Below, piece by piece: positions 1 to 64,000 of a stretch of 64,000 nt of DNA (positions are counted from its first letter, which is position 1; each line of letters starts with the position of its first letter). The notes beneath the pieces were generated by a model. It was not told the DNA's origin, did no database searches, and saw only the letters and a program-made list of their open reading frames with translations. Source of the DNA: Myxococcales bacterium (GTDB taxonomy: Bacteria; Myxococcota; Myxococcia; Myxococcales; Myxococcaceae); contig JACPVI010000081.1 in assembly GCA_016191815.1 (NCBI GenBank), positions 124,001 through 188,000 of the forward strand, read 5' to 3'. A program made the translations under genes and the position numbers.

Positions 1-253
1 TGCCCTGGCGCGGTCATTGCTGTTGTCCCGGCCGGGGAAAGAACGGGGGCGGTCGATGCGAAAGAACGAAGAGCGTGCAAGCGGCGCGCGGCCGCTGCTC
101 CCGCGAGGTCAGCCGACCGCCCGCATGGCCGAGGAACCAGTGACTTCCTTCTTCAGTGCGCCTCGGTGCGTGGTAATCCGCGACGGCCGGCTCGCCATTT
201 GCCGCTCGTTCGAACGCGACGATGCGCTCGCCGGCTGATCTTCCATCCGCCGA
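1..253. other. No recognisable gene at left edge
   Basis: Short open frames exist on the plus strand but have no recognisable domain, no convincing ribosome binding site and overlap each other. Nothing can be supported here; it may be the region downstream of a gene lying outside the window. Confidence 0.4.
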
Positions 254-1087
254 TCAGCGGGACCGCTTCAGCCGCTCGATCTCGGCGAGCGCCATCGAGA
301 GCCTCCGCTCAGCCTCCTCGCGCCCTCGCGCCTCCTCCTCGCGCCCTCGCGCCTCCTCCTCGCGCCCTCGCGCCTCCTCCTCCGCCCGCTCCTCTGCGGC
401 GCGCACCCGGGCCTCCACCTGGGACAGCATCCCCTCGAGACGCCCGATCAGCTCGTTCGACTCGGGGAGAGGCGCCGTGCCATGGTAGAAGCGCAGCCTC
501 GAGTCATCGATCATCAGATCCAGCCCAAGAACCGAGGAGGAGTACCTGCCCCCCTGAGGCAGAATCGGCTGATACACGCGGCCATGAGGTGGCAGCCGGA
601 ACCCGGTGAGCCGCAGTCTTCCGCGATCGAAGATGAAGTATTCCGGGATCCCCAGGCGGGCGAAGCGTTCGGTGTTGCGCTCCAGGTCCTTTCTCCTGTC
701 GCCGGCGACGTGCACTTCGAGGGCGAAATCGAGGCCCTTGCCCTCGGCCGCCACCACCCACTTGTCGCGCTCGCGCAGCTCGACATCGAGCACGGCGATC
801 ACGTCCGGAGCGAACATCGGCTCGGCCGGGTAGTAGACCGGTAGCTCGCAGGCCAGGTACACGTGCCTGCCGATTCGAGCGAAGAAGCTCCCGAGGGCGT
901 CCCGGGCGCCCGCCTTCGCGTTGAAGTGCCGGTCACCCTCCGGCGGGGCCGACTCGGAGGGCGGGAATTCGGACGGCAGGCTGTCCACCACCCGAGCGCG
1001 CTCGTCGGGTGACATGCGCTCCCACACCTCGAGCGGCGGGGCGCGCGGATCCTTCGGGTCGACTTCCCAGGCCATGGGCTTGCTCAT
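254..1087 (-). CDS. Uma2-family (DUF820) putative endonuclease with coiled-coil tail
   Basis: About 277 residues from an ATG reading MSKPMAWEV; an upstream ATG at 1141 would add 18 low-complexity residues and is less likely. Residues ~50-155 show the Uma2/DUF820 pattern: PDVIAV with Asp95, ALEVHV with Glu124, then a DL...GIPEYFIFD block, the PD-(D/E)xK-like fold of this family. The usual Lys in the helix before GIPEY is Asn here, so nuclease activity is uncertain. The C-terminus (~205-277) is a highly charged coiled coil containing three copies of a heptad-sized EEEARGR unit, encoded by perfect 21-bp DNA repeats. Such genes are often multicopy in myxobacteria and cyanobacteria; their biological role is poorly known. 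It follows the diguanylate cyclase gene on the same strand after ~90 bp. Confidence 0.8.
   Translation of the reverse strand: MSKPMAWEVDPKDPRAPPLEVWERMSPDERARVVDSLPSEFPPSESAPPEGDRHFNAKAGARDALGSFFARIGRHVYLACELPVYYPAEPMFAPDVIAVLDVELRERDKWVVAAEGKGLDFALEVHVAGDRRKDLERNTERFARLGIPEYFIFDRGRLRLTGFRLPPHGRVYQPILPQGGRYSSSVLGLDLMIDDSRLRFYHGTAPLPESNELIGRLEGMLSQVEARVRAAEERAEEEARGREEEARGREEEARGREEAERRLSMALAEIERLKRSR
320..382. repeat. Three perfect 21-bp tandem repeats inside the Uma2-family gene
   Basis: The unit GCGCCCTCGCGCCTCCTCCTC is repeated three times without a mismatch (320-340, 341-361, 362-382). Being 21 bp, it adds exactly seven residues per copy (EEEARGR on the minus strand) and keeps the coiled-coil heptad phase. 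Copy number could vary between strains by slippage without breaking the frame. Confidence 0.9.
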
Positions 1088-1150
1088 CGCCCACGATGAT
1101 AACCCCGTTCCTTGCCGGCAACCCCTCGCGGGGTTCGGCACCGTCCACTC

Positions 1151-1172
1151 CCGGGGTGAGAAGGAACCCCGG
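1151..1172 (-). terminator. Hairpin just downstream of the diguanylate cyclase
   Basis: CCGGGGT (1151-1157) pairs perfectly with ACCCCGG (1166-1172) across an 8-nt loop, four bases after the stop codon of the diguanylate cyclase gene. A second hairpin AACCCC-TCGC-GGGGTT lies at 1120-1135. There is no T-tract, so if either acts as a terminator it is not a canonical one; processing or attenuation before the Uma2 gene is also possible. Confidence 0.35.
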
Positions 1173-1175
1173 CGT

Positions 1176-3155
1176 TCAGCCGGACTTCGGCCCCGACGCC
1201 GCCTGGGGCAACTCGCCGGTCTTCACCCGCTTCTGGGCGTGAGGTCCCCGCTCGCGGCCCGGGTGCAGCTCCATCCCCGCGGCGTAGCCGGTCGCCTTGT
1301 TCCGCCCCGCCCGCTTCGAGGCGTAGAGCGCCGAGTCCGCGCAGTCCACCAGCCGGTCCTGCTCCACCGCGTCCACCGGAAGGTTCGCCACCCCCAGGGA
1401 GATGGTGATCTTCCCCTCCGGCTGGAAGCGCGCGTGCTCGTTGGGGGCTTCCTCCACCGCGCGCCGGAGCTTCTCCGCCACCTCCAGCGCCTCCGCCTTG
1501 GTCACCTGGGGGAGAATCAGCACGAACTCCTCGCCGCCGTAGCGCGCGAGCGTGTCCACCTTGCGCACCATCTGCTTGAGGACCGCGCACACCTCCCGCA
1601 GCACCGCATCGCCAGCCCGGTGGCCGGCGGCGTCGTTCAGCCGTTTGAAGTGGTCGATGTCCACCATCAACATCGAAAGCTGCGTCCCGAAGCGGTTGGC
1701 CCGGGCGATCTCCAGCTCCAGCCGGGAGAACAGGTGCCGCCGGTTCGGCACGCCGGTGAGCGGATCAGTGAGCGAGAGCTCCACCGTGGTCTGGTGGAGC
1801 TGGGCGTTCTTCACCGCCATCGCCGCCTGGTCCGCCACCGTGGTGAGGAAGTCGACCTCCTCGCGGTCGAAGCCCACCGTGTCGGGGCGTTCGAAGTTCA
1901 GCACCCCGAGCAGCGCTCCGCCGTGGACCATCGGCACCGAGAGCAGCGCGCCCTTGCCCCGCGGGCCCGCCCCGGGACGAGTCTTGAACTCCGCCGTCTC
2001 CACCGCCACGTCCGCGATCTGTACCGGCTTGTGGCTCTCCGCCGCCCGGCCGCAGGCACCTTCTCCGATCGCGAAGGTGATTCCCTCGGTGCCCTTCCCC
2101 TTGGGGTGGGCGCTCTTCACCTCCAGCCGCCCCTCCGAGTTGACCAGCATGATCGAGAACTTCGGGATCCGCAGCCGCTCCGGAACGATGGTGGTGATGC
2201 GCGAGAGCAGCTCGGGAAGCTCCAGGGTGGAGGTGAGCGAGCGCGCCACGTCGTACAGCGTGCCCAGCTCGGTGAGACGGCCCTCCAGCTTGGTGTTGCT
2301 CTCCTCCAGCGCCTTCTTCAGCGAGAGCTGCTCGTGCGCGAGCGCCAGATCCCGGTGGGTGTCGATCTCCTCCGCCTTCATCGAGGTGAGGCGGGCCAGC
2401 ATCCGGTTGAAGGCCTCGGCGAGCGCGCCCAGCTCGTCCCGGCTGTGCACCTCGGCGCGCGCGAGGAAGTCGCCCTCCTCGGCGCGGCGCATGGCGTCGG
2501 CCAGGCGCCCGAGCGGACGGGTGAGGAAGAACCGCAGCGAGAGCGCGGTGGCCCCCGCCAGCGCCGCCGAAAGCAAGAGCACGCCCGCCAGCGCATCCAA
2601 AAAGACGCTCATCACGTTTTGCCGGAGCGCCGGCTCGTCGATGGTGAGCTGCAGGACGCCCACCTTCATCGTCGTCTCGCCCATGTGGCAGCCCGCGCAG
2701 GCCATTCCACCCAGGCGCCGCACCACCTCGGTACCGGCGGTGCCGGTCCAGCTGTCGGCCTCGAGCGTGGACACCGTCTCCGGGCCCATCGCCAACAGCC
2801 GCGCCGCCCCCGGGTGAAGCTTGCCCTCCTCCTCCACTCGCCGCGACCAGCGCACCACGCCATGGCGATCGATGATCCGCAGATCTTTCACGTACCGGAG
2901 CTTCCTCGCGTCCGCCCGCACCGCCTCCTGCACCGCCCGGTGCACCCCTCGGATCGCCGTCTCCGGGTTCTTGTGCTCGGTGAGGGTGAAGGTGATCGAC
3001 ACCAGCTCCGCCAGCGCCGAGGCCTCCTCGCGCATGGCGTCTCTCACCGCCAGGTCGGCCTTCCTCCAGTACACCCCGACCCCCGCCACCGCGACCGCCA
3101 GCGCCGGCACCGCGATTCCCCAGAAGAGTTTCTTGCCGACCGAATTCAGTGCCAT
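1176..3155 (-). CDS. Membrane diguanylate cyclase with CxxCH-containing sensor, HAMP, GAF and GGDEF
   Basis: 659 residues. A TM helix at ~8-30 and a second at ~185-210 bracket a periplasmic sensor region that contains CAGCH at ~153-157, the covalent haem c attachment motif. A HAMP linker (~205-260), coiled coil (~260-300), GAF domain (~300-450) and GGDEF domain (~465-625) follow. The signature GGEEF is intact at ~538, and RxxD (RKVD) sits five residues upstream, matching the product-inhibition I-site. It should therefore make cyclic di-GMP in response to a signal sensed outside the membrane, plausibly redox or a gas ligand of a c-type haem (inference). The gene is divergent from pgeF and heads the minus-strand pair with the Uma2-family gene. 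Confidence 0.93.
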   Translation of the reverse strand: MALNSVGKKLFWGIAVPALAVAVAGVGVYWRKADLAVRDAMREEASALAELVSITFTLTEHKNPETAIRGVHRAVQEAVRADARKLRYVKDLRIIDRHGVVRWSRRVEEEGKLHPGAARLLAMGPETVSTLEADSWTGTAGTEVVRRLGGMACAGCHMGETTMKVGVLQLTIDEPALRQNVMSVFLDALAGVLLLSAALAGATALSLRFFLTRPLGRLADAMRRAEEGDFLARAEVHSRDELGALAEAFNRMLARLTSMKAEEIDTHRDLALAHEQLSLKKALEESNTKLEGRLTELGTLYDVARSLTSTLELPELLSRITTIVPERLRIPKFSIMLVNSEGRLEVKSAHPKGKGTEGITFAIGEGACGRAAESHKPVQIADVAVETAEFKTRPGAGPRGKGALLSVPMVHGGALLGVLNFERPDTVGFDREEVDFLTTVADQAAMAVKNAQLHQTTVELSLTDPLTGVPNRRHLFSRLELEIARANRFGTQLSMLMVDIDHFKRLNDAAGHRAGDAVLREVCAVLKQMVRKVDTLARYGGEEFVLILPQVTKAEALEVAEKLRRAVEEAPNEHARFQPEGKITISLGVANLPVDAVEQDRLVDCADSALYASKRAGRNKATGYAAGMELHPGRERGPHAQKRVKTGELPQAASGPKSG

Positions 3156-3211
3156 TCAGAACTGGTTAGGAGTGTCGACCCGGATGACGCAAGCTGTCAA
3201 ACTGTCCGGCG

Positions 3212-3979
3212 ATGCCGGTTGCCTTGACCTTGATCACTTCTCGGCTCTTGCCGGTTCCGCACGGCTTCACCACGCGCGGCGGCGGGGTCTCGGAAGGGGC
3301 GTTCGCCGAGTTGAACGTGGGATCCAAGGTGGGCGATTTCAGCGACCGAGTGGAGGAGAACCATAGACGGGTGGCGCGGGCCGCTTTGGTGCGGCCCGAG
3401 CATCTCTGCACGGTTTCCCAGGTGCATGGGGACGCGGTGGCGGAGGCGGCGCCTGGGAGCGAGCCGGGGAGGGTGCCGCCGCCGTCGACCGAAGCCGACG
3501 CCCTGTGGACGTCGCGGCCCGGCGTTGCGGTCGGAGTGAAGGTAGCGGACTGCGTGCCGGTGCTCTTGTCGGATCCGGAGGGCAGGGTGGTGGCCGCGGT
3601 GCACTCCGGCTGGCGCGGGACGGAGAAGCGGGTGGCGGCGAGGGCGGTGGAAGAGCTCCACCGGCGCGGCGTGCAGCCGTCGCGCCTGCTCGCGGCGATC
3701 GGGCCGTCGATCGGCAAGTGCTGCTACTCGGTGTCCAGCGATCTCGCCGAGCGATTCGCCTCCAGCTTCGGGGAGGGCGTCGCCGGCACGGAAGGCGGCC
3801 TTCCCAGGCTCGATCTCAAAGGCGCGGTGGCCATGACGCTTCTCGAGGCCGGACTTCTCGCATCGAGGATCGAGGTGATCGGCCTCTGCACCTCTTGCGA
3901 CCGCCGCTTCTTCTCGCACCGGCGGGACGGAGGAATCACCGGCCGGCAGATGGCCTTCATCGCCAGCCGCGGAGGCTGA
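3212..3979 (+). CDS. pgeF: Peptidoglycan editing factor PgeF (YfiH/laccase-domain family)
   Basis: 255 residues, the normal family size. The family's metal/active-site residues are present: His72 in VHGD, Cys114 in ADCVPV and His131 in HSGWRG. The IGPSIGKCCYSV and CTSC-RFFSHRRDG-TGRQ blocks are also family hallmarks. Members are described as cytosolic enzymes that correct L-Ser misincorporation in peptidoglycan precursors in E. coli, and also as purine-nucleoside-processing or polyphenol-oxidising enzymes. The gene begins 56 bp from the divergent diguanylate cyclase start. No strong ribosome binding site is seen before its ATG. It is followed by envelope genes (YbgF-like, LysM), which fits a cell-wall role. 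Confidence 0.93.
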   Translation: MPVALTLITSRLLPVPHGFTTRGGGVSEGAFAELNVGSKVGDFSDRVEENHRRVARAALVRPEHLCTVSQVHGDAVAEAAPGSEPGRVPPPSTEADALWTSRPGVAVGVKVADCVPVLLSDPEGRVVAAVHSGWRGTEKRVAARAVEELHRRGVQPSRLLAAIGPSIGKCCYSVSSDLAERFASSFGEGVAGTEGGLPRLDLKGAVAMTLLEAGLLASRIEVIGLCTSCDRRFFSHRRDGGITGRQMAFIASRGG

Positions 3980-4037
3980 TCGCCAGACCGGCCAGGCGGG
4001 CGAGCGAAACTGCTACATCCCTGTGCGGGGCAATTTC

Positions 4038-4067
4038 TTGACGCTCCATTGGCCGCCTCCATAGCAT
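4038..4067 (+). promoter_or_regulatory. Candidate sigma-70-type promoter for the YbgF-like/LysM genes
   Basis: TTGACG at 4038-4043, an 18-bp spacer, and TAGCAT at 4062-4067 (four of six matches to TATAAT), 31 bp upstream of the proposed start at 4099. Prediction by eye only. Confidence 0.4.
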
Positions 4068-4098
4068 CGGCCAATCTGGACCAAAAGGAGCGATCGCC

Positions 4099-4869
4099 AT
4101 CACCCGGCTCCTCGCCATCGTGCCCTCGCTCGCGCTCGTCGCTTGCGCTGCGGACCGTTCCTCGCAGGCCGAGATGCAGGGGCTCAAGACGCAGGTGCAG
4201 GCGCTCAAGGACCAGAACGCGCGCATCGAGAAGCGCCTCGACCGGCTCGAGCTTCGCGAGGCGGTGCGCTCGCGCCCGGCGAGCTCCGAGCGGAAGCCCA
4301 AGGAGGAGGTGCCCTCGCTCACCGTGGTGCGCCTCAAGCCGAAGCCGAATGCGGCGCCGAAGATCTCCACCTCGGTCGAGGTGGTGGAGCCGATGTCCGA
4401 GGAGTTGGAGGCGCTCTCGCCGCCGCCGCAGGAGCCCGAGCGGGGCGACGAGGTGGACCTCGCCCAAGGCGAGGCGATCTTCGAGAGCGGAGTGGCGGCG
4501 CTGAAGACGGGCAACGTGGCGGGCGGAGTGGACCGACTTCAGTCCTTCGCCGCCCAAAACCCCAAGCACCCCAAGGCGGACAACGCGATCTACTTCACCG
4601 GAGTCGGGCTGATGGGCCTCAACGACTACGAAGACGCCGCCACCGCCTTCGAGAAGCTGATCTCGAGCTACCCGGCGAGCGACGCGGTGGTCGAGGCGCA
4701 GCTCCGGCTGGCCGAGTGCCGCGCGCGGCTGGGGCGCACCGCCGAGGCACGAGAGGCCTACGAAAAGTTGGTCCGGGAGCATCCCGGCACCGCCGCGGCC
4801 GCCCAGGCGACGGCACGGCTCGCAACGCTCAAGGAAGACCGGACCGCTCAAGCACCGAAGGAACCCTGA
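4099..4869 (+). CDS. YbgF/CpoB-like lipoprotein with coiled coil and TPR repeats; probable AUC start
   Basis: Start chosen at ATC 4099, because AAAAGGAG (4083-4090) ends 8 nt before it. From there the protein begins with a lipoprotein signal (TRLLAIVPSLALVAC, lipobox LVAC). The first standard start, GTG 4120, would leave only eight residues before the Cys and no positive charge, and it has no ribosome binding site. The mature part has a heptad coiled coil (about 20-60), a basic/proline linker and three TPR-like repeats (about 120-245). This is the layout of YbgF/CpoB, the Tol-Pal-associated periplasmic coordinator of outer-membrane constriction. The stop lies immediately before the LysM gene, so they form one transcript. 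The function is inferred from domain order; there is no Pal or TolB neighbour here. Confidence 0.82.
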   Translation: MTRLLAIVPSLALVACAADRSSQAEMQGLKTQVQALKDQNARIEKRLDRLELREAVRSRPASSERKPKEEVPSLTVVRLKPKPNAAPKISTSVEVVEPMSEELEALSPPPQEPERGDEVDLAQGEAIFESGVAALKTGNVAGGVDRLQSFAAQNPKHPKADNAIYFTGVGLMGLNDYEDAATAFEKLISSYPASDAVVEAQLRLAECRARLGRTAEAREAYEKLVREHPGTAAAAQATARLATLKEDRTAQAPKEP

Positions 4870-4885
4870 CATGACGGAGCAGACC

Positions 4886-6106
4886 ATGCGCATCGCCCTC
4901 CTGGCCCTCCTCGTCGCGCCGCTCGTGGCGCTCGCCCAGCGAGACGCCAACGTGGAGCGGGCGAGGGACGTGCAGTTGCCCTCCACGCCCGAGGGCGCGG
5001 GCGAGGAAGAGGAGGCCGAAGCGCCGCCGGGAGAGACCGAGGGGGTCGAGGTGCTGCAAGAGGGCGACCAGGTGAAGTTGACCGAGGGCGCCCGCACCAG
5101 CGCTCCGGGCGAGGTGCACACCGTGGCGACCGGCGACACGCTGTGGGATCTCTCGCAGCGGTTCTTGGGCAGTCCGTGGTACTGGCCGAAGGTCTGGTCC
5201 TACAACCCGGAGATTGCCAACCCGCACTGGATCTACCCCGGCAACCTGGTGAGGTTCTTCCCCGGCGGGGAGGAGACGCCCACCCGGGTGGAGGTCGGCG
5301 AGGGTCCGGAGGAGACGGTGGAGCCCGGCGAGATGATTCCCTCTGAGACCGAGCTGTTGCAGGTGGCGGGGCAGATTGGCTACGTGGCGAAGCGCTCCAT
5401 CCTCTACCACCAGATGGGCTTCGTGACCGCGCGGCAGCTGGACGAGGCGGGCACCATCCATTCCTCCTTCTCGGAGACGCAGATGCTCTCGTACCCGTAC
5501 ACCGTGTACATCTCCTTCAAGAAGAAGGGCGACGCGAAGGTGGGCGACACGAATCTCGTCTTCCGTTCCGAGGGAGAGGTGGAGCACCCGGTCACCGGCT
5601 TCACGGTGGGCTACATGACCCGGCTGCTCGGGACGGTGAAGGTGACCGCAGTGTCGAACAAGCTGGTCACCGCGGAGATCCGCGAGACCTGGGACGAGAT
5701 CCGGCGCGGGGACCTGATCGGGCCCGCCGGCGAGCAGGTGAGGCGTTCGGTGGCGCTGCGGCCGAATGAGCGGCAGCTCAAGGGCTACGTGGTCACTGCG
5801 ATGGTGCCGCATATCGGCGTGATGGGTGAGCACCAGGTGATCATCGTCGATCGGGGTGGCGCGGACGGCGTCCAGCCGGGGAACACCTTCACCGTGATCC
5901 GCCAGAACGACGGGCTTCGGGGCTTCTTTGATCCCACCGAGACGGATCTCGACCTGCCGGTGGAGGACGTGGCGACCTGCATGGCGGTGGACGTGAAGGA
6001 CAAGGCCACCGTCTGCCTGCTCACCCGATCGCTTCGCGAGGTGGTGAAGGGCGACCGGGTGGTGATGCGCCCCGGCGGCGGCGCCTCGCCGGCGTCGATG
6101 CGGTAG
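4886..6106 (+). CDS. Secreted LysM-domain protein
   Basis: About 406 residues from ATG 4886, preferred over ATG 4871 because GGAG (4876-4879) lies 6 nt upstream and the protein then begins directly with a signal peptide (MRIALLALLVAPLVALA). An acidic stretch is followed by one LysM domain (~75-127; VATGDTLWDLSQRFLG ... IYPGNLVRFF), which binds the glycan of peptidoglycan. The remaining ~275 residues are mostly beta-rich without a recognised catalytic motif. This LysM plus long beta-rich tail architecture recurs in Myxococcota. It follows the YbgF-like gene by a few bases and precedes the asparaginase-family gene. It is probably a periplasmic wall-binding protein. Confidence 0.85.
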   Translation: MRIALLALLVAPLVALAQRDANVERARDVQLPSTPEGAGEEEEAEAPPGETEGVEVLQEGDQVKLTEGARTSAPGEVHTVATGDTLWDLSQRFLGSPWYWPKVWSYNPEIANPHWIYPGNLVRFFPGGEETPTRVEVGEGPEETVEPGEMIPSETELLQVAGQIGYVAKRSILYHQMGFVTARQLDEAGTIHSSFSETQMLSYPYTVYISFKKKGDAKVGDTNLVFRSEGEVEHPVTGFTVGYMTRLLGTVKVTAVSNKLVTAEIRETWDEIRRGDLIGPAGEQVRRSVALRPNERQLKGYVVTAMVPHIGVMGEHQVIIVDRGGADGVQPGNTFTVIRQNDGLRGFFDPTETDLDLPVEDVATCMAVDVKDKATVCLLTRSLREVVKGDRVVMRPGGGASPASMR

Positions 6107-6138
6107 CGCTCCGGCTTGAGGAGGGGGAAACCATCGGG

Positions 6139-7215
6139 ATGCTGACTCGCCGCGAGCTGCTCGCCACCTCCGCCGCGGCGCTGGCCGCTCCCACGCTCGC
6201 CCAGCGCGCGCCGAAGCTCCCCCTCGCCGTCGCCAGCGGCAACGGCCTGCGCTGCGTGCAGAAGGCGATCGAACGGATGCAGGCCGGCGCCGACCCGCTG
6301 GACGCCGCCATCGACGGAGTCGCCATCCTCGAGGACGACCCCACCGACATGACCGTCGGCCTGGGCGGGGTGCCCAATGAGGAAGGCGTGGTGCAGCTCG
6401 ATGCCTCGGTGATGCACGGCCCCTCCGGCCGCGCCGGGGCGGTCGCCTCCCTGGAGGGGATCCGGAATCCCAGCCGCGTCGCCAAGCTGGTGATGGAGAC
6501 CACCGACCATGTGCTCCTGGTCGGGCCCGGCGCCCTCCGCTTCGCGCGCATGCACGGCTTCACCCCGCAGGAACTGCTCACCGAGAAGGCCCGCAAGGTG
6601 TGGCTGTACTGGAAGCAGAACCTCTCCGCCCGCGACAAGTGGCTCGAGCCGGAGCCGTCGCAGCTGGATCCGGACGTGCGCGACTTCATCCGCGAGTACG
6701 GCGCGGACCCCTTCCGCGATCCGCGGAGCTACGGGACGGTGCACCTCTCGGCCGCCGGGCGCAACGGAGAGCTGGCCGGCTGCACCTCCACCAGCGGCCT
6801 CTTCTTCAAGATGCCCGGGAGGGTGGGAGACTCGCCGATCATCGGCGCCGGGCTCTACACCGACAACGGCGTGGGCAGCGCCGGCGCCACCGGCCGCGGC
6901 GAGGCCTGCATCCTCTTCTGCGCCGCGCACACCGCCGTGGAGCTGATGCGCCAGGGCAAGCACCCGAAGGACGCCTGCCTCGAGGTGCTGCGGCGGATCG
7001 CCTCCGGGACGCGAGACGGCCGGCTCCTCGACCGGAAGGGCCGCCCGAGCTTCGGCGTCACCATCTACGCGATCGACAGGCGCGGCGAGTACGGGAGCGC
7101 CAGCCTCTGGGCGGTCTCGGGCTGGGGGAAGCCACGCCAGTTCGCCGTCGCCGACTCCGGCTCTGCGCGCCTCGAAGACTGCGCCTACCTCTTCGAGGGA
7201 AACCCCGAGCTCTGA
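6139..7215 (+). CDS. Tat-exported Ntn-hydrolase, glycosylasparaginase (asparaginase 2) family
   Basis: 358 residues. The N-terminus (TRRELLATSAAALAAPTLA) is a twin-arginine signal, so the enzyme should be exported folded. The body matches N4-(beta-N-acetylglucosaminyl)-L-asparaginase: NGLRCVQKAIERM, DDPTDMTVGLGGVPNEEG, and the autoprocessing site YGTVHLSA with Thr200 as the expected N-terminal nucleophile of the beta subunit. GDSPIIGAGLYTDNGVGSAG and ATGRGEA form the substrate pocket. Family members cleave the Asn-GlcNAc bond of glycopeptides after autoproteolysis; some prefer isoaspartyl peptides. In a predatory or scavenging soil bacterium it could degrade exogenous glycopeptides (inference). 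It lies 32 bp after the LysM gene. Confidence 0.9.
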   Translation: MLTRRELLATSAAALAAPTLAQRAPKLPLAVASGNGLRCVQKAIERMQAGADPLDAAIDGVAILEDDPTDMTVGLGGVPNEEGVVQLDASVMHGPSGRAGAVASLEGIRNPSRVAKLVMETTDHVLLVGPGALRFARMHGFTPQELLTEKARKVWLYWKQNLSARDKWLEPEPSQLDPDVRDFIREYGADPFRDPRSYGTVHLSAAGRNGELAGCTSTSGLFFKMPGRVGDSPIIGAGLYTDNGVGSAGATGRGEACILFCAAHTAVELMRQGKHPKDACLEVLRRIASGTRDGRLLDRKGRPSFGVTIYAIDRRGEYGSASLWAVSGWGKPRQFAVADSGSARLEDCAYLFEGNPEL

Positions 7216-7226
7216 GACGCCCCAGC

Positions 7227-7255
7227 TTGACCGATCCGCGGTCGGCGTCTATAGC
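7227..7255 (+). promoter_or_regulatory. Candidate promoter for dprA
   Basis: TTGACC (7227-7232), 17-bp spacer, TATAGC (7250-7255). This is a good sigma-70-like pair about 58 bp upstream of the dprA start, in the short gap after the asparaginase-family gene. Confidence 0.5.
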
Positions 7256-7313
7256 AACCCGCCCTTTTGTCGGAGCCAACCTTTATATAGGCCTCGAACC
7301 GAAAGGCGTGCCG

Positions 7314-8420
7314 ATGCCGGGAGAGAGCGCGGAACACAAGGCGATGCTGGGGCTTTGGGCGGTCCCGGGCATCGGTCCGCGCGCCGTCGCCTCCATCGAG
7401 GCCAGGGTCGGGCTCGTCCAGGCGCTCACCTCGCCGGTGTCAGACTGGCTCGGCTCGTTGCCGCTCACGCCGCTCGCGCGCACGGGGCTCCTCCGAGCTC
7501 GCACCATCGGCGAGGTGGCCGACCGCGCGCTGGAGCGGGCTCGAAGAGCCGGCATGGGCATCGTCTACCGCGGGGACGCCGCCTACCCCGCCCTCCTCGC
7601 GGAAATCCGCGACGCGCCACCCCTCCTCTTCCACTTCGGAATGCCCGGCGGGCCGCGGCGGCGGCTGGCCATGGTCGGCACCCGCACCCCCGACGGGACC
7701 TTCGCCGAATGGGCCCAGCGCTTCGCCGCACAGATCGCCCACAGCGGGGTGGGCGTCGTCTCGGGAGCCGCCGAAGGCATCGACCGCGCCTGTCACCTCG
7801 GGGCCGTCGACGCGCAGGGAGAGACTTGGGCCTTTGCCGGCTCCGCGCTCGATGAGCTGGACCCCGGCCCGAAATCGCTCCTTCGGCCCATCCTCGACAG
7901 CGGCGGCGTCTTCTTCAGCGAATTTCCCCCCGGCGTCCGCGCCGACCGCACCACCTTCCCGCGGAGAAACCGGCTCATCTCCGGGGCCTCCGACGCGGTG
8001 CTGGTCCTCCGCGCCGGCCCCAAGTCCGGAACGCTCTACACCTCGGACTACGCCCGGGAGCAGGGCCGCCCGGTCCTCGCCGTGCCCGGCGAGGCGCGCT
8101 ACGAGAAGGCCTTCGGCTGCAACGACCTCATTCGGAAGGGCCACGCCCGACTCTGCATGGAGCCGGCCGACGCGCTGGCGGCGGTGGGCGCCTGGGGCCA
8201 CCTGTCCGCCGCTCCGCCGCCAGCCCGGCCCGTCGACATGGCCTCTCTCTCCTCCGAGGCCCAGGCGGCCTACGCGGCGCTAGAGCGGACGCCCCTGGAC
8301 TTCGAAGACGTCCTCACCCGGAGCAAGGTCGAGTCTGGGGCCCTGACCTCCGCCCTTTGCGAGCTGGAGCTTTCCGGCCTTATCGTCCAGCGCCCAGGCA
8401 GGCGATACGAAAAGGTCTGA
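7314..8420 (+). CDS. dprA: DNA-processing protein DprA
   Basis: 368 residues from ATG 7314, which has GAAAGG (7301-7306) 7 nt upstream; GTG 7308 is a possible alternative. It has an N-terminal helix-hairpin-helix/SAM-like part (~10-80), a central Rossmann-like DprA fold (MVGTRTPDG, VVSGAAEGIDRACHLGA, FFSEFPPG, FPRRNRLISGASDAVLVL, SGTLYTSDYA, VLAVPG) and a C-terminal winged-helix DML1-like domain (~300-368). DprA loads RecA on incoming single-stranded DNA during natural transformation. The usual TvGSRxas motif reads MVGTRTPDG here. dprA followed by topA is a widely conserved pairing. Confidence 0.95.
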   Translation: MPGESAEHKAMLGLWAVPGIGPRAVASIEARVGLVQALTSPVSDWLGSLPLTPLARTGLLRARTIGEVADRALERARRAGMGIVYRGDAAYPALLAEIRDAPPLLFHFGMPGGPRRRLAMVGTRTPDGTFAEWAQRFAAQIAHSGVGVVSGAAEGIDRACHLGAVDAQGETWAFAGSALDELDPGPKSLLRPILDSGGVFFSEFPPGVRADRTTFPRRNRLISGASDAVLVLRAGPKSGTLYTSDYAREQGRPVLAVPGEARYEKAFGCNDLIRKGHARLCMEPADALAAVGAWGHLSAAPPPARPVDMASLSSEAQAAYAALERTPLDFEDVLTRSKVESGALTSALCELELSGLIVQRPGRRYEKV

Positions 8421-8445
8421 TCCGTTTGTTCTGAGAGAACCGCCG

Positions 8446-10953
8446 ATGGCCGAGAGGACCAAGAAGAAGACCGCCACCGCCCGCCGGGCGCGCCCCGCCA
8501 AGGTCAAGACCGCCCGCCGCCGCAAGGCGGCCGCCGCTCAGGCGCCCAAGCCTAGAGCTCGCCTTGGTCGACCAGGGGAGACGCAAGGGCGCAACGGCCG
8601 CACCCGCTACCTGGTGGTGGTGGAGTCCCCCGCCAAGGCGAAGACGATCAAGAAGTACCTGGGCGCCCCCTACACGGTGAAGGCGTCGATCGGCCACGTG
8701 AAGGACCTGCCCAAGAGCAAGATGGGGGTCGACATCGAGCGCGGCTTCACCCCCCAGTACGAGGTGCTCAAGGGGAAGGAGAAGGCGCTGGCGGAGATCA
8801 AGCGCCACGCCGCCCTGGCCGACCGGGTGTTCCTCGCCACCGACCCCGACCGGGAGGGGGAGGCCATCGCCTGGCACATCAGCGAGGAGATCGGCCACCC
8901 CAACCCCTGCCGGGTGCTGTTCAACGAGATCACCAAGAAGGCGGTCCAGCAGGCGATCGACAACCCCACCACCCTGAGCCGCGACAACTACGACTCGCAG
9001 CAGGCCAGGAGGATCCTCGACCGGCTGGTGGGGTACCAGATCTCCCCCATCCTCTGGAAGAAAGTGCGGAGGGGCCTCTCCGCCGGAAGAGTGCAGTCAG
9101 TGGCCGTCCGCCTGGTGGTGGAGCGCGAGAGTGAGATCAAGGCCTTCGTGCCCCAGGAGTACTGGACGGTGGAGGCGGACCTGGAGGCGAAGAACCCTCC
9201 GCCGTTCAAGGCGCGGCTGGCCAAGCTCGACGGGCAGAAGGCGGAGATCAAGGACCAGCCCACCGCCGAGGAGATCTCCAAGGAGCTGAGCGCCCAAAAG
9301 TTCGTGGTCGCCAAGGTGGAGAAGCGCGAGAGGAGGAGGAATCCTCCGGCGCCGCTCATCACCTCCAAGCTGCAGCAGGAGGCCGCCAACCGGCTCCACT
9401 TCACCGCGAAGAAGACGATGACCCTCGCCCAGAGGCTGTACGAGGGCGTCGAGCTTGGGGAGGAGGGCAACGTCGCCCTCATCACCTACATGCGGACCGA
9501 CTCGGTGCGGCTGTCCGCCGAGGCGGTGGAGCAGGTCCGGGCGCTGATCGCCAAGCGCTACGGCGAAGAGCATCTGCCTCCCGAGGCGGTGGTCTACCGC
9601 TCGAAGAAGAGCGCTCAGGACGCCCACGAGGCGATCCGGCCGACCTCGCTCGAGTACCCGCCGGAGCGGGTGAAGGACTTCCTCGAGCCGGACATGTATC
9701 GGCTCTACGAGCTGATCTGGAACCGCTTCGTCGCCTGCCAGATGAAGCCGGCGGTCTACGATCAGACCTCGGCGGAGATCACCGCCGGGCGGGCGACCTT
9801 CCGGGCCAGCGGGTCCACGCTCAAGTTCCCCGGCTACCTCAAGATCTACGGGGCCGGCCTCACTTCGGAGGAGGAGGCCGAGCGCGAGAAGGCCCGCGAC
9901 GAAGAGACCGACACCGCCGAAGCGCCGTGGGAGCTGCCGCCGCTCGAGGAGGGCGAGGTGCTGCGCCTGATTCGCCCCATCGCGCCGGAGCAGCACTTCA
10001 CCCAGCCGCCGCCCCGCTTCTCCGAGGCCACCTTGGTGAAGGAGCTAGAGGAGCAGGGGATCGGAAGGCCTTCGACCTACGCCGCCATCCTCTCCACCAT
10101 CCAGGAGAAGAAGTACGCGGAGAAGATCGAAGGCCGCTTCCACCCCACCGAGCTGGGGAAGATCACCACCGAGGAGCTGGTGAAGGCCTTTCCCAACGAG
10201 ATGGACGTCCAGTTCACCGCGGGGATGGAGGAGAAGCTGGACCAGATCTCCGAGGGGCAGCTCGGCTTTAGGAAGGTGCTCGCGGACTTCTACGGCCCCT
10301 TCCGGGAGCACCTGGCGCGCGCCGAGGTCCACATGCGCGACGTCAAGCGCGAGGAGATCAAGACCGACCTCTCCTGCGAGCGGTGCGGGAGCGCGATGGT
10401 GATCCGCTGGGGGAAGATGGGCCGCTTCCTCGCCTGCAGCGGCTACAACGACCCGAACCTCCAGTGCAAGAACACCAAGGACTTCAAGGAGGTCGACGGG
10501 AAGATCGTCGCGGTGGAGGAAGAGGGCACCGACGAGAAGTGCGAGAAGTGCGGCCGGCCGATGGTGATCCGCCGGGGCCGCTTCGGGCGCTTCCTCGCGT
10601 GCTCGGGCTACCCGGAGTGCAAGACCTCCAAGCCGCTCTCGATCGGAGTGGCCTGCCCGGAGTGCAAGGTGGGCTACCTCACCGAGCGACGGAGCCGGCG
10701 CGGGAAGGTCTTCTTCGGCTGCCACCGCTACCCCGAATGCAAGTTCGCCGCGTGGGATCGGCCGCTGCCCGAGGCGTGTCCCTCGTGTGGTTCGCCCTAC
10801 CTCTTGCAGAAGTACTCGCGGCGGGACGGACCGTTCATCGCCTGCCCCAACAAGGAATGCGATTACCGCCGCGCGGCGGAGAGTGAGCCCCAGGCTTCCG
10901 AATCGCCCCCTCCGGCCGTGGCCGCCGCGGGGCCCGTCACCTCCAGCGCCTGA
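8446..10953 (+). CDS. topA: DNA topoisomerase I (type IA) with four zinc ribbons
   Basis: 835 residues. A ~50-residue Lys/Arg/Ala-rich tail precedes the TOPRIM domain (VVVESPAKAKTIKKYLG; catalytic Glu60; later TDPDREGEAIAWH). The active-site Tyr348 is in ITYMRTDS. Four C-terminal zinc ribbons start near residue 644 (CERC..C, CEKC...C-C, CPEC...C-C, CPSC...C-C). It relaxes negative supercoils. The basic N-terminal extension, not found in E. coli TopA, resembles histone-like tails common in high-GC bacteria. The gene follows dprA by 25 bp, so co-transcription is likely. It ends with a Pro/Ala-rich tail of ~25 residues. Confidence 0.97.
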   Translation: MAERTKKKTATARRARPAKVKTARRRKAAAAQAPKPRARLGRPGETQGRNGRTRYLVVVESPAKAKTIKKYLGAPYTVKASIGHVKDLPKSKMGVDIERGFTPQYEVLKGKEKALAEIKRHAALADRVFLATDPDREGEAIAWHISEEIGHPNPCRVLFNEITKKAVQQAIDNPTTLSRDNYDSQQARRILDRLVGYQISPILWKKVRRGLSAGRVQSVAVRLVVERESEIKAFVPQEYWTVEADLEAKNPPPFKARLAKLDGQKAEIKDQPTAEEISKELSAQKFVVAKVEKRERRRNPPAPLITSKLQQEAANRLHFTAKKTMTLAQRLYEGVELGEEGNVALITYMRTDSVRLSAEAVEQVRALIAKRYGEEHLPPEAVVYRSKKSAQDAHEAIRPTSLEYPPERVKDFLEPDMYRLYELIWNRFVACQMKPAVYDQTSAEITAGRATFRASGSTLKFPGYLKIYGAGLTSEEEAEREKARDEETDTAEAPWELPPLEEGEVLRLIRPIAPEQHFTQPPPRFSEATLVKELEEQGIGRPSTYAAILSTIQEKKYAEKIEGRFHPTELGKITTEELVKAFPNEMDVQFTAGMEEKLDQISEGQLGFRKVLADFYGPFREHLARAEVHMRDVKREEIKTDLSCERCGSAMVIRWGKMGRFLACSGYNDPNLQCKNTKDFKEVDGKIVAVEEEGTDEKCEKCGRPMVIRRGRFGRFLACSGYPECKTSKPLSIGVACPECKVGYLTERRSRRGKVFFGCHRYPECKFAAWDRPLPEACPSCGSPYLLQKYSRRDGPFIACPNKECDYRRAAESEPQASESPPPAVAAAGPVTSSA

Positions 10954-10993
10954 AAGGCCCAAGGATTTCACGGATCTAGGCCCAGCCCAACTG

Positions 10994-11022
10994 TTGACAG
11001 AGGGCGGGGGGCCAACTAAAAA
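10994..11022 (+). promoter_or_regulatory. Candidate promoter for the TolQ/TolR genes
   Basis: Consensus TTGACA (10994-10999), 17-bp spacer and TAAAAA (11017-11022), about 70 bp before the TolQ-like ATG, in the 139-bp gap after topA. It is the best -35 match in the window. Confidence 0.5.
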
Positions 11023-11092
11023 CTGGCGTGCTTTTCTTGACCTGCGAGGCGCGGAAGCTGCCTTGTGAGCCTCCGAAAGGATTCGAGCGTCG

Positions 11093-11836
11093 ATGAGCGC
11101 GAGCACTGTGGTGGGCCACGTGTTGGAGGCGGTGTTCACGGCCGCCCCGGCAGCGGGGGGGCAGCTGGGCATCAAGGATGAGGTCGTCAAGTTTTTCCAC
11201 GACGGTGGCAACTTCATGTTCGTCAACTTGTTCATGTTGGCGACCGCGCTGGCGGTGTCGGTGGAGCGGCTGATCACGCTGCTGTTCCGCTACAACCTGA
11301 ACGCGCCGCCGTTCATGGAGCAGATCACCAAGCTGGTTCTCACCGGCAACGTGGACCGGGCGGTGAAGCTGTGCGGGGCGGCGCCGAACGCTCCCTTGGC
11401 GAAGGTGATCCGCGCCGGGCTGACGCGGGCCAACCGGGGCGAGCTGGAGGTGGCCAAGGCGGTGGAGGAGGCGCTCGTCGAGCAGCAGCCGCACCTCACC
11501 AAACGCATCCCCTGGCTGTGGTCGATCGCCAACATCGCCACCCTGGTGGGGCTGGTGGGCACCATCTTCGGCCTCATCCGCACTTTCCGCGCGTTGGGCA
11601 ACGTGCCCGCCGACCAGAAGCAGCTGTTGCTCTCGGACGGCATCGCCAAGGCGATGAACAACACCGCCTTCGCGCTATCCATCGCGGTGCTCTGCATCAT
11701 GTTCCACCTGGTGCTCACCGCCTACTCCAAGGGGATGGTGGAGACGGTGGAGCTGAACGCGCTGCGGCTGGAGAACTTGCTGTCGCGCCGGACCGCCGGA
11801 GAGACCTCGGCGATGGACTTCGAGAAGTCGGCCTAG
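11093..11836 (+). CDS. MotA/TolQ/ExbB-family proton channel protein
   Basis: 247 residues with the family's three TM helices: near the N-terminus (FMFVNLFMLATALAVSVERL), and in the C-terminal half (SIANIATLVGLVGTIFGLIRTF and AFALSIAVLCIMFHLVLTA). The conserved LVGLVGTIFGLI pore helix is present. With the two ExbD/TolR-like partners directly downstream it should form a proton-driven motor or energy transducer in the inner membrane. In myxobacteria this family includes Tol-Pal, TonB-ExbBD and the gliding-motility motors (AglRQS, AglXV). A TolQ plus two TolR layout resembles aglRQS, but sequence reading alone cannot say which system this is. No TonB, TolA, TolB or Pal gene is adjacent. Confidence 0.92.
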   Translation: MSASTVVGHVLEAVFTAAPAAGGQLGIKDEVVKFFHDGGNFMFVNLFMLATALAVSVERLITLLFRYNLNAPPFMEQITKLVLTGNVDRAVKLCGAAPNAPLAKVIRAGLTRANRGELEVAKAVEEALVEQQPHLTKRIPWLWSIANIATLVGLVGTIFGLIRTFRALGNVPADQKQLLLSDGIAKAMNNTAFALSIAVLCIMFHLVLTAYSKGMVETVELNALRLENLLSRRTAGETSAMDFEKSA

Positions 11837-11878
11837 AGGAACCTCAGCGCGGCCCGCGCTGTCGGTTGAGGAGGTCCG

Positions 11879-12427
11879 ATGGCCTTCTATTTCTCCCGCA
11901 GAAAGCTCAGACCGAAGGAAAAGGAGGAGATGGGCGAGCTGAACATCGTCCCCTACCTCGACATCCTGATGAACCTCATCATCTTCATGCTGCTGAGCAT
12001 CACCGGGCTGGTGACCTTTGGGATCTTGAACGTGAATGCGCCGAGCTATGGGGCAGGGGTGCAAGGGCCCGGAGAGGACCCTTCGCAGCCCAAGCTCTTG
12101 CTCACGGTGGGAATCTCCAACAAGGGCTTCTACGTGGCGGCCACCGGCGGGGTTTTGGGGCAGCAGAGCCCCGAGGGTGCCGCAGCGGCGCCGGGGCAGG
12201 GCGAGCCGACCATCCCCAAGCTGCCCGATGGGAGCTTCGACTACGCCGCGCTCAGCGAGCAGATGGTCAACATCAAGCAGGCGTTTCCCAACGAGACCAA
12301 GGTGATCATCGCCGCCCAGAGCGAGGTGCAGTACGAGGCGCTGGTGGCGACCATGGACGCTTGCCGCGAGACGACCGGCCCCAGCCGGCGGGTGCTCTTC
12401 CCCGACGTGACCCTGGGAGCGTTCTAG
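11879..12427 (+). CDS. ExbD/TolR-family protein (first copy)
   Basis: 182 residues. It has a short basic cytoplasmic N-terminus, one TM helix (~25-48) containing the essential membrane Asp in VPYLDILMNLIIFML, and a periplasmic domain with an Ala/Gly/Pro-rich insertion (~95-110) that is longer than in E. coli TolR. It lies 42 bp behind the TolQ-like gene with GAGG before the ATG. Its partner channel is the upstream TolQ-like protein; the second TolR-like protein follows 3 bp later, so the complex is probably a hetero-assembly. Confidence 0.92.
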   Translation: MAFYFSRRKLRPKEKEEMGELNIVPYLDILMNLIIFMLLSITGLVTFGILNVNAPSYGAGVQGPGEDPSQPKLLLTVGISNKGFYVAATGGVLGQQSPEGAAAAPGQGEPTIPKLPDGSFDYAALSEQMVNIKQAFPNETKVIIAAQSEVQYEALVATMDACRETTGPSRRVLFPDVTLGAF

Positions 12428-12430
12428 GCC

Positions 12431-13003
12431 ATGGCGCACCCGAAGGCAGCCCCGATCTCGGACGACATGGTCAAGCGGATGCGCTACCGCTCCGCGATGG
12501 CGCGGAAGAAGCGCATCGACCGCGAGGCCGAAGGGGAGATCAGCGAGCTGAACCTCACCGCGATGATGGACATGCTCACCATCATCCTGGTGTTCCTCCT
12601 CAAGTCGTTCTCGGCCAGCACGGTGGCGATGACCACTTCCGAGGACGTGCGGCCGCCCATCTCCTCCACCCGGGCCACCCCCCGCGATACGGTGGCGGTC
12701 ACCATCACCGCCAGGAGCATCATGGTGGGGGACAAGACGGTGGTGCAGCTCAAGGACGGGCAGATCGTCCCGGACGATCTGGCCGGCCGCCTGGTGGTCC
12801 CGCTGGATCAGCGGCTCAAGATGGAAGTGGAGAGGCTGAAGTTCATCGCCGAGCGGAACCCGGCGGCGCCTTTCACCAGGGAGCTTTCGGTGATCGGCGA
12901 CCGAAAGGTGCCGTACGACTTGTTGCTCACCGTGCTCTACACCGCGGGCCAGAACGAGCTGGAGAACTACCGCTTCGTGGTGGTGCAGAAAGAGGGCGGC
13001 TAG
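12431..13003 (+). CDS. ExbD/TolR-family protein (second copy)
   Basis: 190 residues. The basic N-terminus is longer than in the first copy (about 45 residues), followed by a TM helix with the motor Asp (LTAMMDMLTIILVFLL) and a periplasmic domain ending ENYRFVVVQKEGG. The start is 3 bp after the stop of the first TolR copy. The stop TAG abuts the stop of the convergent DksA-like gene, giving the palindrome TAGCTA at 13001-13006. Confidence 0.92.
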   Translation: MAHPKAAPISDDMVKRMRYRSAMARKKRIDREAEGEISELNLTAMMDMLTIILVFLLKSFSASTVAMTTSEDVRPPISSTRATPRDTVAVTITARSIMVGDKTVVQLKDGQIVPDDLAGRLVVPLDQRLKMEVERLKFIAERNPAAPFTRELSVIGDRKVPYDLLLTVLYTAGQNELENYRFVVVQKEGG

Positions 13004-13393
13004 CTACAGGGTCGGGGTGGCCATTGAGCCCCGGCTGCGAAGCTCGGCCTCGTTCCGCTCGGCGTCCTCCTCGCACCGGAGCGCGAACGGCAAGGCTCTC
13101 AGCCGATCCATGATGATCTCCTGGCCGCAGTCGATGCAGAGGCCGAACGCCCCGCCTTCGATGCGCTCGATCGCGGCGTCGATCAGCATCAGCTCGCGCC
13201 GCTGCGCCTCCACCAGGTGGGAGAGGGTGTAGTCGGCCAGCTCGACCTGGGCGTTCTCTTCGTACTCCGGATCGCGCTCTTGCTCCTTGAGCGCCTGGAC
13301 CTCCTCCCGGGTGGCCTGGCTCACCCGAACGATCTCCCTCCGCCGCCTCTGCAACGCCTGGCGGATGCTGGCGATGTCCTTAGCTCGGGCCAT
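13004..13393 (-). CDS. DksA/TraR-family zinc-finger transcription factor with altered fourth ligand
   Basis: 129 residues from ATG 13393, chosen because GGAGG lies 7 nt upstream; an earlier ATG at 13447 adds a poor 18-residue leader. It has a long alpha-helical coiled coil (~5-75) and a C-terminal finger. The first pair is CIDCG, but the second reads RCEED: Cys is present and the fourth ligand is Asp, giving C-C-C-D instead of four Cys. The RL.A.P spacing is otherwise as in DksA. Family members enter the RNA polymerase secondary channel and act with ppGpp. Zinc binding here is uncertain. It converges on the second TolR gene with abutting stop codons. Confidence 0.88.
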
Positions 13394-13543
13394 CTGTGCG
13401 CCTCCTATCCGCGTGCGCGACATTGCGAAAGCTAGGGACGTGGCCATCGGCCCGGAACCGGCCCGCTCGGTGGCCGTCGCCCAGTCGGCCGAGGGGCAGC
13501 CGGACGCCCGGCGTCGCTTCGGGACCCAGCTGGATGAACGCCA

Positions 13544-13639
13544 GCTGGACGAACGCTTGGCGCTGGACGGACGCCGCTGGACGAATGCTTGGCGCTGGAC
13601 GGACGCCGCTGGACGAATGCTTGGCGCTGGACGGACGCT
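13544..13639. repeat. Three 32-bp tandem repeats upstream of trmFO
   Basis: Copies lie at 13544-13575, 13576-13607 and 13608-13639, differing at only a couple of positions. The unit begins GCTGGACGAA(T/C)GCTTGGC. A partial unit precedes them (13530-13543), and a run of CTCGACC/CTCGACG hexamers follows to 13675. It fills most of the 298-bp gap between the divergent DksA-like gene and trmFO. 32 bp is not a multiple of three and there is no gene here. Apart from these repeats nothing is recognisable in the gap. Confidence 0.9.
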
Positions 13640-13691
13640 CGACGTTACGCTCGACCCTCGACCCTCGACGCTCGACTACACTCACCCCTCT

Positions 13692-15122
13692 GTGGACCTC
13701 CGATCAGCCATCACCGTGGTGGGCGGCGGCCTGGCCGGCTCGGAGTGCGCCTTTCAGCTCGCGCGGCTCGGGGTCGAGGTGTGCCTGGTCGAGATGAAGC
13801 CTGGCCGGAGGTCTCCGGCGCACCGGGGCGACGGGCTCGCCGAGCTGGTGTGCTCGAACTCGCTTCGCTCCGACGAGCCCGAGACCGCGGTCGGCCTCCT
13901 CCACGAGGAGCTGCGTCGGCTCTCCTCGGTGGTCCTAGGCTGCGCCGACCAATGCCGCGTCCCCGCCGGCGGCGCGCTGGCGGTCGACCGTGAGGCCTTC
14001 TCCGATGCGGTGACCCGCACGCTCTCCGCCCAGCCGCGCGTGCGCCTCGCCCGCCGCGAGGTGGAGCGGCTCCCCGAGGGCGTGGTGGTGGTCGCCACCG
14101 GGCCACTCACCTCGGAGCCATTCGCGGCCGAGCTCGGGCGCCACGTCGGCGAGCGGCTGTACTTCTACGACGCCATCGCTCCGATCGTCGATGCGGACTC
14201 GGTGGACCGGCGGGTCGCCTTCCGGATGAGCCGCTACGGCAAGGGCGGCGGCGACGACTACCTCAACCTCCCTTTGGAGCGGGAGCAGTACCTGGACTTC
14301 GTCTCGGAGCTTCGCGCGGCGGAGAAGGTCTCCCCGCGCGCGTTCGAGGAACCGCGGTACTTCGAAGGTTGTCTGCCGATCGAAGTGATGGCCGAGCGGG
14401 GAGACGAGGTGTTGGCCCACGGGCCGATGAGGCCGGTGGGCTTGTTGGACCCGCGCACCGGGCGGCGTCCACACGCGGTGGTGCAGCTTCGGGCGGAGGA
14501 TCGCGCCGGCACCGCCTACAACCTGGTGGGCTTCCAGACGCGGCTCACTTGGCCCGAGCAGCGGCGCCTCTTCCGCCAGCTCCCTGGGCTGGAGGGCGCG
14601 GAGTTCCTGAGGCTCGGGCAGATCCACCGGAACACCTTCATCGACTCGCCGCGGCTGCTCCTGCCCGATCTGTCGCTCCGGTCCGAACCGAGGATTCTCT
14701 TCGCGGGGCAGATCTCCGGGGTGGAGGGGTACGTGGAGTCGGCGGCGAGCGGGCTCTTGGTGGCGCTCTCTCTGCATGCGCGGCTTTCTGGCAGGAAGTT
14801 TCTCCCTCCACCCGCTACCACCGCACTGGGGGCGCTTTACCGGCACGTCACCGGCGAGGCGCACCCCGAGGGCCTCTCGTTCCAGCCGACCAACGTGACC
14901 TTCGGCCTGTTTCCCCCGTTGCCGGGTCGGGTGCGGAAGGCCGACAAGCGCGTCCGGTATGCACAGCGGGCGCGGGAGGATCTCGAGGCCTGGACGAGAT
15001 CGCTTGGGCTCCCAATCGTCCCGGGCGATGTCGAAGGCGATCGCTCCGGCCCGGACCAGCGGTCACCGGTGGCTGAATCGGGCGAGTTGCATGCGGACCA
15101 GCGAGGAGGAGAAGTCGCGTGA
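13692..15122 (+). CDS. trmFO: tRNA (uracil-5-)-methyltransferase TrmFO (Gid), folate/FAD-dependent
   Basis: 476 residues from GTG 13692, which places the FAD-binding motif at the N-terminus ([16 protein letters not shown]); translation further upstream would run through the tandem repeats. Family signatures: [23 protein letters not shown] with the conserved Cys, [50 protein letters not shown] and the [18 protein letters not shown] block. It makes m5U54 in the tRNA T-loop using methylenetetrahydrofolate and FADH2. The C-terminal ~35 residues are an extension. Its TGA overlaps the GTG start of the next gene (GTGA), indicating translational coupling. Confidence 0.95.
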
Positions 15123-16762
15123 GAGCACGAGTGCCATTCTGGCCGCGTCCCGCCGGCCCTGCCGGGTGGGCGCTGTTTCTGCTGGTGGCGGTGTCCGCGG
15201 GGGGATGCAAGAGCCGTTCGAGCAAGCATGCGCCGGGGAGCGCGGCGGCCGGGGTCGGCGTGCGGATCGCCTCCGGCACGTCCTCGGATCTCCGGGTGAG
15301 CGCCGACGGGAGCTTCGCCGCCTATCTGGTCGACGCGGAGAAGCCTCGCCTGGAGGGCGTACCTTCGCAGATGGTGCTGGGCGAGCTGCACGTGGTGCCC
15401 ACCTCCGGGGGCAGCGCACGCAAGCTGGCGAACGGCGTCACCAACGTGCCGGGCGGCTTTCTCTTCAGTCCGGACTCGCGGTGGCTCTTCCTCCTGGAGG
15501 GCTACAACGCGGCCAGCCAGTCGGGCACGCTGCACGCGCTCGATCTCGCGGATCCGTCGGGGGAGCCGCGGCGGCTCGGCGACAACGTGAGCTACATGCT
15601 CGCGAGCCCCGACTCCAAGCAACTGGCCTTCGTGGGCGACGGCGTCCTCCGGGTCGGGTCCTTGGACGGGGGAGCGATGAAGGAGGTGGCCGCCGAGGTG
15701 ACCACCGCCCAGTTCTCCCCGGACAGCCGCCTGCTGTACTTCAAGCGGAGGCACTCCGCCGCCGGTGGCCTCGCGGTGGTGAAGCTGGACAAGGGCGGGC
15801 CGCCGCAGAAGCTCGGCGACCAGGTGGGGGACTACGCCCCATCGCCGGACTCCAAGAGGGTGGCCTTCGCGCAAAGGAGCACCGCGCTGCCTGGCACCTA
15901 CGAGCTCTGGGCGGCCGCCGAGCCCGACTTCCGGCCGGTGAAGGTGGACGCAGGCACGAGCAGCTTCGCCTTCTCGCCGGACGGCAAGTGGCTGGTCCGC
16001 ACGGTGGGCGCCACCCTGCAGGCCGGAGCGGACTCGCTGAACCTGGTGGGCGACCTCTACGCCGGGCCGGCCGAAGGAGCAGGGGGCCACAAGCTCGGCG
16101 AGCGCGTCTCGGAGTTCGCCATCTCGCCCGACTCCAAGGCGGTGGGCTTTCTGGCGCAGTACAGCCTGGAGATGAGGGTGGGAAGGATGAACGTCGCGGC
16201 GCTGCCGGACGGGAAGCCGAGGCAACTCGGGCTGAAGGTGAAGACCTTCACCTGGTCTCCCTCCGGCACGCACCTCGCCTTCCAGCCGGTGCAGGTCAGC
16301 CGGGAGTTCGGACCTTCGGCGGACCTGATGCTCTACCGGACGGGCGACGAGGCGGCGGTCCAGGTGCAGTCCGGGGTGTGGGGCTATGGCTTCGGGCCGA
16401 AGGGTGAGTACCTGCTGGCGCGGGCGGGGTGCACTCGGAAGGGCCCCAGCGGCCCCCCACGCTCCTGCGATCTGATGATGCGCGATCTGCGCACCGAGGG
16501 GGCGGCCACCACCAAGCTCGCCGAAGGCATCTTCAGCTTCAAGGCCTCGGAGGACGGGCAGCGGGTGATGGTCACCTACGCGGAGATCGGCCCCGACTGG
16601 TACGACGTGGCGGTGCAGAACCTCAAGACGAACGAGCGTAAGACCCTCGAGCGGCACACGCTGCTACCGGCGTACTTCCTCGACGGGGACGGCTCGCGGG
16701 TGGCCTACGCGGTGGCCCCGCGAGAGCGCGCCGGCATCTACGTCGCCAGCCAGGTGCCATAG
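15119..16762 (+). CDS. TolB/WD40-like beta-propeller lipoprotein
   Basis: 547 residues from GTG 15119, overlapping the trmFO stop by four bases. A signal peptide with hydrophobic core [13 protein letters not shown] ends at Cys30, followed by Ser/Lys, so it is a probable lipoprotein. At least seven blades carry the PD40-type core ([54 protein letters not shown]). The whole mature chain is therefore a propeller, probably a periplasmic or surface scaffold. No catalytic motif is visible. Coupling to trmFO is likely positional only. Confidence 0.85.
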
Positions 16763-16771
16763 AGCACCGGG

Positions 16772-16823
16772 CGGGTTGGGCTGCCTGTTGCGACCGCCGC
16801 TCTCGCGAGGGCGCCCCAACCCG
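16772..16823 (+). terminator. Long stem-loop after the propeller lipoprotein gene
   Basis: CGGGTTGGG (16772-16780) is the exact complement of CCCAACCCG (16815-16823). The 34-nt loop contains a further CTCGCGAG palindrome. It starts 10 bp after the stop codon and has no T-tract; a transcription terminator or mRNA-stabilising structure is likely but unproven. Confidence 0.4.
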
Positions 16824-16925
16824 GTCGACATTCTCGGCCGCACCTTTCTTGACCGGTCGTCCTCTCGTTCTAGCCTCGACCGGGGCGCGGTTCGGCCAAC
16901 CGGAGTGCGCTCGGCAGAGGCGCCA

Positions 16926-17879
16926 GTGGCGGACGACAGAAAAAACACCCTCGCCCCGGAACGGGGAGAGGGCAGGGTGAGGGGTGACCATCCACCGTCG
17001 CCCCACCGGACCGCCTTTCGCACCTGGCTTCAGCACGTGCGCCGGGCTTCCCCGCACACCCTTCGGGCGTATACGGCCGACCTGGCGCAGTTCGAGGAAT
17101 ATCTGGCCAGGCAAGGGTTCGCGTTGGAGACGGCCACGCACCAAGCGATCCGCGGATACCTCTCGGTGTTGGCGGTGGAGCACGCCCCGGCCTCCCGGGC
17201 GCGCAAGCTTGCGAGCGTGAAGGCGCTGTACCGCTTCTTGGTGAGGCGAGGGGTGGTGGCGGCCAACCCGGCGGCGCGGGTGAAGACGCCGAAGGTGCCG
17301 AGGAAGCTCCCCCGGGTGCTCACGCTCGATGAGGCGAAGGACCTGGTCGAGGCCCCTGGAAGCCGCACCCCGCTCGCCCTGCGGGATCGCGCGATCCTGG
17401 AGGTGCTCTACGGCGGAGGGCTGCGTGTCTCCGAGCTGTGCGGACTGTCGGTGGGCGATGTGGACCGGGAGGGTCGGGTGGTGCGCGTGCTAGGGAAGGG
17501 CTCGAAGGAGCGGCTGTGCCCGCTGAACCCGACGGCGATGACGGCGATCGACGCGTACCTCCAGCGCCGGCGCGAACTAGTCGCGGGGAGGTATGTCGAC
17601 CCGGAGGCGCTCTTCCTCAACCGGCGGGGTGGAAGGCTCACCCCGAGGAGCGTCGCCCGCCATCTGGGTGCCTACGCCCTAAAGCTCGGCCTGCCGCGAA
17701 GGCCATCGCCGCACTCGCTGCGCCACTCCTACGCCACGCACCTGTTGGGGGCCGGGGCGGACGTGCGGACCATCCAGGAGCTGCTCGGGCACTCGAGCCT
17801 ATCCACCACCCAGCGGTACACCCACGTGAGCTGGGAGCAGCTACAGACGGTGTACGGCAAGGCGCACCCGCGCGCCTGA
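16926..17879 (+). CDS. xerC: Tyrosine recombinase XerC
   Basis: 317 residues from GTG 16926. A second in-frame GTG at 16977 with GGGGAGAGG just upstream is an equally plausible start and would give the usual ~300 residues. It has an N-terminal SAM-like core-binding domain (~30-115) and a catalytic domain with the full set: Arg167 (GLRVSEL), Lys191 (GKGSK), His263-x-x-Arg266 (HSLRHSYATHLL), His289 (LGHSS) and Tyr298 (TQRYTHV). It resolves chromosome dimers at dif with XerD. Neighbourhood trmFO-xerC-hslVU is conserved in many bacteria. The first ~20 codons overlap a repeat-like palindromic element. Confidence 0.93.
   Translation: MADDRKNTLAPERGEGRVRGDHPPSPHRTAFRTWLQHVRRASPHTLRAYTADLAQFEEYLARQGFALETATHQAIRGYLSVLAVEHAPASRARKLASVKALYRFLVRRGVVAANPAARVKTPKVPRKLPRVLTLDEAKDLVEAPGSRTPLALRDRAILEVLYGGGLRVSELCGLSVGDVDREGRVVRVLGKGSKERLCPLNPTAMTAIDAYLQRRRELVAGRYVDPEALFLNRRGGRLTPRSVARHLGAYALKLGLPRRPSPHSLRHSYATHLLGAGADVRTIQELLGHSSLSTTQRYTHVSWEQLQTVYGKAHPRA
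16947..16985. repeat. Palindromic repeat-like element at the 5' end of xerC
   Basis: The stretch has an inverted ACCCTCGCCCCG / CGGGGAGAGGG pair followed by CAGGGTGAGGGG. It resembles the short CCCTCTCCC...GGGAGAGGG...CAGGGTGAGGG palindromes scattered through many genomes. A second degenerate copy is at 31169-31206. Here it coincides with the xerC translation start region. Confidence 0.45.
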
Positions 17880-17908
17880 GCCTCTTGCCGGGTATGGTTG
17901 GGTCTGCC

Positions 17909-18553
17909 ATGGCCGGCCAGCGACCCTTCAACAACCCGTTCACCGGGCTGAAGCTGAAAGCCGTGGCGGAGACGACGCCGAAGCCGGCGCGCTTGGCTAA
18001 GGCCGCAGCCGAGCCGGACGATGAGGGCGAGTTGTTCCGCCTGGCGGTGGGCGAGGTGACGCCGCTGCGCAACCCGAAGGGCCTCGCGCCGCCGAAGGCG
18101 CCTCCCACCGCCGCGTCCCTGCGCATCGTCGACGAGGAGATCGAAGCCCTGACGCGCCTGTGCGAGCTGGTCGCCGGGGAGGGGCCTTTCGATCTCTCCG
18201 ACTCGGACGAGTTCATCGAGGGCCACGTGCAGGGCCTGGACGTCCGGATTCTCCACAAGCTCAGCGCGGGTGAGTATTCGCCCAGGGCTCACCTCGATCT
18301 GCACGGCCTCTCCAGGGCGGAGGCCAAGGTGGCGCTCGAGCGGTTCGTGCAGAAGGCCAGGCTGGACGGACACCGCTCGGTGCTGGTGGTGACCGGTCGC
18401 GGGCTGCACTCCAAGGACCAGCTTCCGGTGCTCAAGGCCGGCGTACAGGGGTGGCTCTCGCGGGGGCGCCTCGCCCGGCAGGTGCTTGCCTTCTCCACCG
18501 CCCGGCCGCAGGACGGGGGCGCGGGCGCGCTCTACGTCCTCTTGCGGCGGTGA
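17909..18553 (+). CDS. smr: Smr-domain (MutS2-type small nuclease domain) protein
   Basis: 214 residues from ATG 17909 (MAGQRPFNNPF); ATG 17894 is in frame and would add five residues. The N-terminal half is a Pro/Ala-rich linker with acidic patches. The C-terminal ~90 residues are a Smr domain: LDLHGLSRAEA, a basic helix, VLVVTGRGLHS, and a final strand AGALYVLLRR. The DLHG and TGxGxHS motifs mark the endonuclease fold. Stand-alone Smr proteins act on DNA or stalled-ribosome mRNA (SmrB). The last 27 codons plus the stop are duplicated at 21189-21272. Confidence 0.9.
   Translation: MAGQRPFNNPFTGLKLKAVAETTPKPARLAKAAAEPDDEGELFRLAVGEVTPLRNPKGLAPPKAPPTAASLRIVDEEIEALTRLCELVAGEGPFDLSDSDEFIEGHVQGLDVRILHKLSAGEYSPRAHLDLHGLSRAEAKVALERFVQKARLDGHRSVLVVTGRGLHSKDQLPVLKAGVQGWLSRGRLARQVLAFSTARPQDGGAGALYVLLRR
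18470..18553 (+). repeat. Direct repeat, copy 1: 3' end of smr
   Basis: These 84 bp (27 codons and the stop) recur at 21189-21272 with 78/84 identity. All six differences fall at third codon positions and are silent. It marks the left boundary of an accessory insertion. Confidence 0.9.
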
Positions 18554-18667
18554 GCGCGGAGCGGGTCGGGGGCGACTGGGCTAGGGCCCGCCCGGGGGCT
18601 CCGGCTTCACGTGCGGGCGGGCGTAGGCATCCAGCAGGCCCGGGAGCGCTTCGGGGTTTGGGCGGGA

Positions 18668-19516
18668 TTAGTCATGCGGCCACTGGTACGTGAGCGACAA
18701 CCAGGGAATGGGCACCACGGACCAGGGCCCTCGTTTGGTGAACGGCCACACCCCGCCGATGTCGGCCGAGAACCGCTCACCAAAGATGCGCGCGGCCGCC
18801 GCTACGAAGAGGTAGAACTCCCCGCGCCTGAGGAAGATCGGCATCAGCCAGTTCTCAGCCACAAGCGCGACGTTCTCCCCCACCCGGATGTTGCCACTCA
18901 GAGCGACGATCATCGCCGGTGGATCGAGGATGTCGGCGACGCTGCCGCTGATGAGGAAGGGGACTCCCACCGAGAGACTGACGTGCGCATCGGGCTCTCC
19001 AAACGTCGCGGTGGAAAAGACGTTGCCGCCCAAGAGGGGGCGGTCGAAGAACAACATGATGAAGAAGGCCTGAGCGCCAACCGCGAGGTGGAACTGGTCG
19101 TATACTCGCACGCCGGCCTTCAAGGCGACGGTTCCGTTCAGACCTGCTACGCCGGCCAGCAAGGCCGGAAGGAAGCTCTCGGCATGCAGCGAGAGGTGAT
19201 CGGAGACCCCCACGCCCACCGACGAGAGGAATAGCTCTATCTGCGAGTACTGGACCTCCCCCTGCCTGAGCATGAACGCGGAGGCCCCGTAGAGGTACCG
19301 CGTCCTGGTGGGGTCCTCCAAGCGACGCGTGCGCTTGCGCCGAAGCCACGCGTCCGGGTCAATACTGGGCCGCGGAAGGTACGGCTCGACCCGCGGCTCC
19401 GATGGTTCGGACGGGACTGGTGGCGGCGAGGCAACGCCTCCGTCCAGCTCGTTGGCTCGCGCCAATCCGGTAGCGGCCACGAGCGCCGACACCACCGCGA
19501 AAGCGTCGTGGCGCAT
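18668..19516 (-). CDS. Hypothetical exported, beta-rich (outer-membrane-like) protein
   Basis: About 282 residues from ATG 19516, where a typical signal peptide begins (MRHDAFAVVSALVAATGLARA); an earlier ATG at 19630 adds a charged leader and is less likely. After a Pro-rich spacer and a basic stretch (DAWLRRKRTRRLE), the chain from ~95 on shows alternating beta-strand patterns rich in aromatic and Gly residues, typical of Myxococcota outer-membrane beta-barrels of unknown function. I do not recognise the family. It lies inside the segment bracketed by the smr direct repeats and is divergent from the lipoprotein gene at 19666. It ends KRGPWSVVPIPWLSLTYQW, with aromatic residues typical of a last barrel strand. 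Confidence 0.7.
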   Translation of the reverse strand: MRHDAFAVVSALVAATGLARANELDGGVASPPPVPSEPSEPRVEPYLPRPSIDPDAWLRRKRTRRLEDPTRTRYLYGASAFMLRQGEVQYSQIELFLSSVGVGVSDHLSLHAESFLPALLAGVAGLNGTVALKAGVRVYDQFHLAVGAQAFFIMLFFDRPLLGGNVFSTATFGEPDAHVSLSVGVPFLISGSVADILDPPAMIVALSGNIRVGENVALVAENWLMPIFLRRGEFYLFVAAAARIFGERFSADIGGVWPFTKRGPWSVVPIPWLSLTYQWPHD

Positions 19517-19665
19517 TTGCCCCGCATAGCCGAGCAGATCGCGGGCTGCGGCGCCAGCGGCCCCGCCGGCGAGAGCTTGGGCGAGCCGGCGCCGGTTTGA
19601 CTCCTCCGCGGGCGAGGCGGACAATTTCACTGGGGGGGAAGATGCCCCTTCCCGAGGAGGATTCC

Positions 19666-19941
19666 ATGTCTCGCCTCTTGGCCTCCGCGGCTGCGCTGAT
19701 CGGGTTCCTCTGCTTGCACGGATGCACGTGCGGACCAGTCCCGTGCAAGAAGGAGGCGGGCCCGGAGGAGGTTTGCATCCCGGGCGGGACGTTCACGATG
19801 GGACACGCGAAGCTGCCTATCCCCGAGCGGAGTCCTGCCAGCACGTCTGTGGTGGAGGAACGATGTGCGGCGACGCGCCCTCCTGCCGAATCGGCGCGTG
19901 CCGAAGCGCCATCGCCAACGACCGGACCGCATTCATCGTAG
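19666..19941 (+). pseudogene. Lipoprotein gene fragment with start of an FGE-sulfatase domain (frameshifted)
   Basis: An excellent start (GAGGAGG 5 nt before ATG 19666) opens a lipoprotein with lipobox LCLHGC (Cys20), a Cys-rich spacer and CIPGGTFTMGH, the opening of a formylglycine-generating-enzyme (FGE-sulfatase) domain. After ~47 residues the frame loses family character, and coding sense continues in another frame (CQHVCGGGTMCGDAPSC) toward the next feature. Either a frameshift lies at about 19805-19835, or an FGE gene was cut and joined to another gene. The 91-residue product as read is not a complete protein. Confidence 0.6.
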
Positions 19942-21167
19942 CTCCGCTCGGCTGCGAAACCGAGGCGCCTTCCGTGCGCGTCTCCCCCTCGGGCGACTAC
20001 CAGATCCACCTCGAAGAGGCAGCCTCCTTCGCCATCGTGGGGACGATGGATGACAAGGGGAACCTCTCCCAGATGGGGCGGACGCAGCTTCGAGGGCGCA
20101 TCTGGCTCAACGAGAGTCCGGACCCCAGCGGGCGCCGACTGGACATCGCCAACATGAGGCTCCGGGCTGCGGACTTCGTCGTCTCCGGTGGGCCGCTCGG
20201 CAGCGTGAAGCTCAACATCACCAACACCGCCACCTTCCTCGGGACCCGCATTCCGGCGGTCGAACAGCAGGACGGCACCTTCCTGGTAGCGCCCGGCCAG
20301 GTTCGGCTGGGAATCGAGGCGACCATCAGCGGAGCGACCGGCGGGATCGAGTTCGTCAATCAAGGCCCGTTTGCCGCCACCTTCGACGCGGCGGGCGGTT
20401 TCTTCTCATTCGACGGCCGAGGGCGAAATGAAGCCGGGCAAGGCGCGGTCATCCACATCGAGGGCCAAGTCGTCAATCGGCCGCCCATCGCCGACCCGGG
20501 ACCGGACCGCACCGTGGAATGCCAATCGCCCACCACGACTCCCGTGCTCCTCGACGCGAGCCGGTCGCGCGACCCCGACGTCGGCGACGCCATCTCTCAT
20601 TTCCAGTGGTTCGAAGGGCTGGCAGGACTGTCCAACCAGAAGACCGCCACCGTCCTGGCGACGCTCGGCCTGCACAGCTACTCCCTCCACGTCTACGACG
20701 GCAAACTCGGGAGCGGGAGCGTCCAGCACCGCGTGGAGGTCGTCGACACGACTCCTCCGGTGCTGGACCTGGGCACCGTCACCGTGTGCCTGTGGCCGCC
20801 CAACCACGAGTTCGCCCGGTTCGAGCTGGGTCGAGAGATCGCCTTCTCGCTCTCGGACAAGTGCGACGCGAATCCTTCGATTCAGATCATCGACCTGTTC
20901 AGCGATGAGCCGGCCAATGCCCTGGGGTCGGGCTCGACGCAGCCAGACGTGGCCCACGGGAGCACCGCGGGGTGCGTGCGCGCCGAGCGGGCCGGACCAG
21001 GAGAAGGCCGCACCTACCTGCTGACCGTCCAGGCCGAGGACCACTCGCCGAACAGGAACAAGGCTCAGGCCAAGCTCCGCCTGCTGGTGCCTCACGACAA
21101 CTCCGGGCATGCCGGCTGCGTCCGCGCCGAAGGCCGGCACGAGCTGGACTCCACCTGCTTCGAATAG
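19863..21167 (+). CDS. PKD/cadherin-like surface protein, probably the continuation of the frameshifted lipoprotein
   Basis: 434 residues if read from ATG 19863, though coding character begins earlier in this frame (~19815), so the true N-terminus is probably the lipoprotein signal at 19666. A beta-rich N-terminal half is followed by a PKD-like domain (NRPPIADPGPDRTVEC ... LLDASRSRDPD ... VVDTTPPVLDLG) and a C-terminal segment with WPPNHEF, SDEPANALGSGSTQPD and GHAGCVRAEGR, a module I associate with myxobacterial surface proteins. It is likely cell-surface or adhesive; no enzyme motif is seen. It sits within the smr-repeat-bounded insertion. Confidence 0.65.
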   Translation: MCGDAPSCRIGACRSAIANDRTAFIVAPLGCETEAPSVRVSPSGDYQIHLEEAASFAIVGTMDDKGNLSQMGRTQLRGRIWLNESPDPSGRRLDIANMRLRAADFVVSGGPLGSVKLNITNTATFLGTRIPAVEQQDGTFLVAPGQVRLGIEATISGATGGIEFVNQGPFAATFDAAGGFFSFDGRGRNEAGQGAVIHIEGQVVNRPPIADPGPDRTVECQSPTTTPVLLDASRSRDPDVGDAISHFQWFEGLAGLSNQKTATVLATLGLHSYSLHVYDGKLGSGSVQHRVEVVDTTPPVLDLGTVTVCLWPPNHEFARFELGREIAFSLSDKCDANPSIQIIDLFSDEPANALGSGSTQPDVAHGSTAGCVRAERAGPGEGRTYLLTVQAEDHSPNRNKAQAKLRLLVPHDNSGHAGCVRAEGRHELDSTCFE

Positions 21168-21188
21168 AGACTCCGGTAACCGGAGGGC

Positions 21189-21272
21189 CTGGCCCGGCAG
21201 GTACTCGCCTTCTCCACCGCCCGGCCACAGGACGGCGGCGCGGGCGCGCTCTACGTCCTTTTGCGGCGGTGA
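21189..21272 (+). repeat. Direct repeat, copy 2: detached smr 3' end
   Basis: This copy encodes LARQVLAFSTARP through GALYVLLRR and the stop, identical in protein to the end of Smr but with six silent DNA differences. There is no smr gene body upstream, only the end of the PKD-like gene 21 bp away. It marks the right boundary of the insertion. Confidence 0.9.
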
Positions 21273-21364
21273 CCGCCGGCGGCGCTGAACGCCTCCGACG
21301 GCGAGCTTTCTTCCTGCGAGTCGAGTACCCTCCCGGCCGGGCCGGAGAGGGTGGAGACGCGACG

Positions 21365-22033
21365 ATGCGGCCTTGGTGGTTTCTCCCGGCTGCCTCCGCG
21401 CTGTTTGGCTGCGTCTGCTTCAACCCGGTTCCCGAGATCGATCCCACGGTCGACGCCTCCAAAGCGGGCGGGGGAGGTGACGCCAGCCTCACTGTGGACA
21501 GTGGGTCCGATGGCGGAGCCGGAGACGCCGGGCCCCAATGCCGGGTCGCCTCCGACTGTCCGTGGCTCCCCTCCGACGCCGGGCTGTATTACCCGTGCCC
21601 CAACAGCGGGGGCATGAGCTGTATCGACGGCCGCTGCATCTTCGAGTGCGACTCCGGGCGGGCCTGCGAAACCGACGCCGGGAGCCATTGCCTTCTCTGC
21701 CGGAGTCCGGTGGAGAAGACCGATTGCGGAGCCACCGTGTGCTCGGCCATCTGGACCTGCCGCATGCAGGTATTCTCCAGCACCTGCGCCCAGGGCCCGG
21801 TGGAGGGCGCCTCCTTCGACGTCATCCGCCAGCCAGACTGCTCCTGGAAGGTGGCGGTGCCCGACGGAGGGCCGGTGGTGGGCGGGTACTGGGACCTCGA
21901 CGTCGGCCAGTCCTTCGGGACCTTCCCCGGCGTGGAGGGCACCTGCGTGGGACGAGATCTCTTCACCGGCGTCCCCCGCATGCAGTGGAGCTGTCCCGGC
22001 GGCTGCAACTTCATCGAGATGGGGTGCGAGTAG
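21365..22033 (+). CDS. Cys-rich hypothetical lipoprotein
   Basis: 222 residues from ATG 21365, preceded by GGTGGAG. Signal MRPWWFLPAASALFGC gives lipidation at Cys16. A short Gly/Asp-rich spacer follows (GGGGDASLTVDSGSDGGAGDAG), then a domain with about 20 Cys in patterns such as CRVASDCPW, CIDGRCIFECDSG and CHLLCRSP-like pairs, consistent with disulphide-bonded surface repeats found in many Myxococcota lipoproteins. It ends CPGGCNFIEMGCE. The function is unknown. It lies just after the second smr repeat copy. Confidence 0.75.
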   Translation: MRPWWFLPAASALFGCVCFNPVPEIDPTVDASKAGGGGDASLTVDSGSDGGAGDAGPQCRVASDCPWLPSDAGLYYPCPNSGGMSCIDGRCIFECDSGRACETDAGSHCLLCRSPVEKTDCGATVCSAIWTCRMQVFSSTCAQGPVEGASFDVIRQPDCSWKVAVPDGGPVVGGYWDLDVGQSFGTFPGVEGTCVGRDLFTGVPRMQWSCPGGCNFIEMGCE

Positions 22034-22060
22034 CACCCAAGCGCTCGGTTCAGCGGCTGG

Positions 22061-22089
22061 TTGAATGGCCGCTTCCTCGCGGCTATCCT
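22061..22089 (+). promoter_or_regulatory. Candidate promoter for the first toxin-antitoxin operon
   Basis: TTGAAT (22061-22066), 17-bp spacer, TATCCT (22084-22089), 58 bp before the antitoxin ATG. A perfect inverted repeat lies between this promoter and the gene. Confidence 0.45.
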
Positions 22090-22113
22090 AAGACTGACTT
22101 GTTGGACCTATCG

Positions 22114-22130
22114 CTGGTCAGTCAGACCAG
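22114..22130. promoter_or_regulatory. Candidate operator (inverted repeat) before the antitoxin gene
   Basis: CTGGTC (22114-22119) and GACCAG (22125-22130) form perfect 6-bp arms around AGTCA, 17 bp upstream of the ATG. This is the place and size expected for autoregulation by a Phd-type antitoxin. Confidence 0.4.
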
Positions 22131-22147
22131 CAGGCCGAGGCGCGCTC

Positions 22148-22399
22148 ATGACGTGGGCTTTTCAGGACGCGAAGGCGAGGCTCAGTGAGGTGGCCCGGAG
22201 GGCGATGACCGAAGGGCCGCAGCTCGTGACGGTGCGAGGTCGGCCGGCGCTCGTGGTCATTTCCCAGGCCGAGTTCGCAGCGCTGAACAAGCGCAAACGC
22301 CGCCCGCCGCTGATCGAGCTGTTTCGCCATAGCCCCATCGCCGGTGAGCGGATCGACCTGGTGCGCTCGCGCGACACGGGGCGGCGGGTTGATCTGTGA
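22148..22399 (+). CDS. Antitoxin of the Phd/YefM family
   Basis: 83 residues. The N-terminal DNA-binding part matches Phd/YefM (WAFQDAKARLSEVARRAMTEGPQLVTVRGRPALVVISQAEF, quoted here only by its key blocks FQDAKARLSEV and VISQAEF). The C-terminal tail (~55-83) is the expected toxin-wrapping segment. Its TGA overlaps the GTG of the PIN toxin gene (GTGA), so the two are translationally coupled. It should bind the toxin and repress the operon through the upstream inverted repeat. Confidence 0.88.
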   Translation: MTWAFQDAKARLSEVARRAMTEGPQLVTVRGRPALVVISQAEFAALNKRKRRPPLIELFRHSPIAGERIDLVRSRDTGRRVDL

Positions 22400-22821
22400 G
22401 CTTCTTGCTCGACACCTGCTTCATCTCGGAGCTCACCAAGCGGCGTCGCGACCAGGGAGTGCTCAGGTGGTTGGAGGAGCAAGACGAGAGTGACCTGTTC
22501 CTTTCGATCGTGACGATCGGCGAACTCGAGAAGGGGCTCGCGAAGGTACGCGACGCCCGGCGGCGAGAGCGTCTAAATGAGTTCATCGAGGTACAGGTTG
22601 TCGACAGGTTCCGGGAACGCATGATCGAGATCGGCGAGCCAGTATGGCGCCGCTGGGGAACCCTCTGCGGGGTTGCCGAGAGAGCCGGGAGGCCGTTGCC
22701 GGTGCTCGATGCGCTGGTCGCGGCGGCAGCTCAAGTCCACGGAATGACGGTGGTGACGCGCAACGAAGCCGATTTCCTGCGGTGCGAGGTGCCCGTGGTG
22801 AATCCTTGGCGCAGGGCTTGA
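22396..22821 (+). CDS. vapC: PIN-domain toxin (VapC/FitB-like ribonuclease)
   Basis: 141 residues from GTG 22396. Acidic residues of the PIN active site are in place: Asp6 ([11 protein letters not shown]), Glu in TIGELEKG (~43), Asp in [10 protein letters not shown] (~105) and a fourth in TRNEADF (~125). PIN toxins cleave tRNA or rRNA when the antitoxin is lost. Pairing with a Phd-type rather than a VapB-type antitoxin is common. The operon sits between the accessory lipoprotein and hslV, extending the accessory block that separates smr from hslVU. Confidence 0.88.
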
Positions 22822-22933
22822 CCGCGGGGCTGGTGCTGCTCGCGGGCCTCACGGGCACGCCCTGCAGCCTCTTGCAGCGGTTGCTCGGCTGGTTCCTTGG
22901 ATTCGGCGGACCATCCTTGTTAAACCACCCGCC

Positions 22934-23461
22934 ATGTTCCACGGCACCACCATCGTGTGCATCCGCCGCGACGGCAAGGCGGTGATCGCCGGCGACGGCC
23001 AGGTGACCCTCGAGAAGACGGTGATGAAGGCCTCCGCCCGGAAAGTCCGGCGGCTGGCGGACGGGGCGGTGATCGCCGGCTTCGCCGGCAGCACCGCCGA
23101 CGCCTTCACCCTCTTCGAGCGGTTCGAGGCCAAGCTCAAGGAGCACCAGAAGAACCTGGCGCGCGCCTGCGTCGAGCTGGGGAAAGACTGGCGGACCGAC
23201 CGCTTCCTCCGCCGGCTGGAGGCCCTGCTGGTGGTGGCGGACCAGGAGCGGACCTTCGTGCTCTCCGGGGCGGGCGACGTGGTGGAGCCGGACCACGGCA
23301 TCGCGGCGGTCGGCTCGGGCGGGGCCTACGCGCTGGCCGCAGCCCGCGCGCTCATCGAGCACACTCCGATGTCCGCCAAGGAGATCGCCCTCACCTCGCT
23401 GGGCATCGCCGCGGAGATTTGCATCTACACCAACTCCAACATCACCCTCGAGGAGATCTGA
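22934..23461 (+). CDS. hslV: HslV (ClpQ) proteasome-like peptidase subunit
   Basis: 175 residues. [17 protein letters not shown]: removal of the first four residues exposes the catalytic Thr5. The [35 protein letters not shown] and [16 protein letters not shown] blocks are canonical. It forms the double hexamer that degrades proteins unfolded by HslU. It begins 112 bp after the toxin gene and is followed 4 bp later by hslU. Confidence 0.97.
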
Positions 23462-23465
23462 GCTC

Positions 23466-24845
<1,380 letters not shown>

Positions 24846-24848
24846 GCC

Positions 24849-26048
24849 ATGCCGACCGCCTCCGAAGCGATCATCGAGCGCGCCAAGAAGCACCTTTTGC
24901 AGAACTACCGCTGGCAACCGCTGGTCATCACCCGCGGCGAGGGGGTGCGGGTGTGGGACGCCGAGGGCCGGCGCTACCTGGACATGCTGGGGGGAATCGC
25001 CACCTGCGCCCTCGGGCACTGTCACCCGGAGGTGACCGCCGCCGCCAAGGCCCAGCTCGACCGGCTGTGGCACATCTCCAACGTCTTCTACACCGAGCCG
25101 CAGATTTCGCTGGCCGAGAAGCTCACCGCCGAGTCGGGCCTGGAGCGCGCCTTCTTCTGCAACTCGGGAGCGGAGGCGAACGAGGCCCTCTTCAAGCTGG
25201 CGCGAAGGGTGATGAAGGACCGCGGCCATCTCGAGCGGCACGAGGTCGTCTCGTTCGAGTCCTCCTTCCACGGGCGCACCCTCGCCACCACCGCCGCCAC
25301 CGGCCAGCCGAAGTACCAGCGGGGCTTCGAGCCCTTGCCGCCGGGCTTCCGCAGCATTCCCTACGGGGACCTCGAGGTGGTGAAGCAGGCCGTCGGCCCC
25401 AGCACCGCCGCGATCGTGGTGGAGGCGGTCCAGGGCGAAGGAGGAGTGCGGGTGGCGCCGGAGGGTTTCCTGCGCGGGCTCCGCGAGCTGTGCGACCGCG
25501 AGGGGCTTCTGCTCCTGGTCGACGAGGTGCAGACCGGCATGGGCCGCACCGGGAGGTTCTTCGCCTTCCAGCACGAGGGGGTGCGCCCGGACGCCGCTTC
25601 GATGGCCAAGGCCCTGGGCAACGGCCTCCCCATCGCCGCGATGCTCTGCCGCGAGGATCTCATGAGGAGCCTGCCCGCGGGCTCGCACGGCTCCACCTTC
25701 GGGGGAAACCTGGTGGCTGCCGCTGCGGCCAACGTGGCGGTTTCCATCATCCGGAGGCAGGAGACGCTGGAGAGGGTGCGCCAGCTCGGGGACCGCCTTT
25801 TGGAGGGGGCCGGGGCGCTCATGGCCCGTCTGCCTGAGCAGGTGGCGGCGGTCAGGGGCCGGGGGCTCCTGGTGGGAGTGGAGGTGAAGGGCGAGCCCCC
25901 GAAGGTGGTGGCCGGTTGCCGGGAGCGGGGGATGCTGGTCAACCTCGCCGGCGAGCGCACGGTGAGATTGGCGCCGCCCTTCGTCATCACCGCTGCGGAG
26001 ATCGACGAGGCGCTGTCCATCCTCGAGGCAGCGCTGAAGGGCGTTTGA
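24849..26048 (+). CDS. argD: Acetylornithine/succinyldiaminopimelate-type aminotransferase ArgD
   Basis: 399 residues. This class III PLP aminotransferase has GxGxRYLDMLGGIATCALGHCHPEV, NSGAEANEALFKLARR, LLVDEVQTGMGRTG and the Schiff-base Lys254 in SMAKALGNGLPI. It converts N-acetylglutamate semialdehyde to N-acetylornithine in arginine synthesis and may serve lysine synthesis too. It starts three bases after hslU and so is probably cotranscribed with hslVU, an arrangement seen in other myxobacteria. Confidence 0.93.
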   Translation: MPTASEAIIERAKKHLLQNYRWQPLVITRGEGVRVWDAEGRRYLDMLGGIATCALGHCHPEVTAAAKAQLDRLWHISNVFYTEPQISLAEKLTAESGLERAFFCNSGAEANEALFKLARRVMKDRGHLERHEVVSFESSFHGRTLATTAATGQPKYQRGFEPLPPGFRSIPYGDLEVVKQAVGPSTAAIVVEAVQGEGGVRVAPEGFLRGLRELCDREGLLLLVDEVQTGMGRTGRFFAFQHEGVRPDAASMAKALGNGLPIAAMLCREDLMRSLPAGSHGSTFGGNLVAAAAANVAVSIIRRQETLERVRQLGDRLLEGAGALMARLPEQVAAVRGRGLLVGVEVKGEPPKVVAGCRERGMLVNLAGERTVRLAPPFVITAAEIDEALSILEAALKGV

Positions 26049-26074
26049 CCAGTTGGGAAGCCCGTCCCTAATAT
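26045..26074 (+). promoter_or_regulatory. Candidate promoter for the J-protein/DnaK operon
   Basis: TTGACC (26045-26050, overlapping the argD stop), 18-bp spacer, TAATAT (26069-26074), 32 bp before the GTG start at 26106. The gap is locally AT-rich for this genome. Confidence 0.5.
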
Positions 26075-26105
26075 TCCAGATCATTTCAGGGCGGGTCTCC
26101 GCACG

Positions 26106-27323
26106 GTGAGCCAGAGCGACACGATCGCCGGGCTGGGCACCCGGAGCGACTACGTTGCCGCCGTTCCCAACGCGGATCCGGCGCGGCTTCGGCTCACGCC
26201 CGAGGAGGCGGCGCTCTTCGCGACGGTAGGCCGGGCTTCGCAGATCCAGGAGGTGCTCAGCCGCTCCGGGCTGTCGGAGCCGCGGGCGATCGCCATCCTG
26301 CTCTCGCTCAGGGCCAAGGGGGCCATTGCCCCGGCGCGGGTGACCAAGCCCTCGGCCCCCGCGGTGGTGACCGCCGCGATGGACGAGCAGGTCGACCTCG
26401 ACGCGGTGCGAAAGAAGGAGATCCTGGATTTGGAACGGGTGATGGACGGGCTCAATCACTTCGAGGTTTTGGGGCTCAGGCCCGGCTCGAGCGCCGAGGA
26501 GGTGAAGAAGGCCTTCTACGAGGCCTCCCGGCGCTACCACCCGGACCGCTTCTTCGGGAAGAACCTGGGGAGCTTCCGCGCCCGCATCGACCGGATCTTC
26601 CGGCGGCTGTCCGAGGCGGACCAGGTGCTGACCGAGCCTTCCCGGCGGGCCGCCTACCTCGAAGCCCACCCCGAGCAGGCCGAGGCGGCGGCCATCTCTC
26701 CCCCGCCGGAGCCTGTCGCCGCGCCGGCGAGGCCGCTCTCCCCCGAGGAGCAGGAGCGCGCCGAGGAACGCCGCTCGAGGTTCGCCCGCCACCCCTACCT
26801 GGCCAAGACCGCCCGGGTGCAGGAGCTGGTCTCCCGCGCGCGAGAGAGGATGGCGAAGGGCGAGTTCGGGCATGCCTATACCGACTTGCACCTGGCCAAT
26901 CAGCTCGACGAGCGCAACTCCGAGGTGAAGGCGCTTTTGCAGGAGGCGAGGAGGAAGCACGATTCGCAGCGCTCCATCGACGAGCTGCAGCGCGCCGAGC
27001 AGGCCGAACGGGATGGGGAGCTGCAGGTGGCGCTTTTGGCCTACCGGACCGCCGTGGGCATCGACTCCGCCAACGCCAAGGCGGCCTTCCACGCGGCGCG
27101 GCTGTTGTTCAAGCTCAAGGGAGACCTCAAGGAGGCGAAGCTCCTCGCCCAACGAGCGGTGGACGCGGAGCCGAACAACGTGGAGGCCCGGGTGCTTTTG
27201 GGGCGGGTGATGGAGGACGCCGGGATGAAGGCACTCGCCCGGCGCCACTTCGAGGAGGCGTTGAGGCTGGACCCGGACCACGCGGAAGCAAAAAAGCACC
27301 TCAAGAAGCGCTGGCCGTTCTAG
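26106..27323 (+). CDS. J-domain protein with N-terminal winged-helix-like module and TPR repeats
   Basis: 405 residues from GTG 26106. Three parts: a helical module (~30-80, LFATVGRASQIQEVLSRSG...), a J domain (~118-180) with the HPD tripeptide intact (YHPDRFF), and TPR-like repeats in the C-terminal half (~240-405). The HPD motif should stimulate an Hsp70 ATPase, and the DnaK encoded 10 bp downstream is the obvious partner. The TPRs probably bind clients or peptides. This is not the housekeeping DnaJ: no zinc-finger domain or Gly/Phe region is present. Confidence 0.88.
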   Translation: MSQSDTIAGLGTRSDYVAAVPNADPARLRLTPEEAALFATVGRASQIQEVLSRSGLSEPRAIAILLSLRAKGAIAPARVTKPSAPAVVTAAMDEQVDLDAVRKKEILDLERVMDGLNHFEVLGLRPGSSAEEVKKAFYEASRRYHPDRFFGKNLGSFRARIDRIFRRLSEADQVLTEPSRRAAYLEAHPEQAEAAAISPPPEPVAAPARPLSPEEQERAEERRSRFARHPYLAKTARVQELVSRARERMAKGEFGHAYTDLHLANQLDERNSEVKALLQEARRKHDSQRSIDELQRAEQAERDGELQVALLAYRTAVGIDSANAKAAFHAARLLFKLKGDLKEAKLLAQRAVDAEPNNVEARVLLGRVMEDAGMKALARRHFEEALRLDPDHAEAKKHLKKRWPF

Positions 27324-27333
27324 AACAGACACG

Positions 27334-29178
27334 ATGCCCGAACGCGACCCCGTCATCGGAATCGACCTGGGCACCACCAACAGCGTGGTGGCCACCGTCC
27401 AGGGGAACCAGCCGGTGGTGATCAAGAACCGCACCGGCCACAACCTCACCCCTTCGGTGGTGGCCTTCTCGAAGACCGGCAAGCGGCTGGTGGGGCAGAT
27501 CGCCAAGCGGCAGGCGATCACCAACGCCCAGGACACCGTCTACGCCTCGAAGCGGCTGCTCGGGCGGAAGTTCTCCTCCACCCAGGTGCAGGAGGCGATG
27601 AAGCACCTCTCCTACCAGATCGTCTGCGGCGAGCACGACGACATCCGGGTCCGGCTTGGGGGGAGGGACATCTCCCTCCCGGAGATCTCGGCGATGATCC
27701 TGGCGGAGCTCAAGCAGGACGCCGAGGCGTACTTCAACCAGCCGGTCGCCAAGGCGGTGGTGACGGTGCCCGCCTACTTCAACGACGGGCAGCGGCAGGC
27801 CACCAAGGACGCGGGGAAGATCGCCGGGCTGGAGGTCTTGCGGATCATCAACGAGCCGACCGCGGCGGCGCTCGCCTACGGCTTCGGCAAGACGGTGAAC
27901 GGGAAGATCGCGGTGTACGACCTGGGCGGGGGCACCTTCGACGCCTCGGTGCTGGAGGTCGGCAGCGGCGTCTTCGACGTGGTGGCCACCGGCGGCGACA
28001 GCTATCTGGGGGGAGAAGACTTCGACAACCGCATCATCGAGTGGCTGGTGTTCGGCTTCGCCAAGGAGCACGGAGTCGACCTGCGCAAGGACCGGATGGC
28101 CCTCCAGCGCCTCAAGGACGGGGCGGAGAAGGCGAAGATCGAGCTGTCCACGGTGAAGGAGGCGCAGATCAACCTCCCCTTCATCTGCACCCCTCCGGGA
28201 GGCGGGGCGGCGCTCCACCTGCAGCGCGCGCTCACCCGCGACAAGCTCGAAGAGCTGACCGCCGACCTGTGCGACCGCACCCTCTCCATCGCCGAGCAGG
28301 TCCTGGCGGAGGCCAAGGTCAAGCCGGCCGACCTCAAGGAGATCATCCTGGTCGGAGGGATGACCCGGATGCCGAAGGTGGTGGAGGCGGTGAAGCGCTA
28401 CTTCAAGCGCGAGCCCTGCAAGGGCGTCCACCCCGACGAGGTGGTGGCCCTGGGCGCGGCGGTGCAGGCCAACGCCCTCACCTCGGAAGAGGCGCAGGTC
28501 CTCCTCCTCGACGTCACTCCTCAGAGCCTGGGAGTGGCCATCGCCGGTGGGTACACGCGCCGGCTCATCCCCAAGAACACCACCGTGCCAACCTCGGTCT
28601 CCGAGGCCTTCAACACCTCCAAGGACAACCAGACCTCGGTGAAGATCATGGTCTTGCAGGGCGAGAACGAGGTCGCCCACCAGAACGAGCTTTTGGGGGA
28701 GTTCGTCCTCACCGGGCTGCGGCAGGCCAAGCGGGGAGAGGTGGAGATCGAGGTCACCTTCGAGATCAACTCCGACGGCATCGTGTCGGTCTCGGCGAAG
28801 GACCGGGAGACGGGACAGCGCCAGTCGATCACCGTCACGGCCTCCGGCGGCCTGACCGAGGAGGAGCTGAAGCGGATCATGGAGGAGCAGGGGGACTACC
28901 TGCTCGAAGCGAAGATGGGCGATGAGCTGAAGGCCAAGAGGGCCGAGCTCGAGGCGCTGATCAACGAGGTGGGCCAGCTCCTTCCGCGGGTGCAGAAGAT
29001 CACCGACGGCTCGGAGTTCGGGGTCGACGCGGTCGCGAAGGCGGTCAAGCACGTGGAGGCGGGCAAGCGGGCCCTGGAGGGCGGGGCGCTCTCCGCGGTG
29101 ACCGAGGCCCACGACCAGCTCTCGCGGACCTTGAACCTTTTCCGGGGCGTGGTCCAGAGGATCGGAAGCGTGCGGTAG
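27334..29178 (+). CDS. dnaK: Hsp70/DnaK paralogue
   Basis: 614 residues. The nucleotide-binding domain has IGIDLGTTNSVVA, AVVTVPAYFNDGQRQATKDAG, NEPTAAALAYG, VYDLGGGTFDAS and ILVGGMTRMPKV. The substrate-binding domain begins at ~385 (LLDVTPQSLGVAIAGG). The C-terminal lid is short and lacks the EEVD-like acidic tail of housekeeping DnaK. It contains few Lys-rich linkers and ends VVQRIGSVR. No grpE or canonical dnaJ is adjacent; instead it lies between a J-domain/TPR gene and a TPR gene that abuts it with no gap. Specialised DnaK paralogues (SglK, StkA) affect social motility and fibril polysaccharide in Myxococcus xanthus; whether this is one of them cannot be decided here. Confidence 0.95.
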   Translation: MPERDPVIGIDLGTTNSVVATVQGNQPVVIKNRTGHNLTPSVVAFSKTGKRLVGQIAKRQAITNAQDTVYASKRLLGRKFSSTQVQEAMKHLSYQIVCGEHDDIRVRLGGRDISLPEISAMILAELKQDAEAYFNQPVAKAVVTVPAYFNDGQRQATKDAGKIAGLEVLRIINEPTAAALAYGFGKTVNGKIAVYDLGGGTFDASVLEVGSGVFDVVATGGDSYLGGEDFDNRIIEWLVFGFAKEHGVDLRKDRMALQRLKDGAEKAKIELSTVKEAQINLPFICTPPGGGAALHLQRALTRDKLEELTADLCDRTLSIAEQVLAEAKVKPADLKEIILVGGMTRMPKVVEAVKRYFKREPCKGVHPDEVVALGAAVQANALTSEEAQVLLLDVTPQSLGVAIAGGYTRRLIPKNTTVPTSVSEAFNTSKDNQTSVKIMVLQGENEVAHQNELLGEFVLTGLRQAKRGEVEIEVTFEINSDGIVSVSAKDRETGQRQSITVTASGGLTEEELKRIMEEQGDYLLEAKMGDELKAKRAELEALINEVGQLLPRVQKITDGSEFGVDAVAKAVKHVEAGKRALEGGALSAVTEAHDQLSRTLNLFRGVVQRIGSVR

Positions 29179-30249
29179 ATGAGCTCGCAGCGCGCAGCAC
29201 AGCTGGTGGAAGCCGGCGTCTGGCTCCGGCTCTCGGGCGATTACGACGGGGCCAGGCGCCTGTTCGAGCAGGCGCTCAAGGTGGACCCGGCCAACGCCAG
29301 GGCGAAGAGCTTGCTGGACCAGCCGCCTCCCCCACCGCCCACCGCTCCGCCGGTGGCGGACGAGGTGCTGCCGCCGCAGGATCCGGCGTCGCCGTCGGTG
29401 TTCCGAGTCCAAGGGGCCCAAGCGGCGGATCCATTCCGGCGGCCTGAGAAGAAGGAAGGGACTCGAGCCACTCCGATCGAGCTGGACTGGGGGATCGCCA
29501 TCGGGCACCCGGCCGAGATCCCCGCGCCCCCCACCGCCGCGCCGCACCAGGAGAATGCGGCAAGCGCCGCACCGGGCCCCTTGGTCGAGCGCATCGCCCC
29601 CGCGCCGGACTTGCTCAGCGACTTCCAGGTGCTGGCGGAACCGCCGAGATCGGCCGGCTCCGCCCCCGACGATATCTTGGTAGAGGTGGAGCTGGAGCCG
29701 GCCCACCGCCAGGCGATCGAGTTCGCCGAGGGGGCCCAGAGCGCCTGGGACTCGAAGAGCAACCCAGGGGTGCACCTGGGGGCGATCCAGTCCCAGGGGG
29801 CGTCGGCGCTGGATCTGCTCAGCGCTCCTCCGTCGCCGCCACCGTTGCCTCGCCAGGCCACTCCGCGCGAAGAGGTGCGGACGCTCCTGCGCGGCGCCAA
29901 GGACCTGCTCGACCTCGACGATCATTCGGGCGCGATGGACCTCATCCTCAAGGCGCAGGCATTGGCACCGGACGACCCCGAGGTCCAGGCGATGCGGGAC
30001 AACAGCGAACGGGTGCTCCTGGTGATGTTCGAGTCGCGGCTGGGGAGCCTGTCCGCCGTCCCCAGGGTGAAGCTCAAGGAGGACGAGATCATCTGGCTCA
30101 ACCTCGATCACCGCGCGGGCTTCGTGCTGGCGCAGATCGACGGCTCGGTGTCCTTCGAGGACCTCTTCTCGCTCTCCGGGATGTCCCGGCTGGACACCGC
30201 GCGCATCCTCTCCCAGTTGGTCGAGGAAGGGGTGGTGTCCGCGGCGTAG
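29179..30249 (+). CDS. TPR protein partnering the DnaK paralogue
   Basis: 356 residues. The ATG directly follows the DnaK stop codon with zero spacing. A TPR unit at the N-terminus (~5-45, GVWLRLSGDYDGARRLFEQALKVDP) is followed by a long Pro/Ala-rich disordered linker (~48-225). Further TPR-like helices (~230-285) precede a C-terminal helical module (~300-356: AGFVLAQIDGSVSFEDLFS LSGMSRLDTARILSQL). That last module aligns with the N-terminal module of the J-protein encoded upstream. Probably a co-chaperone or client adaptor; no catalytic motif is seen. Confidence 0.85.
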   Translation: MSSQRAAQLVEAGVWLRLSGDYDGARRLFEQALKVDPANARAKSLLDQPPPPPPTAPPVADEVLPPQDPASPSVFRVQGAQAADPFRRPEKKEGTRATPIELDWGIAIGHPAEIPAPPTAAPHQENAASAAPGPLVERIAPAPDLLSDFQVLAEPPRSAGSAPDDILVEVELEPAHRQAIEFAEGAQSAWDSKSNPGVHLGAIQSQGASALDLLSAPPSPPPLPRQATPREEVRTLLRGAKDLLDLDDHSGAMDLILKAQALAPDDPEVQAMRDNSERVLLVMFESRLGSLSAVPRVKLKEDEIIWLNLDHRAGFVLAQIDGSVSFEDLFSLSGMSRLDTARILSQLVEEGVVSAA

Positions 30250-30252
30250 CGC

Positions 30253-30735
30253 TCAGCCCTGGCGGATGACCGCGGTCCAAGTACCCCGGACCACCAGCTT
30301 GCCCTTTTGGTTTCGCGACTCGGTGACGACCACCACGAAGTCCTTGCCGGCCTTCTCGTAGATCTGGGTGACGGTTCCGGTGGTGGTCATCACGTCGCCC
30401 GGGTGGATCGCGTCGAACAGCTCGAACTCCTGCTCGCCGTGCACCAGCATGAGCAGGTTGATGCCCAGCTCCGGGTCGGTGACCGCCTGGCCGAAGGGCG
30501 CCATGGCGAAGGTGACCGGGAAGGTGGGGAAGGCGATCGGCTTTCCGTACGGGCTGTCCTTGGCGACCTGCTCATCGAACAGGAGCGGGTTGAGGCCGGA
30601 GGGTGCGCTGGCGCCGAAGCTCGAGGTGGGAACGCCGCCGCCCACCGCGTAGGCGAACTCGCGCATCTTCTCCAGCCCGACCTCGTAGCGGGTCGGCCCG
30701 TACTTCTTTCCGATGTGCCTCTGGTCGATCGGCAT
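30253..30735 (-). CDS. MaoC-like hotdog dehydratase, N-terminal-domain type (HadA/HadC-like)
   Basis: 160 residues. The pattern matches the non-catalytic hotdog subunit family (FAS1-type dehydratase N-terminal domain): HIGKKYGPTRYEVGLEKMREFAYAVG, LLFDEQV, FAMAPF, HGEQEFELFDAIHPGDVM. It overlaps the end of the catalytic-type subunit gene by one base (TGATG), so the two should form a heterodimer. Mycobacterial HadAB does this in the FAS-II 3-hydroxyacyl-ACP dehydration step; here the substrate could be acyl-CoA or acyl-ACP. It converges on the TPR gene, 3 bp apart. Confidence 0.88.
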   Translation of the reverse strand: MPIDQRHIGKKYGPTRYEVGLEKMREFAYAVGGGVPTSSFGASAPSGLNPLLFDEQVAKDSPYGKPIAFPTFPVTFAMAPFGQAVTDPELGINLLMLVHGEQEFELFDAIHPGDVMTTTGTVTQIYEKAGKDFVVVVTESRNQKGKLVVRGTWTAVIRQG

Positions 30736-31130
30736 CAGCCCACCCTCGCCTCGACGACTGCGTTCTTCAGCACCTCTTCGCCCTTCTGGTTCTTGGCGCT
30801 GATCTCCATCACCAGCTTGCCCCCCTCGGTGCTCGCCACCCGGCCCTCGTAGGTGATGGTGTCATCGACCATCACCGGCTTGGAGAAGCGGACCTTGGCC
30901 CGGGTGATGCGGCCGGGGTCTCCGACGAAGTTGACTGCGGCCTCCACCGCCCAGGCCATGGTGCACAGGCCCTGGAGGATGTTGCCTCCGAGCCCGGCCA
31001 TCATCCCCACCTCCTTGTCGATGTGGATGGGGTTGAAATCGCCCGAGGCGCCCGCGTAGTAGAGGGGCCGATACTTGTCGCACTCGCGGACGTGGCGGAA
31101 GGTGTCGCCGACCTTGAATTCCCGTGCCAT
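30735..31130 (-). CDS. MaoC-like dehydratase, catalytic hotdog subunit (HadB-like)
   Basis: 131 residues. The hydratase-2 catalytic segment is present: YAGASGDFNPIHIDKEVG, with the conserved Asp and His and the overlying G-x-I-L-QG helix (GGNILQGLCTMAW). It is transcribed first in the pair, followed by the HadA/C-like subunit with a TGATG overlap. Predicted (R)-3-hydroxyacyl thioester dehydratase in fatty-acid or polyketide metabolism. Confidence 0.9.
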   Translation of the reverse strand: MAREFKVGDTFRHVRECDKYRPLYYAGASGDFNPIHIDKEVGMMAGLGGNILQGLCTMAWAVEAAVNFVGDPGRITRAKVRFSKPVMVDDTITYEGRVASTEGGKLVMEISAKNQKGEEVLKNAVVEARVG

Positions 31131-31168
31131 GGGCGAGCGGTCTACCCGGCCCGGCCCGACGGTTCAAG

Positions 31169-31206
31169 TCCCCTCTCCCGCGCGCGGCAGAGCGTCAGGG
31201 TGAGGG
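31169..31206. repeat. Palindromic repeat-like element after the lipoprotein gene
   Basis: On the minus strand it reads CCCTCACCCTGACGCTCTGC followed by a GC-rich turn and GGGAGAGGGGA. It is a degenerate relative of the element at 16947-16985 and of the widespread CCCTCTCCC palindromes. It starts right after the stop codon of the lipoprotein gene and may end its transcript. Confidence 0.45.
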
Positions 31207-32133
31207 CTACTTCGCCCAGCGAACGAAGGTGAACGAGTAACTTCCGAGCTCCTTCTGCCCGTACAACACAAGGTAGACGGTCTCGTTCGCCTGCAGGTCG
31301 AAGTCGATGGTGCCCTGCTGCGCGGTCCACTTGGGCACGTCGGTCTTCCCTCCCGCATAGAGGGAGACCAATGGCGGAGCGGCCTTCGAGGTGTCGAGGC
31401 TGAGGCGGTAGTTCTGCCCGGTGGTGCCGGAGAAGGAGAACCAGTCCTGGTCGCCGGTGTATTCGAAGCGGCCGTTGATGGCCGACTCCGCCTGGCCGTA
31501 CACCGTGGCGGCGATGGCGGTGGCCTCCTGGGGGCCGTCGCCGTGGTCCTCGAGGCCGGTGGTGGCGAAGGTCATGGTGTAGCCTGCCACGGCCACCGAG
31601 GGGTCGAGCGGAGACTGCGACACCCGGAAGTAGTGCGGCGCGGTGGCGCGCGCCTTGACCGCCAGCTGCGCCTTGCCGGTGCGCTCGTCCGAGGCGAGCC
31701 ACACTCCCCCCTGATCGAACAGGTCGGCGCGGGGGAGGAGCGCCCCTTCCGGCTTCACGGTGACGACGTAGACGTGCTTCGCGGTGCCGTCGAAGGTGAA
31801 GAAGTCGTAGTCGCCGATCGGATCGACCGTCTGGCTCCGCGGCGCGTCGCCGATCTTCACCGGCTTCGCGCGGGCCATGCAGTCGTCCGGTTCGGCGGTA
31901 TCGCCAGCGTGCTCGGGGCAGTTGGTGGAGCCGATCGGCTCGCAGGCGCCGGAGGGCCGGGCCACCAGCCCCTCGCCGCACAGGCACCGCGCGTTGCCGT
32001 CTTCGTTCACGCAGCGGGTGCGGCCCAGCTCGGTGCACGGGCTCTTGCCGCCCAGATTGCACGGGTCGGCCGGCGGCGGCTTCTGGATCACGCAGCCCAC
32101 CGCCAGCGCCAGTATCAACGCCAGGTTTCTCAT
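31207..32133 (-). CDS. Lipoprotein with EGF-like segment and two pre-peptidase-type beta domains
   Basis: 308 residues. Signal MRNLALILALAVGC gives lipidation at Cys14. A Cys-rich EGF-like stretch (~25-75; CNLGGKSPCTELGRTRCVN, CLCGEGL) is typical of Myxococcota lipoproteins. Two domains follow, each with the pre-peptidase C-terminal (PPC) pattern: DPIGDYDFFTFDG...YVVTVKPEG and YTGDQDWFSFSGTTGQNYRLSL. PPC domains occur in secreted proteases as carbohydrate-binding-like modules, but no protease is present here. Surface or periplasmic role unknown. Confidence 0.82.
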   Translation of the reverse strand: MRNLALILALAVGCVIQKPPPADPCNLGGKSPCTELGRTRCVNEDGNARCLCGEGLVARPSGACEPIGSTNCPEHAGDTAEPDDCMARAKPVKIGDAPRSQTVDPIGDYDFFTFDGTAKHVYVVTVKPEGALLPRADLFDQGGVWLASDERTGKAQLAVKARATAPHYFRVSQSPLDPSVAVAGYTMTFATTGLEDHGDGPQEATAIAATVYGQAESAINGRFEYTGDQDWFSFSGTTGQNYRLSLDTSKAAPPLVSLYAGGKTDVPKWTAQQGTIDFDLQANETVYLVLYGQKELGSYSFTFVRWAK

Positions 32134-32181
32134 TTTCCCCTCAGTCTACTTCGGCCTTCCGCTCGCGCGTGGGCTCCTGGC

Positions 32182-33315
32182 TCAGTCGGCCGAACGCGCG
32201 GGGCGGTCGAGCGGATCATCCACCTCGTCGGCGGTCTCTCTCCGCTTGCGGTAGTACTCCTTCACGTAGCCGACCAGCTTGTCGAGGTAGCTCGACAGCG
32301 GCGGGCAGCGGATGCCGGTGCCGTCCAACAGCTCCAGGGCGTTGCGGCAGTTGTAGATGGCGAGGTGGTTCACGTAGTTGATCGCCGCGCGCTGCGGCCG
32401 GGCCAGCTTCTCCAGCACCGGCAGCCGGAGCATCACGTCGGCGGCCTTGGCCGAGAGGGTGAACTTGGGCAGCCGCTTGTGCGCCTTCTCGGCGATCAGC
32501 TCGTAGACGCGACGCGCGCTCATCGGGTTGGGGTCCACCAGGTGCAGCGTGCGTCCGACCGCCCGCTCGTCCTTCGAGATGTGCCACACCGCCGACACCA
32601 GATAGTCCACCGGCACCACGTTGAGCGGCGCCACCCCGTTGCCGGGAAGAGGCAGGGGCATCACCAGCGGCGACATCACCAGGAGGATGCCGAGGTAGTA
32701 CGGCCCCTCGAAGCGGTCGATCTCCCCGGTGCGCGAGTCGCCCACCACCGAGCAGGGGCGGTAGATGGTCACCGGCAGGCTGGAGGCGGCCCGCTGCACC
32801 AGCTTCTCCGCCTGGAACTTGCTCTCCTCGTAGGGGTTGCGGAAGGACTGGCCGCAGTCCAGCTCGTCCTCCGCGATCACCCCCACCCTGTCCCCCGACA
32901 CGTAGCAGGTGGAGAAGTAATTGAGCCGGCGGAGCCGCTCGCAGTCCTTGGCCAGCTCGAGCACGTTGCGGGTGCCGTCCACGTTGACCCGGAAAGAGGT
33001 CTCCTTCGGCGCGCCGAGGTACTGGATGGCGGCGAGGTGGAAGATGTCCGTCACCGTGCGGCAGAGCCTCTGGTATTCCTCCCCCGAGAGCCCGAGGTGC
33101 ATGTCGACGATGTCGCCGGTGAGCAGCTCCACCCGCCCGCCGGGAAGCTTGGAGACGTACCTCCGGGCCTCCTTGAGGAACTTGGGCTGCACGAGCAGGT
33201 AGATCCGGCCTGACCGGTCGCGGTCCGCGATGTGCTGCACGAGCCGCTTCCCGATGAAGCCCGGGTATCCGGTGACGAAGTAGGTGCGGCCGCTCGGCCC
33301 TCGCTCCTCGCTCAT
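32182..33315 (-). CDS. Extended SDR, NAD(P)-binding fatty-acyl-reductase/epimerase-like protein
   Basis: 377 residues. The N-terminal Rossmann motif is TGYPGFIGKRL (GxxGxxG). FHLAAIQYLG, the Ser/Tyr/Lys catalytic set with YEESKFQAE, and YRPCSVVGDSRTGEIDRFEGPYY are those of the thioester-reductase/male-sterility group of extended SDRs. A substrate-binding C-terminal half follows (~230-377). Such proteins reduce activated carboxylates or modify nucleotide sugars and lipids; the substrate is not readable from sequence. The ATG overlaps the coaE stop (ATGA), so it is translated after coaE. Confidence 0.85.
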   Translation of the reverse strand: MSEERGPSGRTYFVTGYPGFIGKRLVQHIADRDRSGRIYLLVQPKFLKEARRYVSKLPGGRVELLTGDIVDMHLGLSGEEYQRLCRTVTDIFHLAAIQYLGAPKETSFRVNVDGTRNVLELAKDCERLRRLNYFSTCYVSGDRVGVIAEDELDCGQSFRNPYEESKFQAEKLVQRAASSLPVTIYRPCSVVGDSRTGEIDRFEGPYYLGILLVMSPLVMPLPLPGNGVAPLNVVPVDYLVSAVWHISKDERAVGRTLHLVDPNPMSARRVYELIAEKAHKRLPKFTLSAKAADVMLRLPVLEKLARPQRAAINYVNHLAIYNCRNALELLDGTGIRCPPLSSYLDKLVGYVKEYYRKRRETADEVDDPLDRPARSAD

Positions 33316-33938
33316 CTGTCTCCTCGGAGTGGCTCGAGCTGGCGCCAGATCTGCTCGACCTGGGCGCGAGTGTGGTCGAGGCTTCGGGAGTTGTCGACCA
33401 CCCAGGTCGCGACCCTCCGCTTCTCGTCAAGTGGCAGCTGGGAGGAAAGGCGCGCCTCCGCCTGCTCGCGGCTCAGCCCGTCGCGGCGCATCACCCGCTC
33501 GAGCTGCTGCTCGCGCTCCGCCACCACCAGGATCACCCCGTCCATCCACTCGTGGATGCGGTTCTCGATGAGGAGGGGCGCGTCGTAGATCACCAGCCCG
33601 ACGCCCCGGGCAGAAAGCTGCCGGATCCTCTCCGCCACCGCTTCGTGGATCCGCGGGTGGACGATGGCGTTCAAGGCCGCGCGCTCGCGCTCGTCGGCGA
33701 ACACCCTCTCTCCGAGCTTCTTCCGGTCCAACCGGCCCGATTCGTCCACCGTCCCGGGGAAGCGGCGGGCGATCTCCTCCAGCGCGGGCTTGCCGGGCTC
33801 GACCACGTCGCGGGCGAGCTGGTCGGCGTCGATCACCTCCGCGCCCAGCGAGCGCAGCATCGCGCTCACGGTGCTCTTTCCGCTGGCGATGCCGCCGGTG
33901 AGGCCGATGAGCCGGGGAAAGCCCGCCTGTGCTCCCAT
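33312..33938 (-). CDS. coaE: Dephospho-CoA kinase
   Basis: 208 residues from ATG 33938. P-loop GLTGGIASGKST at 12-23; GAEVIDADQLAR binds the CoA moiety; VYDAPLLIEN (written VIYDAPLLIEN), RDGLSREQAEARLSSQLPLDEKRR and WVVDNS are the lid and adenosine-binding motifs. It performs the last step of CoA synthesis. It starts 5 bp after the small exported-protein gene and its stop overlaps the SDR start. Confidence 0.95.
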   Translation of the reverse strand: MGAQAGFPRLIGLTGGIASGKSTVSAMLRSLGAEVIDADQLARDVVEPGKPALEEIARRFPGTVDESGRLDRKKLGERVFADERERAALNAIVHPRIHEAVAERIRQLSARGVGLVIYDAPLLIENRIHEWMDGVILVVAEREQQLERVMRRDGLSREQAEARLSSQLPLDEKRRVATWVVDNSRSLDHTRAQVEQIWRQLEPLRGDR

Positions 33939-33943
33939 CGCGC

Positions 33944-34405
33944 TCACTTCTTCGCCGGCTGGAAGACGAACGACTGCACCGTCTTGCCGTCCTCGTTGAA
34001 GAAGATGGCCAGCCCCAGCGCGGAGTAGAGGAAGTAGGTGCGCGGGCCGGACGACTTCTTCTGGTAGCACGGCTCCTTCGGAGGCGCTCCCTCGGGGCAG
34101 GCGCGGCCGTAGGTGCTCTCGATCGCCTGGCGGCCGATCAAAGGCGCGGGGAAGACGTCGATCCGGTCCACCAGCTTGGTGGCCAGGTCGACCCGGAACT
34201 GGGCCTGCACGGTGCCGCGGATGGCCTGCTTCTGGAGGTAGGCGAGGATCTCCTTTCCCTCCTTCTTGATCGTCCTGGTGGGTAGGCCGAACTTGAGCAC
34301 CACGTCGTCCCGGCGGGCGACGCCCGGTTCGATCCCATGCCACGGCTTGGCGAGCGCGGCGCCGGAGAAGAGGAGACAGAGCACGCCTACCCATCGCATG
34401 CCCAC
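33944..34405 (-). CDS. Small exported protein, BamE/SmpA-like hint
   Basis: 153 residues (or 151 from the second Met at 34399). Signal MRWVGVLCLLFSGAALA. The mature part starts HGIEPGVARRDDVVLKFGLPTR, which resembles the G-x-S...V...LG.P repeat opening of BamE/SmpA-like outer-membrane proteins, then beta-rich sequence with two Cys. I cannot assign a family with certainty. It leads the minus-strand run ending with coaE and the SDR gene and is divergent from the tetrahaem cytochrome gene. Confidence 0.7.
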   Translation of the reverse strand: MGMRWVGVLCLLFSGAALAKPWHGIEPGVARRDDVVLKFGLPTRTIKKEGKEILAYLQKQAIRGTVQAQFRVDLATKLVDRIDVFPAPLIGRQAIESTYGRACPEGAPPKEPCYQKKSSGPRTYFLYSALGLAIFFNEDGKTVQSFVFQPAKK

Positions 34406-34489
34406 GTCCTACCCAATCTCGTGGAGCGGCGACAACTCCGGGTTTTGCTTGCCCGAGCAGCCGCCTTGGTGGCGTAAGCTCAAGCTCCC

Positions 34490-34960
34490 ATGCGGGCCGG
34501 TCTCCTCGCCCTGTCGCTGCTCTGCGGCTCCACCGCCGCGGCCTACGGCTTCGTCGGCCCGGAGAGCTGCAAGGCCTGCCACCCCGAGGCCTACCAGAAG
34601 TGGAAGCAGGCCAAGCACTCCCGCGCCAAGGACTCGCTGTCGCCCGCACAGCAGAAGGACGCGCGCTGCCTCACCTGCCACTCCCCCGACGAGGCCGACC
34701 AGCAAGTGCCCCATGTGAGCTGCGAGACCTGCCACGGCGGAGGCCAGTACTACTCCGCCCGCTACGTGATGAGAGACCCCGAGCTGGTCCGCCTCGCCGG
34801 CCTCGCGGATCCCAGCGAGAAGGCCTGCCGGACCTGCCACGACGCGTCCTCCCCCTCGCTCAAGGCCTTCGACTTCGTCGAGAAGCTGAAACTGATCGAC
34901 CACTGGTCCGCCGAGCGGGAGCGCCGCAAGGCGGCCCGCCCCACCCCGAAGAAGAAGTGA
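34490..34960 (+). CDS. Small tetrahaem cytochrome c (c554-like), periplasmic
   Basis: 156 residues with a signal peptide (MRAGLLALSLLCGSTAAAYG). Four CxxCH motifs bind haem c covalently: CKACH (27-31), CLTCH (60-64), CETCH (78-82) and CRTCH (113-117). The pattern FVGPESCKACHPEAYQKWKQAKHSRA is that of the cytochrome c554/c' family, which passes electrons in periplasmic redox chains. Its stop codon overlaps the GTG of engB (GTGA). The C-terminus is Lys/Arg-rich (RRKAARPTPKKK). Confidence 0.9.
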   Translation: MRAGLLALSLLCGSTAAAYGFVGPESCKACHPEAYQKWKQAKHSRAKDSLSPAQQKDARCLTCHSPDEADQQVPHVSCETCHGGGQYYSARYVMRDPELVRLAGLADPSEKACRTCHDASSPSLKAFDFVEKLKLIDHWSAERERRKAARPTPKKK

Positions 34961-35583
34961 TCCAGGTCCTCGACGCGCGATTTGTCTCGAGCGCGGTCGC
35001 GCCCGAGGGCTACCCCGGCGCCGACCGCCCCGAGGTCGCCTTCGTGGGCCGCTCCAACGTGGGCAAGTCTTCGATGATCAACGCCCTCACCGGGCGGAGG
35101 AAGCTGGTCCGCGTCTCCAACACCCCCGGCCGCACCCGCACCCTCAACTTCTTCGACGTGGAGCTGCGCAGGGACCAATCCCGCTACGCCCTGCGCCTGG
35201 CCGACCTCCCCGGCTACGGCTACGCCAAAGCCTCCAAAGCTGACCGCTCCATCTGGCATCAGATGATCTCCACCTACCTGGAAAAGAGGCAGGCCCTCCG
35301 GGCGGTGGTCAGCATCGTGGACGCCGAGGTCGGCCCCACCGGCGACGATGTGCAAACGCTCGATTATCTTGTGGAAAAGGCGCCGCTCATCCTGGTGGTG
35401 GGCACCAAGCTGGACAGGCTTCCGAAGGCCAAGAGAAAGCCGCGGCTCCAAGAGATCGCCAGCCGGCTCGAGGTGCCCGAGGTGCTTCCCTTCTCGGCCA
35501 CCGAGAAAACCGGGGTGGAGGAGGTTTGGGCCGCGCTGCTGGAAGCGGTCTTCCCCGAGGGCGCGCCGGCATCGGTCAGTTGA
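34957..35583 (+). CDS. engB: Ribosome-biogenesis GTPase EngB (YihA/YsxC)
   Basis: 208 residues from GTG 34957, which overlaps the cytochrome stop by four bases. GTP-binding motifs: G1 GRSNVGKS (31-38), G2 TPGRTRTLNFF, G3 DLPGYGYAKAS, G4 TKLDR and G5-like FSATEKTG. It is required for 50S subunit assembly and essential in many bacteria. The coupling of an essential ribosome factor to a periplasmic cytochrome gene is unusual. Confidence 0.96.
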   Translation: MIQVLDARFVSSAVAPEGYPGADRPEVAFVGRSNVGKSSMINALTGRRKLVRVSNTPGRTRTLNFFDVELRRDQSRYALRLADLPGYGYAKASKADRSIWHQMISTYLEKRQALRAVVSIVDAEVGPTGDDVQTLDYLVEKAPLILVVGTKLDRLPKAKRKPRLQEIASRLEVPEVLPFSATEKTGVEEVWAALLEAVFPEGAPASVS

Positions 35584-35619
35584 CCGAGGCAATTCCGAGG
35601 GCGGACACTGCGATAACGA

Positions 35620-35641
35620 GAGGGGCCATAGGGGGCCCCTC
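35620..35641 (+). terminator. Hairpin between engB and the NHL-like lipoprotein
   Basis: GAGGGGCC (35620-35627) pairs with GGCCCCTC (35634-35641) across ATAGGG, 37 bp after the engB stop and 12 bp before the next ATG. The ribosome binding site CGAGGA (35642-35647) abuts its 3' arm. No T-tract, so it could be a weak terminator or an mRNA structure controlling the downstream start. Confidence 0.4.
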
Positions 35642-35653
35642 CGAGGATTTGTC

Positions 35654-37549
35654 ATGTTCCGCAATCCGCTCCTCGTGCTTGGGCTGGCCGCGCTGGCGGC
35701 GGTGGGGTGCAAGTGCAGCTGCGCCCCCTCCACAGAAGTCGTTCGTGACGGAGGAGGCGGGGGAGGAGGGGCGGGCGGAGGCGCCGGCGGCGCGGGCGGA
35801 GGCGCGGGGGGAGGCGGTACCAATTGGGACGGCGGGGACGGCACCCAGACCACCACCATCGGCCCGGGCCAGTTCACCTTGGATGGCGGGGCGGGCGGGA
35901 CCGGCGACGGGGTGAAGCTGGATCCAAACGGGCACGTGGTGCTTAACACCGGCTCGATCGAGTTCCACTTCATGTGGATCGCCAACAACAGCCAGGGGTG
36001 GGTCTCGAAGTACGACACCAAGACCGGCAGGGAGGTGGGCCGGTACTACACGGCGGTGCCGGTGGACGGGCTGGGGCAGGCGAACGGGCTGCGGGCTTTG
36101 CCCAGCAACAATCCCAGCCGCACCGCGATCGACCTGTACGGCGACGTCTGGGTGGCGAACCGGGCGATCGGGCTCCAGGGCTCGGTCACCAAGATCGCCA
36201 ACGACGTCTCCTCGTGCGTCGATAGGAACAAGGACGGGGCGATTCGGACCAGCCGGGACGTGAACGGCGACGGCGCGATCGATCCCGACCCGGGCAAGGG
36301 CGAGCTCATCCTGCCGAACAACATGTCCGATCCGCTGGAGTACGACGAGTGCGTGCTCTTCTCCACCCCGGTGGGCGGCCCCGGCGGAGGAGTGGCGGCA
36401 CGGGCGATCGCCATCTCGCAAGGCGCGGAAGGGACCGCCGGCGACGTGTGGGTGGGCATCTACCGCGAGTCGAGGGTGTACAAGCTGAGCGCGCTCAACG
36501 GGAAGGTGGTTCCGGTCAACGCCGCCGGCGACGGCAGCATCTACCTGAGCCACTGGGCACCAGCGGGGGCCTACGGCGCGGTGGTCGACGGCAAGCAGCG
36601 GCTCTGGCTCGTCTACCCGGGGCAGGCGCGGCTGGCGCTGATCGACACCGCCACCGGCACCTTGATCAAGGACGGCAACGGCAACCCGCTCGACATCACG
36701 CCCCAGGGAGGCCAGGCCTGTGGCTCCTACAGCATCGGCGTGGACGGCAAGGACCGCGTCTGGCTGCCGGGGTGGACCGCGGGCACGGTGGCCTGCCGGT
36801 ACGAGCACGGCCCCGGGCTGACCAACAGCATCGGGAGCTGGACCTCCTTCACCTACGCCAGCGCGGCCTGCGACACCTCGGCCGGCCTGGGCCGCCCGCG
36901 GGGGATCGCGGCGGACGATCAGGGCACCATCTTCATGAGCTCGGACACCGGGGCGAAGCTCATCAAGTTCGATGCCGAGACCGGGGCGGTAAAGCAGTTC
37001 CAGACGCCCACCGGCCCGGTCGACTGCGTGGACGCCACCGACGGCCAGACCAGCGGGAGCATCGGCGTGGGGCTCGACAGCGACGGCAACCCCTGGGTGA
37101 ACAACTGGAGCGGCAACGCGATGCGGATCGAGAAGTCCTCGGGCGCGGTGCTGCGAACCCCGCAGCAGGCCGCCGGGCTGTACACCTACTCCGACTTCAC
37201 CGGCTACCAGCTGCGCAAGTTCACCGCTCCGCGGGGCACCTACCGGAAGGACATGATGGGTTGCGGGCCGGACACCGAGTGGAGGCAGGTGGTGTGGGAC
37301 GCGGTCACCCCTCCCAACACCGCGGTCCAGGTGTTCGTGAAGGTGGGAGCCACGCCGGCCGATCTCGCCAACACCGCCACCCAGCGCTTCGGCCCGTTCA
37401 CCACTTCGCCGGCGGATCTCAAGGCTGCGGGCGTGCCCAAGGCGGCCTACTTGCGGGTCGAGTTCGTGCTCTCCTCCAGCGACGGGAAGAACACCCCGGT
37501 GCTCAAGAGCTTCAACGTCGTGTGGGGCTGCCAGAGCACCATCGGCTGA
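35654..37549 (+). CDS. Large NHL/Vgb-like propeller lipoprotein with calcium-loop insert
   Basis: 631 residues. Signal ends in the lipobox AAVGC (Cys19). A ~40-residue Gly/Ala-rich linker follows. The mature domain carries propeller blades recognisable from DVWVANRA, GDVWVGIYRES, AVVDGKQRLWLVYPG, IGVDGKDRVWLPGWT, GIAADDQGTIFMSS and VGLDSDGNPWVNNWSG, the NHL/streptogramin-lyase-like pattern. An insertion with DRNKDGAIRTSRDVNGDGA (~195-215) has two DxNxDG-type calcium loops. The C-terminal ~110 residues form another beta-domain ending WGCQSTIG. Members of this type are common on myxobacterial surfaces; no Vgb catalytic activity can be claimed. Confidence 0.85.
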   Translation: MFRNPLLVLGLAALAAVGCKCSCAPSTEVVRDGGGGGGGAGGGAGGAGGGAGGGGTNWDGGDGTQTTTIGPGQFTLDGGAGGTGDGVKLDPNGHVVLNTGSIEFHFMWIANNSQGWVSKYDTKTGREVGRYYTAVPVDGLGQANGLRALPSNNPSRTAIDLYGDVWVANRAIGLQGSVTKIANDVSSCVDRNKDGAIRTSRDVNGDGAIDPDPGKGELILPNNMSDPLEYDECVLFSTPVGGPGGGVAARAIAISQGAEGTAGDVWVGIYRESRVYKLSALNGKVVPVNAAGDGSIYLSHWAPAGAYGAVVDGKQRLWLVYPGQARLALIDTATGTLIKDGNGNPLDITPQGGQACGSYSIGVDGKDRVWLPGWTAGTVACRYEHGPGLTNSIGSWTSFTYASAACDTSAGLGRPRGIAADDQGTIFMSSDTGAKLIKFDAETGAVKQFQTPTGPVDCVDATDGQTSGSIGVGLDSDGNPWVNNWSGNAMRIEKSSGAVLRTPQQAAGLYTYSDFTGYQLRKFTAPRGTYRKDMMGCGPDTEWRQVVWDAVTPPNTAVQVFVKVGATPADLANTATQRFGPFTTSPADLKAAGVPKAAYLRVEFVLSSSDGKNTPVLKSFNVVWGCQSTIG

Positions 37550-37592
37550 GCTGAGGTCGATCTCCGCGCGGATCCCTGCTAGTCCCTTCTGC

Positions 37593-39269
37593 GTGGAGAC
37601 GGGACAGAAGAAGCGGGAAGCTCGACTGGCGCTCACGCGGCGGCTGATGCAGCTTTCGCCGCGCGCTCGGGCGGACGCGATCGTCGGCAGCGAGGATGCG
37701 CGCGCGCTCGTCCGCTCGGTGCCCGAGCACGACCTGTACACCACCATCGTCGACGTGGGGTTGGAGGACGCATCGGAGCTGGTCCAGATCGCCTCTCCCG
37801 AGCAGTTCCGCGCCTTCGTGGACCTCGCGAGCTGGCGCAAGGACAAGCTCGACCCGCTGGAGGTCTTGGCCTGGCTCCGGGTCGCGCGGGGAGACGACCG
37901 CCAGCAATACCTGGCCAAGCTTCGCCGGGTGGACCTCGAGGTGCTGGAGCTCGTCTTCCGGGCCCTGACTCACCTCCACGACCTGGAGGAAAACCCCGAC
38001 GTCAAGCCCGAAGGGGTCGCCTTCCAGACCGCCGAGGGCAAGTACCTCATGGAGCTGCGCGTGGAGGGGTCGGACATGGTCACTCTTCGCCACCTCGCCG
38101 AGGATCTGATCGCCGAAAGCCCGTTCGAAGCGAGCCGGCTCTTCGAGGCCGTTCGCTGGGAGCTTCCCTCGGAGCTGGAGGAAGCCGCCTACCGCTTCCG
38201 CACCGCCCGGCTCGCGGACCTTGGCTTTCCCGAGCACGACGAGGCGATGAAGCTCTACGGCCGGGTGGACCCCAAGGACTTCGCCCCCGCCGGCTCGGCC
38301 CGGTCGGAGTCGGTGGCCGCGGGCGGTGGAGTGGCCCTCAGGGCGCCCGAGGCGCAGGTGGATTTCGTGGAAGCGGCCTTCCGCGGGCTGGACTCCGAGG
38401 AGCGGGAAGGCCTGGAGCAGGAGGTCCGCTACCTGGTGAACTGCGCCCTGGTCGCCGAGGGCGCCGAGCCGGGGGATGCGCGGGCGGTGCGACGGGTGAG
38501 CGAGATGGCTCGCGACTACCTCGCCTTGGCGCTCGAGCACATGTGCGGAGCAGACCCCTCGCAAGCCAGCGCCTGCGTGCGTGAGCATGATCTCAGGCGC
38601 ATCTTCCAAGTGGGGTTCTCGCTCACTTTGGAGCTCAAGCACCGCGCGGACCGGCTCGCCAGCGAGCCGATGGCCCTCTTCGAGGGAAGCTGGCTGCTCT
38701 TCGACGGCGAGGCTGCCGCCCTGGCCGCGCTCCGGCGGCGGAGGCCGGCGCGGGCGCTGAAGGTGGAAGGCGCCGAGCCGGTGACCTTCCGTTCGCGCCG
38801 CGAGCTGGCCGAAGCCTACGCGACCCTCGAGCGGGCCGAGGGGCAGCGGGAGGTCTTCTCGGAGTTGTTCGGGAGCTCGCCCGAAGATGCGGCCCGAACC
38901 GCGGCGCGCTTCGCCCAGCCCTTTGCGCAACTGGGTGCGGAGCGGGTCTTCCATGCGGCGGTCGCGACGGCGGTGCTCGACGCAGAAGCGGAGGCGCGGC
39001 CGGTGCCCGAGGTGCGCCTTGTAGAGCTTTGCGAGCGCCTCTTCGAGGGTAGCCCCGATTCGCCCAGGTTGCGCGAGGGCGCCAGGTCCCGGGCACAGGA
39101 GGCCTTCGCGTCGAGGCTTCCGCCCAAGGCGCTCGCCCCCCTGGAGGCGATGCTCGACCGCTCGCTGGAGAAGCTCCGTTCCGAGATGGCGAGGCCCTTC
39201 CTCAAGGAGCGAAGGGTGGACCCGAAGTCGGTGCCGTCGCTGCCCACTGCGCCTGCGCCGGTGCGGTAA
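37593..39269 (+). CDS. Hypothetical alpha-helical protein resembling DUF6178
   Basis: 558 residues from GTG 37593. The chain is mostly helical and acidic with no signal peptide, TM segment or known catalytic motif. The opening (RLMQLSPRARADAIVGSEDARALVRSVPEHDLY... quoted by its ends) resembles the DUF6178 family of Deltaproteobacteria/Myxococcota as I remember it, for which no function is known. It is followed 27 bp later by an O-antigen-ligase-like gene. Confidence 0.75.
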   Translation: METGQKKREARLALTRRLMQLSPRARADAIVGSEDARALVRSVPEHDLYTTIVDVGLEDASELVQIASPEQFRAFVDLASWRKDKLDPLEVLAWLRVARGDDRQQYLAKLRRVDLEVLELVFRALTHLHDLEENPDVKPEGVAFQTAEGKYLMELRVEGSDMVTLRHLAEDLIAESPFEASRLFEAVRWELPSELEEAAYRFRTARLADLGFPEHDEAMKLYGRVDPKDFAPAGSARSESVAAGGGVALRAPEAQVDFVEAAFRGLDSEEREGLEQEVRYLVNCALVAEGAEPGDARAVRRVSEMARDYLALALEHMCGADPSQASACVREHDLRRIFQVGFSLTLELKHRADRLASEPMALFEGSWLLFDGEAAALAALRRRRPARALKVEGAEPVTFRSRRELAEAYATLERAEGQREVFSELFGSSPEDAARTAARFAQPFAQLGAERVFHAAVATAVLDAEAEARPVPEVRLVELCERLFEGSPDSPRLREGARSRAQEAFASRLPPKALAPLEAMLDRSLEKLRSEMARPFLKERRVDPKSVPSLPTAPAPVR

Positions 39270-39296
39270 CGCTTTCAGCCTTTCCGCCTGTGGACG

Positions 39297-40598
39297 ATGC
39301 AACCCCCGGGGCCGAGGGGCCGCCGGCTGGCACATCGCCTGCTCGCACCCTGGCGGGAAACCATGGGCATGGAGGCCTCCGCGCGGCGCGAGGAGCGCGA
39401 CGTCATTGCCTTCGGAGCGCTGCTCGCGTTCGCGGTGGTGATGTATTCGGTGCCGGGCGAGTGGATTTCATGGGCCCGCCCGCTCCGGCTCGCGCTGGTC
39501 ACGGCGGCCCTCGCTGCGGGGCTTGCGGTGGTGCGGCGGGTCGGCAAGCTCGAAGCGTTCTCTTTCGATGGGTTGCGCGGGATGGCTCTCTTGGGCTTCG
39601 CCGCGCTCGCACTGGCTTCCGCTGCCTGGTCGGTGCACCCCGAGGTGAGCCAGGGCACCGCGGTGGAGCTTTGGAAGCTGGTGGCCATCTACCTGACGCT
39701 GGTGAACGTGGTGTCGAGCTGGAGGCGAATCCGGCTCCTCTGCGCGGCGATGGTGTTGGCCTCCGCTGCGGCGTCGATCGGTGTCATTCAGGCCTGGGCC
39801 TCAGGGCTTCAACTGGTGGAGGGCTACCGGGCTCGCTGGGTGGGGGTGTACGCGGATCCCAACCACATGGCGATGGACGTGGGGCTGGTGGTGCCGCTCG
39901 CGGCCGCCTTTCTCGCCCGGAAGTCGTCCGGGTGGCTCTTCCGCCTGGCGTGCGGTGCAGCGGCGGCGCTAGCGGTGGCGGCAGTGGTGCTCAGCCACTC
40001 CCGCGGCGGCTTCATCGGGCTGGCCGCCGCGATGGCGATCTGGGCGATGCGCGAGCGGCACCGGGTGAAGGCGTTGGCCCTGGCGCTGATTCTGGTCACC
40101 GGGCTCTTCACCCTTGCTCCGGAGAGCTTCTGGCGCCGGAACCAGACGGTCGCTTCCTTCGAGGCGGACCCTTCGGCCATGGGGCGGGTCTTCGCCTGGT
40201 ACGTGGCCTCGCGGATCAGCCTCGACCGCCCGCTCTTGGGCGTCGGCGCCGGCGCGTTCCGGTACGCCTGGCCCCTCTACGCGCCGCCCGAGGCGCGGCG
40301 GGCGTACGTGGCGCACAACGTGTTCCTGGACGTGGTGGGCGAGCTTGGGTGGGCCGGGATGCTGTTCTTCTTGGCCTTCGTCGGCGCGGCGGTGGGCGGT
40401 GCGTTCCAAGCCTCGCCCCACCCGGAGAACGGCTGGCTCGCCCGGGCGGTGGCCGCTTCGGTGGCCGGCTACCTCGTGTGCGCCCTGTTCTCGGGCTACA
40501 TCCTCTCCACCCACCTGTACGTGCTGTTCGGGCTGGGAGCCTGCGTGGAGCGGGTATCGCGCGCCGAAGAGGGGGAAGCGTGCCCGACCGGCGCCTGA
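39297..40598 (+). CDS. O-antigen ligase/Wzy-family polytopic membrane protein
   Basis: 433 residues with about ten TM segments. A periplasmic loop (~170-200) has the motif VGVYADPNHMAMDVGL. The helix SRGGFIG (~238-244) and the downstream AHNVFLDVVGELGWAGM (~337-353) are characteristic of Wzy/WaaL/O-antigen ligases, with Arg and His as the catalytic pair. It polymerises or ligates undecaprenyl-linked glycans at the periplasmic face. The glycosyltransferase gene begins inside its last 19 bases, so the two act together in polysaccharide export. Confidence 0.9.
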   Translation: MQPPGPRGRRLAHRLLAPWRETMGMEASARREERDVIAFGALLAFAVVMYSVPGEWISWARPLRLALVTAALAAGLAVVRRVGKLEAFSFDGLRGMALLGFAALALASAAWSVHPEVSQGTAVELWKLVAIYLTLVNVVSSWRRIRLLCAAMVLASAAASIGVIQAWASGLQLVEGYRARWVGVYADPNHMAMDVGLVVPLAAAFLARKSSGWLFRLACGAAAALAVAAVVLSHSRGGFIGLAAAMAIWAMRERHRVKALALALILVTGLFTLAPESFWRRNQTVASFEADPSAMGRVFAWYVASRISLDRPLLGVGAGAFRYAWPLYAPPEARRAYVAHNVFLDVVGELGWAGMLFFLAFVGAAVGGAFQASPHPENGWLARAVAASVAGYLVCALFSGYILSTHLYVLFGLGACVERVSRAEEGEACPTGA

Positions 40599-41737
40599 TC
40601 CGATTGGTGGAGTTCACCAAAGCCTTCTTCATCGGAGGCACCGAGGGGCAGGTGCTCGAGCTCCTGAGAGGCTTGCCGGCGGACTACCGGATCAAGGTGG
40701 CGGTGCTCTACGCGCTCGGGCCGCTGCTCGACGAGGTGCGGCGGGCCGGATTCGAGCCGCAAGCCTTTCCGCTGCGCGGCTCCTTCGCGTCTCCGAGCGC
40801 GCTCTTGCAGATCGCCCGGTTGGCCGCCTGGCTCAGGGCCGAGCGGATCGACCTCGTCCACGTCCACGACTTCTACTCCACCCTCCTCGCGGTGCCGGCG
40901 GCGCGGCTGGCCCGGGTGAAGGTGGTGGTGGGGCGCCTGGATCTCCTCCACTGGCACGGGAGGCTGCGCGCCGCGGCACTCGCCCAGCTCACCCGCCTCG
41001 CCGATCAGGTGGTGGTGAACGCCGAGGCCGTCCGGCGGCTCTGCCTCGCCGAGGGAATTCGGCCCGAGAGGATCGCCCTCATCCGCAACGGGATCGACCT
41101 CCAGCGTTTCGATCGGCAGGCGAGGGTGCCCCTGCTCGCGCCGCTGCCGGATCCACGAGGCGCGCCGGTGGTGGTGCACCTCGCCAACATGAGCCACCCG
41201 GTGAAGCGCCAGGAGGACCTCTTGCAGGCGCTCCGAATCGCCAGCGAGAGTGTCGGGCCGATCTGCGCGTACTTCGTCGGCGGAGGAGCGCGCCGGCCGG
41301 GGCTGGAGAAGCTGGCGCGCCAGTTGGGGCTCGGGGGCCGGGCACACTTCCTCGGCTTCCGGAGGGACACTCCGGCGATCCTCGCCCGCGCCTCCCTGGG
41401 GGTGCTGTGCTCGAGCCGCGAGGGACTTTCGAACGCGGTGATCGAGGGCATGGCGGCCCGCCTGCCGATGGTGGTGACCGACGTGGGCGGAAACCGCGAG
41501 CTGGTGGAGCACGGCGAGCGCGGGCTGGTGGTCGAACCCCACAGACCGGAGCAGCTCGCGGAGGCGATCGGCACGCTGATCGCGGATCCGGCCGCCGCGC
41601 GCAGGTTGGCGAACAACGCTCGCCGCTTCGTCGAGCGCGAGCTCACCGTCGATCGGCTGATCGCGCGGCATGATCAGCTCTATCGAAAAGTGCTCGGTCG
41701 CGACGAGGCGGTGATCAGCTCGCCGGCCGCATGCTAG
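40580..41737 (+). CDS. GT4-family glycosyltransferase
   Basis: 385 residues from GTG 40580, which has GGGGGA just upstream and overlaps the O-antigen-ligase gene by 19 bases. GT-B fold: N-terminal domain (FFIGGTEGQVLELL, DLVHVHDFYSTLLA), then a C-terminal family-4 domain with IRNGIDLQRFD, HFLGFRRD, SREGLSNAVIEGMAARLPMVVTDVGGNRELVE. The EGLSNAVIEGM block carries the retaining-GT E-x7-E motif. It probably adds sugars from nucleotide donors to the glycan polymerised by its neighbour. Confidence 0.92.
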   Translation: MPDRRLIRLVEFTKAFFIGGTEGQVLELLRGLPADYRIKVAVLYALGPLLDEVRRAGFEPQAFPLRGSFASPSALLQIARLAAWLRAERIDLVHVHDFYSTLLAVPAARLARVKVVVGRLDLLHWHGRLRAAALAQLTRLADQVVVNAEAVRRLCLAEGIRPERIALIRNGIDLQRFDRQARVPLLAPLPDPRGAPVVVHLANMSHPVKRQEDLLQALRIASESVGPICAYFVGGGARRPGLEKLARQLGLGGRAHFLGFRRDTPAILARASLGVLCSSREGLSNAVIEGMAARLPMVVTDVGGNRELVEHGERGLVVEPHRPEQLAEAIGTLIADPAAARRLANNARRFVERELTVDRLIARHDQLYRKVLGRDEAVISSPAAC

Positions 41738-41750
41738 ATTCGGGGAAGGA

Positions 41751-41770
41751 AACGCGGGGCGTGCCGCGTT
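41751..41770. terminator. Hairpin in the convergent gap between the glycosyltransferase gene and pyrD
   Basis: AACGCGG (41751-41757) pairs perfectly with CCGCGTT (41764-41770), loop GGCGTG. It lies between two convergent genes and could terminate transcription from both sides. It lacks a T-tract. Confidence 0.4.
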
Positions 41771-41843
41771 CGAGAATACAGACGATGCTCTCATGCAGGA
41801 TCGGGCAGCTCTATCGCTGGTGCTCTTCGTACCCGCCCCGCTC

Positions 41844-42953
41844 TCATCTCTCCCGGAGCGCGGCCGAAGCCGAGGTCCCCGGCGAGGGCGAGCGCGAGTC
41901 GGCGCCCACCGCCTCCGCCACCGAGCCGAAGCCGTCGCGTTCGAGGAGGCGGGCGAGGTCGCGGAGGAGCCGGCGCACCACCGAGGGCCCTTCGAACACC
42001 AACCCGGTGTAGAGCTGCACCAGCGAGGCGCCTGCCCGGAGCTTCTCGTAGGCGTGCTCGCCGGTGGAGACTCCACCCACCCCGATGATCGGCAGGCGGC
42101 CGCCGGAGCGCTCGTAGGCGCGGCGAATGGTCTGGGTCGCGAGTTGCCTCAACGGCTCGCCAGAGAGGCCGCCGCCCTCGGCGGCGCGCGGGTGGACGAG
42201 TGGCCGTGCGATGGTGGTGTTGGTGGCGACCAGCCCGTCGGCGCCGTGAGTGGCCGCGACGTCCACTACCGCGTCGATGGCCTCTGGCGAGAGATCTGGC
42301 GAGATCTTGAGGAAGAGCTTCTTCCCTCTCGCCCGGTCCAGCCGCGGCCGCACTGCGGCGAGCAACGCGGCGAGGGCCTCGGGCTCTTGGAGCGATCTCA
42401 GCCCCGGCGTGTTCGGCGAGCTGGCGTTCAGCACCACGTAGTCCACGAGCGGGCCTAGGGCGTCCACGCATGCGAGATAGTCTTCGGCCGCTCGTTCGAG
42501 GGGCGTATCGCGGTTCTTCCCGATGTTCGCTCCGACGGGGCCTGGCCTGTAGTCCAGCTCAGCGAGGCGCTGCGCGGCGCGGCCGGCGCCGAGGTTGTTG
42601 AACCCCAGCCGGTTGATGAGCGCGCGGTGCTCGGCGATTCGGAACAGCCGCGGCCGAGGGTTGCCAGGCTGGGCACGCGGGGTGAGAGTGCCGACCTCGA
42701 CGAAGCCGAACCCGAGGCCGAAGAAGCCCGCGACCGCCTCGGCGTCCTTGTCCATTCCCGCGGCGAGGCCGAGCGGGTTGGGGAAGTCGAGCCCCGCCAC
42801 GCGGGTGTGCAGCTCCACTCCGGCCAGGGCCCGGCTCCGCAGCGACGCGCACGCGCGCGAGGAGCGTCCGAGGAGCGCGAGGGCGTCGATGGCCGCCCGG
42901 TGGGCCGCCTCGGGGGGGAGCCGGAAGAGCGCGGAGCGAAGGAGCGGGTACAC
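41844..42953 (-). CDS. pyrD: Dihydroorotate dehydrogenase, class 2 (quinone-dependent)
   Basis: 369 residues. It has the amphipathic N-terminal helix of membrane-associated class 2 enzymes (YPLLRSALFRLPPEAAH), FMN-site motifs (NPLGLAAGMDKD, GFVEVGTLTP, NRLGFNN) and the catalytic Ser179 in NASSPNTPGLR; class 1 enzymes would use Cys. LVATNTT and IGVGGVSTGEHAYEKL complete the barrel. It oxidises dihydroorotate to orotate in pyrimidine synthesis. The C-terminal ~35 residues are low-complexity. It is preceded on the same strand by the adenosine-deaminase-family gene 26 bp away. Confidence 0.96.
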   Translation of the reverse strand: MYPLLRSALFRLPPEAAHRAAIDALALLGRSSRACASLRSRALAGVELHTRVAGLDFPNPLGLAAGMDKDAEAVAGFFGLGFGFVEVGTLTPRAQPGNPRPRLFRIAEHRALINRLGFNNLGAGRAAQRLAELDYRPGPVGANIGKNRDTPLERAAEDYLACVDALGPLVDYVVLNASSPNTPGLRSLQEPEALAALLAAVRPRLDRARGKKLFLKISPDLSPEAIDAVVDVAATHGADGLVATNTTIARPLVHPRAAEGGGLSGEPLRQLATQTIRRAYERSGGRLPIIGVGGVSTGEHAYEKLRAGASLVQLYTGLVFEGPSVVRRLLRDLARLLERDGFGSVAEAVGADSRSPSPGTSASAALRER

Positions 42954-42979
42954 GAGCTAGGCGAATTGGCGCGCTGGGA

Positions 42980-43972
42980 TCAGGGGATGAAGGAGTACTG
43001 GCGGGCCCAGGCGAGCGTCTGGTCCACCTGCTCCGGGGTAAGGATGCCGTTCTTCTCCACCAACTCCACCTCGCGGGTCATGTCGGTGTCGAGGAGGTAG
43101 GGGCCGTCGGTGTTGAGGCTCAGCTTCACGCCGCGGTCCCAGAGGGTACGGATGATGTGCTTGAGCTCGGCGATCCCGTCCACCGCGCGGGTCTGGAGGT
43201 TGGAGGTGGGGCAAATCTCGAGCAGTACGTCGTGCTCGCGGAGGAGCTTCATGGCGGACTCGTCCTGGGCGGCCCGGATACCGTGGCCGATGCGGTGGGG
43301 TCCCAGCCGCTCGATCACCGCCACCACGCCGTCCACCCCGGTGCCGGCGGTCTCACCGGTGTGCACGGTGGTCTTGAGCCCCGCGGCCCGGGCGCGGGCG
43401 AAGAGGTCCTCGTATTGCGGAACCAGCTCCGGCCTCAGCTCCAGGGCGTGCTGCTCGGTCCCGGCGAGATCGATCCCCCACACGCCGCGGCTGCGGTAGC
43501 GAATCGCCTTGTCGAGGATGATGGAATTCAGCCGGTGCTCGAACTCGCGGGCCAGGCAGAAGATGAGCCCGGCCTTCACCCCGTACTCGAGCACGGCCCG
43601 GTCCATCCCGCGCAGCGCCGCGTGGATGATGTGGTCCAGGTCCAGCTCGGAGCTCAAGTTGCGCTTCATCGGGTTGAAGCGCAGCTCGATCTGCGAGACC
43701 CGGCTGCCGCGGTACTCCTTGCCGATCACCTCGTAGACGGAGCGCTCGATGGCGGCTGGGGAGCTCTGAATCTTCTCCGTCCAGGTGTGCATTATCCGGA
43801 GGTAGTCCTCGAGGTTGGTCACCGTCTCCGGCCGGGCAGTGATCAGCTCGACGAACTCGAAGTAGTCCTTCACCGGCAGCTTGAACCCCTGCTGGTGGGC
43901 GATGGACCAGAGGACGTGGGGCGCCACCGCGCCGCCCAAGTGTATGTGCAGGTCGACCAGCTCGCGAGGCAT
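42980..43972 (-). CDS. Adenosine deaminase-family metallohydrolase with altered substrate Asp
   Basis: 330 residues. The zinc and catalytic residues of the family are present: His9 and His11 (DLHIHLGG), His204 and Glu207 (VHTGET), His230 (RIGHGI) and the zinc ligand Asp289 (LNTDGP). The residue after Asp289 is Gly where adenosine deaminases have a second Asp that holds the purine N7; substrate choice may differ. SQIELRFNP and WGIDLAG are otherwise typical. It acts in purine salvage if canonical; paralogues deaminate adenine, cyclic nucleotides or futalosine intermediates. The gene is co-oriented with djlA-like and pyrD. Confidence 0.85.
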   Translation of the reverse strand: MPRELVDLHIHLGGAVAPHVLWSIAHQQGFKLPVKDYFEFVELITARPETVTNLEDYLRIMHTWTEKIQSSPAAIERSVYEVIGKEYRGSRVSQIELRFNPMKRNLSSELDLDHIIHAALRGMDRAVLEYGVKAGLIFCLAREFEHRLNSIILDKAIRYRSRGVWGIDLAGTEQHALELRPELVPQYEDLFARARAAGLKTTVHTGETAGTGVDGVVAVIERLGPHRIGHGIRAAQDESAMKLLREHDVLLEICPTSNLQTRAVDGIAELKHIIRTLWDRGVKLSLNTDGPYLLDTDMTREVELVEKNGILTPEQVDQTLAWARQYSFIP

Positions 43973-44032
43973 GAGGGTTCTTACCTATAGCGCCAGTCTC
44001 GAGTCGAGGCTCAACCCGAGGATCCCGCGCGG

Positions 44033-44818
44033 TCACCCGCCGCGGATGCGCCGAGCTTCGTCGTAGGCCTCCTTGATCTCGCGGAAGCGCCTGGACGCCC
44101 GCTCGACCGCCCCCGGACCGAGGTGCGCCACCTTGTCGGGGTGGTGGGTGGCGGCGAGGCGCCGGAAGGCGCTCTTCAGCTCTTCGTCGGTCGCGTCGGC
44201 CGATAACCCGAGCACCGCGAAGCGCGGCTGCCCGTCTCCTAGGTGCGCGGCGAGGATGGAGCGGTGCTCCTCCTCGCTGATCCCCAGCTCCCCCACCGCC
44301 TTGCGGATGAGGTCGCGCTCCGGCCGCTTGAGCACTCCGTCAGCGAGCCCGAGCTCGTAGAGCGCGCTGGCGAGGAGCAGCCGCTCCGACGGGCGAAGGC
44401 CAGCCCGGCACTCGAGCGTCGCCGCCTCGAGGTCTCCAGGCCGCCCGAAGGCCTGCTTGAGGTCGACCCTGACGGTCTCCAGTTCCTCCTCATCGAAGCG
44501 CAGCTCGCGCTCGAAGAAATCGCGGACGGCGCGAATCTCTTCGCGTACTGGAGCTCCGTCGACCTTGGCGACCTCGGCGAACAGGGTGCAGAGGTGTCGG
44601 GCGAACAGCGCCCTGGCCTCGCGCTCGACCTCGCGCTTGCTCCTGGGCTCGGGAAGCGCGTCCCCGCCCTCCGGAGCCTGGGCGGCGGCGTCCTGGGCGA
44701 GATCGAACCTATGGCCGAGGTAGGCGCCCACGGCCGCGAGGACGATGGCGGCGTAGCCGGAGGAGAGGCCGAGCCCAATGATGGCGCCGATGATCGCCCC
44801 GAGGACCTTTCCGAACAC
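44033..44818 (-). CDS. DjlA-like co-chaperone: TM anchor, TerB-like domain, J domain
   Basis: 261 residues from GTG 44818 ([18 protein letters not shown]), giving the N-terminal glycine-zipper TM anchor of DjlA. It is followed by a TerB-like acidic helical domain (~70-180) and a C-terminal J domain (~195-261) with intact HPD (THHPDKV). DjlA proteins are inner-membrane J-proteins stimulating DnaK and affecting envelope stress responses. The domain order and length match the family. It is divergent from folD with 49 bp between starts. Confidence 0.88.
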
Positions 44819-44867
44819 GCGGATCTCCGTTGGCCGCCTGCGAGTTTCGCATAGAGTCGCCCGGCCC

Positions 44868-45713
44868 ATGACGGCTCGGCTGATCGACGGGAAGGCAGTC
44901 GCGGCGAAGGTCCGCGCGCAGGTCAAGGCCGAGGTGGCTCGGTTGAAAGACGAGCGTGGCCTTTTGCCCGGGTTGGCGGTGGTGAGAGTCGGAGAGGATC
45001 CGGCCTCGAAGACCTACGTCACCTCGAAGCGGAAGGCCGCGGAGGAAGTCGGCTTCTACTCGGTGGAGCACCACCTCGACGCGTCGGCGAGCCAGGCGGA
45101 GGTCCTGGGGCTGGTCCGCCAGCTCAACGCCGACGCGCGCGTGCATGGGATCCTGGTGCAGCTCCCGCTGCCCCGGCAGCTGGATTCCGAGGCGTTGCTG
45201 CTCGCCATCGACCCGGCCAAGGACGTGGACGCCTTCCACCCGGTCAACGCCGGCCGGCTTTTCCAAGGGAAGCCGGGGCTGAGGCCCTGCACTCCGGCGG
45301 GGGTGATGCGGCTCTTGGAGGAGATCGGCTTTTCGCCCGCCGCCAAGAAGGCGGTGGTGGTGGGCCGGAGCAACATCGTCGGGCGGCCGATGGCGATGCT
45401 GCTGCTCGCCGCCGACGCCACCGTCACCATCTGCCACCGCAAGAGCGACCTCCCCCTGGAGATCGGGCAAGCGGACCTGGTAGTCGCCGCGGTGGGAGTC
45501 CCCCGCCTGGTGAAAGGCGCGTGGATCAAGCCGGGGGCGGTGGTGATCGACGTGGGCATCAACCGCACCCCCGAGGGCAAGCTGGTGGGAGACGTGGAGT
45601 TCGAGGCGGCAGCCCAGCTCGCCTCGTGGATCACCCCGGTGCCAGGGGGGGTGGGCCCGATGACGGTGGCGATGCTCATGCAGAACACGCTCGCGGCGGC
45701 GAGAAGCTTCTGA
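44868..45713 (+). CDS. folD: Bifunctional methylenetetrahydrofolate dehydrogenase/cyclohydrolase FolD
   Basis: 281 residues. Catalytic Lys in [13 protein letters not shown], the Y-x-x-x-K signature, [29 protein letters not shown] and the C-terminal [17 protein letters not shown] block are canonical. It interconverts methylene-, methenyl- and formyl-tetrahydrofolate with NADP. It begins a cluster of one-carbon genes (folD, metF, gcvT, gcvH, gcvP) within 10 kb. Confidence 0.97.
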
Positions 45714-45759
45714 CTCTGACCAGGCGGTGGCTGCGGCGCCGCCAACGGAGGGCGACTCC

Positions 45760-46455
45760 ATGGCGTCCAAGCCACCTGCAGCTCTCGCCGGCCTGCGCTG
45801 GCTCACCCGCGCGCTGGTGGTCGGCTGGGCGGTGTTCGCGTTCTTCTTTGTGGACGCAGAAGGGAGCTGGGCTGCGCGCATGGCGATCTTCGCCCCCGCG
45901 CTGGTCCCGGTTGCGATCGCCGAGTACCTGGTCCTCCGGGCCAGAGAGCGCGCGGCTCTCGCGGCCGCGGCCGCTACGCTCGGGCTCGCCAAGAGGTCGC
46001 AGCTCTTGGGTCAGCGCCTGGCCGGCATCTACCGCGGCTGTGAGGTGGACTTCCGCACCGAGGCCGGCAACGAGCTGGGCAAGGGAACCTGCCTCGAAGT
46101 CCGCAGCTCCGGTCTGGAGGGAATCGCGGTCGGGTCCCGCTGCAGCTCCCGCGTGCTCCGGAGAGCGGCGGGGCAGAACGCCGTGAAGCTGGACACCGGC
46201 CAGAGGGAGCTGGAGGCCTACTCGGCCGACTCGTCGTGGCAGGCGGCCCTGGCGAACCTGGAGCTGATCGCGAGGCTCCTGGTCTTCTCGGGCGGCGGCG
46301 ATCCGGCGAGGCCCGGCGCGGTGCTCGGCTCTCGGGTGCTGCGAGCTTTCTACGGCCGGCACCAGAGCTTCGACGAGGTGAAGAGCTTCATCGATGAGGC
46401 CATCGACGTCGCGGAGCAACTTAGGGCCTCTCGCGCCGGCCGGGGCGTAGGCTGA
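45760..46455 (+). CDS. Hypothetical membrane protein
   Basis: 231 residues from ATG 45760, chosen for GGAGGG (45747-45752) 7 nt upstream; an earlier GTG at 45727 is less likely. Two TM segments (~18-38 and ~42-62) near the N-terminus are followed by a ~165-residue soluble domain with no recognised motif (YRGCEVDFRTEAGNELGKG; FIDEAIDVAEQLRASR). It sits 46 bp after folD on the same strand and converges on metF. Confidence 0.65.
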   Translation: MASKPPAALAGLRWLTRALVVGWAVFAFFFVDAEGSWAARMAIFAPALVPVAIAEYLVLRARERAALAAAAATLGLAKRSQLLGQRLAGIYRGCEVDFRTEAGNELGKGTCLEVRSSGLEGIAVGSRCSSRVLRRAAGQNAVKLDTGQRELEAYSADSSWQAALANLELIARLLVFSGGGDPARPGAVLGSRVLRAFYGRHQSFDEVKSFIDEAIDVAEQLRASRAGRGVG

Positions 46456-46483
46456 GCTTCTCCGCTTCCGCCCCGCGCGGGAT

Positions 46484-47365
46484 TCAAACGGTCTCGCCGC
46501 GCGCGCGCAGGGCGCTGACGATCATCCGCGTCGCGGGAGAGCGGTTGAGCGTGTAGAAGTGGATGCCCGGCACCCCGCGGGCGAGCAGCTCCATGCACTG
46601 CACGGTGGCGTGCGCCACTCCCAGCTGCGCCACCGCCTGCGGGTCGTCCTTGACCTTCTCGAGCTGCAGCGCGAGCCGCATCGGGACCGTCGCTCCGCAC
46701 ATTCGGGTGAACCGGCCGAGCTGCTCGAAGTTGGTGATTGGCATGATGCCGGGCACGATGGGCACGTTGACCCCGACCCGGCGCGCCCGCTCGATGAAGT
46801 CGAAGTAGAAGGCGTTGTCGAAGAAGAGCTGGGTGATCACGAAGTCCAGCCCCGCGTCCACCTTCTCCTTGAGGTGCTTGAGGTCGACGTCGCGGGAGGG
46901 CGTCTCCACGTGGCCCTCCGGGTAGCAGGCGCCGCCCAGGCAGAACGGGTAGTCGCGCTGGTGGAGGAAGCCGACCAGCTCCGCGGCGTAGCGGAACCCG
47001 CCCACCCGGGGGACGAAGCTGGCCTGGCCCTGCGGCGGGTCGCCCCGCAGCACCAGCAGGTTTTCGATCTTCGCCGCTGCCAAGAGATCGCAGATCGAGG
47101 AGAGCTCCTGGCGGGTGTGGCCCACACAGGTGACGTGCGCCATCGCCTCCAGGCCGGCCCGAGCCTTGATCTGTGTGACCAGCGACACGGTCCGGTCCCG
47201 GGTGCTCCCGCCGGCGCCGTAGGTGACCGAGACGAAGCCGGGTTCCAGCTCTCGCAGATCCTCGAGGGTCTCCCAGAGGCTCCGTTCGCCCTCCGGCGTC
47301 TTCGGCGGGAAGAACTCGAACGAGAAGCACGGGTTCGAGGGGTTGAGCCGGTTGCGGATCTTCAT
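46484..47365 (-). CDS. metF: Methylenetetrahydrofolate reductase MetF
   Basis: 293 residues, the bacterial FAD-only length. Signatures: FSFEFFPPKTPEGE with the catalytic Glu, FVSVTYGAGGSTRDRT, HVTCVGHTRQEL, LVLRGDPPQG, KVDAGLDFVITQLFFDN and VPIVPGIMPITN. It makes 5-methyl-tetrahydrofolate for methionine synthesis. It is divergent from gcvT, 73 bp apart. Confidence 0.97.
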   Translation of the reverse strand: MKIRNRLNPSNPCFSFEFFPPKTPEGERSLWETLEDLRELEPGFVSVTYGAGGSTRDRTVSLVTQIKARAGLEAMAHVTCVGHTRQELSSICDLLAAAKIENLLVLRGDPPQGQASFVPRVGGFRYAAELVGFLHQRDYPFCLGGACYPEGHVETPSRDVDLKHLKEKVDAGLDFVITQLFFDNAFYFDFIERARRVGVNVPIVPGIMPITNFEQLGRFTRMCGATVPMRLALQLEKVKDDPQAVAQLGVAHATVQCMELLARGVPGIHFYTLNRSPATRMIVSALRARGETV

Positions 47366-47438
47366 CGAGGAGGTGCCACTCTACTTGATCGTCGAGGTCT
47401 GCCCGCTATAGTCCACGCGCTCTTCACCCCGCGAGGCC

Positions 47439-48521
47439 ATGGCCCGCAAGACACCCCTAAACGCGGCGCACCGGAAACTGGGCGCCCGGATGGTCGACTT
47501 CGCCGGCTGGGAGATGCCGGTTCAATACACGTCGGTGATCGCCGAGCACGAGGCGGTGCGCAACCAGGCCGGGATGTTCGACGTTTCGCACATGGGGGAG
47601 ATCGTCTTCAAGGGCCCGGGCGCGCTGGAGACGGCGAACCGGCTGTTGACGAACGATCTCGCCCGCGCCGCCGATGGGCAGGCGCTCTACTCGGGGCTTT
47701 TGAACGAGCGGGGCGGGTTCCTGGACGACGTCGTGGCCTATCGCTTCTCCGCGGACCACATCTTCGTCTGCGTCAATGCCGCCAACCGGGAGAAGGACTT
47801 CGATTGGATGCGGCGGCACGCGGTCGGGGTGGCGCCGGCGGACGCGAGCGACGACTGGGCGCAGCTCGCCGTGCAGGGCCCGAAGGCGGCCGCGATCGCG
47901 CAGCGGCTCACGGCGTTTGACCTGTCCAAGCTGGGCACCTACCGCTTCACGGCCGGCGGGGTAGCAGGGAAGCAGTGCATCGTCTCTCGCACCGGCTACA
48001 CCGGGGAGGACGGGTTCGAGCTGTACTGCGCTCCGGGTGACGCCGAGGCGCTGTGGTACGCGCTGCTCGAAGAGGGCCAGCGGGACGGCCTCAAGCCGGC
48101 GGGCCTTGGGGCGCGAGACTCGCTCCGGACCGAGATGAAGTACGCGCTCTACGGAAACGACATCGACGAAGAGCACACGCCGCTCGAGGCGGGGCTCGGC
48201 TGGATCGTCAAGCTCGACAAGGGCGACTTCCTCGGCGCCGAGGCGCTCAGGAAGCAAAGGGCCGAAGGGGTGAAGAAGAGGCTGGTCGGATTCGAGCTGG
48301 TCGAACCGGGTATCCCGAGGCCGCACTACCCGATCCTGAAGGACGGGCAGAGGGTGGGCGAGGTGACCTCGGGCACGATGGGTCCCTCGGTGAAGAAGGC
48401 GATTGGCATCGGCTACGTGCCACCGGAGCTGGCGGCCGAGGGCTCGAGCTTCCAGGTGGAGATCCGCGGGCGCCTGGTGGCGGCCCGCGTAGTCAAGACG
48501 CCGTTCTGGAAGAGAGGCTAG
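47439..48521 (+). CDS. gcvT: Glycine cleavage system T protein (aminomethyltransferase)
   Basis: 360 residues. Family blocks: GARMVDFAGWEMPVQY, GMFDVSHMGEI, LLNERGGFLDDVVAYRF, SRTGYTGEDGFELYC, GLGARDSLRTE and the GcvT C-terminal GEVTSGTMGPSVKKAIGIGYV. It transfers the methylene group from the H-protein arm to tetrahydrofolate. No glycine riboswitch is visible in the 73-bp upstream gap. gcvH follows 10 bp later. Confidence 0.97.
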   Translation: MARKTPLNAAHRKLGARMVDFAGWEMPVQYTSVIAEHEAVRNQAGMFDVSHMGEIVFKGPGALETANRLLTNDLARAADGQALYSGLLNERGGFLDDVVAYRFSADHIFVCVNAANREKDFDWMRRHAVGVAPADASDDWAQLAVQGPKAAAIAQRLTAFDLSKLGTYRFTAGGVAGKQCIVSRTGYTGEDGFELYCAPGDAEALWYALLEEGQRDGLKPAGLGARDSLRTEMKYALYGNDIDEEHTPLEAGLGWIVKLDKGDFLGAEALRKQRAEGVKKRLVGFELVEPGIPRPHYPILKDGQRVGEVTSGTMGPSVKKAIGIGYVPPELAAEGSSFQVEIRGRLVAARVVKTPFWKRG

Positions 48522-48531
48522 GAGCGCAGCG

Positions 48532-48921
48532 ATGGGCGATACCCCGAAGGACCTCAGGTACACGAAGGACCACGAGTGGGCCCGGCGGCAGGGGAGCGCG
48601 GTGGTGGTGGGCGTCACCTCGCACGCCCAGGAGGCCCTGGGCGACGTGGTGTACGTGGAGCTGCCCAAGGTGGGCGACACGGTGACGGCGGGCAAGCCCT
48701 TCGGAGTGATCGAGTCGACCAAGGCGGTCTCCGAGCTGTTCGCCCCGCTCAGCGGCAAGGTGGTGAAGACCAACGATTCGCTGGTCGACGAGCCGCAGCT
48801 GGTGAACCAGGACCCCTACAAGGCCGCCTGGATGATCGAGATCGAGCCGTCCGACCCGAAACAGTACGAGGGATTGTTGGACGCGGCGGCCTACGAAGCG
48901 CTGTTGGCCTCCGGGAAGTAG
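48532..48921 (+). CDS. gcvH: Glycine cleavage system H protein
   Basis: 129 residues. The lipoyl domain has the lipoylated Lys in FGVIESTKAVSELFAP; DLRYTKDHEWAR at the N-terminus and DEPQLVNQDPYKAAWMIEIEPSD are conserved. It carries the aminomethyl intermediate between GcvP and GcvT. In most relatives gcvP follows directly; here ~3 kb of accessory DNA intervene. Confidence 0.97.
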   Translation: MGDTPKDLRYTKDHEWARRQGSAVVVGVTSHAQEALGDVVYVELPKVGDTVTAGKPFGVIESTKAVSELFAPLSGKVVKTNDSLVDEPQLVNQDPYKAAWMIEIEPSDPKQYEGLLDAAAYEALLASGK

Positions 48922-48982
48922 CCCGCGCGGCGCGAACCTCCGCCCGTGTGCAGGCCGGGGGGACTTGCGAGCTTGGACGAGC

Positions 48983-49010
48983 TGAACCACAATAAGCGAA
49001 TCATGGTTCA
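48983..49010. promoter_or_regulatory. Candidate operator (wide inverted repeat) before the second toxin-antitoxin pair
   Basis: TGAACCA (48983-48989) and TGGTTCA (49004-49010) are perfect 7-bp inverted arms with 14 nt between them, centres 21 bp apart, i.e. two helical turns. A second small palindrome AGATG-CACCAT-CATCT is at 49014-49029. Both lie just upstream of the antitoxin ATG at 49049, consistent with autoregulation by a ribbon-helix-helix antitoxin. Confidence 0.45.
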
Positions 49011-49048
49011 TGAAGATGCACCATCATCTGACTCACGTGGAGGTAGGA

Positions 49049-49303
49049 ATGAGCTCGATCACGATCCATGGGCTGGACGACGCGCTGGCGTCAGCCATCA
49101 GGGCCAAGGCGCGAGCCGAGAGGACGAGCATCAATCGGGCCGTCAAGCGGTTGCTCGAAGAAGTGCTGGGCGTGAGGCCTTCCGGCCAGAAGCACCGGAA
49201 GAGCTTCGAGAGGTTCTGCGGCATGTGGTCGAGGGCGCAGGCCAAGGAATTCGAGAAGGCGGTGGCTGACTTCGAGAAGGTGGAGCGGGCCGACTGGAGA
49301 TGA
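49049..49303 (+). CDS. Antitoxin with ribbon-helix-helix N-terminus (FitA/VapB-like)
   Basis: 84 residues from ATG 49049 with GGAGG 5 nt upstream. The N-terminus SSITIHGLDDALASAIRAKA followed by RTSINRAVKRLLEE fits the FitA/Arc-type ribbon-helix-helix pattern of antitoxins. The C-terminal half is the expected toxin-binding helix. Its stop overlaps the toxin start (ATGA). It lies 127 bp after gcvH and is not part of the gcv operon by function. Confidence 0.85.
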   Translation: MSSITIHGLDDALASAIRAKARAERTSINRAVKRLLEEVLGVRPSGQKHRKSFERFCGMWSRAQAKEFEKAVADFEKVERADWR

Positions 49304-49695
49304 GGAAAATCCTCCTCGACACGAACGCCTACGCCAGCCTCGCGGGGGGCGACGACGCCGTCCTCGAGGCGTTGGGTGAGGCCGACGTGACCTTCGTCTC
49401 GATCTTCGTGCTGGGTGAGCTGTACGCCGGGTTTCGGGGAGGCAAGTTCGAAAGCAAGAACCGCGCGGCCCTTCGCGAGTTCTTGGCGAGCCCGACGGTC
49501 AAGTTACTGTTCGCCACCGACGACACCGCGGAGGTGTTCGGAGGGGTGAAGGATGCGCTCCGCCGCCAGGGGACGCCGATACCGATCAACGACGTCTGGA
49601 TCGCCGCGCACGCAATGGAGGCAGGCGCAGCCCTGGTGACCTTCGACGCGCACTTCGAGCACGTGAAAGGGCTCCGCCGATGGCCCAGCAGGTGA
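49300..49695 (+). CDS. vapC: PIN-domain toxin (VapC-like ribonuclease)
   Basis: 131 residues. Acidic PIN residues: Asp8 (ILLDTNAYASL), Glu in VLGELYAGF, Asp in INDVWIAAHAME and a last one in TFDAHFEHV. Overlap ATGA with the antitoxin gene. VapC enzymes cut tRNA or rRNA on antitoxin loss. It ends 1 bp before the convergent methyltransferase gene. Confidence 0.9.
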   Translation: MRKILLDTNAYASLAGGDDAVLEALGEADVTFVSIFVLGELYAGFRGGKFESKNRAALREFLASPTVKLLFATDDTAEVFGGVKDALRRQGTPIPINDVWIAAHAMEAGAALVTFDAHFEHVKGLRRWPSR

Positions 49696-49696
49696 G

Positions 49697-51616
49697 CTAG
49701 GCGGACGAGACCCTGCGGTGGATCTCGAAGAGGAGCTTCAGCCGCTCCGACTCGGAGCCCGGCCTCCGTCGGGGCAGGTAGCACGCGTCGACCGCCCGGT
49801 CGAGACGGCGGTGGGCATCTGCGAGGTCCGGCGGCATCAGCGATGGATCGTAGAGGGTTGCAAGTGGAGCCTGGTGATGCCGGCGTCTGACCGCGAGGAC
49901 GTTCCTGGCGGCGGCTCTCACGGCATCGATTCGGCTCGTCTCAGGTGCCGGCGGCCACGGGAAGTTGTTGTAGACGATGCGGTTCGAGTATCGGTAGTCG
50001 GACTTGATGCGACCGCACACCTGGCGGACCCAGGCCATGTGCATCGTCGACATCAACACCCCGAGCACGTACGGATCGTCGGACTCCACGAAAGCGCAGG
50101 AGTCGCCGACGATGTGGGACGCCGGGAACAGTGCCATGGGAATGAACGCGCGCTGCTCCGAGGAGTGCCGCGGGATGACGATGTAGCGGCCCGAAGGCTG
50201 CCGGATCTCCCCGAAGAGCGACGGCCGGTCCGCCAGCTCACGCGTGGTCTCGCGCTTGCTCTCGAGGCGGTAGCTCCGAACGGCCTCCACCCGCTCTCGG
50301 ACCGGCGGGATGGAGGCGATGGCGCTGGGCGAAGCGCCCTGGAGCCAGAGGCACCAGCGTGGAAGGCCGCGCAGCATTTCCTGGTCACTGATGAATGGCC
50401 GGACGAGCGGTGCGGCGCGAGGATGATCTCGTAGCAGCCGGCGCTTCTGCTCGTCGCTCAAGAGGAGGTGCCCCCCGTCGTTGGGCATGCTGCCGAAGCT
50501 CACGGGAGGCACTTTGGAGATCGGCTGGGCGCGCTTGTCGAGGAGAATAGTGTCCGCTTCCACCAGGTAAGGGTTGAGCCGGCGGACCTTTCTCCGCAGA
50601 GGGCTAGCGTCCGGCGTCTCGTAGTCGAAAAGGGATCGTTCCTTGGGCTCCTTGGCTCCGAAGCCGACGATCACGCAGTAGACGTGCGCCTTGCCGCGCG
50701 CGTCGTTGAACCAGCGGAAAGTCCGGTGCGCGAAGTGGATGCGGACGCCCTTGGCCAGGAGCTCCCTCCACAACAGGCCGACCTGTTCGCCCTGGGTGAT
50801 CGAGTTGGTGGAGACGAAGGCGACCTTGATATCGGTGCCGCGGATCAACTCGGCGGCCTGGAGGTACCAGCAGGCGACATAGTCCAGCTCGCCGAAGCCG
50901 GGGATGGAGCCGCACACCCTCTCCATGTCTGCCTGCTGTTCGGGGGTGCGCTTTTTCTTCCCGACGTACGGCGGGTTTCCGAGGATGGCGGTGAGGCGCC
51001 GCTTGGAGACCACCGAGCTCCAATCAAGGTCCAGGGCGTTGCCAATGCGAATGTTTGGCGCCTTCCGCGGCGGCGGCCCGGCCCAACGCCGGCCGAAGGC
51101 CTCCGACGCGTTCAGGTTCATCTGGTGATCCACCGCGCGGAGGGCGGCCTTCGCGATGCGGGCCGCGTGGGGATCGATCTCGATGCCGTGCATCGAACCG
51201 AGGCTGAGGCAGCAGCGGCCATCGAGGAGACGCTCCAAGGCTGGGCCGGGGTGAAGCCGCCGGATCCGTTCCAGTGCGTCCAGCTCCAGCTGGCGCAGCT
51301 CGCGGTAGGCCACGGCCAAGAAGTCCCCGCAGCCGCAGGCGGGGTCGAGCAGCTCGGTCGACCGGATGCGTCTGAGGATCGACTCGATCGCCTCGAGTCC
51401 GTTGCCCGCCCTCGCGAGATCCGCACGCAACTCGCCCATGAAGAGCCCGTCGATCGTCTTGAGGACGTTCTCCTCGGAGGTGTAGTGCGCGCCCGCATCG
51501 CGTCGCTTGGACGGATCCATCGCCTCCTGGAACAGCGAGCCCAGGAGCGATGGCGAGGCGCGCAGGGGGAAAAGGGCGAAACCCGAGTCAGAGGCCTCGC
51601 GGCCGGGAACACTCAA
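49697..51616 (-). CDS. N6-adenine-type DNA methyltransferase, N-terminally truncated
   Basis: About 640 residues if started at TTG 51616. The SAM-binding motif is in LLDPACGCGDFLAVAYRELR and the catalytic NPPY motif in AILGNPPYVGKKK. GAHYTSEENVLKTIDGLF, HGIEIDPHAARIA and WYLQAAELIRG place it with large class I methyltransferases of the Eco57I/MmeI/YeeA type. In that family a long N-terminal region precedes SLLGSLFQEAMDP...GAHYTS; here this part and any nuclease domain are missing, because only ~20 residues precede it. No start with a ribosome binding site is seen. The C-terminal target-recognition part (~330-640, e.g. WCLWLQGASPS, YNNFPWP) looks complete. It may be an orphan methylase or decaying restriction-modification gene. 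Confidence 0.75.
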   Translation of the reverse strand: MSVPGREASDSGFALFPLRASPSLLGSLFQEAMDPSKRRDAGAHYTSEENVLKTIDGLFMGELRADLARAGNGLEAIESILRRIRSTELLDPACGCGDFLAVAYRELRQLELDALERIRRLHPGPALERLLDGRCCLSLGSMHGIEIDPHAARIAKAALRAVDHQMNLNASEAFGRRWAGPPPRKAPNIRIGNALDLDWSSVVSKRRLTAILGNPPYVGKKKRTPEQQADMERVCGSIPGFGELDYVACWYLQAAELIRGTDIKVAFVSTNSITQGEQVGLLWRELLAKGVRIHFAHRTFRWFNDARGKAHVYCVIVGFGAKEPKERSLFDYETPDASPLRRKVRRLNPYLVEADTILLDKRAQPISKVPPVSFGSMPNDGGHLLLSDEQKRRLLRDHPRAAPLVRPFISDQEMLRGLPRWCLWLQGASPSAIASIPPVRERVEAVRSYRLESKRETTRELADRPSLFGEIRQPSGRYIVIPRHSSEQRAFIPMALFPASHIVGDSCAFVESDDPYVLGVLMSTMHMAWVRQVCGRIKSDYRYSNRIVYNNFPWPPAPETSRIDAVRAAARNVLAVRRRHHQAPLATLYDPSLMPPDLADAHRRLDRAVDACYLPRRRPGSESERLKLLFEIHRRVSSA

Positions 51617-51867
51617 TCGGAGCCCGCGTAGAACTGGTGCTGCGTCGGCTCTCCAAAGAGCGCGCGCTCGAGCTCTCCGGCGACCTTGGTGCGCACCACG
51701 AACGCGCCGACCCTCGTCCGCACCACTGCCTGGCCAGGCTCCGGGGCGGAGACCGCCGGCGCCGGCGCGCCGAGCATTCGGGAAGGAGCAGGCGAGCATG
51801 CCCCCGCGGCGGCCCGGTCAGCGGTGCAGGCAGTCAGCAGCGTCGCTATCAACACGAGGCGCCACAT
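51613..51867 (-). CDS. Putative small lipoprotein just upstream of the methyltransferase
   Basis: 84 residues. Signal MWRLVLIATLLTAC has a perfect lipobox (LTAC, Cys14). The mature part is short, with GC-rich third codon positions like the neighbours, and ends FGEPTQHQFYAGSD. No family is recognised. Its TGA overlaps the proposed TTG start of the methyltransferase. The two do not belong to one system functionally, so it is either a genuine small gene or a chance reading frame of the cut N-terminal region. Confidence 0.5.
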   Translation of the reverse strand: MWRLVLIATLLTACTADRAAAGACSPAPSRMLGAPAPAVSAPEPGQAVVRTRVGAFVVRTKVAGELERALFGEPTQHQFYAGSD

Positions 51868-51994
51868 GCGAACGGACTTATAACCGATCGGAGACGCGCT
51901 TCCCAGCCGGCCCGGCCACCGACCGAGTTTTCAGTTTTCCGGCGGGGTGCCCCGTTGTAGAGGAAACGCTCTCGTTACCTCCCGGACAAGAGAT

Positions 51995-54859
<2,865 letters not shown>

Positions 54860-54912
54860 CCCTCCCCGAGGGACCGGGGAAGTGCTTCGAGGGAAGCGAC
54901 TCTCCGGCCAGC

Positions 54913-55794
54913 TCAGCGCGCGACCGCGGGCTCGACGTGCACCACCACGTCGATCACCTGCGGGAACTGGGCGGTGAGCGCGCGCTCCACCTCGTCCGCC
55001 ACCTGGTGCGCCCGCGCCGTAGGGAGGGAAGGGTCGACCTCGATTTTCAGGTCGACCCAGACCGACTCCTCCATGCCCCGGCTCCGCACGTCCCGCACCG
55101 ATTTCACCCCGGCCACCGACGAGGTGACCGACGCCACCCGCGCCGGATCGAGCCTCGCGGCGTCGGAGAGGATGCCCACCCCCTGCCGCACGATGCCGTA
55201 GGCGGCGAAGGCGACGAAACCGAGCACGAGCAGGGCCACCACTCCGTCGGCGCGGGGCATGCCCAGCCGCACCAGCCCCAGCGAGACGAGCACCGCGATG
55301 GTGACGAACACGTCCGAGAGCGTGTGCCGCGCGTCGGCCAAGAGCAGCGGGCTCCGAAGCCGGCGGCCGAAGCGCCGCTCCAGCGTCGTCACCGCCACGT
55401 TCACCGCCAAGGTCGCGGCCATCACGCCGATCATCTCGTTGCTCACCTGCGGGTGGCGGTCTCGCACCAGGGCGTCGAAGGCCATCCTCCCTAGCTCGAG
55501 CATGCCGATCCCCACCATGGCGCCGATCGCCAGGGCGGCGAGCGCCTCGAACTTCCCGTGCCCGTAGGGGTGGTTCGCGTCCGCCGGGCGCGCCGCCACC
55601 GACATCGCCACCAGGCCGATCACGTTCGAGCTTCCGTCCAGGAAGGAGTGGAAGCCATCCGCGGTCACCGAAGCGGAGTGAGCGGCGAGCCCGAAGGCGA
55701 CCTTGGCCGCGGCCACCGCCCAGTTGGCGAGCAGGATGGCCGCCAGCACCTTCCGGATGGCCGTAGCGCGCTCGCTCAGTTGCCTGATTTCCAC
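54913..55794 (-). CDS. Cation diffusion facilitator (CDF) metal transporter
   Basis: 293 residues with about six TM helices and a C-terminal cytoplasmic ferredoxin-like domain (~205-293). The metal site residues are TADGFHSFLD (Asp46, His49, Asp53) and ADARHTLSD, the AD..H...D pairs of the transport site. HPYGHGKFEALA is the family signature after TM2. It exports divalent metals (Zn, Fe, Mn or Cd) by proton exchange; the metal cannot be read from sequence. It is convergent with gcvP. Confidence 0.93.
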   Translation of the reverse strand: MEIRQLSERATAIRKVLAAILLANWAVAAAKVAFGLAAHSASVTADGFHSFLDGSSNVIGLVAMSVAARPADANHPYGHGKFEALAALAIGAMVGIGMLELGRMAFDALVRDRHPQVSNEMIGVMAATLAVNVAVTTLERRFGRRLRSPLLLADARHTLSDVFVTIAVLVSLGLVRLGMPRADGVVALLVLGFVAFAAYGIVRQGVGILSDAARLDPARVASVTSSVAGVKSVRDVRSRGMEESVWVDLKIEVDPSLPTARAHQVADEVERALTAQFPQVIDVVVHVEPAVAR

Positions 55795-55838
55795 GTCGCG
55801 AAACTAACCCGGAGCCGCCGGCGGCGCGACGCCGTCCG

Positions 55839-57086
55839 TCAGTTGGCGGACCTGAAGAGTCGGATGCGCGGGCCTCCGCCCAGCTCGAGGAAGAAGCCGA
55901 AGCTGAAGTGCACCGTCGAGTCCGCCGCTACCAGACCCGGAGGGGGGTTGGGGAAGGGCTGAGCCCGCTCGAAGGAGTTGATCGCCTCCAGGTCCAAGAA
56001 GTCGAGCCCGCAGCTCTTCTCCACGTAGACGTCCTTCACCATCCCCTCGTCGCTCAGGGTGACCGAGAGCACCGTGTGGCGGTCGCGGCCGCCGTAGATG
56101 TTCCCAGTCGGATCCCGCTGGCGCAGCTCGCGGCCGGGGTTCCAGTGCATTCCCACGCTCTGCTTCACCCGGTTGAAGAAGCTCGAGTACCTCCATTCCT
56201 TGGTGTTGAGGTAGGTGCCCGCGCCCTCTACCTCCTCGAGGTGGTCGTTCGCCGCCGCGCCGGTGATCTTGTCCAGCACCGACGAGGAAGGCATCAGGTT
56301 GGCCACCCCGGTGCGGCCCGACTTCCCCTGGGAGCCCTCCTGCTCTTCCTGCGCGCTCCCGGCGGAGATCCGCAGGCGATCCGAGTTGCCGATCACCTCG
56401 GCGCTCTCGCTGCGGTTGGCCACCGCCGCGCCGGGCCCGGTCGCTTGCTCCATGCGCATCTTCACTTCCTGGCGGCCCTTGATGCTCGGCAGCTCCAGCA
56501 CGCTCTTGCTCGGGGCTTGCTCCCTCAGCGGCCGGTCGTCGTTCCCCAGCCCCTCGTTGCCGGCGATCTGCGTCCGGTCGGCCTGGTCCGAGCCGCCGCC
56601 TTTCTGGGGGACGGTCGAGGTCCGCCGGGGCATCGCGTTTCGGTAGAACGCGGTCTGCTCCTTGGCGCGGGTCTCAATCGCGACCCGGTTGGCGGACTCG
56701 GCGAGGTACTGAGCGTCGGGTGCCTCCTCGCCGTTGCCGGGGGCCACGTCGACCACCTGTCCCTTGGGGATGGGCTCGGGCTTCTTCTGCTCGAGCTTCG
56801 GCGCGTCGGACTCGCGCTGGGCGAGGGTCGGGCCGTCCACTTCTCGCTTGGTTCGCTCGCCGCGGTTTCTGGCCCACTGCGAGGGGGACAGCGGCCGCAA
56901 GGTGACCGCGCGCGGCGGCGGCGCCTGCTTGGGCGGGGGAACGATGATGTGCACCAGCGAGAGGAAGACCAGAAGCCCCGCGAAGCCGAGGTGGCAGACG
57001 AGCGCGAGCGCGAACGCGACCGCCGTTCGCCCCACGGTGTCCGCTCCGCGCCGGCGCCTGGCCGGATGGTGACTGGTCGTCGCCAC
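55839..57086 (-). CDS. TonB-type C-terminal-domain protein with long linker
   Basis: 415 residues. It has a basic N-terminus, a TM helix (~20-48; FALALVCHLGFAGLLVFLSL), a proline-rich segment (PPPKQAPPPRAVTLRPL) and a charged disordered linker. The C-terminal TonB-like domain (~300-415: EWRYSSFFNRVKQSVGMHW, TLSDEGMVKDVYVEKSCGLDFLD) ends with FSFGFFLELGG. Such TonB-domain proteins couple proton-motive channels to the outer membrane; the TolQ/TolR/TolR set at 11-13 kb is a candidate energy source, though unlinked (inference). It lies 44 bp after the CDF gene on the same strand direction, upstream of it. Confidence 0.85.
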   Translation of the reverse strand: MATTSHHPARRRRGADTVGRTAVAFALALVCHLGFAGLLVFLSLVHIIVPPPKQAPPPRAVTLRPLSPSQWARNRGERTKREVDGPTLAQRESDAPKLEQKKPEPIPKGQVVDVAPGNGEEAPDAQYLAESANRVAIETRAKEQTAFYRNAMPRRTSTVPQKGGGSDQADRTQIAGNEGLGNDDRPLREQAPSKSVLELPSIKGRQEVKMRMEQATGPGAAVANRSESAEVIGNSDRLRISAGSAQEEQEGSQGKSGRTGVANLMPSSSVLDKITGAAANDHLEEVEGAGTYLNTKEWRYSSFFNRVKQSVGMHWNPGRELRQRDPTGNIYGGRDRHTVLSVTLSDEGMVKDVYVEKSCGLDFLDLEAINSFERAQPFPNPPPGLVAADSTVHFSFGFFLELGGGPRIRLFRSAN

Positions 57087-57149
57087 GAGACCGAATGATA
57101 ACGTCGGTCGGGCCCGCGCGTTCCCTCCGGCTGCGCGGTGGTCGGCGCG

Positions 57150-58844
57150 CTACTCGTACACCCGCGCCACCTGTGCGCCGTTGTAGTAATGCCCGAGGAT
57201 GGCCTGGTAGCGCTGCCCGGCTTCGGCGCGGCCGATGGCGCCCGTCTGGCACATGCCCACGCCGTGGCCCCAGCCGCCTCCCCGGAACGTCCAGCCGGCG
57301 AGCTTCCCGTCCGGCCCACGCTCGGGGGAGACGACGAACATCGCACTGTTCAGCATTCCGAACATCCGGCGGATGTTCAGCTCGCCGCGGACCTGCGTCG
57401 CGCCTCTCTCACCGGAGAGGGTGAGCAGGCGTGCGCGGCCGGACACTCCGCGCTCGGCCACGGCGATCGCCCGCACCGGTCCCAACTGTAGGTGCGCCGT
57501 CAGTGCGTCCACTTCTTCGGCAGTGAAGTGCCTCTCCCAGCGGTACTTGGCTGGCTGGGCGAAGCTCGAGAGGCGGCAGGCCGCGGGCAGCTCCGAGGAG
57601 AGGAAGGCCGGCAGGTCCTCTGGCTTGGCTGGCGCCTTACGGCCGGGGAGGGTGTCGGGGCGCCCGCGCAGGCTCGGATCCGCCGGCCCGCCCCACACCA
57701 CCTCGTTGCTCTCGGTGTGGCCGCCGCAGACCGCGCTGTAGACCGCGTCCACCAGCCTTCCGTCGGGCGAGAAGAGCGCCTCGCCACGGGTGGCCTCCAC
57801 CGCCGCGTTGGTGGAGGCCGCCTCGCCGGAAAGCCCCCGGTAGACCGCGCAGTGCTGCTCGGCGCAGAGCAGGTAGGGATCGGCCAGGTGCTTGAGGCCG
57901 ATCTTCGCCAGGGCCTCGCTGCGGGCGGTCACCGCCTGGGCCTTCAGCGCCTCGGGGTGCGCGCGGGAGAAGATCTCCGCCGGCACCAGCCCCCTCAGCA
58001 GCTCCTCCATGCTCACCACGTTGACCACCGCGAGCCTTCCGGCGCGGTCCAAGGTGAAAAGGAGCGAGCCTCGGTAGCTCCGGTCCTCGAAGCCGTGCGA
58101 GGGGTAGCCGACGCCGTGCTCCACCCCGCGCACCTCGATCGCAGCCCCGTCCTGCGCCTCGGCGGCGATCCAGTCCTGAGCCAGCGCCACCGAGGCCCCG
58201 GCCGAATCCAAAAGCTCCAGCACGCCGCGCGAAGGCCTTCGCACCTCCTCGAAGAGCGAGGTCCGCACTCCGTGCTTGCGCAGGATCTCCGTCTGGCGTT
58301 CGGCGGCGCGTCCCTGCAACTCCTCATCGAGGAGCAAGAGGTACCGCCGGTTGTCGATCACCTTTCCCGAGATTCCGTACACCGAGCCGAGCACGTGGGG
58401 GCGGACCTTGTAGCCGCGCTCTTCCCAGCTCCGCTGCTCGGCGGCCAGGCCCTGCTTGTCGGCGAAGCGGAGCTCGGCGAGCTGGACGTGCACCGAGGTC
58501 TCGGAGGGCTCGGCCTTCACCACTCGGGCGGTCCACTCCGAGGCGGCGGGTGCCTCCACTAGCTTCTCCACGTCTCCGGACAGGCGCATCCGCAGCCGGC
58601 CGCGTGCGGAGAAGGTCACCGATGGCCGTCCTTCCATCAGCCGGACCGGGACGCGTGGCTCGCCGTCGCGGAAGTCGAGGCGCTTGGCCTGGGAGGGAGC
58701 CAGGCCCCCAGGCGCCGGTGGAGGCTCGGGCAGCCCTTCGGAGCTACCGCGCCCGGGGCCTCCGCCGCCACCCAAGTCGTGCAGCGGCCGGCGCGCACAA
58801 CACGCCAGGGCACAGGACGCCGCCAGCCACAGTGCGAGCCGCAC
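57150..58844 (-). CDS. SpoIID/LytB-domain lipoprotein, probable septal-wall lytic transglycosylase-type
   Basis: 564 residues. Signal MRLALWLAASCALACC with a Cys-Cys end is a lipoprotein signal. The SpoIID domain (~250-560) shows the core SMEELLRGLVPAEIFSRAHPEALKAQAV, LLCAEQHCAVYRG, EATRGE, CGGHTESNEVVWGG and the C-terminal GGGWGHGVGMCQTGAIGRAEAGQ and ILGHYYNGAQV blocks that define SpoIID/LytB proteins. SpoIID is a lytic transglycosylase acting on denuded glycans. Myxobacteria sporulate by cell-wall removal, so such a protein could act in wall remodelling (inference). Confidence 0.9.
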   Translation of the reverse strand: MRLALWLAASCALACCARRPLHDLGGGGGPGRGSSEGLPEPPPAPGGLAPSQAKRLDFRDGEPRVPVRLMEGRPSVTFSARGRLRMRLSGDVEKLVEAPAASEWTARVVKAEPSETSVHVQLAELRFADKQGLAAEQRSWEERGYKVRPHVLGSVYGISGKVIDNRRYLLLLDEELQGRAAERQTEILRKHGVRTSLFEEVRRPSRGVLELLDSAGASVALAQDWIAAEAQDGAAIEVRGVEHGVGYPSHGFEDRSYRGSLLFTLDRAGRLAVVNVVSMEELLRGLVPAEIFSRAHPEALKAQAVTARSEALAKIGLKHLADPYLLCAEQHCAVYRGLSGEAASTNAAVEATRGEALFSPDGRLVDAVYSAVCGGHTESNEVVWGGPADPSLRGRPDTLPGRKAPAKPEDLPAFLSSELPAACRLSSFAQPAKYRWERHFTAEEVDALTAHLQLGPVRAIAVAERGVSGRARLLTLSGERGATQVRGELNIRRMFGMLNSAMFVVSPERGPDGKLAGWTFRGGGWGHGVGMCQTGAIGRAEAGQRYQAILGHYYNGAQVARVYE

Positions 58845-58851
58845 GATCGAG

Positions 58852-58923
58852 AGGCGCCACCCGGATTCGAACCGGGGAGTGAGGGTTTTGCAGACCCTTG
58901 CCTTACCACTTGGCTATGGCGCC
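58852..58923 (-). tRNA. tRNA-Cys (GCA)
   Basis: 72 nt, minus strand. Acceptor GGCGCCA pairs with TGGCGCC. The anticodon stem AGGGT/ACCCT encloses the 7-nt loop CTGCAAA with anticodon GCA (Cys). The T-arm is CCCGG-TTCGAAT-CCGGG. Discriminator U, no encoded CCA. It sits between the SpoIID-domain gene and the metalloprotease gene and is the only tRNA seen in the window. Confidence 0.95.
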
Positions 58924-58992
58924 AAGGCCTCGTCTGTATACGAAGCGCGTCTGGCCGGGTCAAGGAAGCCCGGGCCGCCGGCCGCCCGCCCG

Positions 58993-61551
58993 TCAGCGCC
59001 GCCGCCGCCTGAGCAGGGCGGAGGCGAGAGCGAGGGCCGCGAGGCCTGCTCCGGAGCTGGAACAGCCGCAGCCTTCGGGAATGCGCCCGCCCTGTGGAGC
59101 CAAAGAAACGACAACGGTCCGGCCGGCATCGGGAGTCCCGGGCGAACCCGCGTCGGGGACTCCACAGCTATCGGCCTGCTCGAACGAGGCAGAGAGCCCC
59201 CGCACCGTCGCCCCGTTGGCGCTCGGGGTGGCGAGGGTGAGGTAGATCTCGCTCGAGGCGCCGCAGGGAACCTGAATCGCGACCTTGCCGCTCATCGACC
59301 CGCCCGTGATGGTCGCGTCTGCCGTCTTGTCGGCGTCGTGTGCGGTGGTGTTCGCGCTGGGCCGGGTGAAGGTGATGGGTTGGCCCACCTTGGCCAGCAC
59401 CTTTACTTGAGGCGCCCCGCCGAAGCCGGCCAGGCCGCCGCCCACCTGCCCAGCGATGGTGACGCTCTTCGCCCCGTTGGGTGTGATGAGCTTGAGCTGG
59501 TAGGGGCCGGGGACGAGCTGCCCTGCGGCAAGCTCCGCCCGCTGGGTGCCGCCGATGCCGTAGTAGGGCCTGGGCTGAGTGGCCACGGTCAGGTCGATCA
59601 GCTTCGAGCAATTGGTGACGCCGCGCGCGTCGAAGATCTGCTTCATCTTCGAGTCCGCCTGCGGCACCTGAGGGAAGGCCGCGGGCAGGTGCGCCGCGAT
59701 CGCCGCCGCGGCTTGATCGAAGTCGGTCCTCGGGTTCATCGAAACCAGGGCGGCGTAGATGGCGGCGTCGAAGGTCCGGCCGTTGTCCGCGCCGAGGAAG
59801 TGGGACTTCCTCGCCTGCCATAGGGCCGCGGAGAAGTGCTGGCTGTCTTGGTGGACCTCGCCCCAGAGCACCTCGGGGCAGGAGAAGGAGTTCTCCAGAT
59901 CGCGCAGGGAGATGTCCTGCTGGAGCTGGCCTCCGCCGCTCGGGTCGGAGATGCGCGGCCCCACGTATTCGCCCAGCTTGGGGTTCTGGCCGAGGGCAGC
60001 GGCGAGGTAGTCAGCGATCCCCTCGTGGAGGGCGCCGCCCTCGTCGTTTCCGGAGCGAGCGTCGATCACGAACGCGGAGAAGTCCGCGGTGGAGGCGATC
60101 ACCCCGTGGCCGAACTCGTGCCAGAGCACCGGGGCGTCGTAGGCGAAGTCCGCCTTCGTGCCCTGGAACATCATCAGGGTGTCGACGTCGAGCGCGTACT
60201 CCGCCGGCAGGATGAGTTGCTGGAAGTTCTCCCGGGCGAGGAACATCGCGTTGTCCACCCTCATCAGCTTGTTGGTGGTGGCGGTCTGGGTCTGGGGGTT
60301 GATGTTCTTCTGCATGTCCTCCACGTCGGGCAACGTCACGTTCGCCCAGGAGGCCGGGGTGCGGGGCGGGGTGCGCTTCTCGTCGCGCATCCGGAAGGGT
60401 TGCAGGTTCTCGCCGGGGAAGATCGGCGCCGCCGCGCTCGAGAGGCCACGCACGAAGTCGTAGACGGAATTCAGGTGGTAGAAGGCGTGCACCTCGGCGA
60501 AGGGGTCGGAGTCCGTTGGCTGCGACTGGCTCACTGGACCGGTGGGCGGATCAAACGGCGTGAAGACGTAGCTTCCTCCGTCGTTGAGCGCCGGGTCATT
60601 GGCGGCCCTCATCACCCGGTCGCAGACTGCCACGTCGTAGTTGATGTTGAAGCCGAACATCTGGAACACGCCGCGGGCGCGCTTGGGGCCGGCGTCCACC
60701 TCCTCCGAGCAGCCCTGGTTGGGACAGCAGCCGAAGGTGGTGAGCTGGTTGCCGTACAGGCGGCCGGCGTCGTTGGGCTCGAAATAGCCGCCCCCGTCGG
60801 GCAGCGGCAGGAAGGCGACCGGGCTCAGCATCGATCCGCCGTCCGCATGGCGGAGCTGCACCTGCACCAGCGGCATCGCGCCGACGCCCGCGTCGAGGCC
60901 ACCCGGGCTCGAGGAATAGACGTTGGCGTCGTCGGAGGCGCGGAAGACTCGGTTCTTCGCCCAGAGGACCTCGCCCGCCACCGAGTCCACTGCCACGTGC
61001 CAGCTCTCGGAGGGATCCAGCGTGAGCACCCACACCAGGTACCCCGAGTGCACCACTTCGCCCGAGGGGAACACCTCCTGGCGGACGCCTCCGTACGGTT
61101 GGCCGTTGCCGTCCAGGAGCGCCATCGGCACCGCGCGCGCCGCGAGCCGCATCGCCTCCCTGGGGCTCATTCGCCAGTCGAGCGCGGCCCGCCGGTAACG
61201 CACGATGCCCGAGGAGAGCTGCACCACGCTCCGCGAGCGGTCGATTGTCACCACCACGCGCGCGCCATGCACATCCAGCCCGGAGACCTGCTGCCGCAAG
61301 TGGAACGAGGCGCCGAACCGCGTGCCGAAGACCTCCGGCGCGCCCAGCCCCGAGGTGGCGGGAAGCCCCAGCTCCTCACGCCTGGAGAGCGCAAAGGCGC
61401 GGACCGCTTCCGGCAGCCTGCCCTGCAGCGGCTCCGAGAGCTGGCCGACTCCCAACCTCAGCTCGCCCCCGGGGGAGTCGATCTTCTGGGAGTAGGCGGG
61501 AGCGAATGGCACTGCGGCAAGCAGCGGGACGAGCAAAGCCGTGGGGAGCAT
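58993..61551 (-). CDS. Secreted zinc metalloprotease with MYXO-CTERM-like tail
   Basis: 852 residues with a signal peptide ([21 protein letters not shown]). A PepSY/FTP-like propeptide (~30-230) precedes the catalytic part, which has HEFGH at ~477-481 and HEGIADY (~510) supplying the third zinc ligand, the gluzincin/M4-M36 pattern. A Cys-rich stretch (CCPNQGC) and beta-domains follow. The last ~27 residues ([27 protein letters not shown]) have the MYXO-CTERM layout: a GCGC motif, a TM segment and Arg cluster, by which myxobacterial surface proteins are cleaved and lipid-anchored after export. It would act at the cell surface or in secreted enzyme mixes used for predation. Confidence 0.9.
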
Positions 61552-61752
61552 GGAGCCCTCGGTTCGCGGCGAGGAGCCGGCCCTCTTCGGGGCGCGGACA
61601 GTACCACGGCGGCCCGCGAGGTCGCCTGGCCCCTATGCGCCGGCGCCCGCTCGGGCCCTCCCTAGGGCTGCCGGCGGCCACCCGGAGGCGCCGGGGCCCA
61701 CGGAAGGCTCATCGCCGCGCGACCGGTTTGCAGACTGGGGCCCACAGGACGA

Positions 61753-62091
61753 ATGAGCATCGCTTGCAGCGAGCTGCTTCGCCGCCTCGGAGACGACGAC
61801 CTGCTGGTCATCGATTGCCGTCGCCTCGAAGACTGGGAAGGCTTCGAGCTGCACATCCCGGGGGCCCTGAGGATGAGCGTCGAAGAGCTGCACGCCTTCG
61901 CTCACCAGCTTCCCGACGACGAGCTGATCGTGCTCGTGGGCTGGGAGCCCGATGGCTGGGACGCGCGGCAGGCCAGGCGCATCCTGAGGCTCGGCGGACG
62001 CGAGGCCGTGTGTCTGGAAGGCGGGCTGCGGGGATGGGTGGCGTCCGGCTACCCCATCGAGAGGCACGAGGCCGACGCCGCGAGCCGCTGA
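61753..62091 (+). CDS. Rhodanese-like domain protein lacking the catalytic Cys
   Basis: 112 residues. The rhodanese fold is visible as [21 protein letters not shown], then an Asp/Glu-rich middle and [15 protein letters not shown] at the end. The active-site loop, normally CxxGxR after a central strand, reads GWEPDGWD, so the persulfide Cys is missing. Probably an inactive rhodanese acting in protein or sulfide sensing, or a stand-alone domain of unknown use. It precedes asd by 63 bp. Confidence 0.82.
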
Positions 62092-62154
62092 GCTGCCGGC
62101 ACGCTTCCCGCCGCCGAGCAAAGAGTGTATGCACGCCCCTTCAAGGGAGGCGAC

Positions 62155-63234
62155 ATGAGAAAGCTCCGCTCCGTCATCGTCGGCGCCACCGGCCTCGCCG
62201 GCCAGCAGTTCATCGCCGCGCTCGAGCGGCACCCCTTCTTCGAGGTGGCGGCGGTCGCGGCCTCCTCTCGCTCGGCGGGCAAGACGTACGCCGAGGCCTT
62301 GAGGACCCCCAGCGGGATGATGGGTTGGTTCCTCTCCGAACCGCTTCCGGGAGCGGTGGCGTCGATGAAGGTGCTCGACGGGGCCGAAGTGTCGGGGCGG
62401 GACTTCGAGCTGGCATTCTCCGCGGTGGAGGCGGACGTGGCCCGCGAGCTGGAGCCCAGGCTGGCGAAAGACGTCCCGGTCATCTCCACCGCGAGCGCCT
62501 TCCGCTACGAGGAGGACGTGCCGCTGCTCATCCCTCCGGTCAACGCCGGCCACGCGCCACTCATCGAAGAGCAGCGCCGCCGCCGCGGCTCCAAGGGCTT
62601 CATCCTCCCCATTCCCAACTGCACCACCACCGGGCTCGCGGTCACCCTCGCGCCGCTCGAGCAGGCCTTCGGGGTGCAGGCGGTGATGATGACTTCCTTG
62701 CAAGCCTGCTCGGGCGCGGGCCGTTCGCCGGGGGTGATCGGCCTCGACATCCTCGACAACGTCATCCCGCACATCGCGAAGGAGGAAGGCAAGGTCGAGG
62801 TGGAGACCAAGAAGATCCTCGGCTCGATGGGGAAGGGGAGCGTGTTGCCGCACCCGATGAAGGTGTCCTGCACCTGCACGAGGGTAGCGGTGCTCGAGGG
62901 GCACACCGAGGCCGCCTTCGTCTCGCTCAAGTCGCGCGCGTCGGTGGCCGAGGTGGCCGCGGCGATGCGCGAGTGGAAGGGCGCCGAGGCCGCGCGGGGG
63001 CTGCCCAGCTCCCCGGCGAGATGGATCGAAGTTCAGGACGACCCGTTCCGGCCCCAACCGCGCCTCGACCGCGACGCGCACGGAGGGATGGCCACCAGCG
63101 TGGGGCGCATCCGCGAGGACGGCGTCCTGGAGAACGGCGTGAAGTACGTGCTGGTCTCCCACAACACCAAGATGGGCGCGGCCAAGGGCGCGGTGCTGGT
63201 GGCGGAGCTATTGAGGGCGCAGGGCGTTCTCTGA
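62155..63234 (+). CDS. asd: Aspartate-semialdehyde dehydrogenase (archaeal/fungal-type)
   Basis: 359 residues from ATG 62155 with GGGAGG just upstream. Nucleotide-binding [11 protein letters not shown] at the N-terminus, catalytic Cys in [14 protein letters not shown], and the C-terminal segments [22 protein letters not shown] and [20 protein letters not shown]. The length and the NCTTTGL motif point to the archaeal/fungal class, not the shorter E. coli type. It supplies aspartate semialdehyde to threonine, methionine, lysine and diaminopimelate synthesis. Confidence 0.92.
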
Positions 63235-63335
63235 GCCATTCGCCGGCGCGGCTCCGGTCGAAAAACTCGCGACGCGAGACACCGCTTCGGATAGTGTCCG
63301 CGGCCCGAGATCCTCCGTTTCAAGGAGTGTTCACC

Positions 63336-63671
<336 letters not shown>

Positions 63672-63695
63672 CGGACCGGACCCCGCTTCTCCGCG

Positions 63696-63989
63696 TCACC
63701 CGACCGAGAGCGCGCTCAGCTTGAGCCCCCGCGTGCGGATTTCCTCGCGGATCCGGCTCAAGTCCTCGGGGGCCGGGGGGCCGTTTCGGCCCTGGATGCG
63801 CAGCGCGACCTCCTTGGGGCCGGTGCGCTCGATCTCCACCCGCGCGGCGATGGCATCGTCCAGCGTGAGCGCCAACGCCGGCCGGTGCGACTTGAGGAAG
63901 CGCTCAATCTTCTCGATCAAGGCGATCGCGGAGGCCGCCCGGTGCGCCGCCCGCACCGCCGCGGAACCCTCCGCGCCGTTGCTCGACAC
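63696..63989 (-). CDS. Hypothetical protein at right window edge
   Basis: 97 residues as read, ATG at 63989, only 11 bases from the window end, so the true start could be outside. The chain is mixed alpha/beta without recognised motifs (IALIEKIERFLKSHRPALALTLDDAI; SRIREEIRTRGLKLSAL). It converges on the ferredoxin gene with a 24-bp gap. Confidence 0.6.
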   Translation of the reverse strand: MSSNGAEGSAAVRAAHRAASAIALIEKIERFLKSHRPALALTLDDAIAARVEIERTGPKEVALRIQGRNGPPAPEDLSRIREEIRTRGLKLSALSVG

Positions 63990-64000
63990 CTCAGCCGGCT

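Follow-up and report, generated by a model that had tools for sequence, protein, structure and literature searches.

Integrative elements are found in the 3' ends of genes, prophage e14 in icd being an example. Homology-facilitated illegitimate recombination has been proposed for the type VI secretion effector/immunity arrays of Vibrio cholerae (PMC5361080) and inferred for variable segments in E. coli (PMC2884548), and the cases outlined in PMC3240628 comprise three naturally competent species plus E. coli conjugation. In nature, illegitimate gene gain is so far known mainly by inference from a small number of toxin loci. At the locus described here, accessory genes lie between an intact smr gene and a second copy of its 3' end, an arrangement that shares features with each of these systems.

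The duplicated smr tail and its insert

The window (the whole stretch of DNA analysed, 64 kb) was compared with itself. The best ungapped self-match pairs 18468-18557 with 21187-21276 (E = 1.4e-30); a 72-bp pair at 10375/10540, which is unrelated, is the sole further match at E <= 1e-4. The features of the locus are as follows.

17909..18553, + strand: smr, intact, 214 aa, with the upstream repeat copy as its final 84 bp (18470-18553); Pfam Smr, E 2.9e-23; xerC-smr order conserved in the family
18468..18557, + strand: upstream copy of the duplicated tract, 83/90 identical to 21187-21276
18579..18666, - strand: short, weak remnant between smr and the beta-barrel-like gene, its frame ending in LLDAYARPHVKPEPPGGP and a stop; 50 bp of it also on contig C11
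18668..19630, - strand: beta-barrel-like accessory gene (cargo), C11 paralog at 76% DNA identity, no Pfam match
19597..21167, + strand: PKD-type lipoprotein gene (cargo), frame-broken, C11 paralog at 86-88% DNA identity
21170..21187, + strand: hairpin CTCCGGTAACCGGAG, end of the lipoprotein unit, where C11 similarity stops; right cargo/stub junction
21187..21276, + strand: downstream copy, a 3'-terminal stub of smr truncated on its 5' side, from self-comparison with the upstream copy
21365..22033, + strand: second small lipoprotein gene, present once in the genome and taken as cargo that belonged to the resident locus
22148..22821, + strand: Phd/YefM antitoxin (22148-22399) and PIN toxin (22396-22821) pair directly upstream of hslV, from Pfam
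22934..23461, + strand: hslV, conserved right neighbour of smr in the family, from Pfam Proteasome and synteny

Our recount of the repeat agrees with the first-pass annotation, which had reported that the 84-bp end of smr recurs with silent differences only. The coding bases at 18470-18553 and 21189-21272 are identical at 78/84 positions, and the six differences (CTC/CTG, GTG/GTA, CTT/CTC, CCG/CCA, GGG/GGC and CTC/CTT) are all silent third positions, both copies encoding the same 27 residues plus the stop. No further smr copy was found in the genome itself. When each tail copy was compared with the smr genes of 29 relatives, at most 69/84 bases matched (a few relatives with extended ends are not comparable in register). 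As the copies are 78/84 identical to one another versus no more than 69/84 to relatives, they have a recent common source, within or near the genus.

The same annotation had described the insert as a beta-barrel-like gene plus a frameshifted PKD/FGE-like lipoprotein gene with no integrase visible. Both genes are present and the lipoprotein frame is broken, its signal-peptide start (19597-19941) and body (19722-21167) lying in different frames, but for neither ORF was there a Pfam match at E <= 0.1, and the names beta-barrel, PKD and FGE reflect only appearance and distant similarity. Homologs of the beta-barrel-like gene are encoded in six other genomes of the family at 31-46% amino acid identity, whereas the homolog search with the reverse-strand peptide between smr and this gene gave none that was convincing. 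On contig C11 the paralogs of both cargo genes stand in another arrangement, together with a further fragment of the lipoprotein gene end. Both paralogs lie at L073 10893-16137 on that contig, which also carries a separate scar of a lipoprotein gene 3' end at L073 12817-12877. The cargo resembles its C11 copies up to 21187, the start of the smr tract, and this fixes its right junction at that position. Only a few GC-rich bases are held in common at the join, with no long shared sequence. The hairpin at this junction was considered as a special signal and rejected, since it is not unusually stable (z -0.66); the junction hairpins of the window and of contig C48 (see below) are not clearly more stable than shuffled sequences, and none is obvious at the junction on contig C2.

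Inspection of the insert bore out the missing integrase, in that no Pfam integrase was found. The search for a serine integrase, confined to the insert, likewise ended with its two genes lacking a Pfam match. The tyrosine recombinase nearest to the insert is the host xerC, upstream, which was rejected as the integrase of an element because it is a conserved host gene whose place in trmFO-WD-xerC-smr-hslV is kept in the family.

Silent divergence and the smr-hslV interval in relatives

The weight of the silent differences depends on the null. With free drift of both copies, all differences would be silent with a chance of 0.0007-0.001. The fair null, however, is that the intact gene is constrained and the stub alone is free; with a silent probability of 0.46-0.49 per difference, six silent differences then have a chance of 0.009-0.013. 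Note that the first of the six falls in the boundary codon and may derive from the end of the insert, which leaves 5/5 silent differences and a chance of 0.02-0.027. The purely silent divergence had been taken as coding constraint on both ends. The six silent changes stand, but against drift of a free stub they give a p of only about 0.01-0.03, and the silent-only argument for the smr tails is suggestive, short of decisive.

By comparison of gene order, trmFO-WD-xerC-smr-hslV-hslU-argD is the ancestral arrangement. In 13 distinct related genomes (both genes placeable, with repeated records of the same contig taken as one) the spacing between smr and hslV is 25-117 bp in six and 0.4-2.7 kb in seven. 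The occupied gaps hold unrelated genes, namely Imm22-like genes near hslV, a short-chain dehydrogenase and an FG-GAP repeat protein, and a variable gap with such contents indicates that accessory genes come and go between smr and hslV. In several relatives the immunity-protein-22-like genes lie just before hslV (L085 9662-10198, L088 10762-11115 and L098 786-1211). The empty and occupied sites that the first pass had proposed to compare were both found, but the occupied ones carried unrelated genes and no second smr tail. That tail was seen in 0/100 related smr loci, 16 of which lack the strict tail motif so that the test is less sharp there. A search of genome contigs for close relatives returned 80 loci at 42-61% identity, none of the genus, when an alignment served as query, and no match with the smr protein as query.

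Repeat pairs elsewhere in the genome

Spaced direct repeats were listed in 2.25 of the 6.77 Mb of this genome (89 contigs). In this sample two further inserts, on contigs C2 and C48, have an intact gene on one side and a repeat of that gene's final 66-113 bp on the other, and a third pair is a candidate.

C2 294384-294496 and 303229-303341: tail pair of a crotonase gene, 113 bp, 94.7% identical
C48 18802-18882 and 21241-21321: tail pair of a small membrane-protein gene, 66-81 bp, 93% identical
C85 83190-83252 and 84310-84372: candidate third further pair, 63 bp, at the end of an HNH gene, less clean

The crotonase tail recurs 8.8 kb on, and the 8.7-kb insert, which adjoins clpX, consists of one 2466-aa lipoprotein ORF with Ig-like, TIG and NHL domains. 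The C48 tail recurs 2.4 kb on, and its cargo, of 60.5% GC versus 69%, is made up of two lipoprotein-like genes, a PKD lipoprotein gene related to that of the window and a second small gene. The next gene follows directly after the C48 stub, which places the resident junction on the right. The C85 pair is probably another insert of this form. By eye, the stretch of about 1 kb between the C85 copies appears to hold transposase remnants.

The repeats at smr, C2 and C48 end 0-4 nt past the stop codon. Among the seven repeat pairs that can be compared, four have their end no more than 20 nt from a stop (p about 6e-5, a rough value, as the pairs were sorted by hand and the gene density was assumed), and in the 2.25-Mb sample no pairs at 5' ends or in intergenic DNA were seen. 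The other spaced repeats are mostly internal gene repeats, tRNA ends and non-coding repeats. The tRNA-end pairs are at C22 135438/140093, C4 84686/90682 and C15 64076/70920. Small elements lie between these duplicated tRNA 3' ends (C22 135438-140135, C4 84686-90812 and C15 64076-70968), and an integrase fragment is located near the boundary of the C15 element, at 70601. With this integrase as the positive control, the search for tyrosine recombinases found none in the smr, C2 and C48 inserts. As background, 1.4 Mb of other genomes yielded four pairs: two non-coding repeats, an internal ABC-transporter fragment and a xerC fragment of L086. The last is a decayed copy between xerC and smr (L086 6915-7167 and 8550-8803); it ends short of the stop codon and is a loose parallel, not an exact one.

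The two further stubs differ from their intact genes in other ways than the smr stub. The C2 stub has five changed residues, and its end, RAPNFTGA, is nearer to RRAPKFTGA of the best homolog than to RSPHFSGA of the intact gene. Judged from these residues, and the sample is small, the C2 tails would support divergence before joining, as if both had once been functional. The C48 stub shows one F>S replacement and one silent difference. Note that the replacements on C48 and C2 fit decay after an initially identical duplication as well. The presence of similar scars elsewhere in the genome points to a trace of gene acquisition rather than to a new mobile element.

Origin of the insert and comparison with known systems

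The account that we favour, holding it with a little more belief than doubt, is that DNA of a relative bearing smr plus cargo used homology for its left join and was linked illegitimately at its right end, the resident smr tail being left behind as a stub. On the incoming DNA, from a related lineage, the smr of that lineage would have stood ahead of the beta-barrel and lipoprotein genes. This smr would have paired with the resident one and taken its place through homologous recombination, the exchange lying at the 3' end or upstream of it, and the other end would have been joined illegitimately just after the lipoprotein hairpin, 84 bp before the resident smr stop. The outcome would be added cargo, one complete smr and the stranded resident tail, which would be 21187-21276, before the small lipoprotein gene, Phd/PIN and hslV. 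The left side has a full in-frame smr whose tail diverges from the stub, as would fit a homologous join. Because the smr-hslV gap varies in the family, two haplotypes that differ in cargo are to be expected. As in homology-facilitated illegitimate recombination, the right join has no or only short homology, and the insert lacks a Pfam integrase or transposase. Inference enters with the donor and with the direction in which DNA moved, and again with homology at the left join and end joining at the right. The genome has genes for Ku and ComEC, which makes end joining and DNA uptake plausible, and either may have been involved.

The tail could also have been duplicated within the lineage at the time of cargo insertion, by a staggered break with fill-in or by replication template switching, in which case the copies were identical at birth and the intact gene then changed silently while the stub drifted freely. 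The absence of any replacement among the 5-6 smr differences (p 0.01-0.03) and the family-like residues of the C2 stub argue against this, and a mechanism blind to position would not predict repeats that end at stop codons, nor the lack of 5'-end and intergenic pairs in the sample. Yet such duplication explains all the pairs without a donor, and the mostly replacement differences of the C48 and C2 stubs are those expected of a free copy. Moreover, the L086 xerC fragment is clearly decaying, and the cargo paralogs on C11 mean that the cargo could have moved within the genome. We regard this origin as unlikely, though it deserves serious weight. An artefact is very improbable, namely that two strain haplotypes of the locus were joined end to end in metagenome assembly. 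Misjoined strains with different smr-hslV cargo would look identical to what is seen, the genome is fragmented, at 89 contigs, and most of the relatives in the collections are MAGs. However, at 21187 the join has just a few bases in common with the departed sequence, too little for a k-mer misjoin, the assembly contains no second smr locus or strain contig, and the same form occurs at two other loci.

The first-pass annotation had preferred a decayed integrative element that targeted the smr 3' end and brought a substitute end. The architecture and the silent divergence do match att sites in gene 3' ends, the substitute end restores smr as that of such an element would, and the genome has elements at tRNA ends, one with an integrase fragment near its boundary. 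This reading nevertheless fares poorly and is improbable: no tyrosine recombinase is present in any of the three inserts, no second tail marks the same site as occupied in the 100 related loci, and the target genes differ. As similar inserts lie behind unrelated genes, a site-specific integrase would not explain them. No convincing mobile smr tail came up in the phage and viral collections searched, and the one good match among plasmids, from Legionella, is an annotated Smr/MutS family gene and no tail fragment. A transposon with a long target duplication was rejected, as the insert has neither a Pfam transposase nor terminal inverted repeats and the duplication spans 84-90 bp. The evidence instead favours what had been offered as the alternative, xenologous recombination with the smr-linked locus of a relative.

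If recombination of this kind is confirmed, gene-tail stubs would preserve past illegitimate gene gain in legible form, each stub marking a foreign-DNA join, the resident copy and the rough divergence of the donor. Several stubs in one unselected genome would allow such events to be counted in nature, although the smr locus taken singly is of modest significance. A further step, which we consider decidedly doubtful, would be a recurrent and possibly dedicated myxobacterial route by which lipoprotein cassettes without an integrase are inserted behind housekeeping genes with duplication of the last 60-110 bp.

Elements of the e14 type resemble the smr locus in that a duplicated gene end, with mostly silent differences, flanks accessory DNA, but they carry their own integrase and have one fixed target gene, whereas the smr insert has no integrase. 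The tRNA-end elements of this genome (C22, C4 and C15) similarly have a resident gene 3' end duplicated a few kb apart; however, their target is a tRNA gene, and inside or next to them there are still integrase or excisionase-like pieces. The cases inferred in E. coli (PMC2884548) and those outlined in PMC3240628 share with the smr locus one homologous and one illegitimate join and the gain of foreign DNA without an integrase. The laboratory cases, as outlined in the latter, start from a known donor, whereas at smr the natural donor is only inferred. Of the published models, that for the effector arrays of V. cholerae comes closest (PMC5361080). There, as at smr, homology acts on one side and an illegitimate join on the other, with the old 3' end and its downstream partner pushed back behind the new module. 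In the arrays the displaced effector gene is exchanged for a different one (PMC5361080), whereas here the gene is a housekeeping gene and its protein end is unchanged.
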